Source: Gammaproteobacteria bacterium
Lineage (GTDB): Bacteria > Pseudomonadota > Gammaproteobacteria > Pseudomonadales > Pseudohongiellaceae
DNA length: 64,000 nucleotides
Direction of reading: 5' to 3'
Assembly: GCA_018401885.1 (NCBI GenBank)
Contig: JAGYKB010000005.1
Span: 62,001-126,000, forward strand
In this document: positions 1-64,000 of the stretch, piece by piece
How the letters are laid out: each line of letters begins with the position of its first letter
Numbering within the stretch: position 1 is the first letter of the stretch
Program-made: the position numbers and the translations under genes
The notes under the pieces: generated by a model
Seen by the model: the letters and a program-made list of their open reading frames with translations, nothing else
Databases searched by the model: none
What the model was told of the DNA's origin: nothing

Positions 1-2
1 GT

Positions 3-398
3 GGGTGGTTTCACTCGGGTGATTTAGCCGTTTGGCACGAGGATGGCTATGTGCAAATCAAGGACCGATCGAAAGACATTATTATCTCAGGCGGTGAGAA
101 TATTTCCTCCCTCGAAGTTGAGTCGGTTCTGTTTCGCCATCCAAAAATACTCGAGGCTGCAGTGGTGGCGGCAAGTGATGAGAAGTGGGGTGAGGTACCC
201 TGTGCCTTTGTCGCTCTCAAAGACGGTCAAGAAATGACAGCCCAAGAACTCGTTGCCTATTGTCGCGAGGAGCTCGCGGCATTCAAAATTCCGAAAAAGG
301 TCGACTTTGGCCCTATCGAGAAAACGTCGACGGGCAAGGTGCAAAAATACCTCCTGCGCGAGCGCGCTGAGAGCATACCTCTAGTTCCGAAGGCCTAG
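3..398 (+). CDS. acyl-CoA synthetase (AMP-binding family), C-terminal part only
   Basis: The gene is cut by the left window edge; the frame is open from base 3. The visible 131 residues are the C-terminal lid domain of an ANL-superfamily acyl-CoA synthetase, which adenylates a fatty or carboxylic acid and transfers it to CoA. It begins with the GWFHSGDLA motif, then the hinge DRSKDIIISGGENIS, and ends with TSTGK, whose lysine is the family's catalytic lysine. The substrate cannot be told from this part. The sequence around the hinge resembles medium/long-chain fatty-acid CoA ligases. The TAG stop overlaps the stop of the opposing gene by four bases. Confidence 0.93.
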   Translation, partial: GWFHSGDLAVWHEDGYVQIKDRSKDIIISGGENISSLEVESVLFRHPKILEAAVVAASDEKWGEVPCAFVALKDGQEMTAQELVAYCREELAAFKIPKKVDFGPIEKTSTGKVQKYLLRERAESIPLVPKA

Positions 399-1075
399 TC
401 TCGATAGTGGTGCTTTATGTCTCCAACTTTGGCGCCCTCGTCAATCTTGAGCGTCACCTTATGATAGAGCCGGATGTCGCCTTTGACTTCGGCGTCACTG
501 TCGATAATTAACTCTGGTGGCTTATTGTTCCAGTTTAACCAGCGTGTCCAGGAGCGGAGACGGCCCTCGAAAATCACGTCGCCCTCAATCACGCTGCCCT
601 TGGCAATGAGGACATCGCCATTGGTTGTGATAACACTGTCGCCGACGTGAGTATTGTTGAGAGAAATTTTCCCGTTAACTGTTTCTACACTGCCACCAAT
701 CTTGCTGCCGCTGCCAATGCGAATGCCCCCATTGATTGTTTCGAGTGAACGTCGGACAGTGACGTTCTCCTCCACTCGAATGCCGCCGTTGACGGTTTCT
801 GCGCTGTCGATAGCTGCGCCATCCTCTATTTCTATGCCACCGTTAACGGTCTCGACAGCCGTCGCCTGAGCGTTTCGTCCGATGTCTATGCCGCCATTCA
901 CTGACGAGACTTCGCCGACCTGTTCGTTTGCCGCGACTCGGATGCCTCCGTTCACCTTGTCGATATCTCGAAACTCCTCGGCATGGCTGTTGTTAGCGAA
1001 TAAATAACTTGAGAGCAGCAGCGCGAGCAGCGACGCGGCGGCGAGTCTTATATTGTGATTACTCTGAAATGGCAT
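395..1075 (-). CDS. secreted beta-solenoid-like protein with seven N-G repeats
   Basis: I do not recognise a named family. The 226-residue product has a clear signal peptide (hydrophobic residues 11-27, cleavage near 32). It then carries seven repeats of the type VNGGIxI, with the asparagine at residues 42, 60, 78, 96, 115, 134 and 152. An 18-19 residue period fits one turn of a beta-helix, as in bactofilin-like or left-handed beta-helix proteins. The last two repeats have decayed (NGK, NGD). A shorter tail (about 165-226) has a similar beta-rich look. A GGAG ribosome site precedes the ATG. A periplasmic or surface structural role is an inference only. It converges on the acyl-CoA synthetase gene with shared stop bases. 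Confidence 0.85.
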   Translation of the reverse strand: MPFQSNHNIRLAAASLLALLLSSYLFANNSHAEEFRDIDKVNGGIRVAANEQVGEVSSVNGGIDIGRNAQATAVETVNGGIEIEDGAAIDSAETVNGGIRVEENVTVRRSLETINGGIRIGSGSKIGGSVETVNGKISLNNTHVGDSVITTNGDVLIAKGSVIEGDVIFEGRLRSWTRWLNWNNKPPELIIDSDAEVKGDIRLYHKVTLKIDEGAKVGDIKHHYRD

Positions 1076-1460
1076 TGGGTTTTCTCCTTCGTGGAGTTTT
1101 AATCTAGTGACCGGCTACGGTCCAATTGATAACATCGCTCTTGTTAAGTCTTAAAGCAAGTACTTTGCCAAGAAATAAAAATCTTTTTATTTCAATGAGA
1201 TGTGTATTGTGTCGTTTGCCAAAAGGGCCCATGGAGGCGAAATTCGCCAAAAATTATTCGTTTCAACATCGCCGCAGACTCGGGCCGTTGGTGGATCTCT
1301 CAAAGGGGCGACACTGCTTTACAGGCTGTGGGCTATGGGCTAACGTCTACTCGGATTATTTGCCTGCATCGTACTATTTAGACGACCAGCTTCGGAAAAA
1401 GTTACTCATTCTTAGAAAAAGCCTGCCATTATTTTGTATGGAAACCATAAGGAAGCCGCG
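1076..1460. other. intergenic region between divergent genes
   Basis: This 385-base gap separates the minus-strand repeat protein from the plus-strand hydrolase and must hold both promoters. It is AT-rich near 1140-1200. It contains an AT-only hairpin, with arms 1173-1181 and 1184-1192 and a two-base loop. An open frame from 1126 to 1464 has no ribosome site and no recognisable protein features, so I do not call it. I see no convincing sigma-70 pair. Confidence 0.5.
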
Positions 1461-2603
1461 ATGAGAGAGCGAAACAAACAGGCGTCTAACCGCTGCTTGT
1501 TGCAAAACGTATTGCAGAAATTTTCGTCCAAGAAAGTCTGCACAAATTATGTATTAGGCTTCTTAAGCGCAGCGGTCGTTAGCTTTGCCTTGCCAGGCAT
1601 CGCGCTTGCGCAAGGAGAGATACGCGAATCTGCCTCGCATCGCTTCGAAGAAGTCGCCGACGGTGTGTGGCTGGCAACAGGCAGTGGTAGCGTCTACACG
1701 ATGAGCAATGCCCTGGTGCTTGTGGGGTCAGAGGACACGCTGCTCGTTGACTCGCATGTCACTGCGGCGGCATCGAGAGCGCTAATCGAGTCCTTATCAG
1801 TGCTAACCGACAAGCCGGTCCGCTACCTCGTCAACAGCCATTATCACTTTGATCATGCGCACGGGAACCAGAGTTTTCCTCCTGGCGTTGAGATCATCGG
1901 TCATGAATACACTCGCATGAAGCTCAATGGCGAGGCAGGAAATGTGCTAGAGGAAGTCACGTTTAAGAGTTTTTCCGATCCCGTCCCAGGCACGGTCCGT
2001 AGTTTGGAGCGACAGGCGGCAGACGCATCGAGCGGCGCACGTCGTGAGCAGTTATTGCAGCAGGCGAAGGTTCAACGGGACTATATGGAGGCGATAAAGG
2101 AAATCGTTCCTACCCCGCCAAATATAACCCTCGAGTCGAAAATGACGTTGTTTCAAACCCTCGAAGGAGGGAGCCGTGAAATTCAGTTGCGCCACTTTGG
2201 CCGCGCCCATACCGGCGGGGATGTGTTGGTGTGGTTGCCCGACGAAAAGGTTGTATTCACCGGTGACATGATGTTGCCCGGTATTGCCTACATGGGCGAT
2301 GGACACGTCGATGAATGGCCAGCAACATTAGATGGCCTGAAAGAACTAGACTTCGAGATTTGGCTGCCAGGCCACGGGCCTGTGATGCGGACACGCAAGC
2401 CTATTCACGATTTTCAAGCCTACCTTCGAGATCTCTGGATAAAAGCGAGCGATATGTATGCCGCAGGCATTGATGCCGCCACGGCTGCCGAGACGCTGGA
2501 TATGACCAATCATTCAGAAAACTTCGCTCAGATCCGCGCGCCTGGTGTCGATCCACGCGCAATCAACCGCATTTATTCCCTCTTGGAGGCACGCGAAAAT
2601 TAG
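1461..2603 (+). CDS. exported metallo-beta-lactamase-fold hydrolase
   Basis: The 380-residue product has an N-terminal signal sequence (hydrophobic stretch about residues 34-50, ending ALAQG). A metallo-beta-lactamase fold follows. The metal motif SHYHFDHAHGN gives HxHxDH, a second histidine is in GRAHTGGD, the aspartate is in FTGDMM, and the last ligand is in LPGHGP. These bind two metals, usually zinc. The family includes exported hydrolases found near quinoproteins (SoxH-like), but the substrate cannot be read here. I chose the ATG at 1461 because AAGGA lies 8 bases upstream; an in-frame ATG at 1434 has no ribosome site. Confidence 0.88.
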   Translation: MRERNKQASNRCLLQNVLQKFSSKKVCTNYVLGFLSAAVVSFALPGIALAQGEIRESASHRFEEVADGVWLATGSGSVYTMSNALVLVGSEDTLLVDSHVTAAASRALIESLSVLTDKPVRYLVNSHYHFDHAHGNQSFPPGVEIIGHEYTRMKLNGEAGNVLEEVTFKSFSDPVPGTVRSLERQAADASSGARREQLLQQAKVQRDYMEAIKEIVPTPPNITLESKMTLFQTLEGGSREIQLRHFGRAHTGGDVLVWLPDEKVVFTGDMMLPGIAYMGDGHVDEWPATLDGLKELDFEIWLPGHGPVMRTRKPIHDFQAYLRDLWIKASDMYAAGIDAATAAETLDMTNHSENFAQIRAPGVDPRAINRIYSLLEAREN

Positions 2604-2698
2604 CCTTCGTGCGGTTTGCAGGCCAGAGGAACGATCCTAAGCGAACGTTAGTCCAGCTGCGAGAAGAGCGACAATAATAAGAAGAACAGGAAAAGTAG

Positions 2699-3124
2699 AT
2701 GATTGACGTGAACGACGACCGACCGATTTTTCTTAAGCCAGGACACAATGCTGGAGATTTACTCGAATCGCGCGAATGGAAAATTCTGCGCGAAGAACGG
2801 GGACTCGTTGAGGTGGAAGCGCACCTGCCCAACCATTTGCTTAATCCTCGCGATCAACTCTTCGGCGGCTTCACCGGAACCTATGTAGATATGATCTCGA
2901 TCTGGACGGTGCGCACGCTATTCGACTCTCAGCAGCAGTTCAAATGGTCTGCTACGGTGAATATGCGAATCGATTATTTTGCCCCTGTTTTGGGGCCGCG
3001 CTTTAAGCTGCGCGGCGAATTGATTAAGGATGGTCGCTCAACCTGCCTCGTCGCGACGCATTTCGAAGATCTGGACGGCAACAAGCTCGTTTACGCCATC
3101 ACAACACTGCGAAAGAGCGTCTAG
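2699..3124 (+). CDS. hotdog-fold acyl-CoA thioesterase (PaaI-like)
   Basis: This 141-residue single-domain protein has the hotdog thioesterase pattern. The helix region follows a PRDQLFGGFTGTYVDM segment, and the later strand reads TVNMRIDYFAPVLGPRFKLRGEL, which is typical of PaaI/YdiI enzymes. These hydrolyse acyl- or aryl-CoA thioesters in the cytoplasm. The ATG is preceded by an AGGA-rich site. It ends 6 bases before the stop of the opposing ammonium transporter gene, so transcription from both sides must end in or beyond these genes. The substrate is unknown. Confidence 0.82.
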   Translation: MIDVNDDRPIFLKPGHNAGDLLESREWKILREERGLVEVEAHLPNHLLNPRDQLFGGFTGTYVDMISIWTVRTLFDSQQQFKWSATVNMRIDYFAPVLGPRFKLRGELIKDGRSTCLVATHFEDLDGNKLVYAITTLRKSV

Positions 3125-3130
3125 CACGAA

Positions 3131-4444
3131 CTACATTGAGTAGCCTTTTTCGTCGTGGTCGACTATATCGAGGCCGATCTGCTCTTCCTCTGCTGATACG
3201 CGGATGCCGCCGGTGAGCGCGCTGACGAGCTTAAGTAATCCGAAGGTCAGGACGAAGGTAAAGAGTCCAACGACGGCGATACCGAAGGCTTGCACTAAAA
3301 GCTGCGAGCCAATTGTCATTCCGTCTGCCAGCCCATTGCCGCTGAAGATGCCTAGATTATTCGAGACAAGCACGCCTGCGAGGAGAGTGCCAACTATGCC
3401 TCCGACGCCGTGCACAGGAAATACGTCGAGGGAATCGTCGATGCGCATTTTCTGCTTTAAATAAGTTGTGCAGAAGTAGCAGACTACGCCACCAGATAGT
3501 CCGACAAGCAGTGCGGCGGCTGGACCAACTGAGCCCGACGCGGGTGTGATGGTCGCAAGACCTGCGACCATGCCCGTTATCGCGCCGAGGCCACTTGGCT
3601 TGCCATATTTAACCCATTCGATCGCCATCCAGGTAACAGCGCCTGTTGCCGCCGAGAGATGGGTCACCAACATTGCCATGCCGGCGCTACCGTCTGCTGC
3701 AAGGGCGCTGCCAGCATTAAACCCGAACCAGCCAACCCAAAGCATACCAGCGCCCGAGAAGCTCATGGTCAAATTATGCGGCATCATGGGTGCGGTGAGA
3801 AACCCTGTGCGGGGACCTAAAAATAACGCAGTTACAAGCGCGCCGACACCGGCGGTGACGTGGACAACGGTGCCGCCAGCGAAATCGATGAGCCCCATCT
3901 GCCCTAGCCATCCTCCACCCCATACCCAGTTGGCGACTGGGAAGTAGACGAGCAGTGTCCAAAGTGTCGTAAAGAGGAGCATCGATGAAAACTTAATGCG
4001 CTCGACGAATGCGCCAACCATTAACGCGGGGGTGATAATCGCGAAGGTCATTTGGAAAGTGGCAAAGACACTCTCAGGGATATCGCCTGCAAGTGAGTCG
4101 ACCGTAACGCCGCTGAAAAGCGCTTTACTTAGACCGCCCCAATAGGCTGACTCTGCTGGCCCGAAGGCTATGCTATAACCAGCAATGAGCCATAGCACTG
4201 AAATCACAGCGGCAATCGCGAAACACTGCATCAAAACTGACAGAACGTTTTTCGTGCGCACAAGCCCTCCATAAAATAATGAAAGGCCTGGGAGTGTCAT
4301 AAACAGAACGAGCGCAGTAGAAGTGAGTATCCATGCAGTATTGGCGCCATTTAATTCTGTGGCTTCCTGCGCGAAAACGGCGCTAGGCGTAGCAGAGAGA
4401 ATCGCTACTCCGGCGATTATTTGAAGAACTTTCATGTCAGTCAT
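3131..4444 (-). CDS. amtB: ammonium transporter
   Basis: This 437-residue Amt/MEP/Rh-family channel moves ammonium across the inner membrane. It has a signal-like first segment ending VFAQEA, then about eleven membrane spans. Conserved Amt stretches are seen: the LFYGGLVRTKN segment, GAFVERIKF, the VVHVTAGVGALV motif with one of the twin pore histidines, and DVFPVHGVGGIVGT with the second. It lies 19 bases downstream of glnK on the same strand, the usual glnK-amtB operon, in which GlnK plugs the trimer when nitrogen is plentiful. Either of two ATGs (4444 or 4435) may be the start. Confidence 0.97.
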   Translation of the reverse strand: MTDMKVLQIIAGVAILSATPSAVFAQEATELNGANTAWILTSTALVLFMTLPGLSLFYGGLVRTKNVLSVLMQCFAIAAVISVLWLIAGYSIAFGPAESAYWGGLSKALFSGVTVDSLAGDIPESVFATFQMTFAIITPALMVGAFVERIKFSSMLLFTTLWTLLVYFPVANWVWGGGWLGQMGLIDFAGGTVVHVTAGVGALVTALFLGPRTGFLTAPMMPHNLTMSFSGAGMLWVGWFGFNAGSALAADGSAGMAMLVTHLSAATGAVTWMAIEWVKYGKPSGLGAITGMVAGLATITPASGSVGPAAALLVGLSGGVVCYFCTTYLKQKMRIDDSLDVFPVHGVGGIVGTLLAGVLVSNNLGIFSGNGLADGMTIGSQLLVQAFGIAVVGLFTFVLTFGLLKLVSALTGGIRVSAEEEQIGLDIVDHDEKGYSM

Positions 4445-4463
4445 TGCCTTGTTATTTTAGAGT

Positions 4464-4811
<348 letters not shown>

Positions 4812-4964
4812 CTACGGCGCGTTGCCTTGGGCTAAACGCCAAATGATTGGTTCGAAATAAGGTGTCGCAGTTGTTGCGGTTGTCGGGCGTAACTTTCCGT
4901 AAAACGCCCTAATTTGGTGCGTTTGCGACGACTAACAACGTCAAAACTTTAACATGGTATCGGC

Positions 4965-6032
4965 CTAAGCTCCATCGATCTCGCTGACTTTGATATCTGC
5001 TAACAGGTACTTCAAAGAGTCACGTTGGCGCCCCCAGTGTCCCGCGAGAAGCGCACCAGAAATGTTATGCCAGATACTAAAAATAGCCGCTGGAAGGGCA
5101 GCTGTTGCAGAAAAAAATTGTAGCGAGAGCGCCGCTGCGAGCCCTGAGTTCTGCATGCCGACCTCGATCGCTATGGTTTGACTTTGGGTAATATCGAATC
5201 CGAGGAGTCTGCTCAAGGTGAAGCCTCCTGCGATGCCCAGGGCGTTGTGAAGGATAACTGCTAGGACTATCAGTGGGCCAATTCCTTGAAGTTGTGGTGC
5301 ATTCAGCGCAACCACAATGCCGATTATGAGCAAAATGGAGATCACCGATAATAGCGGTAGCACCGGCTGTAATGCAGCGCTCAAGCGTGGCAGCAGGGCT
5401 CGAAAGCCTGCGCCAACCAGGACAGGGACAAACACGATCTGCAGTAGATTTTTGATCATCGCCATTTCGTCTACGGCAACCTGTTCTGCCAGATAGAACT
5501 GGCTCAGCAAGGGTGTCGCAACCACGCCAACGAGCGTCGACACAAAAGTCATACTCACCGATAACGCGACGTCGCCGCGAGCCAGAAAACAGATGACATT
5601 GGATGCAGTGCCTCCGGCGCAGCTGCCGACGAGGACCATCCCCACGGTCAGAGGTGTAGATAGCTGCAATAGCTTCGCTAGTGTCAGTGCTAAGATCGGC
5701 ATAAGCAGAAATTGCAGAGCAACACCTACCGCAACCGGACGCGGGTCACGTGCGATGCGTGCCGCATCCTCGCGGGTGAGCGTTAGCCCCATCATGAACA
5801 TTATCGAGGCAAGTAATGGGACAATCGTGAACTGAGAAGACACGAAGCTGTCCGGCTTTAGCGCGCCTGCGGTGGCTACAAGTAAGGCGAGGATTGGGAA
5901 GAGCCGGGTGAGGCGCGATTGGCGAGGGGGCATAGACATCTGGGGGCGAGCGCTTTGTCTCACCGCAGGGCGCTTATTTTGAATAGTGGGCATTGGCGGG
6001 GGAATCTCACTCACTCGATGTATCGCAGACAT
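4965..6032 (-). CDS. bile acid:sodium symporter family (BASS) transporter
   Basis: The 355-residue polytopic membrane protein has about nine or ten spans. BASS/SBF motifs include FMMGLTLTREDA, the GSCAGGTASNVICFLARGD region that forms the ligand/sodium site, and EVGMQNSGLAAAL near the end. Bacterial members carry organic acids with sodium; the substrate here is unknown. The first 40 residues are basic and proline-rich and not typical of the family. The true start may be one of the internal ATGs near residues 14 or 32, since no strong ribosome site marks the first. It lies upstream of glnK on the same strand across 162 bases. Confidence 0.88.
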   Translation of the reverse strand: MSAIHRVSEIPPPMPTIQNKRPAVRQSARPQMSMPPRQSRLTRLFPILALLVATAGALKPDSFVSSQFTIVPLLASIMFMMGLTLTREDAARIARDPRPVAVGVALQFLLMPILALTLAKLLQLSTPLTVGMVLVGSCAGGTASNVICFLARGDVALSVSMTFVSTLVGVVATPLLSQFYLAEQVAVDEMAMIKNLLQIVFVPVLVGAGFRALLPRLSAALQPVLPLLSVISILLIIGIVVALNAPQLQGIGPLIVLAVILHNALGIAGGFTLSRLLGFDITQSQTIAIEVGMQNSGLAAALSLQFFSATAALPAAIFSIWHNISGALLAGHWGRQRDSLKYLLADIKVSEIDGA

Positions 6033-6314
6033 TAGGGGGATAAGCTTAGCATGCGATTAGAGGTACGTTCAGCAAAGGTTCAGTCCGTTGACGCTACTCT
6101 TTCAGTGAAAGTTAGAAGTCGTAATCGGACGTCGCAGCCTTGCCTGCTTAGCTGTAACATTCTCGCCCTCTCTGCGTTAACACCAAGACAAAGCCGCTAT
6201 CCTGGCCACCTCGGTAAGTTGGATCAAGAACGCATAGGTAAGAGGCTCGACTTTATAATTGCCAGAACACCTGTAATTCAGACTAGCTAAAAACATCAAA
6301 AAAAGGATTCGATT

Positions 6315-6674
6315 ATGATCAGAGCGACAACAGTTTTTACCTTAGGCTTGCTTCTCAATGGCTGCTTAGTCACGGTCGAGTCAGACTCAGATTCAGTGCA
6401 GCAGGTATGGAGCGATAGCGACGTATCGCGGTTGAAGTTAGGCCTCAGCGATGGAGATTGGGTGCGCAGCTCCTTCGGCGACCCCGTGACTAAGCTGAAT
6501 TATGCCGACGGCACCGAGATCTGGAAATACCGGAATATCTCTGAGGAAGATACCGAGGTGGGTGTCTTCCTGCTGTTCTCGATTGATGTCGAGCAAGAGC
6601 GAGTAGAGACGCTTTCGATCGAATTCACCAACGGCGTGGTCACCAATTACTGGATTGAAGAAGAGCGCTTCTAG
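6315..6674 (+). CDS. small lipoprotein with BamE/SmpA-like fold
   Basis: This 119-residue product has a short signal peptide with lipobox LLNGC, so the mature N-terminus is a lipidated cysteine at about residue 17. The rest (RLKLGLSDGDWVRSSFGDP and DGTEIWKYRN) matches the beta-alpha-alpha-beta pattern of SmpA/OmlA (BamE)-like domains, which bind outer-membrane proteins. It is not BamE itself by any motif I can name, so the role is open. AAGGA lies 8 bases before the ATG. It stands alone and is followed by a likely terminator. Confidence 0.75.
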   Translation: MIRATTVFTLGLLLNGCLVTVESDSDSVQQVWSDSDVSRLKLGLSDGDWVRSSFGDPVTKLNYADGTEIWKYRNISEEDTEVGVFLLFSIDVEQERVETLSIEFTNGVVTNYWIEEERF

Positions 6675-6734
6675 AAAAATACGCACGACTGAGGCCTCCG
6701 CAGCGGGGCCCTTGTGCGCGTTTACCCTCCCCAT

Positions 6735-6757
6735 GAGAGTTCGTTTACTCTCTTTTT
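6735..6757 (+). terminator. probable rho-independent terminator
   Basis: GAGAGT (6735-6740) and ACTCTC (6747-6752) form a 6-bp stem with a six-base loop, followed directly by five T. It lies 60 bases after the lipoprotein stop and separates it from the downstream ECF operon. The stem is short, so strength is uncertain. Confidence 0.5.
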
Positions 6758-6881
6758 AATCGGCATCTCAACAAGCCAAACCACAAGCTGAAGCACTGGA
6801 AATGCTGATTCTCTAATTTTTTTCCGTGCTGTTATATTCCCCGATGTAACTTTTTTTAGGCCCCCACGTCTTTAAGAATAT

Positions 6882-7397
6882 ATGCAAATCGAATTCCAAC
6901 AAGCGATAGAGAAACATCGTCAACGAGTCGTGACGCTAGCGCGCTATAGCCTGCGCTCGCCTGCTGATGCCGACGATATCGCGCAAGAGGTGTTCGTTAA
7001 ACTCTGGCAGCATTGGCCAAAAATAGACTCCGATAAGCAGCTGTCTTGGCTGCTGCGAGTGACCCATAACGCGATTATCGATTTCGTGAGACGTCGCAAG
7101 ACCAGAAACGATTCGATAGATGAGGCCGTCGACGTAGAGGCGCAGGCGGCTGAACACTCTCAGTTCGACGCGCTTGAGAATAACCAACTGACCGCGAGCC
7201 TCACCGAGGCGATACGGCAGCTAGACGACCCTTTTCGGTCGATTCTCGTGATGCGCGATATCCAGGGGCTAAGCTACGCAGAAATTGAAGAGAGTCTTGA
7301 AATGAATGCGAGTCAGGTCAAGGTTTATCTGCACAGGGCGCGTCGTAAGCTCCGCGCTGATCCTCAGCTCCGGCTGCGGTTCGAAGAGATGACCTAG
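6882..7397 (+). CDS. ECF-type sigma-70 factor (first cassette)
   Basis: The 171-residue product is an extracytoplasmic-function sigma factor. Region 2 (residues about 10-75) includes DADDIAQEVFVKLWQHW and the core-binding/melting segment HNAIIDFVRRRK. Region 4 (about 105-160) contains the -35-reading helix-turn-helix GLSYAEIEESLEMNASQVKVYLHRARRKL. It directs RNA polymerase to a small regulon when released from its anti-sigma factor, encoded next. No strong ribosome site is seen before the ATG, so translation may be weak or coupled to leader structure. It is first of a three-gene operon. Confidence 0.93.
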   Translation: MQIEFQQAIEKHRQRVVTLARYSLRSPADADDIAQEVFVKLWQHWPKIDSDKQLSWLLRVTHNAIIDFVRRRKTRNDSIDEAVDVEAQAAEHSQFDALENNQLTASLTEAIRQLDDPFRSILVMRDIQGLSYAEIEESLEMNASQVKVYLHRARRKLRADPQLRLRFEEMT

Positions 7398-7471
7398 CCC
7401 TCCGGCGACGTGGTTTTAGAGGCGAAAGAAACAGAGAGTTAGAGAGTAAGAGAATTAAAGAATCAGAGAAT

Positions 7472-7509
7472 TTAGAAAGCCAGCGAAATTTTAGAAAGCC
7501 AGCGAAATT
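7472..7509 (+). repeat. perfect 19-bp tandem duplication in anti-sigma leader
   Basis: The unit TTAGAAAGCCAGCGAAATT occurs at 7472-7490 and again at 7491-7509 without mismatch. Upstream, 7428-7471 is a purine-rich stretch built from degenerate AGAGAGTTA/AGAGAGTAA-like units. It fills the gap between sigma and anti-sigma genes and ends just before the ribosome site of the latter. Confidence 0.9.
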
Positions 7510-7524
7510 AAGGTGGAACAGCAA

Positions 7525-8217
7525 ATGAACAAGAGTTCTGAACAGATACAGTGCTATGCCATGCAGCTCCAGATAGACACATTCTTGGACGGAGAGCTAG
7601 AAGGTGATCAGCAAGCTGCGTTTGTCGGACATGTTGCCGAATGTTCTGGCTGCGCGCACGAGCTCCGCTATGCGCAGAATCTCTATGAATCCGTGCTTGA
7701 CCTGCCCGAAGTCGATTGCAGCGATGTACTTATCGATAACCTCCTGGCGATAAGTACGCAACGCGCGACCCAGCGAGTCGAAGACAGTGAGGATGCGTCG
7801 GCAGTAACCTCCCGACTGCCGCTGCGCGCAGGTTTATTCGCGCAGCTTGATCAATTTTTTAGGGAGCGGCTGCCGCTGACTATTGGATTTGCCGCAGTGA
7901 GCACGCTGGTGATTGCGGTGGCTATCGTGATGGCTCCGAGGGGCGACAATCCGCCGCAGTCAGTTGTAGCCATCGCGTCGTCAAGCTCGGTCGCTGAGAT
8001 GCCGCCGGTTGCCCCTGTTGCGTTTGATGCTGAACAGGTGCGCATGGCTCTAGAGGAGCTGAATACGGCAATCGACTACTTAAACAAAGTGAGTCAACAA
8101 ACAGAGACGATGATAGGTGAGCGTTTCGTGGTGCTGCCCTTGCAGCAGAGTGTTAACAACTCTCTAAGAAGAGCGAGTTTTAGTGGCAATGAAGAACGAC
8201 AGGCAGGACCGATTTAA
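7525..8217 (+). CDS. zinc-finger anti-sigma factor (first cassette)
   Basis: This 230-residue membrane protein pairs with the preceding ECF sigma. The N-terminal zf-HC2 domain carries HVAECSGC (HxxxCxxC), the zinc-binding motif that holds the sigma factor. One membrane span lies at about residues 112-133 (GFAAVSTLVIAVAIVMA), and the C-terminal third is periplasmic. I chose ATG 7525 because AGGTGG lies 8 bases before it; a GTG at 7513 is also in frame. The tandem repeat just upstream could affect its translation relative to the sigma gene. The signal it senses is unknown. Confidence 0.87.
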   Translation: MNKSSEQIQCYAMQLQIDTFLDGELEGDQQAAFVGHVAECSGCAHELRYAQNLYESVLDLPEVDCSDVLIDNLLAISTQRATQRVEDSEDASAVTSRLPLRAGLFAQLDQFFRERLPLTIGFAAVSTLVIAVAIVMAPRGDNPPQSVVAIASSSSVAEMPPVAPVAFDAEQVRMALEELNTAIDYLNKVSQQTETMIGERFVVLPLQQSVNNSLRRASFSGNEERQAGPI

Positions 8218-8266
8218 GGTCTGCGCAAATCTAAACCTAGCCGCACTGCGGGAAGAGGTAATGACA

Positions 8267-8836
8267 ATGAATAGAAGTATCCAATTACTAATCGCGTTAC
8301 TCATAACCGTCGGCCTGAGCATGAGTGCCCAGGGGCAGTCGACGATCAACGATCACCCGGGCTTCGTAGACTTTTCAACGTTGTCGGGTTTCGCCGGCGC
8401 CGAACCGACTGTGCAAATCAGTCTCAAGACACCGCTTTTGAACATGGTGACCAATCTGCTCGAGCAAGAGGATGAACAAGCGGCCTCATTTGTTTCCAAG
8501 CTGCTAAGAGTCAACGTCAACGTGTTTGAAAGTAGTGATGTCGATATTAATGAAATAGCGAGCTCAATGGCGGTTTTGGCAGATGAGTTGGACTTACAGG
8601 GCTGGGAGCGAGTGGTTAGGGTGCGAGAGGATGAGAATCATGTAGATATCTACTTCCGGCTTTCCGATGACGCAGACCTTATATATGGCATCGCCATCAT
8701 GGCCGCGGAGGAAAGTGAGACAGTGCTGGTTAATATAGTTGGCGATATCAGCGTTGAGGATCTTGGCGCATTGGCGAGGAAGTTCGACATTGATGAACTG
8801 TCCGAGATCGATATAGATGTTGAGGTTGATCAGTAA
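8267..8836 (+). CDS. secreted DUF4252-like protein
   Basis: The 189-residue product has a signal peptide (SIQLLIALLITVGLSMSAQGQ) and an acidic mature part. LLRVNVNVFESSDVDIN and WERVVRVREDENHVDIYFR resemble DUF4252 proteins, which often follow ECF sigma/anti-sigma pairs; function is unknown. The family call is from pattern memory. I chose ATG 8267 because GAGG lies 8 bases upstream; ATG 8261 and the longer frame from 8183 (overlapping the anti-sigma gene) are less likely. It is the third gene of the cassette and a likely target or sensor partner of the pathway. Confidence 0.7.
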   Translation: MNRSIQLLIALLITVGLSMSAQGQSTINDHPGFVDFSTLSGFAGAEPTVQISLKTPLLNMVTNLLEQEDEQAASFVSKLLRVNVNVFESSDVDINEIASSMAVLADELDLQGWERVVRVREDENHVDIYFRLSDDADLIYGIAIMAAEESETVLVNIVGDISVEDLGALARKFDIDELSEIDIDVEVDQ

Positions 8837-8842
8837 CGATAA

Positions 8843-9226
8843 CTAATCGAGGCCGCTTAATTCCATGCGTTCGTCATTAGCTACAACGACTTGAAGGCCA
8901 TCGATAGTGGTAAAACTCCGAGCACCGAGTTCGTATTTAAAGGCCTGGTATTCAGTCGGGGTAGTCTCGCCGGCGCTATAAAGCTTAACGGTGACAACGG
9001 TGTGGTCATCACGCCATTTCTGCACAGAAACGACACCGCCAAGGGCAAGCATAATGGTTAGGAAAAGATAGGATGCTAAGCGGAGCTCCGAGATTTTCTG
9101 CTCCGAGCCGCCGCTTTGGGCAACTGTCTCAGTGTGGCGAGACCCGAAATTAGATTTTGCTTGGCGCTTAAGAATTAAGGCGGCTAAGAGGATTATTCCG
9201 AGAGTAAGAAATAGTTTAGAAAGCAT
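8843..9226 (-). CDS. hypothetical membrane protein
   Basis: Function unknown. The 127-residue product has one membrane span at residues 3-20 and a second at about 51-68, then a soluble C-terminal domain rich in beta-type residues (TVVTVKLYSAGE, YQAFKYELGARSF). The ATG at 9226 is preferred because the first span follows at once, as in typical membrane proteins. Further in-frame starts upstream (9307, 9319) lack ribosome sites. It converges with the DUF4252-like gene, six bases from stop to stop. Confidence 0.6.
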   Translation of the reverse strand: MLSKLFLTLGIILLAALILKRQAKSNFGSRHTETVAQSGGSEQKISELRLASYLFLTIMLALGGVVSVQKWRDDHTVVTVKLYSAGETTPTEYQAFKYELGARSFTTIDGLQVVVANDERMELSGLD

Positions 9227-9410
9227 TGCATCGATCCGGAGGCTGAGGCTAAAGGATAACAGCGCATCGTTACGGCTGCCACAGGCGCTAGAGTGCTCAG
9301 ATAACATTACAAATAACAATTGGAGAGGGAAGATAAGGGCGTTGACGCATGACGCAGGCAGCGTCGGCCGCTATACTATTGTTCTCGTATTCGAAAGAGC
9401 TCTGTTTGAC

Positions 9411-9626
9411 ATGCAAAAGTTAATCGCCTCCCTGCAGCTTCTTTTGTCGCTTCTCGTCTTCGTTGCTGCGGCTGCCACTGCCCATAATCTCTATTCTCTA
9501 GCCTCACGCCCAGAAACTATTTCTGTGGTGAACACCCTTATCGGTCAGGGTGTTCTTATCATCGGATTGTTGGTCATCTCGAGAGTCTTGTTCACGCGAG
9601 GGTTGGCCCGCTGGCGTACTGCCTAG
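9411..9626 (+). CDS. small two-span membrane protein
   Basis: This is a possible 71-residue protein with two hydrophobic segments (residues 5-22 and 37-58) joined by a short loop, and a basic tail (RGLARWRTA). That is a normal topology for a small inner-membrane protein. The in-frame extension back to 9132 has no membrane or domain pattern and overlaps the opposing gene, so I trimmed it to the ATG at 9411. The ribosome site is weak. Function unknown, and it might be spurious. Confidence 0.45.
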   Translation: MQKLIASLQLLLSLLVFVAAAATAHNLYSLASRPETISVVNTLIGQGVLIIGLLVISRVLFTRGLARWRTA

Positions 9627-9729
9627 CTTGTGATCGGGACAGCATTGCCTCCTCAAAACCCTCTGTCAGGGGAGGAAAAATACCGCGTAAGAGGGTATAC
9701 TCTGGAGTTTCCAACGCGCAGCCTAAGTT

Positions 9730-10701
9730 ATGATCGTCATCGACGACCCCAATACCTTTTCACAGCACCATCTAGGCTGTGTCGCGACCATCGGCAAGTT
9801 TGATGGCGTGCATCTTGGGCATCAGCTGATCTTAGATCAGCTCAAGCAGAAAGCCGAGGCGCTCAATCTTCCGGCGCTCGCGATTGTTATCGAGCCGCAC
9901 CCTGAAGAATTCTTCACCTCCGATCCCAGTGCCTGTCCGGCTCGACTTTCGCTGATCGACGAGAAGCTAGCACTTATCGAAAGCTTTGGCGTCGACTTTG
10001 CTCTAGTCCTGAGGTTCGATAAGCAGTTGAGCGAACTGAGTGCTGAGGCGTATATTCGCGACATCCTCGTTGACGGTTTAGGCATTGCTGCGTTTATCGT
10101 AGGAGATGATTTTAAATTTGGTAATAAAAGGGGAGGCGATTTTGCGCTCCTAAAGCGCGAAGGCGCTAAGCACGGCTTCGAAGTCTTGGAGTCCGCGGCC
10201 TATGAGCGCAATGGGCAGCGTATCTCGAGTACCTACGTGCGGGACTGCCTCGAGGCAGGCGATTTCGCTCTCGCAGAGCAGCTTCTCGGCCGCAAATACA
10301 CAATAAGAGGCGAGGTAATAAAGGGGCAACAGCTTGGCGGGAAAATAGGTTTTCCAACCTGCAATATAGACCCTAAGCGCTTAAAAATACCTCTGCTCGG
10401 CGTGTTTGCCTGCTATGCGCGCTTGGACGACGTGCTCTTACCTGCTGCGGTAAACATAGGCTTCCGTCCTACTGTTCAAGCTGAGGGAGGTGCACTATTA
10501 GAAGCGCATCTTCTCGATTTTCGCGGAGATCTGTACGGCCAAACACTAGAAATTATCTTCGTCGCGAAGGTGCGTAACGAGATGAAGTTCGACTCGATAG
10601 ACGCGCTTAAGCGCCAGCTAGAGGAGGATATCGCGCGCGTGCGCGAACTAATTATTAGCGAAAGCCACGACCAGACGTGGCAATTAAAAACTCTTACCTA
10701 G
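9730..10701 (+). CDS. ribF: bifunctional riboflavin kinase/FAD synthetase
   Basis: This 323-residue enzyme phosphorylates riboflavin to FMN and adenylates FMN to FAD. The N-terminal nucleotidyltransferase domain has the GKFDGVHLGH motif (HxGH) near residues 24-33 and GDDFKFGNKRGG. The C-terminal flavokinase domain has GGKIGFPTCNI near 205 and ends with KFDSIDALKRQLEEDI. It heads the conserved ribF-ileS-fkpB-ispH block and likely supplies flavin cofactors generally. The usual upstream neighbours rpsT and murJ are not in this position. Confidence 0.97.
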   Translation: MIVIDDPNTFSQHHLGCVATIGKFDGVHLGHQLILDQLKQKAEALNLPALAIVIEPHPEEFFTSDPSACPARLSLIDEKLALIESFGVDFALVLRFDKQLSELSAEAYIRDILVDGLGIAAFIVGDDFKFGNKRGGDFALLKREGAKHGFEVLESAAYERNGQRISSTYVRDCLEAGDFALAEQLLGRKYTIRGEVIKGQQLGGKIGFPTCNIDPKRLKIPLLGVFACYARLDDVLLPAAVNIGFRPTVQAEGGALLEAHLLDFRGDLYGQTLEIIFVAKVRNEMKFDSIDALKRQLEEDIARVRELIISESHDQTWQLKTLT

Positions 10702-10759
10702 CAAATTTAAGAGCAGAGCGAGGTAGTGGCTTCGCTCTCCTACAACAAGAAGTGAAAAC

Positions 10760-13600
10760 ATGAGCAATAATCAAGACAGCCTCAACTTAAAAGAAACGCT
10801 TAACCTGCCATTCACCGAATTCCCCATGAAGGCCGGCCTCGCGCAGCGGGAACCAGAAATGCTCTCTCGTTGGCAGAAGCTCGATATCTATCAGCGCATC
10901 GCCGACAAGAATATCGGTAAAACAAAATTCATCCTTCACGACGGCCCGCCCTATGCGAATGGCGAACTCCATCTAGGCCACGCGATTAACAAATCGCTCA
11001 AAGACTTTGTTGTTAAAGCAAAGTCTATGAGCGGCTTCGACGCGCCTTACATTCCTGGCTGGGATTGTCACGGCCTGCCTATCGAGCACAATGTTGAAAA
11101 GAAGAAAGGTAAGGCGGGCGTTAAAATCTCGCATGCCGACTTCCGCACCGCCTGCCGTGAATACGCAGCGAAACAAGTAGAGATTCAGAAGCGTGATTTC
11201 ATCCGCTTGGGCGTCTTCGGCGATTGGGAAAATCCCTATCTCACTATGAACTTCGCGACTGAAGCTAATATCGTGCGCGCCCTCGGAAAGATCGCCGCCA
11301 ATGGGCACTTAGTGAAAGGCTATAAGCCGGTCTACTGGAGCGTCGTCGGTGCGTCGGCGCTCGCTGAAGCTGAGGTCGAATACCAAGACAAACAGTCGTT
11401 TGCGATCGATGTGCGCTTTCGCGTAGTAGATCGTGCTGGTGTCCTAGCGGCTTTTGGCGCTGACGGCGCTGAGGAAGACTTGAGCGTTGTGATATGGACA
11501 ACAACGCCTTGGACTTTGCCAGCAAATCAGGCGGTGAGCTTAAACGCTGAACTCGACTATGCGCTAGTACGCTGTGATATGGGCGCGGGCGAGGAGCTTC
11601 TAGTGCTCGCCAACGACATGGTCGAAGGCATCATGGCCCGCTACGGCTGTGATGAATTCCAAACACTCGGCAGTGTGAAAGGCGAGATATTAGATAAGCA
11701 GGCGCTCAGGCATCCCTTTGTCGAACGCGAAGTGCCTATCATATTGGGTGATCACGTTACTACCGACGCCGGAACCGGCGCGGTGCACACGGCGCCAGAT
11801 CACGGCGTTGACGATTTCAACGTGGGTCGCGCCAACGGCATCGGTACGCTCAATCTCGTCGATGAAAACGGCATTTATACCACCGGCGCGGGCGAGTTTG
11901 CGGGTCAGCATGTTTATAAAGTCGATGAGGCGATAATCGCTAAATTAGACGAAGCGAATGCATTAGTGCGCCGCGAAACGATTACACACAGCTACGCGCA
12001 CTGTTGGCGGACGAAAACGCCTTTGATCTACCGTGCAACGCCGCAGTGGTTTATTAGCATGAGCGAAAAAGGCTTGCTAGAAGACTGTCTCGCGGCGGCA
12101 GCCGGGGTGAAATGGATTCCCGAATGGGGCAAGGCGCGCATCGAGTTGATGCTCAAGGGTAGCCCAGACTGGTGCGTCTCGCGTCAGCGTACCTGGGGTG
12201 TTCCGATCACGCTTTTCGTCAATAAAGAATCACAGGAACTTCATCCAGACACGCCGCGGCTTATCGAAGAAGTGGCCCTCAAAATCGAGAAGAAAGGAAT
12301 CGAGGCGTGGTTCGAACTCGACGCCGCTGATCTGCTTGGCGCCGAAGATGCGGCGCTTTACGAGAAGGTCACGGACACGCTCGACGTGTGGTTCGACTCT
12401 GGCGTGAGTCATTTCTCTGTCGTCGACCAACGCAGTGAGCTGCAATACCCTGCAGATCTTTATCTCGAAGGCTCGGACCAGCATCGCGGATGGTTCCAAT
12501 CGTCGATCAAGACGGCCGTCGCGATGAATGGGACAGCCCCTTACAAGCAGGTGCTTACCCACGGCTTTTTTGTTGATGCAGATGGCCGCAAAATGTCGAA
12601 GTCGCTTGGAAACACTGTGGCGCCACAGAAAATTTTCAAAGACCAAGGCGCCGATATTCTCCGCCTTTGGGTGGCCGCGACAGACTATCGTGGCGAAATG
12701 ACTGTGTCTGACGAGATCTTTAAGCGGGTCGGAGACTCCTATCGCCGTATTCGTAACACCGCGCGATTTATGCTGTCGAATCTCAACGGCTTCGAACCTG
12801 CAACGGACAGTGTTGACCCTGCTGACATGATCGGTCTCGATTATTGGATAGTGCGGCAATGCCAACTGCTCGAAGAGGAAGTTGTCGATCACTACGACAA
12901 TTATAATTTCCACAATATCTATCAGCGCGTTCACAATTTCTGCGTGAACGAGCTCGGTGGTTTCTATTTGGATATCATCAAAGATCGCCAGTACACCTGC
13001 AAGTCAGATGGGCTAGCGCGACGCTCTACGCAGACCGCGATGCACCATGTCGTCGAGATGCTTAGCCGGATGATTGCGCCGATCTTAAGCTTCACGGCGG
13101 ATGAAATCTGGTGCGCTATTCCCGGCGATCGTCCGCTATCGGTATTCCTCTCCGATTTTGGCGATGGTGTGGAGCGCCTTGCGGAATCGTCAACGCATAG
13201 CGATGCCTTCTGGCGTAAGCTGATCGATGTGAAGAATGCAGTGAATAAGGAGCTCGAAGTCCAGCGAGCGGCGAAAGTGGTAAATGCCAATTTGAGCGCC
13301 GAAGTCGATTTATACTGCGAGCCAGACCTTGCCGCTACGCTTCAATCGCTAGGTTCAGAGCTTCGCTTCGTGTTGATCAATTCGCGTGCGACGGTTCACA
13401 CGCTCGATGCCGCTCCTGCAGAGGCGGCGAGCACGGAGCTTGATGGACTCAAGCTTAAAATTTCTGCGTCGGGTGAAGAAAAATGCGAGCGCTGCTGGCA
13501 TCACACCGCTGACGTCGGCGTGGATCCTGCGCATCCAACTATCTGTAAGCGCTGCGTCGATAACATTTCTGGCGACGGCGAAGTCAGACATTTCGCCTAA
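10760..13600 (+). CDS. ileS: isoleucyl-tRNA synthetase
   Basis: This 946-residue class I synthetase charges tRNA-Ile. The HIGH motif appears as HLGH near residue 71 in [14 protein letters not shown], and KMSKSLGN lies near 611. The editing domain lies between ([17 protein letters not shown]). The C-terminal zinc site is CERCWHH with CKRC, near residues 908-935, as in bacterial type 1 IleRS. It follows ribF by 58 bases and is probably co-transcribed. The 140 bases after it, where lspA normally sits, have no gene. Confidence 0.98.
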
Positions 13601-13740
13601 CGAACGCGAGCGCGGCTCGCGATGTGCCACGGCGACCTAAAACGCGGGGGCAGGCGTATCCTGTTCGGTGCGCCAACAGAGGCGTTTAGGTATCGGCAGG
13701 CGCGAGACAGCGCGGTGTAGAACGAAAGAGGCTGGGTGAA

Positions 13741-14223
13741 ATGAGTGGAGACAATGCGATCGTAGAGGGCTCAAGGGTCACGCTACATTTTTCGGTGTCG
13801 CTAACGACAGGGGATATAGTCGACTCTAATTTCGCCGGTAAACCGGCAACGTTTCATGTTGGCGATGGCAGTTTGCTGCCGGGGTTCGAAGAGCCTCTTC
13901 TGGGCCTGACTGTCGGCAGCGAGCTCGATGTAACGCTGCCGCCGGAGTACGCATTCGGCGAATCGAATCCTCGCAATGTGCACAACTTCCCTGTATCCAA
14001 GTTTAAAAGTCTTATCGAAGACCCTATGAATCCTGCAGAGGTTGGCACTATCGTATCGTTTAAAGATCCCGGCGGCGGCGACTTACCCGGCGTCGTGACC
14101 AAATTGAACAAGGCAACAATCGAAATTGATTTTAATCACCCGCTTGCAGGCAAATCGATTGTTTTTCGCGCGAAAGTGCTTTCAGTTATACCGCCTGGAA
14201 CAACCGCGGTTTCGCTCTCTTAA
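13741..14223 (+). CDS. fkpB: FKBP-type peptidyl-prolyl isomerase (SlpA)
   Basis: The 160-residue product is a short FKBP of the SlyD/SlpA group that speeds proline isomerisation and acts as a chaperone. The start VTLHFSVSLTTGDIVDSNFAGKP and LLPGFEEPLLGLTVG are FKBP-core motifs. The insert-in-flap region follows at about 75-125, then DFNHPLAGKSIVF, the family signature. There is no histidine-rich metal tail as in SlyD, which supports SlpA. It sits 24 bases before ispH. Its usual neighbour lspA is missing upstream. Confidence 0.95.
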   Translation: MSGDNAIVEGSRVTLHFSVSLTTGDIVDSNFAGKPATFHVGDGSLLPGFEEPLLGLTVGSELDVTLPPEYAFGESNPRNVHNFPVSKFKSLIEDPMNPAEVGTIVSFKDPGGGDLPGVVTKLNKATIEIDFNHPLAGKSIVFRAKVLSVIPPGTTAVSLS

Positions 14224-14247
14224 AGGCCTGTGTAAAAGGATTTCTCT

Positions 14248-15225
14248 ATGACCACTACAGCGTCGAATCCCACTATCCGGCTCGCTAATCCGCGAGGATT
14301 TTGCGCGGGTGTCGATCGCGCAATAGATATCGTGAATAGAGCTTTAGATATTTATGGTGCGCCGATTTATGTCCGTCACGAGGTCGTCCACAATAAATTT
14401 GTGGTTGAGACGCTGCGTGAGCGCGGTGCAATCTTTGTTGATGAGCTAGAAGATATTCCCACAGAGGATTCACTCGGTCGTCAGCCAATTGTTATTTTCA
14501 GTGCTCACGGTGTCTCGCAGGCGGTAAAGTTTGAAGCCGATGCAAAAGGGTTTCGCGTTTTTGATGCGACGTGTCCGCTCGTGACTAAGGTGCATTTAGA
14601 GGTCTCTAAGTTCAGTCAAGAAGGACGCGAGTGCGTTTTAATAGGCCATCAGAATCACCCCGAAGTAGAGGGCACCATGGGGCAGTATGAAGGCTTAAAT
14701 GGTGGTCGTATTTACTTAGTTGAATCAGTTGAGGACGTGGCAAAACTCGAGGTTAGAAACCCTGAACACTTGTCCTATGTCACTCAGACGACTCTTTCGA
14801 TGGACGATACGTCCCTAGTTATCGATGCGCTGCGCGAGCGGTTTCCGACAATCGAGGGGCCGCGTAAAAAAGATATTTGTTACGCCACTCAGAATCGCCA
14901 AGACGCGGTAAAGCAGCTTGCGCTCGAATGCGACCTGCTTCTAGTTTTAGGTTCGCCGAATAGCTCGAATTCGAATCGATTGAAAGAACTTGCCGAGCGT
15001 CTGGGCTGCGACTCTTATCTAATCGACAATGTTGACGCGATAGATCCTGATTGGCTCGAGGGGAAGTCGCGTTTTGGTGTCACCGCTGGCGCTTCAGCAC
15101 CAGAGATTTTAGTGCGACAGGTTGTCGAATGGTTGGAGCAAGAGTCGGGTGCAAAACCGCTAGAGCTCGAGGGCGTTGAGGAAAATATCGTCTTTAGCAT
15201 GCCGCGCGAATTGCGTTCGGAATAG
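14248..15225 (+). CDS. ispH: 4-hydroxy-3-methylbut-2-enyl diphosphate reductase
   Basis: This 325-residue enzyme performs the last step of the MEP isoprenoid pathway, reducing HMBPP to IPP and DMAPP. Its Fe-S cluster is held by three cysteines: Cys19 in GFCAGVDRA, one in DATCPLV and one in [12 protein letters not shown]. The [11 protein letters not shown] and [11 protein letters not shown]-like motifs are conserved. It is the last gene of the ribF-ileS-fkpB-ispH block. Cluster supply would come from the isc operon at 36 kb, and its pathway partner ispG is at 45 kb. Confidence 0.98.
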
Positions 15226-15250
15226 GTTAGTTACACGACACGACGCTGGC

Positions 15251-18022
15251 TTATGCCAGCGCCGCTAGTTCTTCGCGTTTGGTGCGTAGGGCAGCCACTG
15301 CCGACTCCATCTCTGCGAGTTTTTCTCGCTCTTTGGCGACGACAGCCTCGGGCGCATTATCGACAAATTTAGCATTGCCTAGTTTGCCGCCTACCGCTTT
15401 TATGCCGCCTTCGAGTTTAGTTATTTCTTTGTCGAGTCGCGCCTGTTCCGCTGCGACGTCGATCAGTCCAGCCATGGGTACTAGTATCTCCAATTGCCCA
15501 TGTAGCTGAGTCGCTGCTGTTGGAGCGGTAGCGCCTGGTTCGAGCCAGTCGATGCTGTTGAGCTTGGCAAGCTTTTGCAAGAAGACTCGAGCCTCGTCAA
15601 GGCGCTGTTTATCGGTTTGGTTTTCGCTACGCAGAAACACGTTAATTGTCTTTGCGGGCGAAATATCCATCTCACCGCGAATATTGCGCACGCCAACAAT
15701 CACACCCTTTATCCATTCGATGCTCTCTTCAGCCTGCACATCGAGGTTTTCTGCATTTGGGATAGGAAAGGGCTGAAGCATAATGCTGTCGCCATTGATT
15801 CCGAGTAGGGGAGCGATGCGTTGCCAAACCTCTTCGGTAATATAGGGCATAAACGGATGCATCAAGCGCAGAGATTTCTCGAGGATACTCAAGAGTACAA
15901 AGCGCGCAGCTGCAGCAGCTTCAGGATTAGCTTCATCGTCCCACAAGACCGGCTTCGATAGTTCGACATACCAGTCGCAGTATTCGTTCCAGACGAATTC
16001 CTGCAGTGTCTGCGCGGCAATATCGAAGCGGTAGTTTTCCATGCACTCTTTGATTTGTTTCGCCGTGCTTTCGAATCGGCTAATAATCCAACGGTCAGCG
16101 GGCGAGAAATGAGGCGCATGATGTGCTGCATCGATTACGTGTTTTCCTTCCATGTTCATCAGCACATAGCGCGCCGCATTCCATATTTTATTGCAGAAAT
16201 TGCGATACCCTTCGGTGCGCCCGAGATCGAACTTAATGTCACGGCCGGTCGAGGCGAGCGAGTAAAAGGTAAAGCGCAGCGCGTCGGTGCCGTAAGCAGC
16301 GATGCCGTCAGGGAAAGACGCTTTCGTCGCCTTTTCAATTTTTTGTTTCAGCTGCGGCTGCATCATGTCTGCAGTCCGCTTAGCAAGTAACTCTTCGATA
16401 CTAATGCCATCGATAAGGTCGATAGGATCGAGAATATTGCCCTTCGACTTGGACATTTTTTGCCCATTTTCATCGCGGACAAGGCCCGTTATATAGACCT
16501 TCTTGAACGGAATTTGCCCTGTGAATTTCAGTGTCATCATAATCATCCGAGCTACCCAGAAGAAAATGATGTCGAAACCGGTGACCAAGACGTTGGTTGG
16601 GTGAAATTTGTCGAAGAACTCGGTTTCGTCAGGCCAGCCAAGGGTCGAGAAAGTCCAAAGAGCAGAGGAGAACCACGTGTCGAGTACGTCTTCGTCTTGC
16701 CTGAGTCGGATGTCGTCGCCTAGCCCGTGCGCAGCGCGAACGCTAGCTTCGTCTACGCCAACATAGACTTTATCGTTTTCGTCGTACCACGCTGGTATGC
16801 GATGCCCCCACCAGAGCTGACGGCTGATGCACCAATCTTGGATATTGCGCATCCAGGCGAAATAGGTGTTTTCCCAGTTCTTCGGAACGAACTCGATCTC
16901 GCCGTTCTCCACGGCTTTGATGGCAGGGTCTGCGAGTGCCTGCACAGCTACATACCACTGATGCGTGAGGTAAGGCTCGATGACGACTCCGCTGCGATCG
17001 CCGCGGGGCACCTTGAGTTTGTGAGGCTCGATCTTTTCGAGCAGCCCGAGCGCTTTGATATCTTCAACTACTTTAGTGCGCGCCTCGAAGCGATCGAGTC
17101 CGCGATATGCTTCAGGTGCCTCATCGTTGATGCTCGCCTGTTTAGTCAGTATGTTGATAATTTCGAGATCGTGGCGTTTGCCTACCTCATAGTCATTGAA
17201 ATCATGCGCCGGCGTGATCTTCACGCAGCCGGTACCAAACTCGGGATCTACATAGTCATCGGCAATAATAGGTATCCTGCGGCCGCAAAGAGGCAGGTCC
17301 ACAAATTTTCCGACCAGATGCGTGTAGCGAGGATCTTCTGGATGGACTGCGACAGCGCTGTCGCCCAAGAGTGTCTCGGGGCGCGTGGTGGCGATAACCA
17401 AATGCTCATCGCTGTCCGCGATGGGGTAGCGGAAATGCCACATTGATCCTTCTTCTTCCTCCGATACAACTTCGAGGTCGGAGATCGCAGTCAGCAGCTT
17501 AGGGTCCCAGTTAACAAGGCGATTGCCACGATAGATTAGGTCTTCGTTATAGAGATCGATGAAAACCTTCTCCACTACCTTCGAAAGCCCTTCATCCATG
17601 GTGAATCGCTCGCGCGACCAGTCCAATGATGAACCCAGGCGTCGCAGCTGCTGGGTGATAATGTCACCAGACTCGTCTTTCCACTCCCATACCTTTTTAA
17701 CGAAGTCTTCGCGGCCGATCTCTTGACGAGAAGTGCCCGCTGCATTCAGCTGTCGCTCTACAACCATTTGGGTTGCGATACCCGCGTGGTCCGTGCCCAC
17801 TTGCCAGAGCGTCTGGCAGCCCAGCATGCGGTGATAGCGCGTTAGCGCATCCATTATTGCGTGTTGGAAACCATGCCCCATATGCAATCTGCCGGTGACA
17901 TTCGGCGGCGGGATGACGATGCAGTAAGGATCGCCATTGCCCTGAGGCGCGAAATAGCCGCGTTCCTCCCATGTCTTATACCAGTTGGCTTCGAGTTGCT
18001 GGGGTTGGTAAGTCTTTTCCAT
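15251..18022 (-). CDS. valS: valyl-tRNA synthetase
   Basis: This 923-residue class I synthetase charges tRNA-Val. The HIGH motif reads HMGH in [13 protein letters not shown] near residue 50, and KMSKSKGN lies near 523. The editing domain lies between ([11 protein letters not shown]), and a C-terminal coiled coil (about 860-923) is typical of ValRS. I start it at the ATG at 18022; the frame opens further with a TTG at 18079 but that adds a non-homologous basic leader. It follows pepA and holC in the conserved pepA-holC-valS order. Confidence 0.97.
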
Positions 18023-18158
18023 GATTCGCTTCGTTTGTGTGAGTCTTTTGAGTGCAGCGTGATTGCCGAAAGGGCGCAAGTATACCGCAAGGTGGTCGTG
18101 CGCGCAGAGATCCTGTGTCGATTAAACCGCGCGGAGAAAGCGCATTATTAAAGCTTAA

Positions 18159-18575
18159 TCATTTCGGGTCTAATACCCGCCTGCTGATAATTAGCGGTAG
18201 CGCGCACCGAGCCTGTTCGAGCGCCTCGGGCTCTTGGATTATTATTTCATTGACGCGAGCGATGCCCTCGACATTCCCGAGCGCATCGCTCGTCAGGTTG
18301 ATGACGACGTCGTTGGCATCCCTGGGCAGAGAGGTAACAGCGATGCTGACGTCCTCTGTGCACGTGGCATCCGCTGCAATAATCGCGTGTGGAATAAAAC
18401 TCGTGCTCGAGAATGACCATAACAACGCGTCGATTTCACGGGCTACTGCTTCGCTGCCTGCAAATAAACAGACGCGATGTCCGAGCGATCGCGCCTTCTC
18501 TGTTAGCCGACAGGCAAAGAGCTTGCGCATCTGCTCTGTATCTTGCGGTAGATTGTAGAAATTTATCTGCGTCAT
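18159..18575 (-). CDS. holC: DNA polymerase III chi subunit
   Basis: The 138-residue product is the chi subunit of the clamp-loader complex, which links the replisome to single-strand binding protein. It begins MTQINFYNLP and continues with RKLFACRLTEKARSLGHRV, the HolC pattern. DDVVINL-type strand and GIARVNEII segments follow. The open frame extends upstream to 18713, but that part overlaps pepA and has no homology, so the ATG at 18575 is the start. Position between pepA and valS supports the name. Confidence 0.92.
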   Translation of the reverse strand: MTQINFYNLPQDTEQMRKLFACRLTEKARSLGHRVCLFAGSEAVAREIDALLWSFSSTSFIPHAIIAADATCTEDVSIAVTSLPRDANDVVINLTSDALGNVEGIARVNEIIIQEPEALEQARCALPLIISRRVLDPK

Positions 18576-18601
18576 CGCCCGGAGCTCTATAAATCGTTCA
18601 A

Positions 18602-20104
18602 CTAAGCGGCTTTGCGGCGCAAATACTCCAGAAGCAGGGACACCGGACGTCCAGTTGCGCCCTTTGCCGCACCGCTGTTCCATGCACTGCCAGCTATGTC
18701 GAGGTGCGCCCATTTAAATTTCTTAGTGAAGCGCGATAGGAAACAGGCGGCAGTAATCGTGCCCGCGCGTGGACCACCGATGTTAGCGATGTCAGCGAAG
18801 TTACTGTCGAGCAGGTGCTGATACTCGTCGTGAAGGGGTAGCTGCCATACTTGATCGAGGCTTAAATTGCCGCAGTCTGTTAGTTCTGCTGCCAGCGCGT
18901 CGTCGTTGCTCAGCAATGCGCTCACATGTGAACCGAAGGTCGCTACCGCTGCGCCTGTAAGCGTTGCAACGTCGATGACGCTTGCTGGCTTGTAGCGCTC
19001 GCCATAGGTAAGTGCGTCGCAGAGCACGAGGCGGCCCTCGGCGTCGGTATTGAGAATTTCGATAGTTAGTCCGGACATACTGGTTACCACGTCGCCTGGT
19101 TTGGTCGCTTTCCCACTCGGCATATTTTCAGCCGCAGCGATTATAGCGACGACGTCGATTGGCAAAGCCATTTCGACAACCGCGGCCATTGTGCCGATGA
19201 CGCTTGCAGCGCCACACATATCAAATTTCATTTCGTCCATCGCAAGGCCGCCTTTTAGGCTGATGCCGCCGGTATCGAAAGTTATGCCCTTGCCGACGAG
19301 CATATGCGGAGCGGGACGGTTGGCTTTTGGTTTTACTTTAGCGCCTTTGTATTCCATAACGATCAATTGCGCTTCCTGAGACGATCCAGCCGATACTGAC
19401 AGTAGTGAGCCCATGCCCAGCCTTGCCATCTGCTTTTCTGAAAGCACTTTAACGCTTAGGTTGCGCTTACCTTTCGCGAGGTCAACAGCCTGCTTTGCAA
19501 GGTATGTCGGTGTGCAGATATTGCCAGGCAGATTTCCCAATTCTCTCGCACGGTTGATTCCGCGACCCGTAGCGATGCCGCGTGCGTAGGCTGCGTCGAT
19601 TTTTGCTTTGGACGTGCCTTTTGGCGCCGCGAGGCTCACAGATTTGAGAGACGTTTGCTTAGCCTTCGAGCTTTTCGTGGTGCTATAGCTGTAACTCGCC
19701 TCTACGAACTCCTGTGCTATTCGCTCGGCTAACCAATAATGATCTGCGGCTGCAAGTTCGAGGCTTGCGAGCGCCAGATGCGCATCTTTCGCTTGGCTGG
19801 CCAGTAATGCTTTTGCAACGCCTGCGAGGAGTTTTTTAGCCTCCTTAAGAGAGAGCTTGGTGAGTTCGCCGCAGCCGACGAGTAAAACGCGCTTCGCCTT
19901 TATGCCCGTAAGCCCATGCAATAATAGCGTTGAGCCTAGGCTGCCATCGAAGTCGCCATTCGACAGAATGCTTGAGAGCCGCTTGCCGCTGGCTTTGTCG
20001 ATTTCATTGGCCTCTTCGCTTAGTTTGCTCTTAGCGCCAACGGCAATAACGAGGCAATCAGTAGCAAGGCGAACGGGGTTACTAGTCTTGAGAGCAGTTT
20101 TCAT
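18602..20104 (-). CDS. pepA: leucyl aminopeptidase (M17)
   Basis: This 500-residue M17 cytosol aminopeptidase is a hexameric two-metal enzyme that removes N-terminal residues from peptides; in some relatives it also binds DNA. The metal-binding lysine motif is GKGITFDTGGISLK near 270-285, and the signature NTDAEGRL lies near 350-357. The N-terminal regulatory domain (1-165) is variable, as usual. It heads the minus-strand pepA-holC-valS run and faces the plus-strand thioesterase gene across a 244-base gap in which I see no clear promoter. Confidence 0.97.
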   Translation of the reverse strand: MKTALKTSNPVRLATDCLVIAVGAKSKLSEEANEIDKASGKRLSSILSNGDFDGSLGSTLLLHGLTGIKAKRVLLVGCGELTKLSLKEAKKLLAGVAKALLASQAKDAHLALASLELAAADHYWLAERIAQEFVEASYSYSTTKSSKAKQTSLKSVSLAAPKGTSKAKIDAAYARGIATGRGINRARELGNLPGNICTPTYLAKQAVDLAKGKRNLSVKVLSEKQMARLGMGSLLSVSAGSSQEAQLIVMEYKGAKVKPKANRPAPHMLVGKGITFDTGGISLKGGLAMDEMKFDMCGAASVIGTMAAVVEMALPIDVVAIIAAAENMPSGKATKPGDVVTSMSGLTIEILNTDAEGRLVLCDALTYGERYKPASVIDVATLTGAAVATFGSHVSALLSNDDALAAELTDCGNLSLDQVWQLPLHDEYQHLLDSNFADIANIGGPRAGTITAACFLSRFTKKFKWAHLDIAGSAWNSGAAKGATGRPVSLLLEYLRRKAA

Positions 20105-20348
20105 TGATAGTCCTATTGGGAATCTGGAGTGGGGCTCGTTCTAGGTCGATAATCCTAGGGAGTTTCAGGGGCTTATGCAAATTTTAAGGCTGCTTTTAAG
20201 CGAATATTGTCGAATTTTATTGTGAACCTTAAGCGGTGGTATCACGGTCTACTTTTGCAAATCGTGAAGTATGGTAAATGCGTTTAATTGGGAACTCTCG
20301 CGATGGTCACAGGTCTTAACTAATAGTGTTGAATTAAGGAGAGTTTAG

Positions 20349-20792
20349 ATGCCGAGAATTAAGGTAAGTACTCCAGATAACCCGCGCTTTCGCATGGAGA
20401 GAAAAGTGGGGATAAGCGATTTAAATTACGCGAAACATTTAGACAGCACAGCGATGGTAGCAATATTGAATGAAGCAAGACTGCAAATGCTGGGTGATCT
20501 CGGCTTCACTGAAGGCAATATCTATGGTCTGGGCCTTGTGGTTACCGACTTCGCGATAGAGTACCGGGCGGAGTCGTTTGCAAACGACACCCTCGTCATC
20601 GATGTCTCTGTGGGTGAGTTTACCCGCTATGGCTGCGATATTGGCTTCATCGTCACCAACGCAGCGCTCGATCAAATCGTGTGCAAGGCGAAGGCGGGTG
20701 TTGTTTTCATGGACTTCGATAAGCACCAACTCGCCGATGTTCCTGCTGCGTTCAAGACACGAGTCGAATTGCCACAGGTGAGGGTGGCGTAG
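20349..20792 (+). CDS. acyl-CoA thioesterase, 4HBT hotdog family
   Basis: The 147-residue product has the 4-hydroxybenzoyl-CoA/YbgC-type hotdog pattern: DLNYAKHLDSTAMVAILNEARLQML, with the usual active-site aspartate/glutamate region, then VTDFAIEYRAESFANDTLVIDV. It hydrolyses acyl-CoA thioesters in the cytoplasm; the natural substrate is unknown. An AAGGAG site precedes the ATG by 8 bases. It is upstream of lptF with 72 bases between, so co-transcription is possible. Confidence 0.85.
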   Translation: MPRIKVSTPDNPRFRMERKVGISDLNYAKHLDSTAMVAILNEARLQMLGDLGFTEGNIYGLGLVVTDFAIEYRAESFANDTLVIDVSVGEFTRYGCDIGFIVTNAALDQIVCKAKAGVVFMDFDKHQLADVPAAFKTRVELPQVRVA

Positions 20793-20864
20793 TGCGACTA
20801 ACGTCTCTGCGTTAAATGGATTAGACTTGCCCCTGAGCCTTTCCAACCTGCGGAGCAAGTCCGA

Positions 20865-21953
20865 TTGATCATATTTCGCTATCTTAGCCGGCAGCTTCTG
20901 CAAGCAATGGCAGCCGTCACGCTTGTGCTCTTGGTAGTGGCACTTACTGGACGGTTTATCCAGTACTTGGGTCAGGCGGTTGCTGGCGAACTCGCCACAG
21001 ACGCACTGCTTTTATTGATAGTCTTCCGCCTTCCCGACTTCCTTCTCGTCATCGTCCCACTCGCTTTTTTCCTGTCTATTTTGCTGGTTTATGGGCGGAT
21101 GTACGCCGAGAACGAGATGGTGGTGCTGATAGCCAGCGGTTTTAGCGAAAAAGAGCTTGTTCGAATGAGTCTAGGTTTTGCAGCGCTGATTGTGCTTCTC
21201 GTCGGTTCGCTTTCCTTGGTGCTCGCACCTTGGGGCGTGCGCAAGACAGAGGAGGTTCTGCAGGCGCAAAAAAATCTAACTGAGGTCGATCTAATTGTTG
21301 CAGGGCAGTTTCAGAGTTTCGGCGGCGGAGCACGCGTCACACACGCGGAGCGCGTACTAACCACAACTGCTGGGCAACGGCAGCTACAAGGTGTGTTTGT
21401 CGCGACCGGGGTCGATGCTACCCCACGAATTCTGATCGCCGAAAGCGCAAGACCCGTGGTCGAGGCTGATGGCTCGCGATTTATGCTCTTGAACAACGTC
21501 GCCCAGTACGAAGGGCTTGCCGGTGCCGCGGATTTTACTGTGAGTCGCTCGAAGGCCCAATCAATCAGGCTTCCCGACGCGCGCGAACGCGAGCTAATCT
21601 TAGAAGAAGAAACGCTATCGACTATTGAATTACTCGGTAGCTCTGATCTCGCTCGAGTTGCCGAATTGCAGTGGCGCATTGCGACGCTTCTGCTAGTCCC
21701 AATACTTACGCTTATTGCGGTGCCGCTAAGCCGAGTTGGTCCCAGGCAGGGGCGCTATTCGCGCCTAGTACCAGCGGCGCTTTTGTATGCGACTTACTTT
21801 GTGCTGCTGCAGTACTGCCGGGACGCGATATCCGGTGGCGAATTATCTCCAGCACTCGGTATGTGGTGGGTTCATGGTGCGTTTTTCGTAATCGCACTTG
21901 CTGCGAATGGATTTCTGACACCGCCCAAGCGCAGCCTGGCGAGAGCGAGCTAA
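20865..21953 (+). CDS. lptF: LPS export permease LptF
   Basis: This 362-residue inner-membrane subunit of the LptB2FGC complex extracts lipopolysaccharide for transport to the outer membrane. Three spans near the N-terminus and three near the C-terminus flank a periplasmic beta-jellyroll domain (about 105-260). The start IIFRYLSRQLLQAMA is typical. The start codon is TTG, supported by GGAG 9 bases upstream and by the alignment of the first residues with the family. Its TAA stop overlaps the lptG ATG by one base, so translation is probably coupled. Confidence 0.95.
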   Translation: MIIFRYLSRQLLQAMAAVTLVLLVVALTGRFIQYLGQAVAGELATDALLLLIVFRLPDFLLVIVPLAFFLSILLVYGRMYAENEMVVLIASGFSEKELVRMSLGFAALIVLLVGSLSLVLAPWGVRKTEEVLQAQKNLTEVDLIVAGQFQSFGGGARVTHAERVLTTTAGQRQLQGVFVATGVDATPRILIAESARPVVEADGSRFMLLNNVAQYEGLAGAADFTVSRSKAQSIRLPDARERELILEEETLSTIELLGSSDLARVAELQWRIATLLLVPILTLIAVPLSRVGPRQGRYSRLVPAALLYATYFVLLQYCRDAISGGELSPALGMWWVHGAFFVIALAANGFLTPPKRSLARAS

Positions 21954-23077
21954 TGGCCAATAAACCAATGACGCTGATCGATGCCTACATACGTAAACGC
22001 GTGCTGCTCGCGATGCTCGTCGTCATCTCGCTCGTGCTGAGCATCGATGTCGTGTTCGCTTTGGTCGAGGAGCTTGGCGATAGTGAAAATGCCTACACTT
22101 CTACACAGGCGCTTCTGTACGTACTGAAGACACTTCCTTCGCGGATTTTTCAATTACTCCCTTTCACAGCCCTCGGTGGCAGTTTGATTGGCCTCGGGAT
22201 AATGGCCTCGCATAACGAGCTAATAGTAATTCAATCAGCTGGTGTGAGCACGTGGCGGTTGGTTTGGGCTGTGATAAAACCAGCGTTCATCGTGATGTTT
22301 GCAGGCCTCATCCTCGGCGAATACGTTGCCCCTTCGCTGCAACAGTCTGCACAGAGTTCTAAGGCGGTGCTGCGCAGCGGTGTTCAATCTATCGACGCGG
22401 GACAGGGGAGCTGGCGCCGTATTGGGAATGAATTTATCCATGTTAATGCGATCGCTCCCGGCGGTGAGACACTCTATGGCGTCTCGCGCTATCGCCTGAC
22501 AACCGCTAAAACGGACCCCGCGGACTCGAAACCAGCGGCAACGTTGGGCCTTTCGCATATCAGTTTTGCTCAAAGCGCTGCGTACATAGCTGAAGAAGGG
22601 GGCTACTGGCAGCTCGAGAATGTGTCCGAGACGCGATTTCTGCCAGATTCGGTAGAAACTGCGCAGCGAGCAAGTGAGAATTGGCATGTTGACCTCTCAC
22701 CGGAGTTACTCGCAGTTCTGCTTGTGGCGCCTGACAGACAATCGATCAGCGGGCTTTACAATTTTGCGCGCTTCTTCGAGTCTCAAGGGCTGGATGCAGA
22801 CCGCTACATGCTAAGTTTCTGGGGCAAACTACTGCAGCCGCTCGCGACGCTTGCGCTCGTGCTTCTGGCCGTGTCCTTCGTTTTCGGCCCGCTGCGCGAA
22901 GCGACGATGGGCTTTCGAGTCTTTGTTGCAATCGGTGTTGGCCTGCTATTCACGATAGTGCAGCAGCTGCTCGAACCAGCGAGTCTATTGTTGGGCATTG
23001 ATCCGCTGTTTGCCGTATTGCTGCCCATTGTGAGTTGTGCGGCATTGGGCGTGGTGTCGATGTTACGGGTACGATAG
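21953..23077 (+). CDS. lptG: LPS export permease LptG
   Basis: This 374-residue partner of LptF has the same architecture: membrane spans, a periplasmic domain at about 110-270, then three final spans. The start TLIDAYIRKRVLLAMLVV and the PSRIFQLLPFTALGGSLIGLG loop are family signatures. The frame is open further upstream inside lptF, but the ATG at 21953, overlapping the lptF stop, gives the normal length. It converges with the RDD-protein gene, leaving only six bases between stops. Confidence 0.95.
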   Translation: MANKPMTLIDAYIRKRVLLAMLVVISLVLSIDVVFALVEELGDSENAYTSTQALLYVLKTLPSRIFQLLPFTALGGSLIGLGIMASHNELIVIQSAGVSTWRLVWAVIKPAFIVMFAGLILGEYVAPSLQQSAQSSKAVLRSGVQSIDAGQGSWRRIGNEFIHVNAIAPGGETLYGVSRYRLTTAKTDPADSKPAATLGLSHISFAQSAAYIAEEGGYWQLENVSETRFLPDSVETAQRASENWHVDLSPELLAVLLVAPDRQSISGLYNFARFFESQGLDADRYMLSFWGKLLQPLATLALVLLAVSFVFGPLREATMGFRVFVAIGVGLLFTIVQQLLEPASLLLGIDPLFAVLLPIVSCAALGVVSMLRVR

Positions 23078-23083
23078 TGGAAA

Positions 23084-23620
23084 CTACGTAGGGTTTTTCT
23101 CGAAAGGTTTGTAGCCTTTTGGCATGAGGACGACTTTTGTTGCGCTCAGTTTGTCGTGCAGCGCATCGTTGTCTTTGTCGAAGTAGAGCCAGAGGTAGCC
23201 GATCCCGCCAAGCCAAAACGCAGGCCATGCTGAGAAAAATCGGATAATGCCTTGGCGTATGCTCATCGGTCGATCATCCAGTGAGAGCGCCTTAATGCGC
23301 CAAGAAATCATCCCAAGTGTCTGCCCGCCCCGAGTCCAGAACCAGAGATAGAATCCTGAGCTACTTGCAACCATCAAAAGGAATGTCAGAGTGCTGACCA
23401 CAGAGTCTGTTTGAACCACGCCATCGACGACTTGATTGCTGTCGGTTCCAAAAATACCCAGCATGGCGTAGCCAATGAACATCCACATCGCAAATACGAG
23501 AAAGCCATCATACAGCAGCGCCGCAAGGCGTCTAGGGAGACCTGCGCGTGGGTAGGTGGATTCGTCGTGGCGGGTCGTGATGCCGGCTTTGTTCTCGGAC
23601 TGCGTATTCTCAGCGTTCAA
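23084..23620 (-). CDS. RDD-family membrane protein
   Basis: The 178-residue product has the RDD domain: LPRRLAALLYDGFL with the first arginine/aspartate pair near residues 29-38, a second span after a variable loop, and QTLGMISWRIKALSLDD before the last spans. The family is of uncertain role; some members affect ion transport. No early ATG exists in the frame. The TTG at 23620 with a GAGAG site upstream is the best start, giving a polar 28-residue lead before the first span. Confidence 0.85.
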   Translation of the reverse strand: MNAENTQSENKAGITTRHDESTYPRAGLPRRLAALLYDGFLVFAMWMFIGYAMLGIFGTDSNQVVDGVVQTDSVVSTLTFLLMVASSSGFYLWFWTRGGQTLGMISWRIKALSLDDRPMSIRQGIIRFFSAWPAFWLGGIGYLWLYFDKDNDALHDKLSATKVVLMPKGYKPFEKNPT

Positions 23621-23840
23621 TTGAGTTACTCTCAGGCTAGGTTAGTGAATCAGAGGGCCTTTATTCTACGTTATTACGTGTGTTGATAGTTAAAGGTCCG
23701 CACAAAAAGCGAGGCAAGTCGCCTATTTTGGCGAATGCTAGCAATGCTGAATATAAGCAGAGCGATTAACACCGGCTATCGACTTTGCTAGACTCAGCGA
23801 GCCTTGATGAACAGGGCCTCCGCATATCAGAGACGTCGTT

Positions 23841-25388
23841 ATGAATTCTAAACCCAATGCTCGTCGCATTCAGCTACTAGACACTACGCTACGCGATGGC
23901 GAGCAGACTCAGAGTGTGTCCTTTTCAGGCAGCGAGAAAGTGAGCATCGCGCGTGCGCTGCTTCAGTCGTTGAAAGTCGATCGCATTGAAGTCGCCTCGG
24001 CGTGTGTTTCCGACGGGGAAAAGCAGGCAGTGGCGCAGATTACTGCATGGGCGGCGGAACATGGCCTCGTTGATCGTGTTGAGGTGCTCGGTTTTGTCGA
24101 CCGTAAGCGTAGTGTCGATTGGATTGTCAGTGCCGGTGGAAAGGTCATTAATTTGCTAGCCAAGGGCAGTGAAAAGCACTGCCGAGAACAGCTGAGCAAA
24201 ACCCTCGAGCAGCACGTCGCCGATATTGAAGCAACTATCGCCTACGCGCACGAAAAAGGGCTGCGCGTGAATATGTATTTGGAAGATTGGTCGAATGGTT
24301 ACGCCGACAGTCCAGACTACGTTTTCGGCCTCATCGAGGCGACGAAGTCACTGGGCATCGGTCATTATTTGCTACCAGATACGCTAGGCTTACTGTCGCC
24401 CGGAGAAGTCCGCGAGTCGCTCACCGATATGATGACACGCTTCCCCGATCAGACCTTCGATTTCCATCCGCATAACGATTACGGCCTCGCAACCGCGAAT
24501 GCATTGGCGGCGGTTGAGGTCGGTATTAACACGATTCACTGCACAATAAACTGTCTCGGTGAGAGGGCAGGGAACGCCTCGCTTGCCGAGGTCGCTGTGG
24601 CGCTGCGCGATAAAATGGGTATGGATCTTGCCATCGACGAGTCGCGCATTAGCACCCTTAGCCGCATGGTAGAAAATTTTTCCGGTAAATGGGTCGCCGC
24701 TAATACGCCAATTGTGGGAGCAGATGTCTTTACTCAGACCGCGGGTATTCATGCGGACGGCGACTTAAAAGGCGATCTCTACGTCACTAATCTGAGTCCT
24801 GAACGATTCGGACGTAAACGCGTTTACGCTCTTGGAAAGATGAGCGGCAAGGCCTCACTTATCAACAATCTCGATGAGCTGGGTATAAGCCTAAGCAAAG
24901 AGGATCAAGCAAAAGTGCTCGAGCGCGTGGTAAGACTTGGTGACTCGAAGCAGATTATCACCTCCGAGGATCTACCATTTATTATCGCAGATGTTATGCA
25001 GAGCGGAGATTTCGAACACATTTCGCTTCTTAACTGCTACATAAACAGCGGTCTTGACGTAGAAAGCACGGCAAGCATCCGCGTAAAAATCGGGGGTGAA
25101 GAGGCGCAGGGTTCCGGCTCAGGCAATGGCGGTTTCGCTGCGTTCTTCGACGCGATCGAAAAAATTCTGGCACCGACGGGTTTTGATATGCCTGTTTTGA
25201 TCGACTACGAGGTGCATATACCTCGGGGTGGAAAGATTAATGCGCTAACCGAATGTATTATCACGTGGGAATGGCAAGAGCAGGACTTCAAAACGCGAGG
25301 AGTCGATTCCAATCAGGTGCTCGCCGCGGTAAAAGCGACGCTGCGAATGATTAATCTGAGAATGCACGCCGACGCCTTCGCTTCGTAG
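23841..25388 (+). CDS. 2-isopropylmalate/citramalate synthase family enzyme (Bacteroidetes-like type)
   Basis: This 515-residue enzyme condenses acetyl-CoA with a 2-oxo acid. The TIM-barrel begins LLDTTLRDGEQTQSVSFS (residues 12-29), with the metal site FHPHNDYGLA near 212 and NCLGERAGNASL near 240. A C-terminal LeuA regulatory/dimer domain (about 370-510) ends KTRGVDSNQVLAAVKATL. From memory it resembles the LeuA of Cytophaga-like bacteria more than the second LeuA at 30.3 kb. It could make isopropylmalate or citramalate. It converges with leuB; a shared bidirectional terminator lies between. Confidence 0.87.
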   Translation: MNSKPNARRIQLLDTTLRDGEQTQSVSFSGSEKVSIARALLQSLKVDRIEVASACVSDGEKQAVAQITAWAAEHGLVDRVEVLGFVDRKRSVDWIVSAGGKVINLLAKGSEKHCREQLSKTLEQHVADIEATIAYAHEKGLRVNMYLEDWSNGYADSPDYVFGLIEATKSLGIGHYLLPDTLGLLSPGEVRESLTDMMTRFPDQTFDFHPHNDYGLATANALAAVEVGINTIHCTINCLGERAGNASLAEVAVALRDKMGMDLAIDESRISTLSRMVENFSGKWVAANTPIVGADVFTQTAGIHADGDLKGDLYVTNLSPERFGRKRVYALGKMSGKASLINNLDELGISLSKEDQAKVLERVVRLGDSKQIITSEDLPFIIADVMQSGDFEHISLLNCYINSGLDVESTASIRVKIGGEEAQGSGSGNGGFAAFFDAIEKILAPTGFDMPVLIDYEVHIPRGGKINALTECIITWEWQEQDFKTRGVDSNQVLAAVKATLRMINLRMHADAFAS

Positions 25389-25393
25389 CTAAT

Positions 25394-25427
25394 AAAAAAA
25401 ACGCCCTGTTAAGGGCGTTTTGTGTTT
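25394..25427. terminator. bidirectional rho-independent terminator
   Basis: AACGCCCT (25400-25407) pairs with AGGGCGTT (25412-25419) around a GTTA loop. T-rich tails follow on both strands: TTTTGTGTTTT on plus, a longer T run on minus. It ends the isopropylmalate-synthase-like gene and the convergent leuB. Confidence 0.92.
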
Positions 25428-25503
25428 TGAGCTAGGCGGGATACTCACTGCTCAAAAAGGCGGTAAGGGGCGCTAAAAATTATTTCGCTCAAAAAATACT
25501 GCA

Positions 25504-26613
25504 CTAAACCCTGGGGCATTTCGCAAGTTCAGCAGCGACGAGATCGCCGAAGGCGCTCGTGCTAATCATATTTACGCCAGCGCCGGGCTTGGATAGATCC
25601 GGGGTCGAGTTGCCCTGAGCAAACACTTCCTGCATTGCGTGCCAGACATTTTTGGCCTCAGCCTCCATCCCAAAACTCATTTCGAGCATCATCGCAACCG
25701 AGCCGATCATCGAGTATGGATTGGCAATGCCTTGACCAGCGATATCAGGCGCGGAGCCATGTGAAGGTTCGTAATAGGCTTTTTCTGGGCCAATGCACGC
25801 CGAGGGCATGAGGCCGAGGGAGCCGAGTATGCCGCCTGCCTGATCGCTTAAGATATCGCCAAACATATTCTCCATCACCATCACGTCGAACTGGCCTGGG
25901 TTCAAACATAGGTAGGTCGCGGCGGCATCAACCAAGATATTGACGACCTTTACATCGGGATAGTCTGCGCCGACCTCGTCTATTATTTCGTTCCATAGCA
26001 CGCTGGATTTTAAGACGTTCGACTTATGGATGTTATGCAGTACTTTCTTACGCTTCTGTGCGGTGTCGAATGCAACGCGTGCAATGTTTGCGATTTGGTC
26101 TTCGTCGTATTCAAGGTTTTCGACAACGTAGCGTTTACCCGCGGCGTTTACCCCCATCTCTTTCTTGCCAAAGTACAGCCCGCCGACGAGTTCGCGGATG
26201 ATGATCATGTCGATTCCATTATCACCGATGATTTCAGGCTTGAGCGGCGAGAAATGCGCAAGGCTCTGGGGCAGGTAAACTGGACGAAAGTTCGCGAATG
26301 TGTTGAAGCGGCGACGCAGTGGAAGCAGGGCGCCGCGCTCTGGTTGCATATCGACGGGAATTTTTTTCGACTCCTCGTGATTTAGCCCGATCGGGCCTTT
26401 TAAGATTGCTGCCGCCTCGTCGCAGAGCTTTTTGGTTTCCTCTGGAAACGAATCTCCGTGGCTAAAATAGGCGCTCGCGCCAAAAGCGCCATGGACGAGT
26501 TCGAACTCGATATCGTTGCGCTGTGCAACTAGGTCGAGAATTTTTACTGCTTCGGCCATGATCTCCGGGCCGATGCCATCGCCGTCGAGTAGCGCTATTT
26601 TGTGTGTGGCCAT
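25504..26613 (-). CDS. leuB: 3-isopropylmalate dehydrogenase
   Basis: This 369-residue NAD-dependent beta-decarboxylating dehydrogenase performs the third step of leucine synthesis. It begins KIALLDGDGIGPEIMAEAV, carries IIIRELVGGLYFG, the substrate/metal segment DVMVMENMFGDILSDQAGG near 236-254, and the NAD-loop EPSHGSAPDIAGQGIANP near 278. leuC and leuD are not in the window. If the convergent synthase makes citramalate, this enzyme could also act on 3-methylmalate, as known for some LeuB proteins. The leader contains a short tandem repeat about 190-230 bases upstream. Confidence 0.95.
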   Translation of the reverse strand: MATHKIALLDGDGIGPEIMAEAVKILDLVAQRNDIEFELVHGAFGASAYFSHGDSFPEETKKLCDEAAAILKGPIGLNHEESKKIPVDMQPERGALLPLRRRFNTFANFRPVYLPQSLAHFSPLKPEIIGDNGIDMIIIRELVGGLYFGKKEMGVNAAGKRYVVENLEYDEDQIANIARVAFDTAQKRKKVLHNIHKSNVLKSSVLWNEIIDEVGADYPDVKVVNILVDAAATYLCLNPGQFDVMVMENMFGDILSDQAGGILGSLGLMPSACIGPEKAYYEPSHGSAPDIAGQGIANPYSMIGSVAMMLEMSFGMEAEAKNVWHAMQEVFAQGNSTPDLSKPGAGVNMISTSAFGDLVAAELAKCPRV

Positions 26614-26947
26614 GGGTCTAATCCTTTGTTTCTGCTAAAACGATTGGTTTCTTGTTTGGTAAATTCTGCATAGTGTTTTCCAGTGAAGTGGGGACGCGAG
26701 GGGCAGAATTATCGCCGCGTAAAGGTAGCAACTCATTCGCTCGAAAGGAAGTGTCCACCAGAGACTAAGTCCCTGAACCAACGAGAGGGTGGCATGGACT
26801 GAACGGGTATATGAACGGGTATAAGAACCGGTATAACCGGTATAAGAGGGCCGCAAGTTGAAGTGTTAGCGTGTAACGAGCGCTTGCTCTTTTGAATTAA
26901 TCAAATCTACCTTGGCGAGAGCAATTTTTAGCGACCCACAACTCTGT
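26614..26947. other. intergenic region upstream of leuB
   Basis: This gap between leuB and the tRNA gene contains no gene. Its only clear structure is the tandem repeat at 26801-26846. A minus-strand frame at 26635-26856 is created by that repeat and has no protein features. It should hold the leuB promoter, but I found no convincing hexamer pair. Confidence 0.5.
26801..26846. repeat. 12-bp tandem repeat, about four units
   Basis: Units are GAACGGGTATAT (26801-26812), GAACGGGTATAA (26813-26824), GAACCGGTATAA (26825-26836) and a partial CCGGTATAAG (26837-26846). The last two carry the palindrome ACCGGT. It lies upstream of leuB and downstream of the tRNA on the same strand. Confidence 0.88.
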
Positions 26948-27034
26948 TGGTACCAGTGGGCGGACTTGAACCGCCACTCCCGCAAAGGAACCGGATTTTG
27001 AATCCGGCGTGTCTACCAATTTCACCACACTGGC
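26948..27034 (-). tRNA. tRNA-Leu (anticodon CAA)
   Basis: This 87-base gene reads from 27034 downward. The acceptor GCCAGTG pairs with CACTGGT. The D-arm, an anticodon stem CCGGA/TCCGG with loop TTCAAAA (anticodon CAA, reading UUG), a long variable arm typical of leucine tRNAs, and a T-loop with GGTTCAAGTCC all fold as expected. CCA is encoded at the 3' end. The first pair is a G-U wobble. Confidence 0.96.
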
Positions 27035-27207
27035 ACAGAGTCGTTGAGACGGGCGAGATTATAGCAGTCTGCCTACGCTTCGCAATGTGATAATGCGCGC
27101 TTATGTCGGTTAACTTGCTGCATTGTTCGGGTGGTGATGCGCCAGTTGAGCGCGTAAACTGCGCGCGGACGTTCACTAAGAGCCCAGTATTAAAGGATCC
27201 AGCACCC

Positions 27208-28242
27208 ATGCAGCTGTCTGATTTCGATTTCGATTTGCCCGAGCATCTCATCGCGCACTACCCTGCCGAACAGCGCCGCCAGAGCCGCCTTTTGTGCCTC
27301 GACACCGAGACTGCCGCAATCACCCATCGAGGTTTTGCCGATCTCCTGTCGCTCGTTAATGAAAAAGATTTGCTGGTGTTTAACGACACGCGTGTTATTC
27401 CGGCTCGGCTCTATGCTCATAAGACCTCCGGCGGTCGCGTCGAGGTGATGGTTGAGCGCATGATGGCGGACAATAGGGTGCTTGCTCAGCTGAAAGCGAG
27501 CAAATCGCCTAAGCCCGGCACGCTGTTGACTATTGATAATGCTGAACTCCCGCCTATCGAGGTGATAGGGCGTCAGGGCGATTTCTACCTATTGCAGTTC
27601 GAAAGCGGCATAGCGCCTGAGGAGATCTTTGTCGAGCATGGCCACATGCCGCTGCCTCCTTATATTAAGCGAGAGGATGAGGCATTCGACGAAGAGCGTT
27701 ACCAAACGGTGTATGCGCGCGAGAACGGCGCAGTCGCCGCACCGACGGCTGGGCTACATTTCGATGAACAAATGCTTGTCGAGCTAGCAGAGAAGGGCGT
27801 AGATACCGCCTATCTTACCTTGCACGTGGGGGCGGGTACTTTTCAGCCTGTGCGCGTAGACAATATCGAAGAGCATAAAATGCACACAGAGCTTATCGAC
27901 GTTGGTAAAGAGGTTTGTGAGAGGGTTGCTGCCTGTCGGGAGCGCGGCGGTAGGGTGATTGCGGTGGGGACGACTACGGTCCGCAGTCTTGAGTCAGCAG
28001 CAGCCAGTGGCGAGCTGACGCCAACGCGTGGTGAGACTGATATTTTCATTTATCCTGGTTATGAATTTAAAGTAGTTGACGCTCTGATTACCAATTTTCA
28101 CCTACCGCAGTCGACGTTATTGATGCTCGTCAGTGCGTTTTGCAATCGCGATATGCTGATGGAGACCTACAGGCAGGCGGTCGCAAATGATTATCGCTTT
28201 TATAGCTATGGCGATGCGATGCTGCTCGGCAGAGGTGTGTGA
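27208..28242 (+). CDS. queA: S-adenosylmethionine:tRNA ribosyltransferase-isomerase
   Basis: This 344-residue enzyme transfers and rearranges the ribosyl part of SAM onto preQ1 in tRNA, giving epoxyqueuosine. It begins QLSDFDFDLPEHLIA and contains LLVFNDTRVIPARL near 59, AAPTAGLHFDEQML near 175, HVGAGTFQPV near 208 and the closing YSYGDAMLL. The longer frame from 27103 adds a non-conserved lead; AAAGGA before 27208 supports the trimmed start. The usual partners tgt, yajC and secDF do not follow here; mdh does. Confidence 0.96.
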   Translation: MQLSDFDFDLPEHLIAHYPAEQRRQSRLLCLDTETAAITHRGFADLLSLVNEKDLLVFNDTRVIPARLYAHKTSGGRVEVMVERMMADNRVLAQLKASKSPKPGTLLTIDNAELPPIEVIGRQGDFYLLQFESGIAPEEIFVEHGHMPLPPYIKREDEAFDEERYQTVYARENGAVAAPTAGLHFDEQMLVELAEKGVDTAYLTLHVGAGTFQPVRVDNIEEHKMHTELIDVGKEVCERVAACRERGGRVIAVGTTTVRSLESAAASGELTPTRGETDIFIYPGYEFKVVDALITNFHLPQSTLLMLVSAFCNRDMLMETYRQAVANDYRFYSYGDAMLLGRGV

Positions 28243-28404
28243 ATTGCGCTGCCTTGGAAGGAAATGACGTCTCACTGTGGTAGCAGCGCTAAAAGAGTTT
28301 TTTTGCTACTATTCGCAACTGGATAGTGCAGGTAACGGTCTAGACATCCAGAACCCTCCAGTTGTACTGGTTAGTTTTACTGGGAGTGCCTCCCAGCGCT
28401 TGGC

Positions 28405-28446
28405 ACCTAATACCTAACACTTAACCCCTAATCCCAACCCCCAACA
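28405..28446 (+). repeat. degenerate 7-bp tandem repeat in mdh leader
   Basis: Six heptamers run without gaps: ACCTAAT, ACCTAAC, ACTTAAC, CCCTAAT, CCCAACC, CCCAACA. The array stops directly at the ribosome site (AGGA, 28446-28449) of mdh. Eight bases before it is a perfect hairpin, CTGGGAG (28380-28386) and CTCCCAG (28390-28396), with no T run. Confidence 0.85.
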
Positions 28447-28456
28447 GGAACACAAA

Positions 28457-29434
28457 ATGAAAGCACCAGTACGCGTCGCTGTAACCGGAGCAGCAGGCCA
28501 AATTAGTTATTCCCTTCTGTTCAGGATCGCCGCGGGTGAGATGCTCGGTGCCGATCAGCCGGTCATCTTGCAACTCTTGGAGATTACGCCAGCATTGGAC
28601 GCGCTTGCGGGCACGGTAATGGAAATCGAGGACTGCGCTTTTCCATTGGTAGCAGGAATCGTGCAAACCGATGACGCGAGCATTGCGTTCAAAGACGCAG
28701 ATTACTGCCTGCTCGTAGGTGCTCGACCGCGTGGCCCGGGTATGGAGCGTAAGGATCTGCTGGAAGCAAACGCGGCCATCTTCTCGGCGCAGGGCAAGGC
28801 GATAAACGACAATGCAAGCAGAGACGTCAAGGTGCTCGTTGTTGGTAATCCTGCTAACACTAACGCGCTTATCGCCTACCGCAACGCGCCGGATCTAAAC
28901 CCAGGTCAATTCACCGCCATGACGCGTTTGGATCACAACCGTGCGATGGCACAGTTAGCGAACAAGACTGGCAAGCACAGCACTGATGTCGAGAACATGA
29001 TCATCTGGGGCAACCACTCAGCGACTCAGTACCCAGACATTCATCACTGTACAGTGGCGGGTGCGGCGGCGACTAGCCTCGTCGACCAAGATTGGATTAC
29101 CGGTGATTTTATCCCGACTGTACAGCAGCGAGGCGCTGCGATTATCAAAGCGCGCGGCCTGTCGAGCGCAGCGTCTGCCGCGAATGCGGCGATTGAGCAT
29201 ATGCGTGATTGGGCGCTGGGTACTAACGGTAAGATCGTCAGCATGGGAATTCACAGCGATGGGAGCTACGGCGTCACCGAAGGTTTGATTTATTCGTTCC
29301 CTGTAACCTGCGCAAACGGCGAATACAGCATTGTTCAAGATTTAGAGATTAACGCGTTTAGCCAAGATCTCATGGATAAGTCAGAGATCGAACTAAGCGA
29401 AGAGCGCGATGCCGTGGCAAGTCTGCTCCCGTAG
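28457..29434 (+). CDS. mdh: malate dehydrogenase
   Basis: This 325-residue NAD-dependent TCA-cycle enzyme interconverts malate and oxaloacetate. The nucleotide fold begins [18 protein letters not shown], followed by [17 protein letters not shown] with the substrate arginines, [22 protein letters not shown], and the catalytic histidine in [13 protein letters not shown]. This is the longer cytosolic-MDH-like type (MalDH2) common in proteobacteria. The 214-base leader carries a hairpin and a heptamer repeat. A strong terminator follows the gene. Confidence 0.97.
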
Positions 29435-29505
29435 TGAGGCAATCATCCCTCGCAGTCTCAGCGCTGCTAATGGTCAGACTTAGTACTAATTAATTAGTAT
29501 TAGGT

Positions 29506-29531
29506 AAAAAGGCGGCGAGAGCCGCCTTTTT
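29506..29531. terminator. bidirectional rho-independent terminator
   Basis: AAAAAGGCGGC (29506-29516) and GCCGCCTTTTT (29521-29531) form an 11-bp stem with loop GAGA. It serves mdh on the plus strand, and by symmetry the Lrp-type gene on the minus strand. Confidence 0.95.
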
Positions 29532-29571
29532 ATTGCTCCCACGGCAAGCGTTTAAGTGAGTGAGCCCACTG

Positions 29572-30045
29572 TTAGCTTAGAACCATGTGATTAAGCGGCA
29601 TCTCTGTTTTGCTCACCACTTCCCGCATAATGAAGCTGGAATGGACGTCAGTGACACCCTCGATTCGTGTGATTTTATTGAGTAGGAAGGCTTGATACTC
29701 CTCCATATCGGGGACCCTCACTCGTAGTTGATAGTCTGCCGACTGTCCTGTAACCAGCAGGCACTCTACGACCTCGGGGAATTCTGCCACTGTTCTTTCA
29801 AACTCCTCAAAACGCTCAGGTGTGTGACGATCCATATTGATATGAATAATCGCAGTCAGTTTGAGATTGAGCTTTAGCGGATTAAGTAGGGTGACAGTGC
29901 GGCCTATTACGCCTGCCTCTTCGAGCTGTTTGACGCGCCGCGCGCAGGGCGAGGGAGAGAGTCCGACTTTGTCTGCGAGCTCAAGATTGGTGATATTGCC
30001 GTCGCTCTGGAGTGCCGCGAGGATGCGTCTATCGATCTTATCCAT
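29572..30045 (-). CDS. Lrp/AsnC-family transcriptional regulator
   Basis: This 157-residue protein has an N-terminal helix-turn-helix (KIDRRILAALQSDGNITNLELADKVGLSPSPCARRVKQLEEAG) and a C-terminal RAM effector domain (about 68-150, with VVECLLVTGQSADYQLRVRV). Family members form octamers that wrap DNA and sense amino acids. It is divergent from leuA; the 233-base AT-rich gap between them holds an inverted repeat. Control of leuA and itself is therefore a reasonable inference, with leucine as the candidate ligand. Confidence 0.92.
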   Translation of the reverse strand: MDKIDRRILAALQSDGNITNLELADKVGLSPSPCARRVKQLEEAGVIGRTVTLLNPLKLNLKLTAIIHINMDRHTPERFEEFERTVAEFPEVVECLLVTGQSADYQLRVRVPDMEEYQAFLLNKITRIEGVTDVHSSFIMREVVSKTEMPLNHMVLS

Positions 30046-30077
30046 TGCTTTCTTTCCTACTCGATAATGTAGTGATT

Positions 30078-30164
30078 ACCACTAAGTGAGATATCAGTGG
30101 TGTTAATGATTAATAATATAATAAATTTTAGTTATTATAGCTAATATTATTAAATATTGAGCTA
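30078..30164. promoter_or_regulatory. AT-rich divergent control region with inverted repeats
   Basis: Two dyads lie between the regulator and leuA. ACCACT (30078-30083) matches AGTGGT (30096-30101) with 12 bases between. A larger one spans 30138-30164: arm TAGCTAATATT, centre ATTA, arm AATATTGAGCTA, imperfect by one inserted base. Length, AT content and position fit Lrp-family operators. No direct evidence of binding. Confidence 0.5.
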
Positions 30165-30278
30165 ATTAAGTAGTAGAGTCACCCCTACGAAGTCACTACA
30201 ATGCAGTCCTCGAGTCTATGAGCGGAACGTTAAACAGACACGAAGCTTGCAAATAGCAATCCCAAAAGGAATGAAGAG

Positions 30279-31970
30279 ATGTTCGACCACACGAAATACA
30301 AACCATTCACCACTATCGACATTAAAGATCGCACTTGGCCCGACCAGGTGATTTCTGAGGCGCCAAAGTGGTGTAGCGTTGACCTTCGTGATGGCAATCA
30401 GGCTCTGATCGAGCCTATGTCAGTCGAGCAAAAGAAGAAGATGTTCGCACTGCTAGTCGAAGTGGGCTTTAAGGAGATTGAGGTCGGCTTCCCAGCAGCC
30501 TCGCAGCCAGACTTCGACTTTGTGCGTTACCTCATCGAAGAGAACAAGATCCCCGATGATGTGACCATTCAGGTGCTCACCCAAGCGCGTCCCGAGTTGA
30601 TTCAGCGCACTTTCGAGTCTCTCAAGGGGGCGCGGCGAGCAATTCTTCATGTGTATAACTCGACGTCGGTCGTGCAGCGCGAAAAAGTATTCAAGACTGA
30701 TAAGGCAGGAATCATCGCGATCGCAAAAGCGGGCGCTGTCGAGGTACAGCGCTGCGCGTCGCTGGCGCCGGAGACCGATTGGACATTCCAGTATTCGCCT
30801 GAAAGCTTCACAGGCACCGAAATCGATTTTGCTGTTGATGTGTGCGACGCCGTTGCCGAAGTTTGGCAGCCAACGCCCGAAAAGAAGATTATTTTCAATC
30901 TGCCGTCGACAGTCGAAGTCTCAACGCCCAACGTTTATGCCGACCAGATAGAATGGTTCTGCCGTCATATAAAAAAGCGTGATTCGATTATTGTGAGCCT
31001 GCACACACACAATGACCGCGCCTGCGCTGTAGGTTCTGCGGAACTTGCCGTGATGGCCGGGGCGCAGCGAGTCGAGGGTACGCTGCTCGGAAATGGTGAG
31101 CGAACGGGCAACATGGATATCGTTATAATGGCGATGAACCTCTACAGCCAAGGCGTCGACCCCAAACTCGATCTGAGTGATATGGATAAAATTGTCGCGG
31201 TAGTAAGGGAATGCACGCAGATCGATGTGCATCCTCGTCAGCCTTACTCTGGTGACCTTGTCTTCACTGCGTTCTCAGGTAGTCATCAAGATGCGATCAA
31301 AAAATGCTTGGATATGTATGAAGAAGGAAGCACCTGGGAAATCGCTTATCTGCCGATTGATCCGCGCGATTTAGGCCGCACCTATCAAGACGTCATCAGA
31401 GTGAATAGCCAATCGGGCAAGGGCGGTGTCGCCTATGTGCTTGCGAGTAAATTTGGTTTTGAGCTGCCGCGCTGGTTGCAAATCGAATTCAGCCGTGTGG
31501 TGCAGAGCGTCACCGAGCAGAGCGGCGGAGAGATTCAACCCGATTCAATCTGGACGCTATTTAACGAACACTACATTCAATCTGAGAAAATTATCAGCTT
31601 AGAAGATTTCAATATTCAGAAAAACCAGGGACGCGAGACTTTCTCGGCGATGCTTGATCTCTCTGGACAGTCTGTCGAGATCAAAGGTGAAGGCGACGGC
31701 GTACTCGATGCGTTTATCGAAGGCTTGAAGCGAACGCTTAATATAGATTTCGAAGTCATGGAGTATGGAGAGCACGCGCTCGGCAAGGGTGCCGATGCGG
31801 AAGCGGTTACCTATATGCAGCTAAAATATGGGCTTCGCAGGTTTAGCGGCGTTGCCGTTAGCAAAGACATTATCTCTTCGTCTCTCAATGCGCTCATGGC
31901 AGCCGTAAGCGAATTGCTGAAAGAATCCGGAGCCGATACCTCTGTCTCTACCGAGCGCGCTACGGGCTAA
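30279..31970 (+). CDS. leuA: 2-isopropylmalate synthase
   Basis: This 563-residue committed enzyme of leucine synthesis condenses acetyl-CoA with 2-oxoisovalerate. The long form, as in Pseudomonas, begins with YKPFTTIDIKDRTWPDQVI. The catalytic segment is CSVDLRDGNQALIEPM (residues about 32-47), the metal site is SLHTHNDRACAVG, and LLGNGERTGNMD follows. The C-terminal leucine-binding regulatory domain covers about 430-555. No leader peptide with leucine codons precedes it, so attenuation is unlikely; Lrp-type control from the divergent gene is more plausible. Confidence 0.97.
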   Translation: MFDHTKYKPFTTIDIKDRTWPDQVISEAPKWCSVDLRDGNQALIEPMSVEQKKKMFALLVEVGFKEIEVGFPAASQPDFDFVRYLIEENKIPDDVTIQVLTQARPELIQRTFESLKGARRAILHVYNSTSVVQREKVFKTDKAGIIAIAKAGAVEVQRCASLAPETDWTFQYSPESFTGTEIDFAVDVCDAVAEVWQPTPEKKIIFNLPSTVEVSTPNVYADQIEWFCRHIKKRDSIIVSLHTHNDRACAVGSAELAVMAGAQRVEGTLLGNGERTGNMDIVIMAMNLYSQGVDPKLDLSDMDKIVAVVRECTQIDVHPRQPYSGDLVFTAFSGSHQDAIKKCLDMYEEGSTWEIAYLPIDPRDLGRTYQDVIRVNSQSGKGGVAYVLASKFGFELPRWLQIEFSRVVQSVTEQSGGEIQPDSIWTLFNEHYIQSEKIISLEDFNIQKNQGRETFSAMLDLSGQSVEIKGEGDGVLDAFIEGLKRTLNIDFEVMEYGEHALGKGADAEAVTYMQLKYGLRRFSGVAVSKDIISSSLNALMAAVSELLKESGADTSVSTERATG

Positions 31971-31984
31971 TCCTCTCGTTGCGC

Positions 31985-32020
31985 AGCGCGCCTCCTTTGA
32001 GGCGCGCTTTCACGCGTTTT
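31985..32020 (+). terminator. probable terminator after leuA
   Basis: AGCGCGCCTC (31985-31994) and GAGGCGCGCT (31999-32008) form a 10-bp GC-rich stem with loop CTTT, 15 bases after the leuA stop. The T tail (TTCACGCGTTTT) is interrupted, so efficiency is uncertain. Confidence 0.7.
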
Positions 32021-32224
32021 AGCCTTCCTTTCTAAGTGATCTGACAGTTTCTTGATTTGCTCGCAGTGCTTCCTAGCCCTCTGTGTAGTTTAGTTTTTTA
32101 AGGTGGTGAGCAAACTATCTAGGTCACTGTTGCGACTAAGACTCTATTGCCAGTATGCTGAATCGATTGGCGCGCGCACCTGCTGAATGGCTGCGTGCAA
32201 GGCTTGTTAAATCCGGACCGATTC

Positions 32225-32800
32225 ATGGGCACGATAATCGATGAAGACCAAGCGTTAGTCGCTGCTGCTGTCAAAGGCTCCGAGCAGGCGTGGATCGACT
32301 TGGTTGTGCGTTACGAGTCGCGCATCTACAACCAGGCGCTCAGGCTCACGGGCAACAGTGCTGATGCATTAGATCTCATGCAAGAGGTCTTTATAGGGAT
32401 TTATAAAAACCTGCATCGATTCCGTGGTGAGTCTAAGTTCAGTAGCTGGGTGTTTCGTATCGTTCACAACAAGTCGATTGATCTCGCGCGGCGTTGGCGA
32501 CCACCTGTTGAGCTTAAGTCGTCCGAGGAGCCAGATCAGCTTGCGAAGATACCGTCCACGGCGTCTGACGAGCCTGATGAGCAGATCGCACAGGAGCAAA
32601 CAAACGCGCAGGTTCAGGTCCTGCTCGGTCAGTTGCCGATCGAGCAGCGGCTCGTTGTCGAACTCAAACTTTTTCAGTCTCAGACTTTCGAGGAAATTAG
32701 TATTTCGCAAGACATCTCAGAGAATACTGCCAAAACGCGCTTTTATAGCGCGTTGAAAAAACTTAAAGATTTATTGGAGAAAAATCATGCAATGCCCTGA
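32225..32800 (+). CDS. ECF-type sigma-70 factor (second cassette)
   Basis: The 191-residue product has sigma region 2 (SADALDLMQEVFIGIYKNLHRF, then SWVFRIVHNKSIDLARR) and region 4 (LPIEQRLVVELKLFQSQTFEEISISQDISENTAKTRFYSALKKL). It resembles RpoE-type ECF factors. I chose ATG 32225; a GTG at 32195 is also in frame. Its end overlaps the anti-sigma gene by 14 bases, so the two are translationally coupled. Together with the next two genes it repeats the plan of the cassette at 6.9 kb with different sequences. Confidence 0.93.
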   Translation: MGTIIDEDQALVAAAVKGSEQAWIDLVVRYESRIYNQALRLTGNSADALDLMQEVFIGIYKNLHRFRGESKFSSWVFRIVHNKSIDLARRWRPPVELKSSEEPDQLAKIPSTASDEPDEQIAQEQTNAQVQVLLGQLPIEQRLVVELKLFQSQTFEEISISQDISENTAKTRFYSALKKLKDLLEKNHAMP

Positions 32801-33464
32801 ATCGGTGCGCTGCCTCTCAGCCTATATTCTCGATGAGCTCGTCCCTAGCGAGCGGGAAGCCTTTAAGAACCACGTCCTTGGCTGTGCGCAATGCAGCGCT
32901 GAGCTCGCAAGTTTCGAAAGTGTCAAGACAGCCTTAAATTCTTGGGATGACGAGGCGCTACCTGTCTCTGCTGTAGCGCATCGCGAGCGGATTCGTAATT
33001 TAGCAAAACCTTTGACCAAGCAAGAAAAGGCGAGTCGTTTGTCACCGTTTAATTGGTGGCAGTGGGCGCCCTCAGCACTATCCTTCGCGGTCTTGGTGCT
33101 GGTGTTCATGGATGCGAGCTTTCTTGTCGCCGAGGATGGTTTTAGTGTGAGCTTTGGTGGTCTGAAAAACGACGCGTCTGTCGTACAGATGGTCGATCGA
33201 GAAGAGTTGCAGCAAGTGATCGCGCGGCTAGAACAGCGACAAGATCAGAACAATATCGCACTCATGCAAGCAGTATTGAATCAGACTCGGGAGAGTAGCG
33301 AGGCAAATTTTCAACAGCTCTTTGCCTTCTTCGACCAACAGAGACTCAACGATCTAGAGCAGGTGCGCGCAAGTTACGATCAACTCGCTGAAAGTGATTT
33401 TGAAACGCTACGCTCGCTGCAACAACTTGCGAGTTATGTGAGTTTTAATGAAATAGTCAGATAG
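32787..33464 (+). CDS. zinc-finger anti-sigma factor with periplasmic coiled coil
   Basis: This 225-residue partner of the preceding sigma factor has an N-terminal zf-HC2 domain with HVLGCAQC (HxxxCxxC) at about residues 29-36. There is a single membrane span near 91-110 (WAPSALSFAVLVLVFMDASF). The periplasmic part is glutamine-rich and helical (about 135-225, LQQVIARLEQRQDQNN), probably a coiled coil. The start lies inside the sigma gene. The sensed signal is unknown; the coiled coil may interact with the secreted product of the next gene. Confidence 0.87.
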   Translation: MQCPESVRCLSAYILDELVPSEREAFKNHVLGCAQCSAELASFESVKTALNSWDDEALPVSAVAHRERIRNLAKPLTKQEKASRLSPFNWWQWAPSALSFAVLVLVFMDASFLVAEDGFSVSFGGLKNDASVVQMVDREELQQVIARLEQRQDQNNIALMQAVLNQTRESSEANFQQLFAFFDQQRLNDLEQVRASYDQLAESDFETLRSLQQLASYVSFNEIVR

Positions 33465-33472
33465 GGGGCGTC

Positions 33473-34465
33473 ATGGTTGGCTCTACTAGCATGGATATAC
33501 AAGGCTCGCGCTTAGGCTTGCTGGCCTCGTCTATCGTGTCCCTCGTCTTTAGTCTAATTACCGGCACAGCGATCGCGCAGCCGTCAGAAGATGCGCTGGA
33601 GCGCTCGCGTCAGGAGCTCGGTGAGTTTTCTGGCTTGCTTTCAGCGGGGCTTGGCCTCGATGAGCCGGGAGGACTGTTTGGCATGAACATTGGTTCTATA
33701 CAATCGCGGTATCTTTTCGGTCAGGGCGCTTACCTCGAGATTCGTAGTCCGCTTGCTAATCGGAGGCAGCGCTTAAGCCTCGCCGCTCTTGGCTCGACCC
33801 TTCGCGATCTGCAGTCCAGCCAGAATCCATTCGCACGCTTTTCCGCCGCGCCCACTTCGCAAGCACTCTCTGCCGATGCGGCAGATTCAGAGCTGTTCGC
33901 AAGTCTTACTAGCCGCATTCAAGATGTCGACTATGAGCTGATTGTGAGCACGGCGCTGCGACAGGCGTCGGAGGCAGCTGACGCACTGCGCTCACTTGAG
34001 GGTATTGACGAGGCAACCTACGCTGATATTCGGGGTGAGTTGGCGACGCTTCGCCAAGAGCTTCAGGCAAATCTGGCAACGATAAATGCGATGTTCGATG
34101 GCGCTGGCTTATCAGAAGACGAGTCGCTTTCGGCTAAGATAGCGCCGCTGAGAGTGATTGCTCAGCAAAGGGCAGAGGAGTTGGGCGAGCAGTTAAAGAA
34201 GGCGCAGTCCGAGTATGCGCAGCGATGGTACGCCGAGAGAGAGTTATTCGAGCGGGCTCTCTATGCGTCTGCCTGCAAGGCAAGTGAGCAGCTTTTGAGT
34301 TTTGCTGACTCCGAGACCTTAGCCATAATACTCGCAGGTCTTGGGGATGAGGGGGTACGAATTAGGCCAGATAGAGTGCATATGCTCCCTATTGGCGAGC
34401 TAAGGCAATGTGCGATTGGCGCGATTGATTCCACCGAGATTAAAGCTGTTGTCTATAGTTATTGA
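33473..34465 (+). CDS. secreted helical protein of unknown function
   Basis: I do not recognise a family. The 330-residue product has a signal peptide (LLASSIVSLVFSLITGTAIAQ, ending near residue 36). A mainly helical region with polar heptads follows (about 145-270, for example EELGEQLKKAQSEYAQRW). A segment YLFGQGAYLEIRSPL near 83-97 is probably beta. There are two cysteines near the C-terminus, 44 residues apart, that could form a disulfide. AGGGGG precedes the ATG. Eight bases after the anti-sigma gene, it is the third gene of the second ECF cassette. Confidence 0.7.
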   Translation: MVGSTSMDIQGSRLGLLASSIVSLVFSLITGTAIAQPSEDALERSRQELGEFSGLLSAGLGLDEPGGLFGMNIGSIQSRYLFGQGAYLEIRSPLANRRQRLSLAALGSTLRDLQSSQNPFARFSAAPTSQALSADAADSELFASLTSRIQDVDYELIVSTALRQASEAADALRSLEGIDEATYADIRGELATLRQELQANLATINAMFDGAGLSEDESLSAKIAPLRVIAQQRAEELGEQLKKAQSEYAQRWYAERELFERALYASACKASEQLLSFADSETLAIILAGLGDEGVRIRPDRVHMLPIGELRQCAIGAIDSTEIKAVVYSY

Positions 34466-34591
34466 TACAAATTGATTCAAGAGCTTGGTCTTAGTACTGA
34501 AAACCATTACCATCCGGATAGGTGTGATTTTTGCAGATTGCATCAGGACAATAAAAAAAGCAGCGACTATAAGAAAAGTTAGGAGAACAGG

Positions 34592-34981
34592 ATGGAATGC
34601 CCTAAGTGTAATTCAGCAATGCACGAAATCGATATCGAGACGTTACACGGTAAAGTAGTAATCGATAAGTGCGAGCGCTGCGAAGGCCTCTGGTTTGATA
34701 ATGGTGAGGCGGAGCAACTAAAGAACGACTGGATGGCCGATTTTGCCGACAGTGGCGATCCTGCAATCGGCAAAACCTACAATGCGGTGAGAGACATTCA
34801 ATGCCCGCGCTGCGGCGAGCCAATGCAAAAAATTAACGATGCCAAACAATCGCATATTGAATACGAAGCCTGCGCCGCACACGGTCTATTTATGGACGCG
34901 GGTGAATTTACAGATTACAAACACGAGACGCTTCTAGACTATTTCCGAACGCTTATTGCGTCGATTAAGCGTCGAGTCTAG
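34592..34981 (+). CDS. TFIIB-type zinc-ribbon protein
   Basis: The 129-residue cytoplasmic protein starts with a zf-TFIIB zinc ribbon: MECPKCNSAMHE, then KCERCEGLWFDNGEAEQL. A second ribbon-like unit follows, CPRCGEPMQK and EACAAHGLFMDAGEF, in which the last CxxC pair has become CxxH. Such proteins are common and of unknown function; nucleic-acid or protein binding is assumed. AGGAG precedes the ATG. Its stop overlaps that of the opposing PHP nuclease gene, and its likely terminator lies inside that gene. Confidence 0.85.
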   Translation: MECPKCNSAMHEIDIETLHGKVVIDKCERCEGLWFDNGEAEQLKNDWMADFADSGDPAIGKTYNAVRDIQCPRCGEPMQKINDAKQSHIEYEACAAHGLFMDAGEFTDYKHETLLDYFRTLIASIKRRV

Positions 34982-35901
34982 GCTTCGCTTTCCTCAATGG
35001 GGGGCGCGAAAACGGTGCGTCCTGAAGTGACTATTGAATGCCATCTGGGATGCTCCCAGATGGCATTTTTTGTGGCTGAGGGTTCGAGGCGCGGATATTT
35101 ACCGAGCGCCGTCCATCCAGATTCGAGTGTGTGGAAATCCGAACCGCAGGAGTGGTAAAGAGCATGCTCGTTGGCGAGTTCGAGCAGCCGTTTCTTGGAG
35201 GTTGGGTCGAGATTGGCGTAGCTGACCTCCATAGCTTCTCCGCCTGCGGCATGAAAATCGCTAATGAGGCGAGATAATTTGCTGCGGGTAAGCGGATAGC
35301 GGCTTGGGTGCGCAAGGACAGCGATACCACCTGTGGATTGAATTGCACTCACCGCTCGATCGAGGCTTGGCCAAGTAGCAGCAACATAAGCTTTGCCGCG
35401 CCTGCCGAGATAGGATTTGAACGCCTTTTGCTTGTTTTTACAGGTGCCGCTCGCAACTAAAAAGTCGGCAATGTGGCTGCGAGTCAGCGCGGTAGCGGGC
35501 AGGGCGGCGAGATAGTCGCGAACGCCTATAGTCCCGACAGCGTCGAGTTTTCCTGCGATCGCCTCTGCCCTCTGTCGCCTGTGGTTCTGCTGTTCTCTTA
35601 AGAGAGCGTCGAGCGTCGGTGTTCGCAGTTCTTTAAGAAGACCAACCACATGGATTTCGAGTCCGTTCCAGTCACAGGATATTTCGACCCCGGCGATAAG
35701 GTTTAGCTGGCGCCAGCCTTCTTTGTCCGCCTGGAGTGCAGCTCTCGGCGTCGCGTTCCATAGGTGTTCAACGCCGCAGAGGCAATCGTGATCGGTAAGC
35801 GCAAGATGGGTTAGTCCGCGTTCTAGGGCTGCGCTGACCAAATACTCTGGTGTCTGCGCTCCGTCAGAGTAGTAGCTGTGGCAATGTAAATCGACATACA
35901 T
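34978..35901 (-). CDS. rnm: PHP-domain 5'-3' nuclease (RNase AM / YciV type)
   Basis: The 307-residue PHP phosphoesterase resembles YciV (TrpH/RNase AM), which trims 5' ends of RNA including 5S/23S rRNA precursors and acts on nucleoside 3',5'-bisphosphates. Metal motifs are visible: VDLHCHSYYSDG near residues 3-14, LALTDHDC near 33, GVEISCDW near 71, AVLAHPSRYPL near 194 and SCGSDFHT near 250. The last 30 residues are encoded across a transcription terminator of the opposite strand, which gives an unusual tail (NAIWEHPRWHS). Divergent from iscR. Confidence 0.9.
   Translation of the reverse strand: MYVDLHCHSYYSDGAQTPEYLVSAALERGLTHLALTDHDCLCGVEHLWNATPRAALQADKEGWRQLNLIAGVEISCDWNGLEIHVVGLLKELRTPTLDALLREQQNHRRQRAEAIAGKLDAVGTIGVRDYLAALPATALTRSHIADFLVASGTCKNKQKAFKSYLGRRGKAYVAATWPSLDRAVSAIQSTGGIAVLAHPSRYPLTRSKLSRLISDFHAAGGEAMEVSYANLDPTSKKRLLELANEHALYHSCGSDFHTLESGWTALGKYPRLEPSATKNAIWEHPRWHSIVTSGRTVFAPPIEESEA
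35037..35071 (+). terminator. strong terminator inside the opposing coding sequence
   Basis: AATGCCATCTGGGA (35037-35050) and TCCCAGATGGCATT (35054-35067) form a perfect 14-bp stem with loop TGC, followed by T to 35071. It is 56 bases past the zinc-ribbon gene stop and lies wholly within the C-terminal coding part of the minus-strand PHP nuclease. Confidence 0.92.
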
Positions 35902-36042
35902 AGGGGATTGCTCATCGGTTCGTCGGGCAGTGGCGTATGGGGAGTTTAGTATGACAGTAAGTATTTGTCGCTACATGGTATTTCAAGCCCGTGCCGGTGC
36001 CTTGATGGTGTAATCGCCAGTCGCCTCGATCGGGTTCCGTCT

Positions 36043-36075
36043 AATCTTGACTATTTCACTAGGTTATTCGATAAT
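36043..36075 (+). promoter_or_regulatory. iscR promoter with probable IscR type 1 site
   Basis: TTGACT (36047-36052) and GATAAT (36070-36075) are 17 bases apart, a good sigma-70 promoter 33 bases before the iscR ATG. The 25 bases 36043-36067 overlap the -35 and match much of the type 1 IscR pattern (GACT, then ATTTC, then GG.TAT), while the right half AGTC is replaced by ACTA. This arrangement fits repression by Fe-S-loaded IscR. Confidence 0.7.
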
Positions 36076-36108
36076 TCGCCCAGTTTCGAAGGAAAGCGAG
36101 GCGCCGCC

Positions 36109-36585
36109 ATGCGGTTAACAACAAAGGGTCGGTATGCCGTAACGGCGATGCTCGATCTCGCATTACATAAAAGCCAAGGCCCAATAAGCCTAAGCGACAT
36201 TTCGTCAAGACAGGCGATATCGCTTTCGTATCTCGAGCAGCTCTTCTCGAAGTTACGGAAGAGCGAGTTAGTCAGCAGTGTGCGCGGCCCTGGTGGCGGG
36301 TATGAGCTCAAGCGCGGTTCAGACGAGATCTATATTGCCCAAATTATCGATGCGGTTGACGAATCCGTCGATACAACGAAATGCCAAGGGGCGGGAGACT
36401 GCCAAGGCGGAGAGACCTGTCTGACCCACTATTTATGGGAAGACCTAAGTGAGCAGATACATGCGTTTCTCGAGAGCATTAGTCTCGCTGACTTAGTCGC
36501 TAAAAATGAAGTGAAGAAAATAGCCGACAATCAAGATCGACGACAAATCATCGTAACAGAGATGTCCGCAGCCTTGGCACTCTAA
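36109..36585 (+). CDS. iscR: Fe-S cluster regulator IscR
   Basis: This 158-residue Rrf2-family repressor represses the isc operon when carrying its [2Fe-2S] cluster and, as apo-protein, controls other Fe-S genes. It has a winged helix ([17 protein letters not shown]; recognition region [13 protein letters not shown]) and cluster ligands Cys92, Cys98, Cys104 and His107, numbered as in E. coli. The frame extends upstream to 35965, but the promoter lies there and the ATG at 36109 gives the standard N-terminus. It begins the isc operon; 144 bases separate it from iscS. Confidence 0.97.
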
Positions 36586-36729
36586 GAGCCATCGGTGCCG
36601 ATGTGCCCGAGACGCTAGAGGTTTTGGAAGTTAGAGAGCATAGGATATAAGCCGCAGACTAACAAAAGATTTTGATTCTGTGCACGTGTTGACGCGCAGG
36701 CTAAACAGACTTTTACACCGGAGTACAAA

Positions 36730-37944
36730 ATGCAATTTCCGATTTATCTAGACTATTCGTCAACTTCACCTTGCGACCCGCGCGTGGCAGCGAAGATGGC
36801 TGAATGCCTCACGCTTGAAGCCAACTTTGGCAATCCGGCATCGCGCTCGCATAAATTTGGCTGGAAAGCCGAGGAAGCTGTCGAAAATGCCCGCAAGCAG
36901 GTCGCAGACCTCCTTAACTGTGATCCGCGTGAGATCGTCTGGACGTCGGGCGCGACTGAGTCGGACAATCTAGCTATTAAGGGCGCTGCCCACTTCTACA
37001 GCAAGAAGGGCAAGCACATCATAACCTCTAAAATTGAGCACAAGGCAGTTCTTGATAGCTGTCGGCAGCTCGAGCGCGAAGGCTTTGAAGTAACCTATCT
37101 TGACCCCGACTCAACAGGGTTAATAAGCCCAGAGAGGGTGGCTGCAGCGATTCGACCGGATACTACACTGGTTTCACTTATGCATGTGAACAACGAAATC
37201 GGCGTGATCAACGATATCGAAGCGATCGGCAAGGTGACTCGCGAACACGGCGTGATTTTTCATGTGGATGCAGCACAGAGCACAGGCAAACTGCCCATTG
37301 ATATGGAGACTATGCAGGTTGACCTGATGTCCCTGACCGCGCACAAGACCTATGGTCCGAAAGGCATAGGCGCATTGTTCGTTCGCCGTAAACCACGTGT
37401 GCGGTTAGAGCCGCAAATGCACGGTGGAGGCCACGAGCGCGGCATGCGATCTGGCACGCTCGCTACGCATCAAATAGTGGGCATGGGCGAGGCGTTTCAT
37501 CTTGCAATGCTCGAAATGGATTCCGATAACGCACGCATTCTCAAACTGCGTAACCGTTTGCTCGAAGGCCTCCAGGGTATGGAAGAAGTCTATGTGAACG
37601 GAGACCTCGATCACCGCGTTGCCGCTAATCTCAATATTAGCTTTAACTTTGTCGAGGGCGAATCGCTGATGATGGCGCTACGCAACTTGGCTGTGTCTTC
37701 TGGTTCGGCGTGTACGTCTGCGAGTCTCGAGCCCTCCTATGTGCTTCGCGCTATCGGGCTTAATGATGAGTTGGCACATAGCTCTCTGCGGATGACCATA
37801 GGTCGCTTCACAACCGAAGAAGAGATCGACTACGCAATCGAAAAAGTCAAAGAAGCTGTTGGCAAGCTTCGGGATTTGTCGCCACTTTGGGATATGTATA
37901 AGGATGGCGTCGATATAAGTAAGATTCAGTGGGCGGCACACTAA
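36730..37944 (+). CDS. iscS: cysteine desulfurase
   Basis: This 404-residue PLP enzyme removes sulfur from cysteine for Fe-S assembly and tRNA thiolation. Its length equals E. coli IscS. It begins [16 protein letters not shown]; the PLP lysine is in [12 protein letters not shown] near 206, and the persulfide cysteine is in [14 protein letters not shown] near 328. The C-terminus ends [18 protein letters not shown], the IscU-docking type. The first catalytic motif has SSTSPCD in place of AATTPVD, a mild variation. Followed by iscU after 24 bases. Confidence 0.98.
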
Positions 37945-37968
37945 TTAATTTTTAACGAGGAGTCTATA

Positions 37969-38352
37969 ATGGCTTATTCAGATAAAGTAATCGATCACTA
38001 TGAAAATCCACGCAACGTCGGCAAGATGGATGATACCGATCTCAACGTGGGCACTGGTATGGTTGGAGCTCCAGCGTGCGGGGACGTGATGCGTCTACAG
38101 ATCAAAGTGAATGCCGATGGCGTGATCGAAGATGCGAAATTTAAAACGTACGGCTGTGGTTCTGCTATCGCGTCAAGTTCTCTATTAACAGAGTGGGTGA
38201 AAGGGCGCTCGCTAGACGAAGCGACGGCGATTAAAAATTCAGATATCGCCGAGGAGTTGGGACTTCCGCCAGTGAAGATTCACTGCTCAGTGCTTGCCGA
38301 GGACGCGATTAAAGCAGCGATCGCAGACGTCAAAGCGAAGCGCGGCGCGTAG
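37969..38352 (+). CDS. iscU: Fe-S cluster scaffold IscU
   Basis: This 127-residue scaffold is where new Fe-S clusters form. Cluster residues Cys37, Asp39, Cys63 and Cys106 are present, and the LPPVK motif that HscA recognises is at 99-103. GAGGAG precedes the ATG. It acts with IscS (sulfur), ferredoxin (electrons) and HscBA (release), all encoded in this operon. Confidence 0.98.
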
Positions 38353-38357
38353 TTGCC

Positions 38358-38681
38358 ATGGCGATTACTATTACACCTGCGGCAGCTGCCCATGTCGCCG
38401 AACAGATGAACGCGCGCGGCCATGGCATTGGAATTCGAGTGGGTGTGAAGACCACGGGATGTTCAGGCATGGCGTATGTGCTCGAATTCGTCGACAAGCT
38501 TGAAGTGGGTGATCAAGTATTCGAGCAGTCCGGCATTAAAGTAGTCGTAGATCCCAAAAGCTTGTTGTATATCGACGGCACTGAAATGGATTTCGTTAAG
38601 CAGGGCGTCAACGAAGGATTCGAATTCACTAATCCTAATGCCAAGGGCGAATGTGGCTGTGGCGAGAGTTTTAGCGTCTGA
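38358..38681 (+). CDS. iscA: Fe-S carrier protein IscA
   Basis: This 107-residue A-type carrier moves clusters or iron from IscU to target enzymes. The three conserved cysteines are Cys35 (TTGCSGM), Cys99 and Cys101 (ECGCGESF), as in E. coli. It begins five bases after the iscU stop. Its final motif [11 protein letters not shown] is standard. Confidence 0.97.
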
Positions 38682-38836
38682 TTTCCTTCGCCGCTGATCA
38701 AGATTTTCGTCGGCAGATGCCCCATTAGCACTGCGCTACGACAACAAACGAACCGACATCGTTTGGCTTAAATGGCAGCTTGGCGGGTGGGGCGTCAGTG
38801 CCAAAGCTCAGCAGCGACTTTACAAGGCAAAGGATC

Positions 38837-39367
38837 ATGCAAGTCCCCGAAGACTACTTCTCTCTCTTTTCTCTCGAGCGTCGCTTCGCAATTGATAAGA
38901 ATGCGCTCGCCGCTAATTTCCGTGCGCTACAAAATGAAAACCATCCCGACAGGGTCGCCGCCGACGACGAGCAGGCAAAATTATTGGCCGTGCAAAAGAG
39001 CAGTCTTCTAAACGATGCTTATGCAACACTTAAGTCACCTCTTGCCAGAGCGGGTTATCTTCTTACGCTGCAAGGTGTCGACGTAGAGGGTGTTTCGCAG
39101 GACGATCTTGATATGGCTGTTCTGATGGAACAGATGGAGTTGAGAGAAAAAGTCGCCGAGGCGCCAGCGGGCGAAGCTGGACTTGCTGTCCTTTTGCCGA
39201 TTAAGCGTGATATCCAAAGTAGAATCGCAGCTCGAGAACAGCGCTTTGTCGCTAATCTGGAGGGGGACGATCTGTCCAGCGCAAAACGCGTGTTCCACGA
39301 GCTGCAGTTTTTACACAAATTATTTCAAGAGATAGAGGTGAACGAAGAAAAGCGTCTCGGATATTGA
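38837..39367 (+). CDS. hscB: Fe-S co-chaperone HscB
   Basis: This 176-residue J-type co-chaperone delivers IscU to HscA. The N-terminal J-domain (about 1-70) includes DYFSLFSLERRFAID and the HPD tripeptide in ENHPDR. The C-terminal helical domain (about 85-176) binds IscU. The open frame starts with a TTG at 38780, but the ATG at 38837 with AAAGGA upstream gives the family N-terminus. The gap of 155 bases after iscA is longer than the other gaps in the operon. Confidence 0.95.
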   Translation: MQVPEDYFSLFSLERRFAIDKNALAANFRALQNENHPDRVAADDEQAKLLAVQKSSLLNDAYATLKSPLARAGYLLTLQGVDVEGVSQDDLDMAVLMEQMELREKVAEAPAGEAGLAVLLPIKRDIQSRIAAREQRFVANLEGDDLSSAKRVFHELQFLHKLFQEIEVNEEKRLGY

Positions 39368-39424
39368 GTTCCTCAGCTATCAAGTTGTTAAGAAGTCTTT
39401 AGACGATGCCCTTCGTGAAGAGTT

Positions 39425-41260
39425 ATGGTATTACTTCAGATACAAGAGCCAGGCGGTAAGCCCGCAAGACCGAAACATCGGCTTGCGGTAGGTATAGACC
39501 TCGGCACGACGAATTCGCTTGTCGCGGCTCGCTGTGGGCTTAAGGTCGAGACGCTGCCCGATGAGAGTGGCGAACATCTTCTACCTTCTATTGTTCACTA
39601 TGGCAGCGACGGCCTCATTTCTGTTGGTCGGAAAGCAAAAGCGTTCGCACTCACTGATCCGAAGAATACTCTCGTCTCGGTAAAGCGCATGCTGGGTAAG
39701 GGGCTCACCGAACTACGACAACTCGGCCACTATTTACCCTATGAATTTGATGCGACCAGAGAGGATACGGCGCCTGCCGTTTTAACCCATGCCGGCAGTA
39801 AAGATCCGGTTGCGGTTTCTTCAGATATTTTGTCTGTGTTAAAAGCTCGCGCCGAACGTGCTTTGAAAGGTGAGCTCGAAGGCGCAGTTATTACTGTCCC
39901 TGCGTATTTTAATGATGCCCAGCGTCAGCAAACGAAAGAGGCCGCTGAACTCGCCGGCATCAACGTTCTGCGACTGCTAAACGAACCCACCGCTGCTGCA
40001 GTAGCCTATGGCCTGGACAGCGCGGACCAAGGCAATATTGTTGTCTTCGATCTTGGCGGTGGCACGTTTGATGTGTCTCTGCTGAGTCTCACACGGGGGG
40101 TATTCGAGGTGTTGTCGACGGGGGGCGATACCAACTTAGGTGGTGATGACTTCGATCGATTGCTAGCGGCATGGCTGATTTCACAAAGCGGCGAGTCGGC
40201 AGTTGTCGAAGGAGAGGCGCTGCAGCTAGCCAATGAGTTAAAGCATCAGCTGAGTGACGTCGAAGAAGTCGAATTCACTATGGAAGATTATCAAGGATCT
40301 TTGTCTCGAGAGCAGTTTGCAGAGATTGCTAAGGAGCCGCTTAGCCGCGCCATGATGATTTGCCGTCGCTCTCTTCGTGACGCGCGATTGGGGCTCGATG
40401 AAATCGATAATGTGGTTCTAGTCGGCGGATCTACGCGAATGCCGCTTGTCCGTGCCGCAGTAGCGGAATTCTTTGGACGTGAGCCGTTAACAAGCATTGA
40501 TCCCGACAAAGTAGTCGCTGTAGGTGCGGGTATTCAAGCTGATGTTCTCATCGGCAATAAATCCGATTCCGATTTTCTGTTACTCGACGTTACTCCGCTT
40601 TCGTTAGGCATTGAGACTATGGGTGAGTTGGTAGAAAAAATCATTCCGCGTAACACGACAATCCCGGTCTCTCGCGCACAGGAATTTACAACGTTTAAAG
40701 ACGGTCAAACTGCTATGGCGCTTCATGTATTGCAGGGCGAACGCGAGGCCGTCGCCGATTGCCGTTCTCTCGCCCGTTTTACCCTGCGGGGGATTCCGAG
40801 CATGGTCGCTGGGGCAGCAAAGATCAGGGTGACTTTCCAAGTAGACGCCGACGGACTATTGAGTGTCAGCGCAGAAGAGATATTCACGGGCGTTAAATCC
40901 GAAATTCAGGTCAAACCAAGCTACGGTCTCGAAGCAGAGACGATCGAGAGCATATTGCAGGCTTCGCAGGAGAATGCGCGAGCGGATATGGAGTTGAGAT
41001 CGCTGCAGGAAGCAAAAGTCGATGCAATGCAGTTGATCGATGCGGTCGCGGCGGCAGTCATCGCCGACCCCCAGCTGTTAGAAGAAGGTGAAGAGCAGAG
41101 GATTAACGAAGGTGTCGCTGCGCTCGCTGCGGCACTCGAAAATGGATCCAGCGCAGAGGTGAGCGACCTCACTGCCGCGCTGAATCGGATAAGTGGGGAT
41201 TTCGCTGCTAGACGCATGGACGTGCATATTTCCCGGGCGCTCCAGGGTGAGTCGATATAG
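39425..41260 (+). CDS. hscA: Fe-S chaperone HscA
   Basis: This 611-residue Hsp70 is specialised for releasing clusters from IscU. The ATPase domain starts [15 protein letters not shown] near residue 22 and contains [13 protein letters not shown] and [16 protein letters not shown]. The substrate-binding domain follows at about 390-500 with [16 protein letters not shown]. The C-terminal lid is alanine-rich and helical. It lacks the DnaK-type acidic tail, as expected for HscA. Placed between hscB and fdx as in E. coli. Confidence 0.97.
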
Positions 41261-41360
41261 GCCACAGCAGGAAAGACGAGTGGCCAACACGCTAATCAAC
41301 CAGTAGTACGCGACTTTATCCGCAGGCACTACAAAGACGATCAAATAGAGGAGAGGCGCT

Positions 41361-41699
41361 ATGCCTAAAATTACCTTTTTACCGCACGAAACAATTTGCC
41401 CCGAGGGAGCGGTTATCGAAGCTGAGTCGAATGAGACGATCCTCAATGTTGCGCTTGCGAATAAGCTGTCTATTGAACACGCCTGCGAGAAATCCTGTGC
41501 GTGCACGACGTGCCATGTAATTGTGCGCGAAGGCTTCGATTCTCTCGAAGATGCCGAGGAGAACGAAGAGGATTATCTAGACAAGGCTTGGGGTCTGGAG
41601 CCGGAATCAAGGCTCAGCTGTCAGGCGAAAGTCGGGAGCGAAGACTTGGTTATCGAAATCCCCAAGTACACCATCAACATGGTGTCTGAGGTTCACTAG
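41361..41699 (+). CDS. fdx: [2Fe-2S] ferredoxin of the Isc system
   Basis: This 112-residue adrenodoxin-type ferredoxin donates electrons to cluster assembly. Ligands Cys42, Cys48, Cys51 and Cys87 are all present, and the extra Cys46 conserved in Isc ferredoxins is also there. GAGGAG precedes the ATG. The C-terminus ends [12 protein letters not shown], typical of the family. Confidence 0.97.
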
Positions 41700-41735
41700 C
41701 GAGAGTCTTTCACCCTATTTTTCGGAGGTAACTTC

Positions 41736-41939
41736 ATGAGTTTACGCTGGACAGATGTCAGTGAAATAGCGATAGGCCTATTTGATCAGCACCCCGATGT
41801 CGATCCGCAATATGTGCGCTTTACTGATCTTCATCGTTGGGTTTGTGAATTAGAGGACTTCAGTGATGACCCTGAGCGAAGCGGGGAGAAGATCCTCGAA
41901 GCCATTCAAGCCGCATGGATTGAAGAGGCTGCCGACTAA
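41736..41939 (+). CDS. iscX: IscX (YfhJ) regulator of Fe-S assembly
   Basis: This 67-residue acidic protein binds IscS and modulates desulfurase activity or carries iron. It begins [23 protein letters not shown] and ends [11 protein letters not shown], matching IscX throughout. CGGAGG precedes the ATG. It is the last gene of the isc operon; a new promoter is likely before ndk. Confidence 0.95.
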
Positions 41940-41980
41940 TCGGTTGGGAATTGCGCAATAATCGTATAAGAATAGAGCAA

Positions 41981-41998
41981 ATATGCGTATAATATGCG
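41981..41998 (+). promoter_or_regulatory. possible ndk promoter element with direct repeat
   Basis: TATAAT (41988-41993) is a consensus -10 hexamer, 62 bases before the ndk ATG. It is flanked by the direct repeat ATATGCG (41981-41987 and 41992-41998). No good -35 lies at 16-18 bases. The TG two bases upstream of the hexamer is not at the extended -10 position. Confidence 0.4.
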
Positions 41999-42055
41999 CT
42001 CTTTAAATTACACGAGCCGCAATGTCTGGCTCTTCTAGCTAAGTTTGGAGTCACA

Positions 42056-42478
42056 ATGGCGATTGAACGCACACTTTCTATCATTAAGCCCGATGCCGTA
42101 GCAAAGAACGTCATTGGTGAAATCTACAGCCGTTTTGAAAAGGCAGGCCTCAAGATTGTCGCCTCTAAAATGCTCCGTCTCGATGACGAGCTCGCTGGGG
42201 GCTTTTATGCAGAGCACCGCGAGCGCGGCTTTTTTGGCGATCTCATCGCATTCATGACGTCTGGACCCGTGATGGTTCAAGTCCTCGAAGGCGAGGGTGC
42301 TGTTCTGAAGAATCGTGAGCTGATGGGAGCAACTAATCCCGCCGAAGCAGCGGCAGGAACGATTCGCGCAGATTTTGCGGTCTCAATTGATGCGAACGCG
42401 GTACACGGTTCGGACTCAGTTGAGTCTGCACAACGCGAAGTGAGCTATTTCTTCAAAGACGAAGAGATTTGTTCATAA
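42056..42478 (+). CDS. ndk: nucleoside diphosphate kinase
   Basis: This 140-residue enzyme transfers the gamma-phosphate from ATP to other nucleoside diphosphates. It begins [19 protein letters not shown], and the phospho-accepting His117 is in NAVHGSDS. Length and motifs are standard. It opens the ndk-rlmN-pilF-rodZ-ispG-hisS-yfgM-bamB-der block. Confidence 0.98.
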
Positions 42479-42566
42479 ACAGCTAACACCTGCGTCAGCT
42501 TCTTTGCTGGCGCGGTTATTGCGCGGTGGGCCCGTCCTGCGGGTACTGCTAGGAGACTGATTCGTC

Positions 42567-43718
42567 ATGACGCTGGCAGCCAAACCTAATCTAGCAGGAA
42601 TGAGCCTCGCTCAACTGCGCGACTACTTCCATTCTCTCGGCGAGAAACCCTTTCGCGCCGCACAAGTCCTGAAATGGATCCATCAGCGTGGTGTCATCGA
42701 CATCCAAGCGATGACGGATATCAGTAAACCTCTTCGAGATCGACTTTCCGCAGAAGCTGAGATCCTACTTCCTAAAATCGTCGAAGACTATGCATCAGAA
42801 GACGGCTCGTATAAATGGATTATCGAAGTGGCCAGCGGCAGTCGTGTCGAAATGGTTTACATCCCAGAGTCAGGCCGTGGCACGCTATGTATTTCATCGC
42901 AGGCAGGCTGTACGCTCGACTGTTCGTTCTGTGCCACGGGTAAGCAAGGCTTTAATAGCAATTTAACGGTCGCTGAGATAATTGGCCAGTTGTGGTGGGC
43001 GAACAAGCGCCTCGGTGGTTTCGATAGTCTTGCAGAACGACCAGTTAGTAACGTGGTTATGATGGGTATGGGCGAACCGCTGCTAAACTTCGAGCCAGTT
43101 ATGGATGCGCTCTCGCTGATGATGGAAGACTGCGCTTACGGCCTTTCCAAGCGTAAGGTAACGATCAGTACCTCTGGTGTCGTGCCGGCAATCGACAGGC
43201 TTAAAGACTTCACTGACGCGTCTATTGCTGTTTCCCTCCATGCGCCAAACGATGAGCTCCGCAGCCAGTTAGTGCCCATAAATAAAAAATACCCTATCGC
43301 GATGCTGCTAAATTCTGTTAAAGGCTATATGGCGAGCTTGAACGACAAGCGAGTGCCGGTCATAGAGTATACGCTCATTGCTGGCGTCAATGATCATCGA
43401 CGGCATGCGCGCGAACTCGCCGAGCTTCTTCGCGAGTTTCCCTGCAAGATCAATATTATTCCGTTCAACCCTTTTTCCATGAGCGATTACCGTCGGCCTA
43501 GCAGCACATCGATTACTAATTTTAGGCAAATTTTGCAGCAAGCAGGTTATACCGTCACCGTACGTACCACTCGAGCCGATGATATTGGCGCGGCGTGTGG
43601 CCAGCTTGTTGGCAACGTGGCGGATCAGACTAAACGCAGTAGCCGTCATCTTGCGAAGCGTGCGGAAAACATCATTGCTGCTTCATCAGATTCGGCGCGA
43701 GCAACAGAGTCTGCTTAG
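42567..43718 (+). CDS. rlmN: 23S rRNA/tRNA (adenine-C2) methyltransferase RlmN
   Basis: This 383-residue radical-SAM enzyme methylates A2503 of 23S rRNA and A37 of some tRNAs. The radical-SAM cluster motif CTLDCSFC is near residues 115-122, GMGEPLLN near 165, and the methyl-carrying cysteine is probably the one in GAACGQL near 345. The C-terminal tail past 360 is low-complexity. AGGAG precedes the start. It is a client of the isc system encoded just upstream. Confidence 0.97.
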   Translation: MTLAAKPNLAGMSLAQLRDYFHSLGEKPFRAAQVLKWIHQRGVIDIQAMTDISKPLRDRLSAEAEILLPKIVEDYASEDGSYKWIIEVASGSRVEMVYIPESGRGTLCISSQAGCTLDCSFCATGKQGFNSNLTVAEIIGQLWWANKRLGGFDSLAERPVSNVVMMGMGEPLLNFEPVMDALSLMMEDCAYGLSKRKVTISTSGVVPAIDRLKDFTDASIAVSLHAPNDELRSQLVPINKKYPIAMLLNSVKGYMASLNDKRVPVIEYTLIAGVNDHRRHARELAELLREFPCKINIIPFNPFSMSDYRRPSSTSITNFRQILQQAGYTVTVRTTRADDIGAACGQLVGNVADQTKRSSRHLAKRAENIIAASSDSARATESA

Positions 43719-43740
43719 TGACGAGAAAGAAGGTAACGCT

Positions 43741-45105
43741 ATGCAGACTACGCAGTCGAAAACCTTTATTACTGCCTTGGGACAAAGTGTGTGTGACCCT
43801 CATCGGCGTGTCGCTTTGCGATTGCTGCTCGCAGGGGTATTTTTAAGTTCGTTTATCTCATGTGTGACGACAACCACAGGTGGATTCGAGCCCGAAGCCT
43901 CAGAAAAACAAGCCGTGATTGACTATTCACGTCTCGCGCTCGCGCAGCTCGAAAGCGGGGATCTAGTGTCAGCGCGTCGCAATGCAAATAACGCATTGGC
44001 GATCGACAGCCGCGCAGCGGAGAGCCTTGAAGTGCTCGCGCTCATTTCGCAGCGCGAAGGAGATCATAGTCTCGCCGAAGAATTTTTCATCCGTGCGCTG
44101 CGGGAGCGCTCGCAGGCTTCACGTATTCGAAACAATTATGCGGCATTCTTATTTGAGCGCGCACGATATGTTGAGGCGCAGCGACACCTGCGCCGAGTAG
44201 TCTCTGATGCCGGCTACGCGGGACGAGCGAAGGCGTATGAAAATCTCGGTCTCACGTTACTCGCATTGCAGGACTCTGAGGGCGCCCAAGCGGCGTTTCT
44301 GCGCGCGACTGAGCTTGACTCATCGTTAGTGCAGTCTCCGCTCGAGCTAGGTATCCTTGGTATTAAGCAAGAAGAATGGCTTGAGGCTCGCGCCTGGTTC
44401 GAACGTTACTTAAATGCAAGAACTAGCGCCGGTGTTGCCGAATCTGTTGCGCATAGCAAAAGGGCGCTGCGAGCAGGTCGAGACCTCGCGGCTGCGTCTG
44501 GTGATCACGAAGCAGCGGCGATATGGCAGCGCCTACTCGACTCGAAGCGCGGCAATATATCAATAATTAACAGCCTCATCTATCGAGGCAGAGCCCGATC
44601 CATACTTTACGAGTCTGGACCCAAGTCTAGTTTTAGGGTGCTTTGGGACTCGATTAAGAAAAGGGCGATAAAGACTATGAATGACGATTTGAGTGAAGTT
44701 AGAGAGGACGCGGAGCCGAGCGAGGCGGAGGTAGACCTGAGTACGCCCGGCGCTCGACTTCGAGCTGAGCGCTTAAGGCGAGGGTTCGATGAGGATGAAA
44801 TCGCTGATAAACTTCACATCACTCGGCACTACCTACGTGCAATCGAAGAGGATGCCTACGACAAACTCCCGGGCGTCGTGTTCGCGCGAGGCTATGTTAG
44901 GAATTATTGCCTACTGCTCGAGATGCGGACAGAGCCGCTTATGACTTTATTCGAAGGCTTGGTGGAAACCGCGAGAAAAGAGAAAGAGGCCGAGTCTGTG
45001 CCTAGGAGCAAACTCACGCGCGCCGATCGTAATCAGCGCTGGCTGAGTCTCTCACTGTTTGTGTCGGTCGTCCTCTTTGCGATCCTATGGTTTATTAATG
45101 GATAA
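43741..45105 (+). CDS. pilF: PilF-like TPR lipoprotein in one frame with a RodZ-like domain
   Basis: This single open frame encodes 454 residues. Residues 1-40 are a lipoprotein signal with lipobox FISC near 40. TPR repeats at about 60-265 match PilF/PilW, which pilots secretin PilQ assembly for type IV pili. A normal PilF would end near residue 265. Here the frame continues through a basic linker into a RodZ-type helix-turn-helix (about 335-400) and one membrane span near the end. Export of the lipoprotein would place the helix-turn-helix outside the cytoplasm, so a true fusion seems unlikely. Either RodZ is made from an internal start at 44677 or a stop was lost. GAAGG precedes the ATG at 43741. 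Confidence 0.8.
   Translation: MQTTQSKTFITALGQSVCDPHRRVALRLLLAGVFLSSFISCVTTTTGGFEPEASEKQAVIDYSRLALAQLESGDLVSARRNANNALAIDSRAAESLEVLALISQREGDHSLAEEFFIRALRERSQASRIRNNYAAFLFERARYVEAQRHLRRVVSDAGYAGRAKAYENLGLTLLALQDSEGAQAAFLRATELDSSLVQSPLELGILGIKQEEWLEARAWFERYLNARTSAGVAESVAHSKRALRAGRDLAAASGDHEAAAIWQRLLDSKRGNISIINSLIYRGRARSILYESGPKSSFRVLWDSIKKRAIKTMNDDLSEVREDAEPSEAEVDLSTPGARLRAERLRRGFDEDEIADKLHITRHYLRAIEEDAYDKLPGVVFARGYVRNYCLLLEMRTEPLMTLFEGLVETARKEKEAESVPRSKLTRADRNQRWLSLSLFVSVVLFAILWFING
44677..45105 (+). CDS. rodZ: RodZ-like cytoskeletal protein, short form (alternative internal start)
   Basis: If translated from the in-frame ATG at 44677, this gives 142 residues. The helix-turn-helix TPGARLRAERLRRGFDEDEIADKLHITRHYLRAIEEDAYDKLPGVVFARGYVRNY is that of RodZ, which anchors MreB in the cytoplasm. 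One membrane span (SLSLFVSVVLFAILWF) ends the protein. The periplasmic domain normal in RodZ is missing: the stop comes three residues after the span. AGGG about 11 bases upstream is a weak ribosome site. The gene order pilF-rodZ-ispG supports the name. Confidence 0.6.
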   Translation: MNDDLSEVREDAEPSEAEVDLSTPGARLRAERLRRGFDEDEIADKLHITRHYLRAIEEDAYDKLPGVVFARGYVRNYCLLLEMRTEPLMTLFEGLVETARKEKEAESVPRSKLTRADRNQRWLSLSLFVSVVLFAILWFING

Positions 45106-45123
45106 CGAGCCAGTGAAATAAAC

Positions 45124-45175
45124 TCGGTAAAGTAATTTCGGTACAATACGTTGGTTGAATATGTTAGTTGAATAC
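45124..45175 (+). repeat. degenerate 13-14-bp tandem repeat in ispG leader
   Basis: GTTGGTTGAATAT (45150-45162) is followed by GTTAGTTGAATAC (45163-45175), two mismatches in 13. Upstream, TCGGTA recurs at 45124 and 45138 with similar flanks, suggesting two older units. Confidence 0.65.
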
Positions 45176-45227
45176 CTCAGATAGGCACCTTCACTAAACA
45201 GATAGCTTAGCAATCGAGTCCTGAACC

Positions 45228-46328
45228 ATGAATTCTCAGAATCCAATTACACGTCGTAAGACACGCCAGATTATGGTTGGTAATGTCGCGGTAGGCGGTG
45301 GCGCTCCGATTAGCGTCCAGAGTATGACCAACACTGAGACCTGCGATGTTGATGCGACGCTCTCGCAAATACAGAGGCTAGTAAACGCGGGCGTGGATAT
45401 CGTGCGTGTTTCGGTGCCAAGCATGGATGCGGCGGCTGCATTTAAAGAGATCCGCTCCAAAGTAGCCGTGCCACTTGTCGCTGACATCCACTTCGATCAT
45501 TTAATAGCACTAGAAGTATTGGAGTCAGGGGTTGACTGCCTGCGTATAAATCCGGGCAATATCGGCAGTGAAAAGCGCATTCGCGCGGTAGTCGACAGCG
45601 CTAAAGACAAAGGCATACCGCTACGCATTGGCGTCAATGCTGGCTCTTTGGGTAAGACTCTTTTGCGAAAATACAAGGAGCCCAATGCCGAGGCGATGGT
45701 TGAATCTGCGTTGACGCAGATCGATATCCTCGACAGATTGGATTTTCAAAATTTCAAAATCAGTTTAAAGGCGTCCGAGATTTTCATGACGCTCACTGCC
45801 TATCGACAACTTGCGTCGCAGATTGATCAGCCTCTTCACCTTGGCATTACCGAAGCGGGGGGGCTGCGTTCTGGCACGGTTAAGTCGGCTATCGGGCTTG
45901 GTGCATTGCTTATGGAAGGCATTGGAGACACGATCAGGATTTCACTCGCCGCCGATCCTGTCGAAGAAGTCAAAGTCGGTTTCGATATTCTTAAAAGCCT
46001 CGGTCTGCGTCACAAGGGTGTCAACTTAGTTGCTTGCCCGAGTTGCTCGCGTCAGAACTTCGATGTTATTTCGGTGGTGAATGAGCTTGAATCGCGCTTA
46101 GAAGATATCACTACACCGATCGATGTTGCCGTGATCGGTTGCATCGTTAACGGGCCGGGAGAGGCGAAGGTCGCCGAGATTGGCCTAACAGGCGCAAGTC
46201 CCAACAACCTCGCTTATGTCGAAGGGATTCCCTCTAAGAAAATCCAGAACGCCACGCTCGTCGATGACTTAGAGGCAATGGTGCGAGCGCGTGTCGCGCT
46301 ACGAAAAGACGTTATCGCGTCGAGTTAG
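45228..46328 (+). CDS. ispG: 4-hydroxy-3-methylbut-2-en-1-yl diphosphate synthase
   Basis: This 366-residue MEP-pathway enzyme makes HMBPP, the substrate of IspH. It has an N-terminal barrel ([20 protein letters not shown]) and a C-terminal [4Fe-4S] domain with ligands near Cys270 and Cys273 (CPSCSR) and Cys305 ([10 protein letters not shown]). It is a short two-domain bacterial form. It sits in its usual place before hisS and depends on Fe-S supply from the isc genes. Confidence 0.98.
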
Positions 46329-46397
46329 GCGCGTCCAAATCATTCTAAGACCTAGTCATCTAGGTCCTGCAAACGACTCAGGCTACGAAAAATCACC

Positions 46398-47672
46398 ATG
46401 GCAAAACTCCAAGCAATTCGCGGCATGAACGATATCCTGCCTGCACAAACTTCAACCTGGCAGGCGCTCGAAACCGCGTTTCATCGCGTCGTAAACCGGT
46501 TCGGTTATCAGGAGATTAGGTTTCCAGTCCTTGAGCAGACTCAGCTTTTCAAGCGCTCCATCGGTGAGGTCACCGATATTGTCGAAAAAGAGATGTACAG
46601 CTTCGACGATCGCAACGGCGACAACCTTAGCCTTCGACCAGAGGGCACTGCTGGCTGTGTGCGCGCGGCAGACCAACACGGACTTCTCTATAATCAACAG
46701 CAGAGACTTTGGTATCAAGGCCCTATGTTCAGGCATGAGCGGCCACAGAAGGGGCGCTATAGGCAATTCCAGCAGTTTGGCGTCGAAGCGTTTGGAATGT
46801 CCGGGCCAGATATAGATTCAGAGCTTATTCAGCTGTCGGCAGACCTATGGCGCGAGCTCGATATTGCCGAGGCGCTCGTTCTGCAGATAAACAATATTGG
46901 CGCGTCGGCTGAGCGCAAGGCGTTTGGTACAGCACTCACGGCCTATTTAGAGGCTCATAGCGAACGCCTCGATGACGACGCCCGCAATCGGCTCTACAGT
47001 AATCCGCTGCGCATTCTCGACAGCAAAAACCCCGATATGCAAGCGCTCTTGGCGGAAGCGCCGGTGCTCGCTGACTATGTGAGCGACGAGAGCGTTTCGC
47101 ATTTCGAGGAGCTCAAGTCGCTGCTGAGCAATGCCGGCGTAGCTTTTGAGGTAAACCCGCGCCTGGTTCGCGGCCTTGATTACTACAATAACTGTGTCTT
47201 CGAATGGGTCACAGACTCACTTGGTGCGCAGGGAACCGTGTGTGGCGGGGGACGCTATGACGGACTTGTCGAGCAACTCGGTGGGAAGCCGACAGTCGCT
47301 GCGGGATTTGCCATGGGCGCTGAAAGGCTAGTATTAATGCTCGAAACTCTCGATAAAGTCCCGCAAGAGGTGCCCACAAGCCTCTACATTGTCGTGCCAA
47401 ATGGCCTGGCCAAGGAGGCTCAGTCGCTCGCAGCGACGCTTCGCGGAGAGATGCCCGAGCAGAGGATAATAAGTCACTGCGGCGGCGGAAAGCCCGCGAG
47501 TCAGCTCAAACGTGCGTTTAGCCTCGGTGCGCGCTACGCCATAATCCTTGATCCTGAAGGCCTCGACCAAGGTGTAGTAAGACTGCGTGAACTAAAAGAC
47601 GAGGGTGAGGAGGTCACGCTTACGCTTGAGGAAGCGCCTACCCAGATTGCCCAGAGACTTTTACAAGCCTAA
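46398..47672 (+). CDS. hisS: histidyl-tRNA synthetase
   Basis: This 424-residue class II synthetase charges tRNA-His. It begins LQAIRGMNDILPAQTS. Motif 2 reads LWYQGPMFRHERPQKGRYRQF near 112-132, the histidine-specific loops are LVRGLDYYNNCVFEW and GGGRYDGLVEQLGG near 290, and a C-terminal anticodon-binding domain spans about 330-424. Standard length. Confidence 0.97.
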   Translation: MAKLQAIRGMNDILPAQTSTWQALETAFHRVVNRFGYQEIRFPVLEQTQLFKRSIGEVTDIVEKEMYSFDDRNGDNLSLRPEGTAGCVRAADQHGLLYNQQQRLWYQGPMFRHERPQKGRYRQFQQFGVEAFGMSGPDIDSELIQLSADLWRELDIAEALVLQINNIGASAERKAFGTALTAYLEAHSERLDDDARNRLYSNPLRILDSKNPDMQALLAEAPVLADYVSDESVSHFEELKSLLSNAGVAFEVNPRLVRGLDYYNNCVFEWVTDSLGAQGTVCGGGRYDGLVEQLGGKPTVAAGFAMGAERLVLMLETLDKVPQEVPTSLYIVVPNGLAKEAQSLAATLRGEMPEQRIISHCGGGKPASQLKRAFSLGARYAIILDPEGLDQGVVRLRELKDEGEEVTLTLEEAPTQIAQRLLQA

Positions 47673-47768
47673 CTTTAAAAAGTGCAGTGTTCCTAAAGGG
47701 AATTCAAGTTAGAATAACGGGTTAAGCAACTTGGACAGATTGTGCGGTAAGACTTCGCGCTAGAGTCT

Positions 47769-47833
47769 ATCGGTAGCACCCATCGGTAGCACCTATCGAG
47801 AGCATCTATCGAGAGCATCTATCGAGAAGACGC
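47769..47833 (+). repeat. 13-bp tandem repeat, five units, in yfgM leader
   Basis: Units run end to end: ATCGGTAGCACCC (47769), ATCGGTAGCACCT (47782), ATCGAGAGCATCT (47795), ATCGAGAGCATCT (47808, identical to the previous) and ATCGAGAAGACGC (47821). The array ends 35 bases before the yfgM start codon. Confidence 0.92.
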
Positions 47834-47868
47834 TGCATAACAACGAAACAAATAGAAAGGAGACCGTC

Positions 47869-48540
47869 GTGGCGATTAACGCGGCTGAGGAAGAAACCCT
47901 CGAGACCCTCAAAAAGTGGTGGGAAGAGAACGGAAAGCAATTAGTAGCAGCGGTCGTTATCGTTGCGGTGGGGTTCGGCGGTTGGAACTTTTGGGAAGGT
48001 CAGCAGCTAGCCAAACAAGGCGCCGCATCGGATCTGTACGAGGAAATACTCGAGCTAACCCTCGTTGATGCAGGTCAACAGGTCGCAGCTGCGGATGCAA
48101 ATCGCATTATCTCCTTGAGCGAACAGCTCCGAGATGATTACGCGCAATCAACCTACGCATCGTTTGGTGCGCTTTTCGCTGCGTCTCAACAAGTCGCGAG
48201 CAACGATCTCGAAGCGGCAGAGGCCTCTCTCCAGTGGATTATCGATAACCACGGTAAGGGTTTTTCGGCTAAGACTGATACGGGCCTGTTACTTACCGCC
48301 AACCTAAGGCTAGGTAGGGTAATCCTTGCGAGAGGTGATGCTGAGCGTGCATTAGCACTCGTGAATAGTGTCGCGCCTCAGTCATTCGAGGCTGGGTACT
48401 CTGAACTCAGGGGCGATATCTATCTCGCGCTTGGCCGGCGGGCGGATGCGCGCGATGCTTACCTTGCAGCACAAGAAGCGGGTTCGTTAAGCGATTCGCT
48501 GCGAATGAAACTCGACGACCTCGCGCGGGTCGAAAGTTAA
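47869..48540 (+). CDS. yfgM: YfgM-type TPR inner-membrane chaperone adaptor
   Basis: This 223-residue protein has one membrane span at about 23-41 (LVAAVVIVAVGFGGWNFW) and a periplasmic TPR domain. YfgM works near the Sec translocon with PpiD and affects delivery of proteins to the cell envelope. The N-terminus NAAEEETLETLKKWWEENGK is a family signature. The start is GTG with AAGGAG upstream. It is followed by bamB after 29 bases. Confidence 0.93.
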   Translation: MAINAAEEETLETLKKWWEENGKQLVAAVVIVAVGFGGWNFWEGQQLAKQGAASDLYEEILELTLVDAGQQVAAADANRIISLSEQLRDDYAQSTYASFGALFAASQQVASNDLEAAEASLQWIIDNHGKGFSAKTDTGLLLTANLRLGRVILARGDAERALALVNSVAPQSFEAGYSELRGDIYLALGRRADARDAYLAAQEAGSLSDSLRMKLDDLARVES

Positions 48541-48569
48541 TTACAAGTAGTGCAGCCAAGTAGACAACT

Positions 48570-49802
48570 ATGATCTTAATTACGCCTAATCTGACATCTG
48601 GCCAACGAAACTCGTACCACCGATTGGCCGCCCGCGGGTTAGTGCTGTTGCTACTCTCGGCGTCGCTCACGAATTGTGCTGGCTTTGATGTCGGCAGACT
48701 GAATCCATCGACTTGGTTTGGCGATGACGAGGTTAACCCGCCCACAGAGCTCACTAAAATCGATGTCGAAGTTACGCTTAAAAGGGAATGGGACTCCAAG
48801 ATTGGGAACGGTCAGGGAAAAATATTCAACCTAATCACGCCCGTCATTGACGGTGACCGACTGTTCGTAGCAAGCGCAGATGGGACGGTCGCAGCGTTTT
48901 CGGCAAACGACGGAACGTTACTCTGGCGCGAGCGTTTAGAAGACCCAATTACTGGCGGTGTGGGCGCGGGATATGGCCTTGTCTTATTAGGCACCGAAGC
49001 GGCGGAAGTCGTTGCGCTAGACCAAGACTCAGGCGCGATCCTCTGGGCGATGGCTGTATCGAGCGAGGTGCTGTCTGCACCTAAGACTAACGGTGATGTT
49101 GTCGTTGTCCAGACCGTCGACGAAAAACTCGTTGCACTAGAAGCGACTACCGGTGAACAGCGCTGGACGTATGAGACAACTCTGCCAGCGCTTACCCTTC
49201 GCGGTACGAGCAGTCCTGTATTCGCGACCGGTGGCAAGGTTCTTGCTGGATTTAGTAATGGGACTCTCGTTGCTGTTGACGCTCGCGACGGTGTGTGGAG
49301 TTGGGAAGAGCGCGTCGCTGTGCCCGAGGGTCAATATGATATCGATCGCGTGATTGATATTGATGGTCAGCTGCTTGTCGATGGTTCGAGGGTTCTCGCG
49401 TCGAGCTATCAAGGCAATCTCATGGCACTCGACGTGAACACTGGTCGTATCGTTTGGGGTCGTGAAGCGTCGAGCTTTCACGGGATCGAGCGCGGCTTCG
49501 GCAATCTTTATTACGTCGACGACGAAGGGGTGATCACTGCGGTTCGAGACAACAGCGAGGATGTAGTCTGGGAGAATAGCGATCTCAAATTTCGAAGCGT
49601 CTCGGCGCCGCGCGCAGTAGGCAACTACATTGCAGTGACCGACTTCGAAGGCTATGTGCATTTACTCTCGCAAATCGATGGACGAATTGTCGGCCGCACT
49701 CGTGCCGATAGTGATGGGGTTCGTGCAGCCATGATGAGCGGTGCCGGCCTGCTTTACGTGTACGGCAATAGCGGTAAGCTTTCCGCTTACAGGCCTGATT
49801 AG
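48570..49802 (+). CDS. bamB: outer-membrane assembly lipoprotein BamB
   Basis: This 410-residue lipoprotein subunit of the BAM complex helps insert beta-barrel proteins. The lipobox SLTNC is near residue 36. An eight-bladed propeller made of PQQ-like repeats follows: TLLWRERLEDPI, TGEQRWTYET, TGRIVWGRE, DSNEDVVW-type blades. It binds no cofactor despite the repeat name. Position between yfgM and der is standard. Confidence 0.96.
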   Translation: MILITPNLTSGQRNSYHRLAARGLVLLLLSASLTNCAGFDVGRLNPSTWFGDDEVNPPTELTKIDVEVTLKREWDSKIGNGQGKIFNLITPVIDGDRLFVASADGTVAAFSANDGTLLWRERLEDPITGGVGAGYGLVLLGTEAAEVVALDQDSGAILWAMAVSSEVLSAPKTNGDVVVVQTVDEKLVALEATTGEQRWTYETTLPALTLRGTSSPVFATGGKVLAGFSNGTLVAVDARDGVWSWEERVAVPEGQYDIDRVIDIDGQLLVDGSRVLASSYQGNLMALDVNTGRIVWGREASSFHGIERGFGNLYYVDDEGVITAVRDNSEDVVWENSDLKFRSVSAPRAVGNYIAVTDFEGYVHLLSQIDGRIVGRTRADSDGVRAAMMSGAGLLYVYGNSGKLSAYRPD

Positions 49803-49890
49803 CCTCTAGCCTCGCGGCTTTTTAGTACCGCGCTGACTTTTCCTAAACAAACCTTTTCACTAGATCGATTACTGCTCCATTGGGACATTC

Positions 49891-51339
49891 ATGAAACCTG
49901 TTATCGCACTCGTTGGCCGCCCGAACGTTGGTAAATCGACGCTGTTCAATCGGCTTACGAAGTCACGCGAGGCGATTGTCGCCAATTTCCCGGGGCTCAC
50001 GCGCGATCGTAAATACGGCGAAGGTGAAATTGAGGGGCAGTCGTTCATCGCTATCGATACCGGCGGTATTAGTGGTGATGAAGAGGGAATCGATTTAGAG
50101 ATGGCTGCGCAGTCGCTGCAGGCTATCGCCGAGGCGAACATCGTTTTATTTTTAGTTGATGCGAAAGATGGCCTGATGCCAGACGATCACGGCATTTTGG
50201 ATTACCTGCGTAAACGCGAGAAACACACGTATCTCGTCGCCAATAAAATAGACGGATTGGATCCGGATATCGCGCTTGCCGATTTCTATAGCCTTGGTTT
50301 TACCGATGTGCATCCTATCACCGCGACGCAGGGTCGCGGAGTGAAATCGCTGCTTCTTAGCGTGCTCGAGAATTTCGCAGAGATCGCTAAAACGGAGGAA
50401 TCCGAGGGCGATTTCGACATCGACGATGTGGCAGTTACGGGCATTAAAATCGCTATAGCCGGACGCCCAAACGTCGGGAAATCGACGCTTGTGAATCGAA
50501 TGCTCGGCGAGGACCGCGTTGTGGTGTACGACCAGCCCGGCACCACGCGAGACAGCATCTATATTCCCTTTGAGCGCAGAGGACAGCGTTACACGCTGAT
50601 CGATACTGCTGGTATTCGTAAGCGCGGGCGCACGCGCGAGACAGTTGAAAAGTTTTCGGTAGTAAAATCGCTGCAGTCGATACAGGATGCCAACGTGGTC
50701 GTGCTCGTAGTGGATGCGCGCACGGGTATTGTCGAACAAGATCTACACTTATTAGGCTATGTTATTGATACCGGCCGAGCTTTGGTTATCGCATTAAACA
50801 AATGGGATGGCATGGAGAATGAGGCAAAGGAGAAGATTAAATCGGACATTCAACGGCGGTTTACCTTCGTTAATTTTGCCAAAATTCACTTTATCTCGGC
50901 GTTATTTGGCACCGGCGTCGGCGATTTGTACGAATCGATCCACCGTGCTTACGACTCTGCACGCAAACAGCTTACGACTAACGTGCTAACTCAGATACTG
51001 CAAGATGCGGTAGTCGACCATGCGCCGCCTATTATCAACGGTCGCCGAATCAAACTGAGATATGCGCATGCTGGCGGTCAGAATCCGCCCATCATCGTTA
51101 TTCATGGCAAGCAGACGGATAAGGTTCCGGGCAACTATACGCGCTACCTTGAAAAGACGTTTCGCAAGGTTCTTAAGCTCGAAGGTACGCCGGTTAGAAT
51201 CGAGTTACGCAGCGGCGATAATCCGTTTGTGAAATCCGAAGAAAATCTCACTGCCCAACAAGTTGCGCGTAAGCGGCGCATCGCGAAGAATAGAGACCTT
51301 AACAAGAAGCCTTCCTCTACCAAGAGGCATCTGACCTGA
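49891..51339 (+). CDS. der: ribosome biogenesis GTPase Der (EngA)
   Basis: This 482-residue protein has two GTPase domains in tandem and a C-terminal KH-like domain. P-loops GRPNVGKST occur near residues 8-16 and 190-198; G3 motifs are DTGGI and DTAGI, and G4 motifs are NKIDG and NKWDG. It is needed for 50S subunit assembly. The C-terminus ends in a basic tail ([17 protein letters not shown]). It closes the conserved block. Confidence 0.98.
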
Positions 51340-51373
51340 GGCGCTTTCAGACGCCTCGAGAGGAGACGATCGA

Positions 51374-52360
51374 GTGCCCATCACCCTGCAAGATATCACC
51401 GATGCAGCAGCGCGTCTCGAAGGCGTTGCAGTGCGAACGCCCCTCCTTACGAGCCCCGAGCTAGATCGGCGACTCGGTGCGCGAGTTTTTCTAAAGGCTG
51501 AAAACCTACAGCACGTGGGCGCGTTTAAATTTCGTGGTGCCTATAACCGTCTGGTTCAATTGACTACAGAGGAGCGCGCACGCGGTGTCGTTGCGTTCTC
51601 GTCGGGCAATCATGCGCAGGGAATAGCCTATGCCGCGCGTCTTTTGGGGATGAAGGCAACCATAGTCATGCCAACCGACGCGCCGATGGTCAAGCGTGAA
51701 GGTACCGAGGCGCTCGGCGCTGCAGTGCGCGCCTACGACCGCAAAACCGAATCTCGCGAAGAAATCGCCGCCGAGATTGCCGAGTATTCGGGCGCGGTGC
51801 TTGTCCCTGCCTTCGATGATGTTGCGGTTATGGCGGGGCAAGGAACTTGCGCCTTAGAGATGGTTCAACAGCTGCGCGAGCGCGGCTGGGAGCCCGACTT
51901 AGTGTTAAGCCCAGTGGGTGGGGGCGGCCTTATGTCTGGCGTTGCAACCGCGGTGCGCGGCCTCGCGCCTGAATGCAGAGTCATCGGCGTTGAGCCTTTT
52001 GCGTATGACGACCACGTACAATCAGCGGCAGCAGGGGAGCGTGTTCGCATCGATCCTCAAACTTCTACGCGCTGCGACAGCCTCATGGCTACTCAACCTG
52101 GCGTGCTAACTTGGGCCGTCAACAGCAAACTGGTCGATCGATTTATTAGCGTATCCGAGGACGAGGTAGCTCATGCTATAAGCTTCGCGTTTCGTTATCT
52201 CAAGTTGGTGGTCGAGCCGGGCGGCGCGGTAGGACTCGCGGCGCTATTAGCTGGGCACATACGTCCAATGCCGGGCGCAACCTCGTGTGCTGTGCTGTCG
52301 GGGGGTAATATCGACGCCGCCACATTTAATGACTGCCTTGCTCAGTACCCCGCGCCGTAA
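51374..52360 (+). CDS. threonine/serine dehydratase, PLP fold type II
   Basis: This 328-residue enzyme deaminates threonine or serine. The PLP lysine is Lys52 in FKFRGAYNR; SSGNHAQGIAYAA follows near 76 and the phosphate loop GGGGLMSG near 180. It lacks the ACT-like regulatory domain of biosynthetic IlvA, so it resembles the short catabolic TdcB, serine racemase or hydroxyaspartate ammonia-lyase group. These cannot be told apart by eye. Start is GTG with GAGGAG upstream, 34 bases after der. Confidence 0.88.
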   Translation: MPITLQDITDAAARLEGVAVRTPLLTSPELDRRLGARVFLKAENLQHVGAFKFRGAYNRLVQLTTEERARGVVAFSSGNHAQGIAYAARLLGMKATIVMPTDAPMVKREGTEALGAAVRAYDRKTESREEIAAEIAEYSGAVLVPAFDDVAVMAGQGTCALEMVQQLRERGWEPDLVLSPVGGGGLMSGVATAVRGLAPECRVIGVEPFAYDDHVQSAAAGERVRIDPQTSTRCDSLMATQPGVLTWAVNSKLVDRFISVSEDEVAHAISFAFRYLKLVVEPGGAVGLAALLAGHIRPMPGATSCAVLSGGNIDAATFNDCLAQYPAP

Positions 52361-52421
52361 TAGCCTGCAGTCTTTGTAATTAACTATCGGCGCCGCGAAA
52401 CGGCGCATTGGAGTCATATCT

Positions 52422-53921
52422 ATGCCTATCAATATCTCCAGCAATCCTGTGCTACAAACTATCCGCTCAGCGAAAAGGGGAGCGGTGCTCGCTGCACTAC
52501 GCACAGGTCTTGTGATTAGTGCGTTTTCCACACCGGTAGCCGTTGCACAGGAGGCCTGCAGTGATCGTTTGGATTGTGAGTCTAGCTGGGTAGGGATTAC
52601 TGCAAACGAGCGGGCCGAGGTGTTCGCCTTCGCCGAGGATTACAAGGACTTCATTGCCAAGGCGCGTACCGAACTTAGCTTCGTGACCGAGGCGGTGGCA
52701 TTTGCCGAGGAAAATGGTTTCTCCGAGCTCATGCCCACTACGCGTCTGGTTCCCGGCGGGAAACATTATGAGGTCAATCGAGACCGGACAATTACGCTAT
52801 TTGTGATCGGCGAGAATGGGTTACAGGAAGGCTTTCATGTTGTCGGTGCACATATCGATTCTCCGCGCCTCGAACTCAAAGGTCGTCCACTCTACGAGAA
52901 TAGCGAATTTGCCCTTTTCCAAACCAATTACCACGGCGGAATAAAGTTTCACCAGTGGACAAACCTGCCGCTCGCGTTGATGGGGCGCGTTGATAAAAAA
53001 GATGGCACGTCTATAACAATCGAAATTGGTTTAGATCCAAGCGATCCGATTTTCATGATTCCCGAACTCTCACCACACGTTGATCGATCGAGGAGTTCCA
53101 AGACCCTGAGTGAATTCCTAGGGCCAGAGGATATGGATCCGGTGATAGCACATATACCCGACACGCAAAAAGGCGGAGGTGTGGGTGATCAAGTGCTCGC
53201 GTTCCTCGCCGCCGAATACGGCATTAGTAAAGCCGATCTGGTGTCTGCTGAGCTTTCGCTCGTGCCTGCCGGAGCACCGCGTGACATGGGCTTCGATCGC
53301 GGCCTCGTCGCCGCCTACGGACAAGATGATCGCCTCGCAGGTTACGCAACACTGAGGGCAATCGCTGCGGTAGACCGCCCGCAAACAACAACGGTCGCCT
53401 ATCTAGTAGACAACGAAGAAGTTGGGAACAGAAACAATACGGGCGCGGGCTCTGATTATTTTGCCGACTTGCTGTCGCGTCTGCTCTATATCGAGCTCGG
53501 CAGTGATTATCGCGAGCCTCTATTTAGACAAGCCTTACGCGCAACCAAATTCATTTCGATCGATGTGAACCCGGGAGTGAACCCCATGAATCCGGGAGCG
53601 TGGGAGTTGGGCAACGCGCCAAAGCTTGGCTATGGGGTGAATCTCAAGCTCTACGGGCAGGGCAATACGGCTAACAGTGAATTCATGGCGTGGACGCGGG
53701 CGCTACTCGACGACAACAAGATTCCCTGGCAAACAGCGACTTACAAAGTGGGCAGCGCTGGTGGCGGGACCATCGGCGGTGAATTTTCGAGTCAGAATAT
53801 CGAGGTGATCGATTTCGGCGTACCACTGTTATCTATACACACCCCGTATGCAGTGAGTTCGAAGATCGACGTACACAGTCTCTATAAGGCGGCGCGAGCC
53901 TTCTATGCCTACAGAGACTAG
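52422..53921 (+). CDS. M18-family aminopeptidase with export signal
   Basis: The 499-residue M18 metallopeptidase removes N-terminal residues, often acidic ones. Zinc ligands are visible: GAHIDSPRLELK near 145, the bridging aspartate in QDDRLAGY near 305, DNEEVGNRNNTGAGSDY near 330, SIDVNPGVNP near 385 and the last histidine in LLSIHTPYAVSSKID near 470. The N-terminus carries a signal-like segment (AALRTGLVISAFSTPVAVAQEA, about 25-46), which is unusual because M18 enzymes are normally cytosolic. A GC hairpin (52390-52406) lies in the leader. Confidence 0.88.
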   Translation: MPINISSNPVLQTIRSAKRGAVLAALRTGLVISAFSTPVAVAQEACSDRLDCESSWVGITANERAEVFAFAEDYKDFIAKARTELSFVTEAVAFAEENGFSELMPTTRLVPGGKHYEVNRDRTITLFVIGENGLQEGFHVVGAHIDSPRLELKGRPLYENSEFALFQTNYHGGIKFHQWTNLPLALMGRVDKKDGTSITIEIGLDPSDPIFMIPELSPHVDRSRSSKTLSEFLGPEDMDPVIAHIPDTQKGGGVGDQVLAFLAAEYGISKADLVSAELSLVPAGAPRDMGFDRGLVAAYGQDDRLAGYATLRAIAAVDRPQTTTVAYLVDNEEVGNRNNTGAGSDYFADLLSRLLYIELGSDYREPLFRQALRATKFISIDVNPGVNPMNPGAWELGNAPKLGYGVNLKLYGQGNTANSEFMAWTRALLDDNKIPWQTATYKVGSAGGGTIGGEFSSQNIEVIDFGVPLLSIHTPYAVSSKIDVHSLYKAARAFYAYRD

Positions 53922-54414
53922 CAGCGCTATCGTTATCCGCGAAGCCACTTTTGTCGACTTCGACTCGATCTGGCCGTTCTTCGAGGCCATCGCACGAGCG
54001 GGGGAAACCTATGCGTATGCTCGCGATATCGATAAAGCGTCGGCGTTTTCGCTGTGGCTAGAACAGCCGCGCACAACTTTTGTGGCTGAAATTGAGGGCC
54101 GAATTGTAGGCAGTTACTACATCAAGACAAACAATCATGGCCCTGGCAGCCACGTTTGCAACTGTGGGTATATGGTCGCCGATGAGGCGCGTGGAAGAGG
54201 TGTGGCAAGAGAAATGTGTTTGCATTCGCAAACGCATGCGAGACAGCTTGGCTATCGGGCGATGCAGTTCAATTTTGTCGCTAGCAGCAACGTGGCCGCC
54301 GTGGCCCTTTGGAGTAAACTCGGTTTCGCGACTGCCGGCGTCCTGCCGCTTGCCTTTGAGCATCCGGTATTAGGTTTTGTGGACGCATTCGTGATGTACA
54401 AGCCTCTGGTCTAG
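53905..54414 (+). CDS. GNAT-family N-acetyltransferase
   Basis: This 169-residue GNAT enzyme transfers an acetyl group from acetyl-CoA to an unknown amine. The acetyl-CoA loop is seen as VADEARGRGVAREM near 92-105, with VEEIEGRIVGSYYI-type strand beta4 upstream and NVAAVALWSKLGF near 131. It starts inside the M18 gene, overlapping 17 bases, so translation is coupled. It may act on products of peptide breakdown, but that is only inference from position. Confidence 0.88.
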   Translation: MPTETSSAIVIREATFVDFDSIWPFFEAIARAGETYAYARDIDKASAFSLWLEQPRTTFVAEIEGRIVGSYYIKTNNHGPGSHVCNCGYMVADEARGRGVAREMCLHSQTHARQLGYRAMQFNFVASSNVAAVALWSKLGFATAGVLPLAFEHPVLGFVDAFVMYKPLV

Positions 54415-54423
54415 AGCGCTTGC

Positions 54424-55515
54424 CTATGTGATTGCCGGTTCATTTACCGAAGCATCATCAGTGAGAGGATCCATTTCTGCCTGAAACTCTTCGATTTGAC
54501 TCGCCGCTGCGCTGGTGCTCTCAAAACGAGCAACGTGAAACAGCGCCTCGCCCTCGTTAACCAAGGGCAGATTTGTCTTACCGATTATTATGCCGCTAAA
54601 CGGCGCGATCGCTTTGTGCTCCAAATCGCCGAACGGATCGGAGATGATGCCCAAAACCTCATTCTTCGAGACGCGTGCACCCAGAGGTTTGATCATACGT
54701 AGGATGCCGCTGTGCGGCGCTCGAATCCACGCCGAGTCGGTTGCGACAACGGGGATTGGGTCATTTTTGCGCGCTTTTTTCTTCGGCAGCATGCCAATCT
54801 CCCGCATCACCGAATCCACGCCCCGCACGCCTGCGCGGATCGCAACCTCATTGAAGCGAAGTGCCTCTCCGGCTTCATAAACTATAACGCTCACGCCGAG
54901 TCTCTCAGCCTCTTGACGCAGTGAGCCTTCGACGATCTGCGTATTTAGGATCACTGGCGGTATGAAGGCGCTCGCCATACGCTTCGTTTCATCGTCGTCG
55001 AGCACAGCTCGGATGTGGGGAAAATTCTCTCGGTGCACAGCCCCCGTGTGCAGGTCGATACCATGTGTGCAACGTGACACGATCTCATTGAGGAACAGGT
55101 TGGCGATCCGACCGGCCAACGAACCTGATTCAGAGCCTGGGAACGAGCGATTGAGGTCGCGTCGATCGGGTAGGTAACGGCTCTGGTTAATGAAGCCGAA
55201 AATATTCACAACTGGGATGGCAATGAGGGTGCCGCGCAGCCTGCCGATACTGCGTTGATGCATGACGCGCCGGATTATTTCTACGCCATTGATCTCGTCG
55301 CCGTGTATAGCGGCTGAGATAAAAAGTGTGGGGCCCGGTTTCTTGCCATGGATGACCTGAACGGGCATTTCGAGCGCAGTATGGGTATAGAGGCTCGGTA
55401 CCGGGAGATCGATTGATGCACGCTCCCCAGGCTTGATAGTTGTGCCTAAAATGCTGATTGCCGTCTGTCTAGTCTGTCCGTTGCGTGCCACTCTCATCTT
55501 CTCAAAAAGCTTCAA
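54424..55515 (-). CDS. succinylglutamate desuccinylase/aspartoacylase-family hydrolase
   Basis: This 363-residue zinc enzyme is related to AstE and aspartoacylase (M14-like fold), which cleave amide bonds of N-acylated amino acids. Zinc ligands HxxE are in SAAIHGDEINGVE near 70 and the third histidine is in HGIDLHTGA near 155. The C-terminal domain (about 260-340) resembles a biotinyl/lipoyl beta-sandwich (APHSGILRM, APFSGIIIG). It is third gene of an operon with a retropepsin-like protein and RimK, so it may undo an amide link that RimK makes. Confidence 0.85.
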   Translation of the reverse strand: MKLFEKMRVARNGQTRQTAISILGTTIKPGERASIDLPVPSLYTHTALEMPVQVIHGKKPGPTLFISAAIHGDEINGVEIIRRVMHQRSIGRLRGTLIAIPVVNIFGFINQSRYLPDRRDLNRSFPGSESGSLAGRIANLFLNEIVSRCTHGIDLHTGAVHRENFPHIRAVLDDDETKRMASAFIPPVILNTQIVEGSLRQEAERLGVSVIVYEAGEALRFNEVAIRAGVRGVDSVMREIGMLPKKKARKNDPIPVVATDSAWIRAPHSGILRMIKPLGARVSKNEVLGIISDPFGDLEHKAIAPFSGIIIGKTNLPLVNEGEALFHVARFESTSAAASQIEEFQAEMDPLTDDASVNEPAIT

Positions 55516-55539
55516 AATAGAAGCATAATATTCTGATTA

Positions 55540-56445
55540 TTAACCTTTTCCTCGAGTTTTTGTTTTGCCGCGTTTGGCGTTTTTCTCCATAAACTGAATG
55601 ATGAGCCCAGCTATGTCTTTGCCTGTAGCGTTCTCAATGCCTTCCAGACCAGGTGAGGAATTAACCTCCATTACTAGCGGGCCATGTGCTGAGCGAAGAA
55701 TGTCTACACCGCATACATTAAGCCCCATAGTCATTGCTGCGCGGACTGCTGTGGTACGCTCTTCTGGCGTTATCCGTATCAACGATGCGCTACCGCCGCG
55801 ATGAATATTAGAACGGAATTCGCCCTCTTTTGCCTGTCGCTTCATGGAAGCGACGACCTTGCCGTCGACAACGAGGCAGCGAATGTCCGCGCCGCCGGCT
55901 TCCTTAATGTATTCTTGCACTAGCACCGAAACTTTTAGGCCCAAAAACGACTCGATTACGCTCTCTGCAGCCTTGCGGGTTTCGGCCAGTACCACGCCTA
56001 TTCCCTGTGTTCCTTCTAGCAGTTTAATCACGAGCGGCGCACCGCCCACCATCTTGATCAAATCTTGGATGTCATCCGGCTTGTTTGCAAAACCGGTAAT
56101 CGGTAGACCAATACCTTTACGCGAGAGAAGTTGCAGGGATCTCAGTTTGTCACGCGAACGTGAAATTGCCACTGACTCGTTGAGGGGATAAACGCCCATC
56201 ATTTCGAACTGACGCAGCACCGCGGTGCCGTAGAATGTCACCGATGCGCCGATGCGCGGAATGATCGCGTCGAAGTCCTCGAGGATTTCGCCTCGATAAT
56301 GGATCGTCGGCCTATGTGAAGTAATGTTCATGTAACAGCGCAGCGCGTCGAGCACGCGTACCTCATGACCGCGTTCGGTTGCGGCCTCGATCAGGCGTCG
56401 AGTGGAATAGAGGTTGCGATTGCGTGAGAGCACTGCGATTTTCAT
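55540..56445 (-). CDS. rimK: RimK-type ATP-grasp glutamate ligase
   Basis: This 301-residue ATP-grasp ligase is of the RimK family, which adds glutamate residues to the C-terminus of ribosomal protein S6 or makes poly-glutamate. It begins [21 protein letters not shown], has GIGLPITGF near 115, the ATP-binding loop [17 protein letters not shown] near 140-156, and the magnesium-site motif [14 protein letters not shown] near 260. Its ATG overlaps the stop of the upstream gene by four bases (ATGA). Confidence 0.93.
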
Positions 56446-56927
56446 AACTGACTTTCCTTGCTGGCAGCGGGTTTCTTTGCAGCGAGTTCTTCGCCTTGAG
56501 TAAAGGATCGAGCTGGGTCGACAATCAAACTACCCCCGACCAACGAGGTTCGTCCAAGTAGCATTCTAAATGCCATATTTTCTCTATTAGTGAGGCTAAA
56601 CTCAGCCTCCCAGCACTTGCCCATAAACTCTACCGTAGTAGAGATGAACAGCCTTTCTTCTTCGTGGCCTCCCGAATCTCGGACTATTCGGCGATCGACA
56701 ACAGGGGCGCGACAGGTAATCGAATTGCTTAGGTCATCTTGCAGTGGATGCACTTGGAAGATGGCGAATTCTTGTTCGTTGATGATCTCGGTTTCTATGC
56801 TGTATGCATGAATAGCTGAGGAGCGAGCGCCAGTATCAATCTTTGCTTTAATTGCTTCGATGCCAAGTCCTGGAAGCGATAGCCATTCTCGCCATCCAAC
56901 AATAACTTTTTCTTTAATATCAGTCAT
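56442..56927 (-). CDS. retropepsin-like RimB/ATP-dependent Zn-protease family protein
   Basis: This 161-residue protein of the family annotated as ATP-dependent zinc protease (RimB) in fact has a retropepsin-like half: the [13 protein letters not shown] motif near residues 29-41 carries the aspartyl-protease DTGA. A glycine-rich flap region and [13 protein letters not shown] with the second conserved block follow at about 120-135. In Pseudomonas rimA-rimB-rimK it modulates RimK. First gene of the three-gene operon. Confidence 0.88.
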
Positions 56928-57250
56928 TAAATTATATTATTTAATCCAAATTATAATTAATTTCAGGTCTCTACTCTTTCAGAAACACTCCGACCGATCG
57001 TGTTTCTTGCTTCGAAAGAGAAGCGTCTAACGTCTTGATTTCGAGGCGCTTTACCCAAGGCGCGCGACTATAGCACAAGTCGTTGGCTGTGACGTTCACA
57101 AGTTACATGATTTTTCAGTGAACTGCGCGGCTCGCTTGTTTCAATTAATCATAGTTCTGAGACTGAATTCTTGGTAGCTTTGATCCGATTTAGCCCTGTG
57201 AAATACTAGGCACCTCGCAGGGTTTAGTTTCGTTAAAGAGAGAGGGAGTT
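56928..57250. other. intergenic region between divergent operons
   Basis: This 323-base gap separates the rim-type operon (minus) from the PQQ dehydrogenase (plus). The first 40 bases are almost pure AT. A small hairpin, GCTTC (57009-57013) and GAAGC (57020-57024), has no T run. I found no confident promoter or operator. Confidence 0.5.
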
Positions 57251-59290
57251 ATGCGATTGTTAAGTAGTAATTCGAAGACCCGCAGCATTCTGCGCGGTAT
57301 GACACTCGGAGCCATTGCGCTTGGTGTCTCTGCCACAGCGGCTGCCCAAAATCCCGAAGAGTGGTTCACGCTTGGCGGTGATTTCGCGCATACGCGCTAC
57401 TCGCCGGCCGATGAGATTACGGCAGAAAACTTTGCCGACCTCGAGGTTGCTTGGGAATGGGATGGCGCGAGTTTCAAAGCGATCAGCGGCCGCTCTACGC
57501 CCTCGTTGATTGACGGCAAGCTTTTCACCGTTGCGGGCAATAAGCGCTACGTTATCGCAATCGACCCTAAGACAGGGGACACGATCTGGTCATACCGCGA
57601 GCCCGACACACCTCGAGCTGAATACTCAATGCGCGCTGACTATGGCAAAGGCGTCGGCTACGCTCGCATCGACGGCCGCGGCGTTGTCTATATCGCCTCG
57701 CCTGGTTTCTTCCTGACAGCGCTCGACGCTGATACCGGCGTGCCAATAGAAGGTTTTGGTCAACCAGTGCCAATCGACGGCTTTCCTAAGACCGGCGTTG
57801 TCGACATGCTCGCCGACCTCGGGCATCCCTACGATCCTTATGAGGGTCTCCCACTCGAGACTGGCTACATCACCTCTTCATCGCCGCCTATTGTCGTCAA
57901 CGATACAGTTGTTGTCGGTAACTCCGCAGAGCAGGGCTACCACCAGTCGCGTGTAGAAAATGTCCCAGGCGATATTCTCGGTTACGATGCGCGAACTGGC
58001 GCGTTTAAATGGAAGTTTAATGTCATCCCTAAGCCAGGCGAATATGGCCATGAGACATGGGAGAACGATGCATGGGAATGGACTGGTGATGTTTCGTCTT
58101 GGGCGCCTTTGTCGGCAGACCCCGAGAACAACCTCGTTTACATTCCAACTAACAGCGCGACGATCGACTACTACGGTGGTTTCCGTCCGGGAGATAATCT
58201 TTACGGCGCGGCGCTTATCGCGCTAGATACTCGCACCGGCGAGCGCAAATGGCATTTCCAGATGGTGAAGCATGAAATCTGGAATTTCGACAATCCCACT
58301 GCGCCTGTACTGCTCGATCTCGATATGCCTGGCCGCGGCAAAGTCCCTGCGGTTGCTCAGATTACAAAGCAAGCGTGGGTCTATGCCTTTAACCGCATTA
58401 CCGGCGAACCACTGTGGCCTATCGTCGATAAGCCCGTGCCACCGTCCATCGTGCCGGGCGAAGTCCTTTCGCCAACTCAGCCGCATGTGACAAAGCCTGC
58501 GCCTTACGACATGCAAGGCATCACTGTGGATGATCTTGCGGATTTTACGCCTGAGATTCGTCAACAAGCGATAGATGCATTGGCAGACTACCAAATGGGC
58601 CCTCTGTTCAATCCGCCGATTCACGCGGGTAACGATACTGGCAAGTTTGCTGCGATGAATTGCCCAGGCGGCGCCGGCGGTGCGAATATCACAGCGCCCG
58701 CTGTTGCCGACCCTGAGACAGGCAAACTGTATGTGTCTTCGCACAAAGCTTGTTTTGCGCTTCGTCTAATACCGGGAGAGGAGGCTGATCTGCTCTACCC
58801 GAATACAACCGGCGTAACGCTGTCCGATTGGGCAAACGCTGGACCGGGTGCGACTTCGCGTCCTCCTCGTCATCCCGCCGGCATTCCACTGTGGAAGCCA
58901 CCCTATAGCCGCATTACTGCGATCGATATGAACACTGGCGACCATTCTTGGATGATTCCAACGGGCGAGACGCCTAACCGTATCAAGAACAATCCGGCGC
59001 TTGCGGGTATCGATATTGGTAACACAGGCACAGGCGCACTCGTGCCGATGGTCGTCACCAAAAACATGCTGGTCTACTCGGACGCGGCGAGCGACGGAAC
59101 ACCGATGCTTTACGCGATCAACAAAGAGACTGGTGAGATCATGGAGCAGATCGAAGCGCCTGGTCGTAGCAGCTACGGGATGAGCTCGTGGGTTCATGAT
59201 GGTCACCAGTACATCATCCTTCAGACAGGCTCTACGCTGACAGCGATGGCTTTGCCTGGAGCAAAGGCGCAGAGCAGCGGCGGTCACTAA
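57251..59290 (+). CDS. periplasmic PQQ-dependent dehydrogenase (quinoprotein)
   Basis: This 679-residue exported eight-bladed-propeller enzyme has a signal peptide ending near residue 33 (SATAAAQN). It then reads WFTLGGDFAHTRYSPADEIT, the usual quinoprotein start, and WD/W-motif blades. GEPLWPIVDKPVP and LSPTQPHVTKPAPYD match the glucose/quinate-type group, which oxidises sugars or alcohols and passes electrons to quinone or cytochrome. There is no N-terminal membrane domain or fused cytochrome. PQQ synthesis genes are not in the window. A GAGGGAG site and a strong terminator frame the gene. Confidence 0.92.
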   Translation: MRLLSSNSKTRSILRGMTLGAIALGVSATAAAQNPEEWFTLGGDFAHTRYSPADEITAENFADLEVAWEWDGASFKAISGRSTPSLIDGKLFTVAGNKRYVIAIDPKTGDTIWSYREPDTPRAEYSMRADYGKGVGYARIDGRGVVYIASPGFFLTALDADTGVPIEGFGQPVPIDGFPKTGVVDMLADLGHPYDPYEGLPLETGYITSSSPPIVVNDTVVVGNSAEQGYHQSRVENVPGDILGYDARTGAFKWKFNVIPKPGEYGHETWENDAWEWTGDVSSWAPLSADPENNLVYIPTNSATIDYYGGFRPGDNLYGAALIALDTRTGERKWHFQMVKHEIWNFDNPTAPVLLDLDMPGRGKVPAVAQITKQAWVYAFNRITGEPLWPIVDKPVPPSIVPGEVLSPTQPHVTKPAPYDMQGITVDDLADFTPEIRQQAIDALADYQMGPLFNPPIHAGNDTGKFAAMNCPGGAGGANITAPAVADPETGKLYVSSHKACFALRLIPGEEADLLYPNTTGVTLSDWANAGPGATSRPPRHPAGIPLWKPPYSRITAIDMNTGDHSWMIPTGETPNRIKNNPALAGIDIGNTGTGALVPMVVTKNMLVYSDAASDGTPMLYAINKETGEIMEQIEAPGRSSYGMSSWVHDGHQYIILQTGSTLTAMALPGAKAQSSGGH

Positions 59291-59338
59291 TATACCCGTG
59301 CGTGTATAGCTCGTCCGCCGCTTAACACGGCATCTGAG

Positions 59339-59373
59339 AAAGCCGAATGACAGCAATGTCATTCGGCTTTTTT
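59339..59373 (+). terminator. rho-independent terminator
   Basis: AAAGCCGAATGAC (59339-59351) and GTCATTCGGCTTT (59358-59370) form a perfect 13-bp stem with a six-base loop, followed by T to 59373. It ends the PQQ dehydrogenase mRNA and may also serve the convergent DedA gene. Confidence 0.95.
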
Positions 59374-59419
59374 GTGTCTGATGAGAAAGTAGAGGGCAGC
59401 TGGCGCTTAATGCGAGAGC

Positions 59420-59923
59420 TTAGACGAGTTTGTCAACTCCGGTTGCGAGCAGGACCAATGCCCCTGCCCATGTCGCGCATGAGAGCGTATCGATTAAGAT
59501 AAAGCGATTAGGAGCGAATCCGCTTGTCCCAAGCAGCGCTGGGACGATGCTGCGAATCGCAGGCACGAATCGACCGATTGGGACCGCGACTCCGCCCCAC
59601 CGAGCGATCATATTTTCTGTTTTCAAAATCCGATCTGCATAGCGAATAAAGAGACGCGTATGGTGGAGTCGTGGTCCTACAAAGCGGCCGAAAAAAAAGC
59701 CTACATGGTCACCAAGCATTGCACCTGCAGTAGCAGTTATCGCGAGTTGGGTGCCCGAAATAAGTTCCTGTGAGAGCAGGTACGAGGCAATGCCTAGCAG
59801 GAAAACACCGGAAACAAACAGACCTATACCTATAAGCGACTCGAAACACGCGAGCATAAAAACGAGTAGCAGCGCACTGTGCGCGTTGGTCAGAGTCGAT
59901 TCGCCGCCGATCGATGTGAACAC
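59420..59923 (-). CDS. DedA/VTT-family membrane protein
   Basis: This 167-residue inner-membrane protein is of the DedA family, linked to undecaprenyl-phosphate or phospholipid flipping. The signature GDHVGFFFGRFVG near 71-83 and GRFVPAIRSIVPALLGTSGF near 117-136 are conserved. It is a little short for the family. The frame's GTG at 59923 has no close ribosome site. AGGAG lies 19 bases upstream and would suit an in-frame ATA four codons earlier, so the start is uncertain. Confidence 0.88.
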   Translation of the reverse strand: MFTSIGGESTLTNAHSALLLVFMLACFESLIGIGLFVSGVFLLGIASYLLSQELISGTQLAITATAGAMLGDHVGFFFGRFVGPRLHHTRLFIRYADRILKTENMIARWGGVAVPIGRFVPAIRSIVPALLGTSGFAPNRFILIDTLSCATWAGALVLLATGVDKLV

Positions 59924-60357
59924 TGAGAGGTCTATGGGATTTCTCCTGCGTTTTTATAGCACGAATTCAAATGGAGCCTTAGACTACTATAACGCAGCCC
60001 CAATGATTTTGGCCTGCTTAACGTTTCTGCCCTTTAGGCGTGCAATTTAGTGGTGTCGCGCGAAGGTTTGCCTGAAAACGGTGCAACTCAGTGCTCTGGC
60101 AAGCCTGTTTGTGCGTATTAGCAGTGGCATAATGCTTGCAGATTCAGTCCATTGAAAAAGCTTCTGTGGCGTATCGGCTGTGTCTTGCGAGCATGCGGTG
60201 ATTTTGGAGTTAAATGATTTAAATCAATACTCTGGCGATTGGTTGGCAGTGACAAAATATGACCCTCATCAACTTCCGTTTATGGGCTCATCGCGTTAGA
60301 GTATGCGACTTTCAGGCAACATTGTTTGGCTATTAGAAACAGCAGTAGGTACACACT
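59924..60357. other. long intergenic region upstream of the amine oxidase cluster
   Basis: This 434-base gap lies between DedA (minus) and the amine oxidase (plus). No open frame of interest. The notable element is an FNR-like site at 60214-60227. The rest shows no repeat or clear promoter pair. Confidence 0.5.
60214..60227 (+). promoter_or_regulatory. FNR/Anr-type binding site
   Basis: ATGAT-TTAA-ATCAA matches the FNR/Anr consensus TTGAT-N4-ATCAA at 9 of 10 positions. It is about 130 bases before the amine oxidase start. A weak -10-like AAATAT (60255-60260) lies about 30-35 bases downstream, roughly the distance of a class II site. Confidence 0.5.
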
Positions 60358-61950
60358 ATGAAGAAGTTTGTGTCGAGACGAGAGATCCTTGGGCTAATTG
60401 CTAAAGCAGGTGCAAGCGGCGCTGTTTTACAGGCGAGTAACGCTCTCGGTATTGTTCCCGACTCCTATGTCGATATCCCCAAAATCCCGCCAGCAGACCC
60501 CTCGAATCGCCCTAGCGTGGTTGTTTTGGGTGCAGGCGTAGCTGGATTGACTGCGGCACTCGAACTCAAAAAGGCGGGTTATAGCGTGGTGGTGTTAGAG
60601 GCTGCTGGACGCGCTGGTGGTCGCAATATGACCGTGCGTCATGGTGACCTCATCGACGAGGTGGGTAATCCTCAGATTTGCGATTTCGACGACGAGCCGC
60701 ACATGTATTTCAATGCTGGTCCTGCGCGGATCCCAAGCTCGCATCGTAATGTTCTTCATTACTGCAAAGAATTAGGCGTCGAGCTCGAATTTTTTATCAA
60801 TGAAAATAAAGAGACGTACATCCAAGACGACGCCATGCTCGATGGCAAACCCATAAAGAACCGTGAATTTACGACCAACGCGCGTGGCTTCATGGCAGAA
60901 ATAATGGCGAAAAATTTTACCAACGCCGAATTAGACCAGCCCTTCGATCAATGGGAGGTCGAGGCATTGATGCGGGCACTGCGTCGAATGGGCGATCTTG
61001 ATGAAGATATGCTCTACAAAGGCAGTACTCGCGGAGGATATTCGCATGGAGGTTTCCTTGAACACGGACATGCTCACGAGGCCGTCGCGCTAAGAGACCT
61101 CCTTAAGACCGATCTCTTCAGCATGGCGCTAAGCCAAAATGAGGGTGAAACAGGCCCGATGTTGTTTCAGCCCGTCGGCGGCATGGATCAGATAATCAAG
61201 GGCTATCTGCGCAAGCTCCCTGACGAAGTTTTTTACAACGTCATGGTGACCTCAGTGATGCTGCAGAACGATGGCATAGAGGTAGTCTACGAGCATAAAG
61301 GCATAAAGTATAAGATCGAGGCTGACTACTGTTTCAACAGCATTCCGACGCATTTGATGACCGGTATCGACAATAATTTCTCGGCAGATTACAAAGAAGC
61401 GATGGCGTATCCGCGCAGGGGTGAAGCCTACAAGTCAGCCTTCCAAGCGAAAGAGCGCTTTTGGGAGAAAGACGACATCTTTGGAGGAATCTCTTGGACC
61501 AATCAGCCAATCGAGCAGATCTGGTATCCGCCGCACGGCATGTACAAAGAAAAAGGGATCATTCTCTCTGCTTACAACTACGGCGGTGGGATGCATTTTA
61601 CTCAGCTTACACAGGAGGAGCGCATTGAGACGGCGATCCGCCAAGGTGAGAAAGTTCACCCCAACTACCGTAATCTAGTCGAGAAAGGTATCACCATCGC
61701 GTGGCATCGAATGAACCATATGCTCGGCTGCTCGGCGCGGTGGCAAAAGAGCCGTAGCGGATTTACGCAAGAAGAAGAACGCTTGTTCCAAACTCTGCGT
61801 CAGCCTGCGGGAAATAGGCACTACACAATCGGCGATCAGATAACCAAGCATACTGCGTGGCAAGAGAGCGCGATTCTCTCGGCCCATTGGGCAATTAATG
61901 ACATGCTAGCTCGAAAATCGGGCGGCGCAATGCCTGGTCAGCGCGTTTAA
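60358..61950 (+). CDS. exported flavin amine oxidase
   Basis: This 530-residue FAD enzyme is of the flavin monoamine oxidase family; it oxidises amines to imines. The N-terminus has a twin-arginine signal (SRREILGLIAKAG, residues 6-18), so folded export with FAD is likely. The dinucleotide loop GAGVAG is at 58-63, followed by EAAGRAGGRNM. The C-terminal FAD/substrate segment includes GDQITKHTAWQESAILSAHWA near 493. The physiological amine is unknown. Followed after 58 bases by a cytochrome gene and then a RidA gene, which fit as electron acceptor and imine hydrolase. Confidence 0.9.
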   Translation: MKKFVSRREILGLIAKAGASGAVLQASNALGIVPDSYVDIPKIPPADPSNRPSVVVLGAGVAGLTAALELKKAGYSVVVLEAAGRAGGRNMTVRHGDLIDEVGNPQICDFDDEPHMYFNAGPARIPSSHRNVLHYCKELGVELEFFINENKETYIQDDAMLDGKPIKNREFTTNARGFMAEIMAKNFTNAELDQPFDQWEVEALMRALRRMGDLDEDMLYKGSTRGGYSHGGFLEHGHAHEAVALRDLLKTDLFSMALSQNEGETGPMLFQPVGGMDQIIKGYLRKLPDEVFYNVMVTSVMLQNDGIEVVYEHKGIKYKIEADYCFNSIPTHLMTGIDNNFSADYKEAMAYPRRGEAYKSAFQAKERFWEKDDIFGGISWTNQPIEQIWYPPHGMYKEKGIILSAYNYGGGMHFTQLTQEERIETAIRQGEKVHPNYRNLVEKGITIAWHRMNHMLGCSARWQKSRSGFTQEEERLFQTLRQPAGNRHYTIGDQITKHTAWQESAILSAHWAINDMLARKSGGAMPGQRV

Positions 61951-62008
61951 TACGCGAAAAGCCTCTACTTAGAACCTATAACAGCATCCTATTCAAGGTC
62001 ATTTTTAC

Positions 62009-62659
62009 ATGCGAAACATAAGACTACTGACTGCCATTGCCTTGACGGCTTCGATCGCGGGACTCTCTAGCTTTAGCGCCTATGCGCAGCAGTATGCAGC
62101 GGTTGATACGACCAACCAGCCACTGAGCAATGAAGTCTGCGCGACTTGTCACGGCGGCGAGGGTCAGGGTAATCCAGTTGTCGGAGGCCCAAGTCTTGCC
62201 GGACTCGAGCCGTGGTATCTCCGTAAGCAACTCGAAAATTTCCGCGCGGGCATTCGCGGCTCGCAGAAAGATTATATTCCCGGTAATGAAATGCAGGCGT
62301 CAGTTGCTCGACTAAGCGACGCTGAAATTGACGATCTTGTAAATACCATTGCGGGATGGAAGGTGATCGAGAATGACCACACCATTGAGGGTGATCTTAG
62401 CAATGGGGAATCGCTGTATGCCAATTGTGCCGCATGCCACGGCGCCGATGGCGAAGGCAATGAGGCGCTGGGGGCCCCGGGCCTAGTCGGAAGAAACGAT
62501 TGGTATATGTTTAGGCAAATAAAATTATTCAAGTCGGGCTATCGTGGTGTTCACCCTGATGACACAGCAGGGAAACTCATGAGGCCTTCTACTCAGGCCC
62601 TTAAGAGCGACCAAGACGTTAACGACGTTCTTGCATACATTAACTCGTTGGATCGCTAG
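62009..62659 (+). CDS. di-haem c4-type cytochrome c
   Basis: This 216-residue periplasmic cytochrome has a signal peptide ending near residue 26 (SAYAQQ). Two haem sites are seen: CATCH at 44-48 and CAACH at 140-144. Likely methionine ligands are Met95 and one in GKLMRPST near 192. The two halves are related in sequence, as in cytochromes c4 and subunits of dehydrogenases. Placed between the amine oxidase and RidA genes, it probably takes electrons from the flavoenzyme and passes them to an oxidase. Confidence 0.95.
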   Translation: MRNIRLLTAIALTASIAGLSSFSAYAQQYAAVDTTNQPLSNEVCATCHGGEGQGNPVVGGPSLAGLEPWYLRKQLENFRAGIRGSQKDYIPGNEMQASVARLSDAEIDDLVNTIAGWKVIENDHTIEGDLSNGESLYANCAACHGADGEGNEALGAPGLVGRNDWYMFRQIKLFKSGYRGVHPDDTAGKLMRPSTQALKSDQDVNDVLAYINSLDR

Positions 62660-62732
62660 TGGCGCAAATTACTAAGTCAGTGAATAAATAAGGCACCAGG
62701 GCCGAGCCCTCGAGTCAGCCGGAGAAGAATTG

Positions 62733-63425
62733 ATGTCCGAACAAGAAGCAAACTCTCAAGATCAAGTAAGCGACTCGCCAGCACCAGAGGTGCAAGCTGA
62801 TAGAGGCGGCATGAGCGCGCTCAACAAAGCAGTAATTACAGCCGTGGTCCTGCTTGGAATTGTTCTTCTCATTCAGTTTACGGGCGGGGATGAAGCCGAC
62901 CTCCCTGTTTCTACGACAGGCTTATCTGCGGTCTCAGGCGCTGGCGAGAGCGTTGCAGTAGAAACGGCTTCGGACAATGTTGCGATTCTTGATAGAGATG
63001 CTGACAGCGACGTGGTTACCGTCGGCGGCATCGAGAGGCGTGGCGAAGGGCGATACTTTTTTACATCGATTAAAGTGCCTGCCGGTGCAGAATCACTCTA
63101 CCTGAGCGGCTCGGGCGCTTCTCCGCTGGAAGATGGTAGCTGGGGCGACATGGAGCAGCAGGTTGTCGACACGTTCGAAAGCTTCAAACAGACACTCGAA
63201 CAGCAAGGATGGTCAATGGGCGATATTGTTCAGGTTCGCGCCTTTGCTGTGTCCGATGAATTTGGATATCTCGACTTCGAAGGCTTTAATCGCGGCTACC
63301 GCAAGTTCTTTGGCACCGAAGAAAATCCGCTAAAGCCTGTTCGCACCTTTGTCGAGATTCAAGGGCTCGTCGTTCCAGGCTGGTTGGTTGAAATCGAGAT
63401 TCGAGCGGCACGCATGCCAAAATAG
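62733..63425 (+). CDS. membrane-anchored RidA-family protein
   Basis: The 230-residue protein has a short charged N-terminus, one membrane span at about 33-50 (AVITAVVLLGIVLLIQF), a linker, and a RidA (YjgF/UK114) domain at about 100-230. RidA hydrolyses reactive imines/enamines. Active-site residues appear kept: arginine in KPVRTFVEIQGL and glutamate in WLVEIEIRA. Basic residues before and acidic residues after the span put the RidA domain in the periplasm, unlike normal cytosolic RidA. GGAGAAG precedes the ATG. It follows the cytochrome by 73 bases. Confidence 0.85.
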   Translation: MSEQEANSQDQVSDSPAPEVQADRGGMSALNKAVITAVVLLGIVLLIQFTGGDEADLPVSTTGLSAVSGAGESVAVETASDNVAILDRDADSDVVTVGGIERRGEGRYFFTSIKVPAGAESLYLSGSGASPLEDGSWGDMEQQVVDTFESFKQTLEQQGWSMGDIVQVRAFAVSDEFGYLDFEGFNRGYRKFFGTEENPLKPVRTFVEIQGLVVPGWLVEIEIRAARMPK

Positions 63426-63480
63426 CCGCTGCTGTTTTTCAGCAAGCGCCGCCTCGCGCCCGCTATTCAATAACCCTAAG

Positions 63481-64000
63481 CTAGCTAGCCGCAGCGGCGA
63501 CCGCCTCAAGAATACGAGCTCGATTGGGTCGCGCAAGCTGACGGCCTTCTATAAAAACGGCCGGTGTACCTCTCACTCCAGCAGCATTTCCCCCACGCTG
63601 ATCTGCGCGAATCTTCTCTATAATGGACTCATCAAGCATGTCTGCATGCAGCCGCTCAAGGTCGATATTCAGCTCCAACGCATAGCTATCAAATTCGGCC
63701 TCTACTGATCGCATTCCGGACCAGAGGGATTGGGTCTGGAATAGAACGTCATGCATTTCCCAGAATCGACCTTGGCGCCCAGCCGCCTCGGCGTAGAGAG
63801 AGGCGGTCCATGTATTGGGGTGTGCTGCAGTGATGGGAAAATGCCTAAAAATTAGGTGGGCATCTTCACTGATCTCAGGCCAGAGTCGCATCATCGTTTC
63901 GTGTTCGGTCGCGCACGCAGGGCACTGGAAGTCTGCATAAACCACAATCGTTACCGGCGCATCGCGGTTACCTCTCAGATGATCGTTCTCGGCAACTTGA
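63481..64000 (-). CDS. DsbA-like thiol oxidoreductase, partial
   Basis: The gene runs off the right edge; the frame is open back to base 64000. The visible part begins with LRGNRDAPVTIVVYADFQCPAC, a DsbA/DsbG-like thioredoxin fold with active site CPAC. The helical insert (about FRHFPITAAHPN) and GVRGTPAVFIEG with the cis-proline follow. Such proteins form or isomerise disulfides in the periplasm. A GTG inside the frame (63945) is not the true start. It converges with the RidA gene across 55 bases. Confidence 0.88.
   Translation of the reverse strand, partial: QVAENDHLRGNRDAPVTIVVYADFQCPACATEHETMMRLWPEISEDAHLIFRHFPITAAHPNTWTASLYAEAAGRQGRFWEMHDVLFQTQSLWSGMRSVEAEFDSYALELNIDLERLHADMLDESIIEKIRADQRGGNAAGVRGTPAVFIEGRQLARPNRARILEAVAAAAS

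Follow-up and report, generated by a model that had tools for sequence, protein, structure and literature searches.

A candidate periplasmic L-amino acid dehydrogenase module with a di-haem cytochrome c and a membrane-anchored Rid protein in a gammaproteobacterium

Introduction

The lao-cccA-ridA cluster of Gluconacetobacter diazotrophicus was described by Rodrigues et al. in 2016, who proposed that its products act jointly and have a role in the formation of indole-3-acetate (IAA) from tryptophan (PMC5053998). Tn5 mutants of lao lost IAA and promoted rice root growth more weakly (PMC5053998), and IAA in ccm mutants fell to 5% of the wild-type level (Lee 2004, as cited in PMC5053998). Evidence for co-transcription of the cluster is likewise given in PMC5053998. 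A periplasmic pair of an L-amino acid oxidase (LAAO) and a Rid protein, LAO1 and RIDA, was described in Chlamydomonas in 2023 (PMC10805672). Flavin amine oxidoreductases (FAOs) related to the nicotine dehydrogenase NicA2 are predicted to be dehydrogenases when they carry a Tat signal and lie next to a cytochrome gene (PMC12224317). Rid3 proteins, a class to which PSPTO3006 and PFL1385 are assigned, hydrolyze in vitro the imines made by LAAO, and imine deaminase activity has been reported for both of these members (PMC5619798).

Here, we describe three genes in a 64,000-nucleotide stretch of DNA (the window) from a gammaproteobacterium of the Pseudohongiellaceae. Our analysis leads us to consider it probable that the trio encodes a periplasmic L-amino acid dehydrogenase module that feeds electrons to cytochrome c and a cbb3 oxidase, with an exported Rid protein hydrolyzing the imino acid product. 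A sequence-only reading had regarded such a set as undescribed. That view is overturned by the G. diazotrophicus cluster, which was published with the same hypothesis of joint action (PMC5053998).

Results

Gene layout and comparison with described systems

Open reading frames and Pfam matches confirmed three consecutive plus-strand genes, as the sequence-only reading had called them (Table 1). The gaps between FAO and cytochrome and between cytochrome and Rid measure 58 and 73 bases, respectively, and are short enough to suit co-transcription. The length of the Rid protein is counted from the ATG at 62,733; the mechanical ORF opens at a TTG at 62,730. Promoter and terminator scans at the trio locus gave matches at chance level only.

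Table 1 Features of the trio locus in the window.
Feature	Position	Strand	Evidence
LAAO-type flavin amine oxidoreductase (FAO), Tat signal, 530 aa	60358..61950	+	PF01593 Amino_oxidase, E 6e-30; twin-arginine motif SRREILGL
Secreted di-haem cytochrome c, cytochrome-c4-like, 216 aa	62009..62659	+	PF00034 Cytochrom_C, E 2e-25; two CxxCH
Rid (Rid3-like) domain after N-terminal membrane anchor and linker, 230 aa	62733..63425	+	PF01042 Ribonuc_L-PSP, E 5e-14
Predicted membrane segment of Rid protein, about residues 33-50	62829..62882	+	Kyte-Doolittle hydropathy

In both the window and G. diazotrophicus PAL5 (GDI2456-2454), genes for an LAAO, a cytochrome c, and a RidA protein lie side by side, and the two sets agree in the three families, their order, and their orientation. 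In both, a Tat-dependent LAAO (Tat signal of the G. diazotrophicus enzyme according to PMC5053998) is combined with a secreted cytochrome c and a RidA protein. The oxidases are 34% identical over the 288 amino acids of the C-terminal part compared, and the Rid proteins 40% identical over 125 amino acids. However, the cytochrome of G. diazotrophicus has 139 residues and one haem motif and gives no BLAST match to that of the window at E 1e-3; its RidA begins with a Sec-type signal peptide, whereas the window protein has an anchor and a long linker; and the two FAOs fall into different halves of the FAO tree. Because its cytochrome is di-haem and its Rid protein is anchored through a transmembrane segment, rather than mono-haem and preceded by a signal peptide, the window set is a variant of lao-cccA-ridA and not the same cluster.

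Three other systems share part of this arrangement. Chlamydomonas LAO1, with LAO2/RIDA, resembles the window in being an LAAO that acts outside the cytoplasm and is clustered with a Rid gene, but it produces H2O2, and no cytochrome partner is mentioned in the available text of PMC10805672. The nicotine dehydrogenases NicA2/Pnao with CycN and related FAO-CytC pairs (PMC12224317, PMC9396064) likewise combine a Tat FAO with an adjacent secreted cytochrome c; the window FAO is instead of the LAAO type, and Rid does not appear in the available text of PMC12224317. The nicotine cluster of Agrobacterium tumefaciens S33 (PMC7688666) is a degradation cluster that also encodes a flavin amine oxidase, a cytochrome c, and a member of the Rid family, but its amine oxidase Hno is cytoplasmic and uses O2, its Rid protein belongs to Rid6, and its periplasmic step involves a molybdenum enzyme and pseudoazurin. 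Literature searches for exported Rid proteins returned nothing relevant, those for a RidA family protein with amine oxidase and cytochrome c found no match, and the gene set was absent among the matches listed for a periplasmic flavin L-amino acid dehydrogenase with cytochrome c.

The FAO is of the L-amino acid oxidase type

The best PDB match of the window FAO is the L-amino acid oxidase 2jae (E 4e-72, 246.9 bits), far ahead of the next best at 95.6 bits. In an alignment of 73 homologues, R124 is kept in all 72 that have a letter at this position, Y406 in 70, and W501 in all 73; we take these to be substrate-site residues with the role that they have in LAAO structures. The enzyme is thus nearest to solved LAAOs and retains Arg, Tyr, and Trp at the substrate site. 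We rejected a generic amine or nicotine-type FAO on the same PDB comparison, in which the best 60 of 86 matches include none named nicotine oxidoreductase. Assignment to the LAAO type makes L-amino acids likely substrates, in preference to the simple amines that the sequence-only reading had envisaged.

The trio is a conserved unit in which the cytochrome follows the FAO tree

Co-occurrence across genomes, named beforehand as a check on the trio, was surveyed in 72 homologous oxidase loci, among which related loci are non-independent observations. A Rid gene lies close by on the same strand in 48 of the 72, a secreted cytochrome c gene lies just downstream of the FAO in 56 (58 when two seen by another rule are added), and a twin-arginine motif, by a loose pattern, is found in 71. 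Nearby Rid genes are missing from 18 loci despite continuing sequence, among them six related FAO-cytochrome pairs from the window's own genus (L065-L070); six more loci end too early to tell. Rid occurs without a cytochrome in eight loci by a hydropathy-based rule, or seven if a cytochrome that another rule detects at L117 is accepted. One counting rule, but not the hydropathy rule, assigns a mono-haem ORF to L111 and to the first FAO of L117. An ORF with three CxxCH motifs also lies near L111 and L121.

The trio is intact in all four loci of the window's own clade. It stays together in one relative (L038, on a 12.4-kb contig of G007) in which the genes flanking the window's trio gave no match, although this contig is short and the missing neighbors therefore indicate local absence only. 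The intact clade loci and the L038 arrangement together place the association beyond chance. The gene trio is a real conserved unit and is widespread. PQQ-dehydrogenase-like, VTT, and DsbA-like neighbors were considered as further members and rejected: all three adjoin the trio in G026 and G028 but gave no match in L038, L039, L044, L105, and L106, loci that contain homologues of the trio. No relative was found on viral contigs. Among 72,556 plasmid records, 35 carry an FAO homologue (E 1e-30), all below 60% identity and including Deinococcus and Metabacillus.

The cytochrome of the window has a Sec-type signal and the haem motifs CATCH and CAACH. Its best PDB match is the likewise di-haem cytochrome c4 1etp (E 5e-17), with residues 128-213, the C-terminal half alone, aligned; cytochrome c4 is also present with cbb3 oxidase subunits in 8smr and 8snh. 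Cytochrome type tracks the FAO tree, one half of which has di-haem partners and the other mono-haem partners or none. In the half to which the window belongs, a di-haem partner accompanies 38 of 39 FAOs, and the remaining locus is cut by a contig end. Genes for TatC, CcoN, and CcmE are present in the genome (G000), and, by analogy with cytochrome c4, the window cytochrome may deliver its electrons to cbb3.

LAAOs are usually known as oxidases. The window FAO could accordingly be an ordinary periplasmic enzyme that uses O2 and makes peroxide, with the cytochrome scavenging peroxide or serving general respiration. This would fit the homologues that have Rid and lack a cytochrome, as well as the observation that FAOs with a Tat signal and no neighboring cytochrome gene mostly react fast with O2 (PMC12224317). 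We consider it unlikely, given that an adjacent cytochrome, the predictor of dehydrogenase function in PMC12224317, is found in the window and, counting one that is partly seen at a contig end, in each of the 39 loci in this half of the tree. The window has both a Tat signal and a neighboring secreted cytochrome gene, the combination that marks FAO dehydrogenases using cytochrome c in PMC12224317, a rule derived from NicA2-related rather than LAAO-type FAOs and applied here as such. Pairing of the cytochrome with the Tat FAO, proposed from the sequence beforehand, is upheld by adjacency and linkage and is consistent with the dehydrogenase reading.

The Rid protein carries a predicted clade-specific anchor

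The best PDB matches of the Rid domain are PSPTO3006 (E 3e-22) and PFL1385 (E 6e-21), which makes Rid3 proteins (PMC5619798) its closest solved relatives. The anchor and linker set the window protein apart from these, and the word periplasm is absent from the available text of PMC5619798. In addition to the RidA domain, the protein has the catalytic arginine expected of the Rid3-like imine deaminase family: of 50 aligned Rid sequences, 49 retain the arginine of PVRTFVEI, and the one that does not is truncated.

The single hydrophobic segment of the window protein has a Kyte-Doolittle mean of 3.2 over 15 residues, and its three closest relatives (L036, L037, and L038) reach 2.7-3.0 at a similar position. 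The ten residues before the segment contain R, K, and one D; in the ten after it, there are three acidic residues (D, E, D) and basic ones are absent. These flanking charges favor an N-in/C-out orientation, which is the better guess from hydropathy and local charge, even though the 32-residue N-terminal tail as a whole is acidic (six acidic and two basic residues). The membrane anchor noted in the sequence-only reading is retained for the window, but it marks one clade of four loci, and most of the Rid proteins linked to FAOs elsewhere begin with a signal-peptide-like stretch. Of the 48 FAO-linked Rid proteins, 44 are strongly hydrophobic in their N-terminal part; as a control, none of the 30 top-scoring RidA proteins elsewhere in the relatives exceeds the same hydropathy cut-off (maximum 1.5 vs 1.6). 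At L129 and L132, a Tat FAO is paired with a signal-less Rid. Together with the Tat motif of the FAO and the Sec-type signal of the cytochrome, the N-terminal segment of Rid bears out, as a prediction, the earlier proposal that all three proteins are exported.

In Chlamydomonas, a catalytic LAAO forms a complex with a non-catalytic RidA subunit (cited in PMC5053998), and the window Rid might similarly serve the oxidase as a structural or regulatory subunit instead of being an imine hydrolase. Tight linkage is equally compatible with such a role, but the near-invariant catalytic-type arginine and the activity of Rid3 relatives as imine deaminases in vitro (PMC5619798) make it improbable. The roles of subunit and imine hydrolase are not mutually exclusive. 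Sequence and linkage favor Rid as the likely partner for imine hydrolysis, as had been suggested from the sequence.

In the window's genus, 21 loci have a gene for a sodium:dicarboxylate-type symporter within the cluster. Both loci tested for what comes next (L039 and L042) have an amidase gene there. A mainly biosynthetic or signaling role, in which tryptophan is converted to indole-3-pyruvate and IAA rather than amino acids being catabolized, would match the mutant phenotype in G. diazotrophicus (PMC5053998) but is very improbable here, since the 34% identity to that LAAO leaves the substrate unfixed and the symporter and amidase genes suit catabolism better.

Discussion

The proposed L-amino acid dehydrogenase module is built on the genes and their families, sequence signals, kept linkage, active-site residues, and the genes for TatC, CcmE, and CcoN; its substrate, electron acceptor, Rid activity, topology, and any physical complex are predictions. 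The LAAO-type flavoprotein would cross the membrane folded, via Tat, and in the periplasm would convert L-amino acids to 2-imino acids. Its electrons would pass to the co-encoded di-haem cytochrome c in place of oxygen, and from there to the respiratory chain, most simply through the cbb3 oxidase of the genome. The N-terminal anchor would keep the Rid domain at the inner membrane on its periplasmic side, where the domain may accelerate the hydrolytic conversion of imino acid into keto acid and ammonium. That the three genes form one functional unit, as the sequence-only reading had held, agrees with both sequence and linkage; for this LAAO-type family, we infer electron transfer from FAO to cytochrome and periplasmic imine hydrolysis.

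It is tempting to speculate, though we hold this broader view only tentatively, that LAAO-type flavoenzymes across Pseudomonadota are little-studied respiratory L-amino acid dehydrogenases of the periplasm. Such enzymes would have switched their cytochrome partner between mono-haem and di-haem c4-like types and would be served by an exported Rid lineage of their own, whose members in the window's clade would be fixed to the inner membrane and perhaps be part of an imine-processing complex at the membrane. If so, this lineage would represent a genuine extracytoplasmic branch of the Rid superfamily. Should the module work as proposed for the window, some bacteria would use amino acids for respiration in the periplasm and avoid peroxide formation, handling the reactive imine where it is formed, and the setting in which cytochrome-using amine oxidases and Rid proteins operate would be broadened. 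The mono-haem, di-haem, and no-cytochrome clades provide ready pairs for studying the switch of flavoenzymes between oxygen and cytochrome as electron acceptor.

Results

Open reading frames and Pfam domains agree with the sequence-only reading on the coordinates and description of all three genes, which encode a flavin amine oxidase (FAO), a cytochrome c and a protein of the Rid (imine-hydrolase) family.

Coordinates of the trio and of other genes discussed (L numbers, loci fetched around homologues; G000, the window's own genome)
Gene	Locus	Positions	Strand	Features
FAO	window	60358-61950	+	Pfam Amino_oxidase; N-terminus MKKFVSRREILGLIAKAG, a Tat-type signal
Cytochrome c	window	62009-62659	+	Pfam Cytochrom_C; Sec-type signal; two CxxCH motifs
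Rid protein	window	62733-63425	+	Pfam Ribonuc_L-PSP; tail, hydrophobic segment, linker, RidA domain
Secreted PQQ-dehydrogenase-like beta-propeller protein	window, just upstream of trio	57251-59290		PF01011, E 1e-152; matches PQQ-dehydrogenase subfamily models, each listed NCBIfam model below its curated cut-off
Three genes	window	54424-56927	-	PF05618 (putative ATP-dependent zinc protease family); PF08443 (RimK-like ligase); PF24827 (succinylglutamate desuccinylase/aspartoacylase domain protein)
Short signal-less Rid	L129	7523-7945		Beside a Tat-signal FAO without a cytochrome gene
Short signal-less Rid	L132	7569-7991		Beside a Tat-signal FAO without a cytochrome gene
Amidase after Rid	L039	3380-5224		PF01425; one of two congeneric clusters tested
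Amidase after Rid	L042	12536-14473		PF01425; the other cluster tested
SDF gene, then second Rid	L143 (G000:C12:168000-182000)	6503-8460		Sole SDF gene of the window's genome; Rid with Sec-type signal

The closest solved relative of the FAO is the L-amino acid oxidase (LAAO) 2jae from Rhodococcus opacus (246.9 bits, E 4e-72); the runner-up PDB match, at 95.6 bits, is an ancestral LAAO construct. R124, Y406 and W501 of the FAO align with R, Y and W of both proteins, and such residues bind the amino acid in LAAO structures. Among 73 aligned homologues, including the partial LAAO of Gluconacetobacter diazotrophicus, R124 is kept in all 72 sequences with a letter at that position, Y406 in 70 and W501 in 73. 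These relatives and conserved residues point to L-amino acids as the likely substrate class. The proposed flavin amine oxidase family stands on its Pfam domain; L-amino acids are likelier substrates than the amines proposed with it.

A first search covered 57 related genomes together with the window's own, 58 in all, and a second 398 genomes drawn from the phylum, again including the window's own. Matches to the FAO at E < 1e-190 occur in 29 of 37 congeneric genomes, counting the window's own, and 27 of the 398 have one at E 1e-40 or better. With weaker partial matches left out, 42 full-length places from the first search and 30 further ones from the second make up 72 FAO loci; 71 carry a loose twin-arginine pattern and one a KR variant. 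A linked Rid, defined as lying on the same strand at most 4 kb downstream or 1.5 kb upstream of the FAO, occurs at 48 loci; 18 are without one, and at 6 the contig ends too soon to decide. Because each of the 58 genomes holds few Rid matches (1 to 9), such proximity should be rare by chance, although related loci do not count as independent cases. A secreted cytochrome lies directly downstream of the FAO at 56/72 loci (58/72 with two found solely by an earlier counting rule) and is di-haem in 38 and mono-haem in 18, one of which (L046) is cut by the contig end. Genome G007 keeps the trio together on a contig of 12.4 kb, in which the genes that flank the trio in the window have no match.

Six FAO and di-haem cytochrome pairs of the same genus (L065-L070) have no Rid nearby. 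Five of these genomes (G008, G013, G020, G028 and G034) have a full cluster elsewhere; FAO searches of the genomes found none in the sixth, G017. At eight loci a Rid is present and a cytochrome absent by the main counting rule. The three parts therefore commonly go together without being obligatory partners.

The best PDB match of the window's cytochrome is the di-haem cytochrome c4 1etp (E 5e-17, aligned over the C-terminal half). The same match table contains 8smr and 8snh, both as cytochrome c4 and as cbb3 oxidase subunits.

The window's Rid protein starts with a tail of 32 residues, which is followed by a single strongly hydrophobic segment (mean hydropathy 3.2 over 15 residues), a linker of about 50 residues and the RidA domain. 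The segment is flanked by R and K on its N-terminal side and by D, E and D on its C-terminal side, which suggests that the domain probably faces the periplasm, an assignment weakened by the acidity of the tail as a whole. The nearest PDB relatives of the domain are PSPTO3006 and PFL1385, Rid3 proteins that hydrolyse LAAO-made imines (PMC5619798), and Rid genes are reported to cluster genomically with FAD-dependent amine oxidases (PMC4433059). Of 50 aligned Rids (the 48 linked proteins, that of G. diazotrophicus and a second Rid encoded in the window's genome), 49 have the PxR-motif arginine; the exception is a truncated copy at L054.

Taking a 12-residue mean hydropathy of at least 1.6 as strongly hydrophobic, 44/48 linked Rids have such an N-terminal part. 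Outside the cut-off are L054, L107 (1.58, still signal-like), L129 and L132. None of the 30 top-scoring RidA proteins elsewhere in the same genome group reaches 1.6 (maximum 1.5). Family and most N-termini agree with the imine-hydrolysing, periplasmic Rid first proposed; the membrane anchor is confined to four loci. At these loci (the window, L036, L037 and L038, the last being the G007 contig) the anchored Rid comes straight after the cytochrome, and they form one branch of the FAO tree (support 100/100).

The tree has 73 rows and is midpoint-rooted for drawing only. Every one of the 39 loci in the window's half encodes a cytochrome; 38 of these are di-haem, and the remaining gene runs into the contig end. 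Loci in the half that includes the G. diazotrophicus LAAO have, by the main rule, either a mono-haem cytochrome or no cytochrome; L111 and L121 in this half also have a three-CxxCH ORF nearby. L065-L070 occupy their own well-supported branch, a second type of FAO-cytochrome pair in the genus.

A further 21 loci from the genus have their Rid 1.3-2.5 kb downstream, with a sodium:dicarboxylate symporter (SDF) homologue between in every case (Pfam SDF confirmed in 4/4 tested); these Rids have a signal-like N-terminus, truncated L054 excepted. Both arrangements occur in G028 (L037 and L044). The only SDF gene in the window's genome is followed directly by the second Rid, the pair seen within the 21 clusters. 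Over 127 aa, this Rid shares 74% identity with the Rid domain of the trio. Its 14-kb stretch has no FAO beside it and no cytochrome gene, since the sole CxxCH found meets a stop one residue later. The SDF-Rid pair looks like the other half of a split cluster, kept elsewhere in the genome.

Discussion

The trio is a real unit, as linkage across loci and the separate G007 contig indicate, and the sequence-only reading is correct in outline. Its suggestion of an undescribed system does not hold: the lao-cccA-ridA cluster of G. diazotrophicus has been in print since 2016 (PMC5053998). In that study, which also uses the R. opacus LAAO for comparison, two Tn5 lao mutants lost IAA; in Gdiaa01, the mutant whose transcription was tested, levels of all three transcripts were lower. 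The hypothesis put forward there is that the LAAO, in the authors' view probably periplasmic, works together with cytochrome c and RidA (PMC5053998). A primer given in that paper led to the cluster in the genome of G. diazotrophicus PA1 5. The LAAO (C-terminal part) is 34% identical to the window's FAO over 288 residues and the RidA 40% identical to the window's Rid over 125. The cytochrome, with a single haem motif, gives no BLAST match to its counterpart in the window at E 1e-3. Both cytochrome and RidA begin with Sec-type signals.

Related systems are also on record. Chlamydomonas LAO1 and LAO2/RIDA are placed in the periplasm in a paper that cites the bacterial cluster (PMC10805672), and a nicotine cluster has Rid6 and cytochrome c genes with a cytoplasmic amine oxidase (PMC7688666). 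In a set drawn from the top 5000 NicA2 matches, FAO dehydrogenases that use cytochrome are predicted by a Tat signal together with a neighbouring cytochrome gene; the main text of that paper does not use the term 'L-amino acid oxidase' (PMC12224317). Literature searches, with most subscription journals outside their reach, turned up neither a paper that tests biochemically whether an LAAO-type member is a cytochrome-using dehydrogenase nor one that deals with a membrane-anchored Rid.

We infer the module's substrate, acceptor, Rid activity and topology as follows. The folded flavoprotein would be exported by Tat and oxidise L-amino acids to imino acids; electrons would pass to the di-haem cytochrome and from there onward, most simply to a cbb3 oxidase; and the Rid domain would accelerate imino acid hydrolysis. 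The window's genome has TatC, CcmE and, above its cut-off, CcoN.

The apparent novelty lies in the variant that combines a di-haem partner with a tethered Rid, in the matching of cytochrome type to FAO clade across the tree, and in the N-termini that mark most linked Rids as exported.
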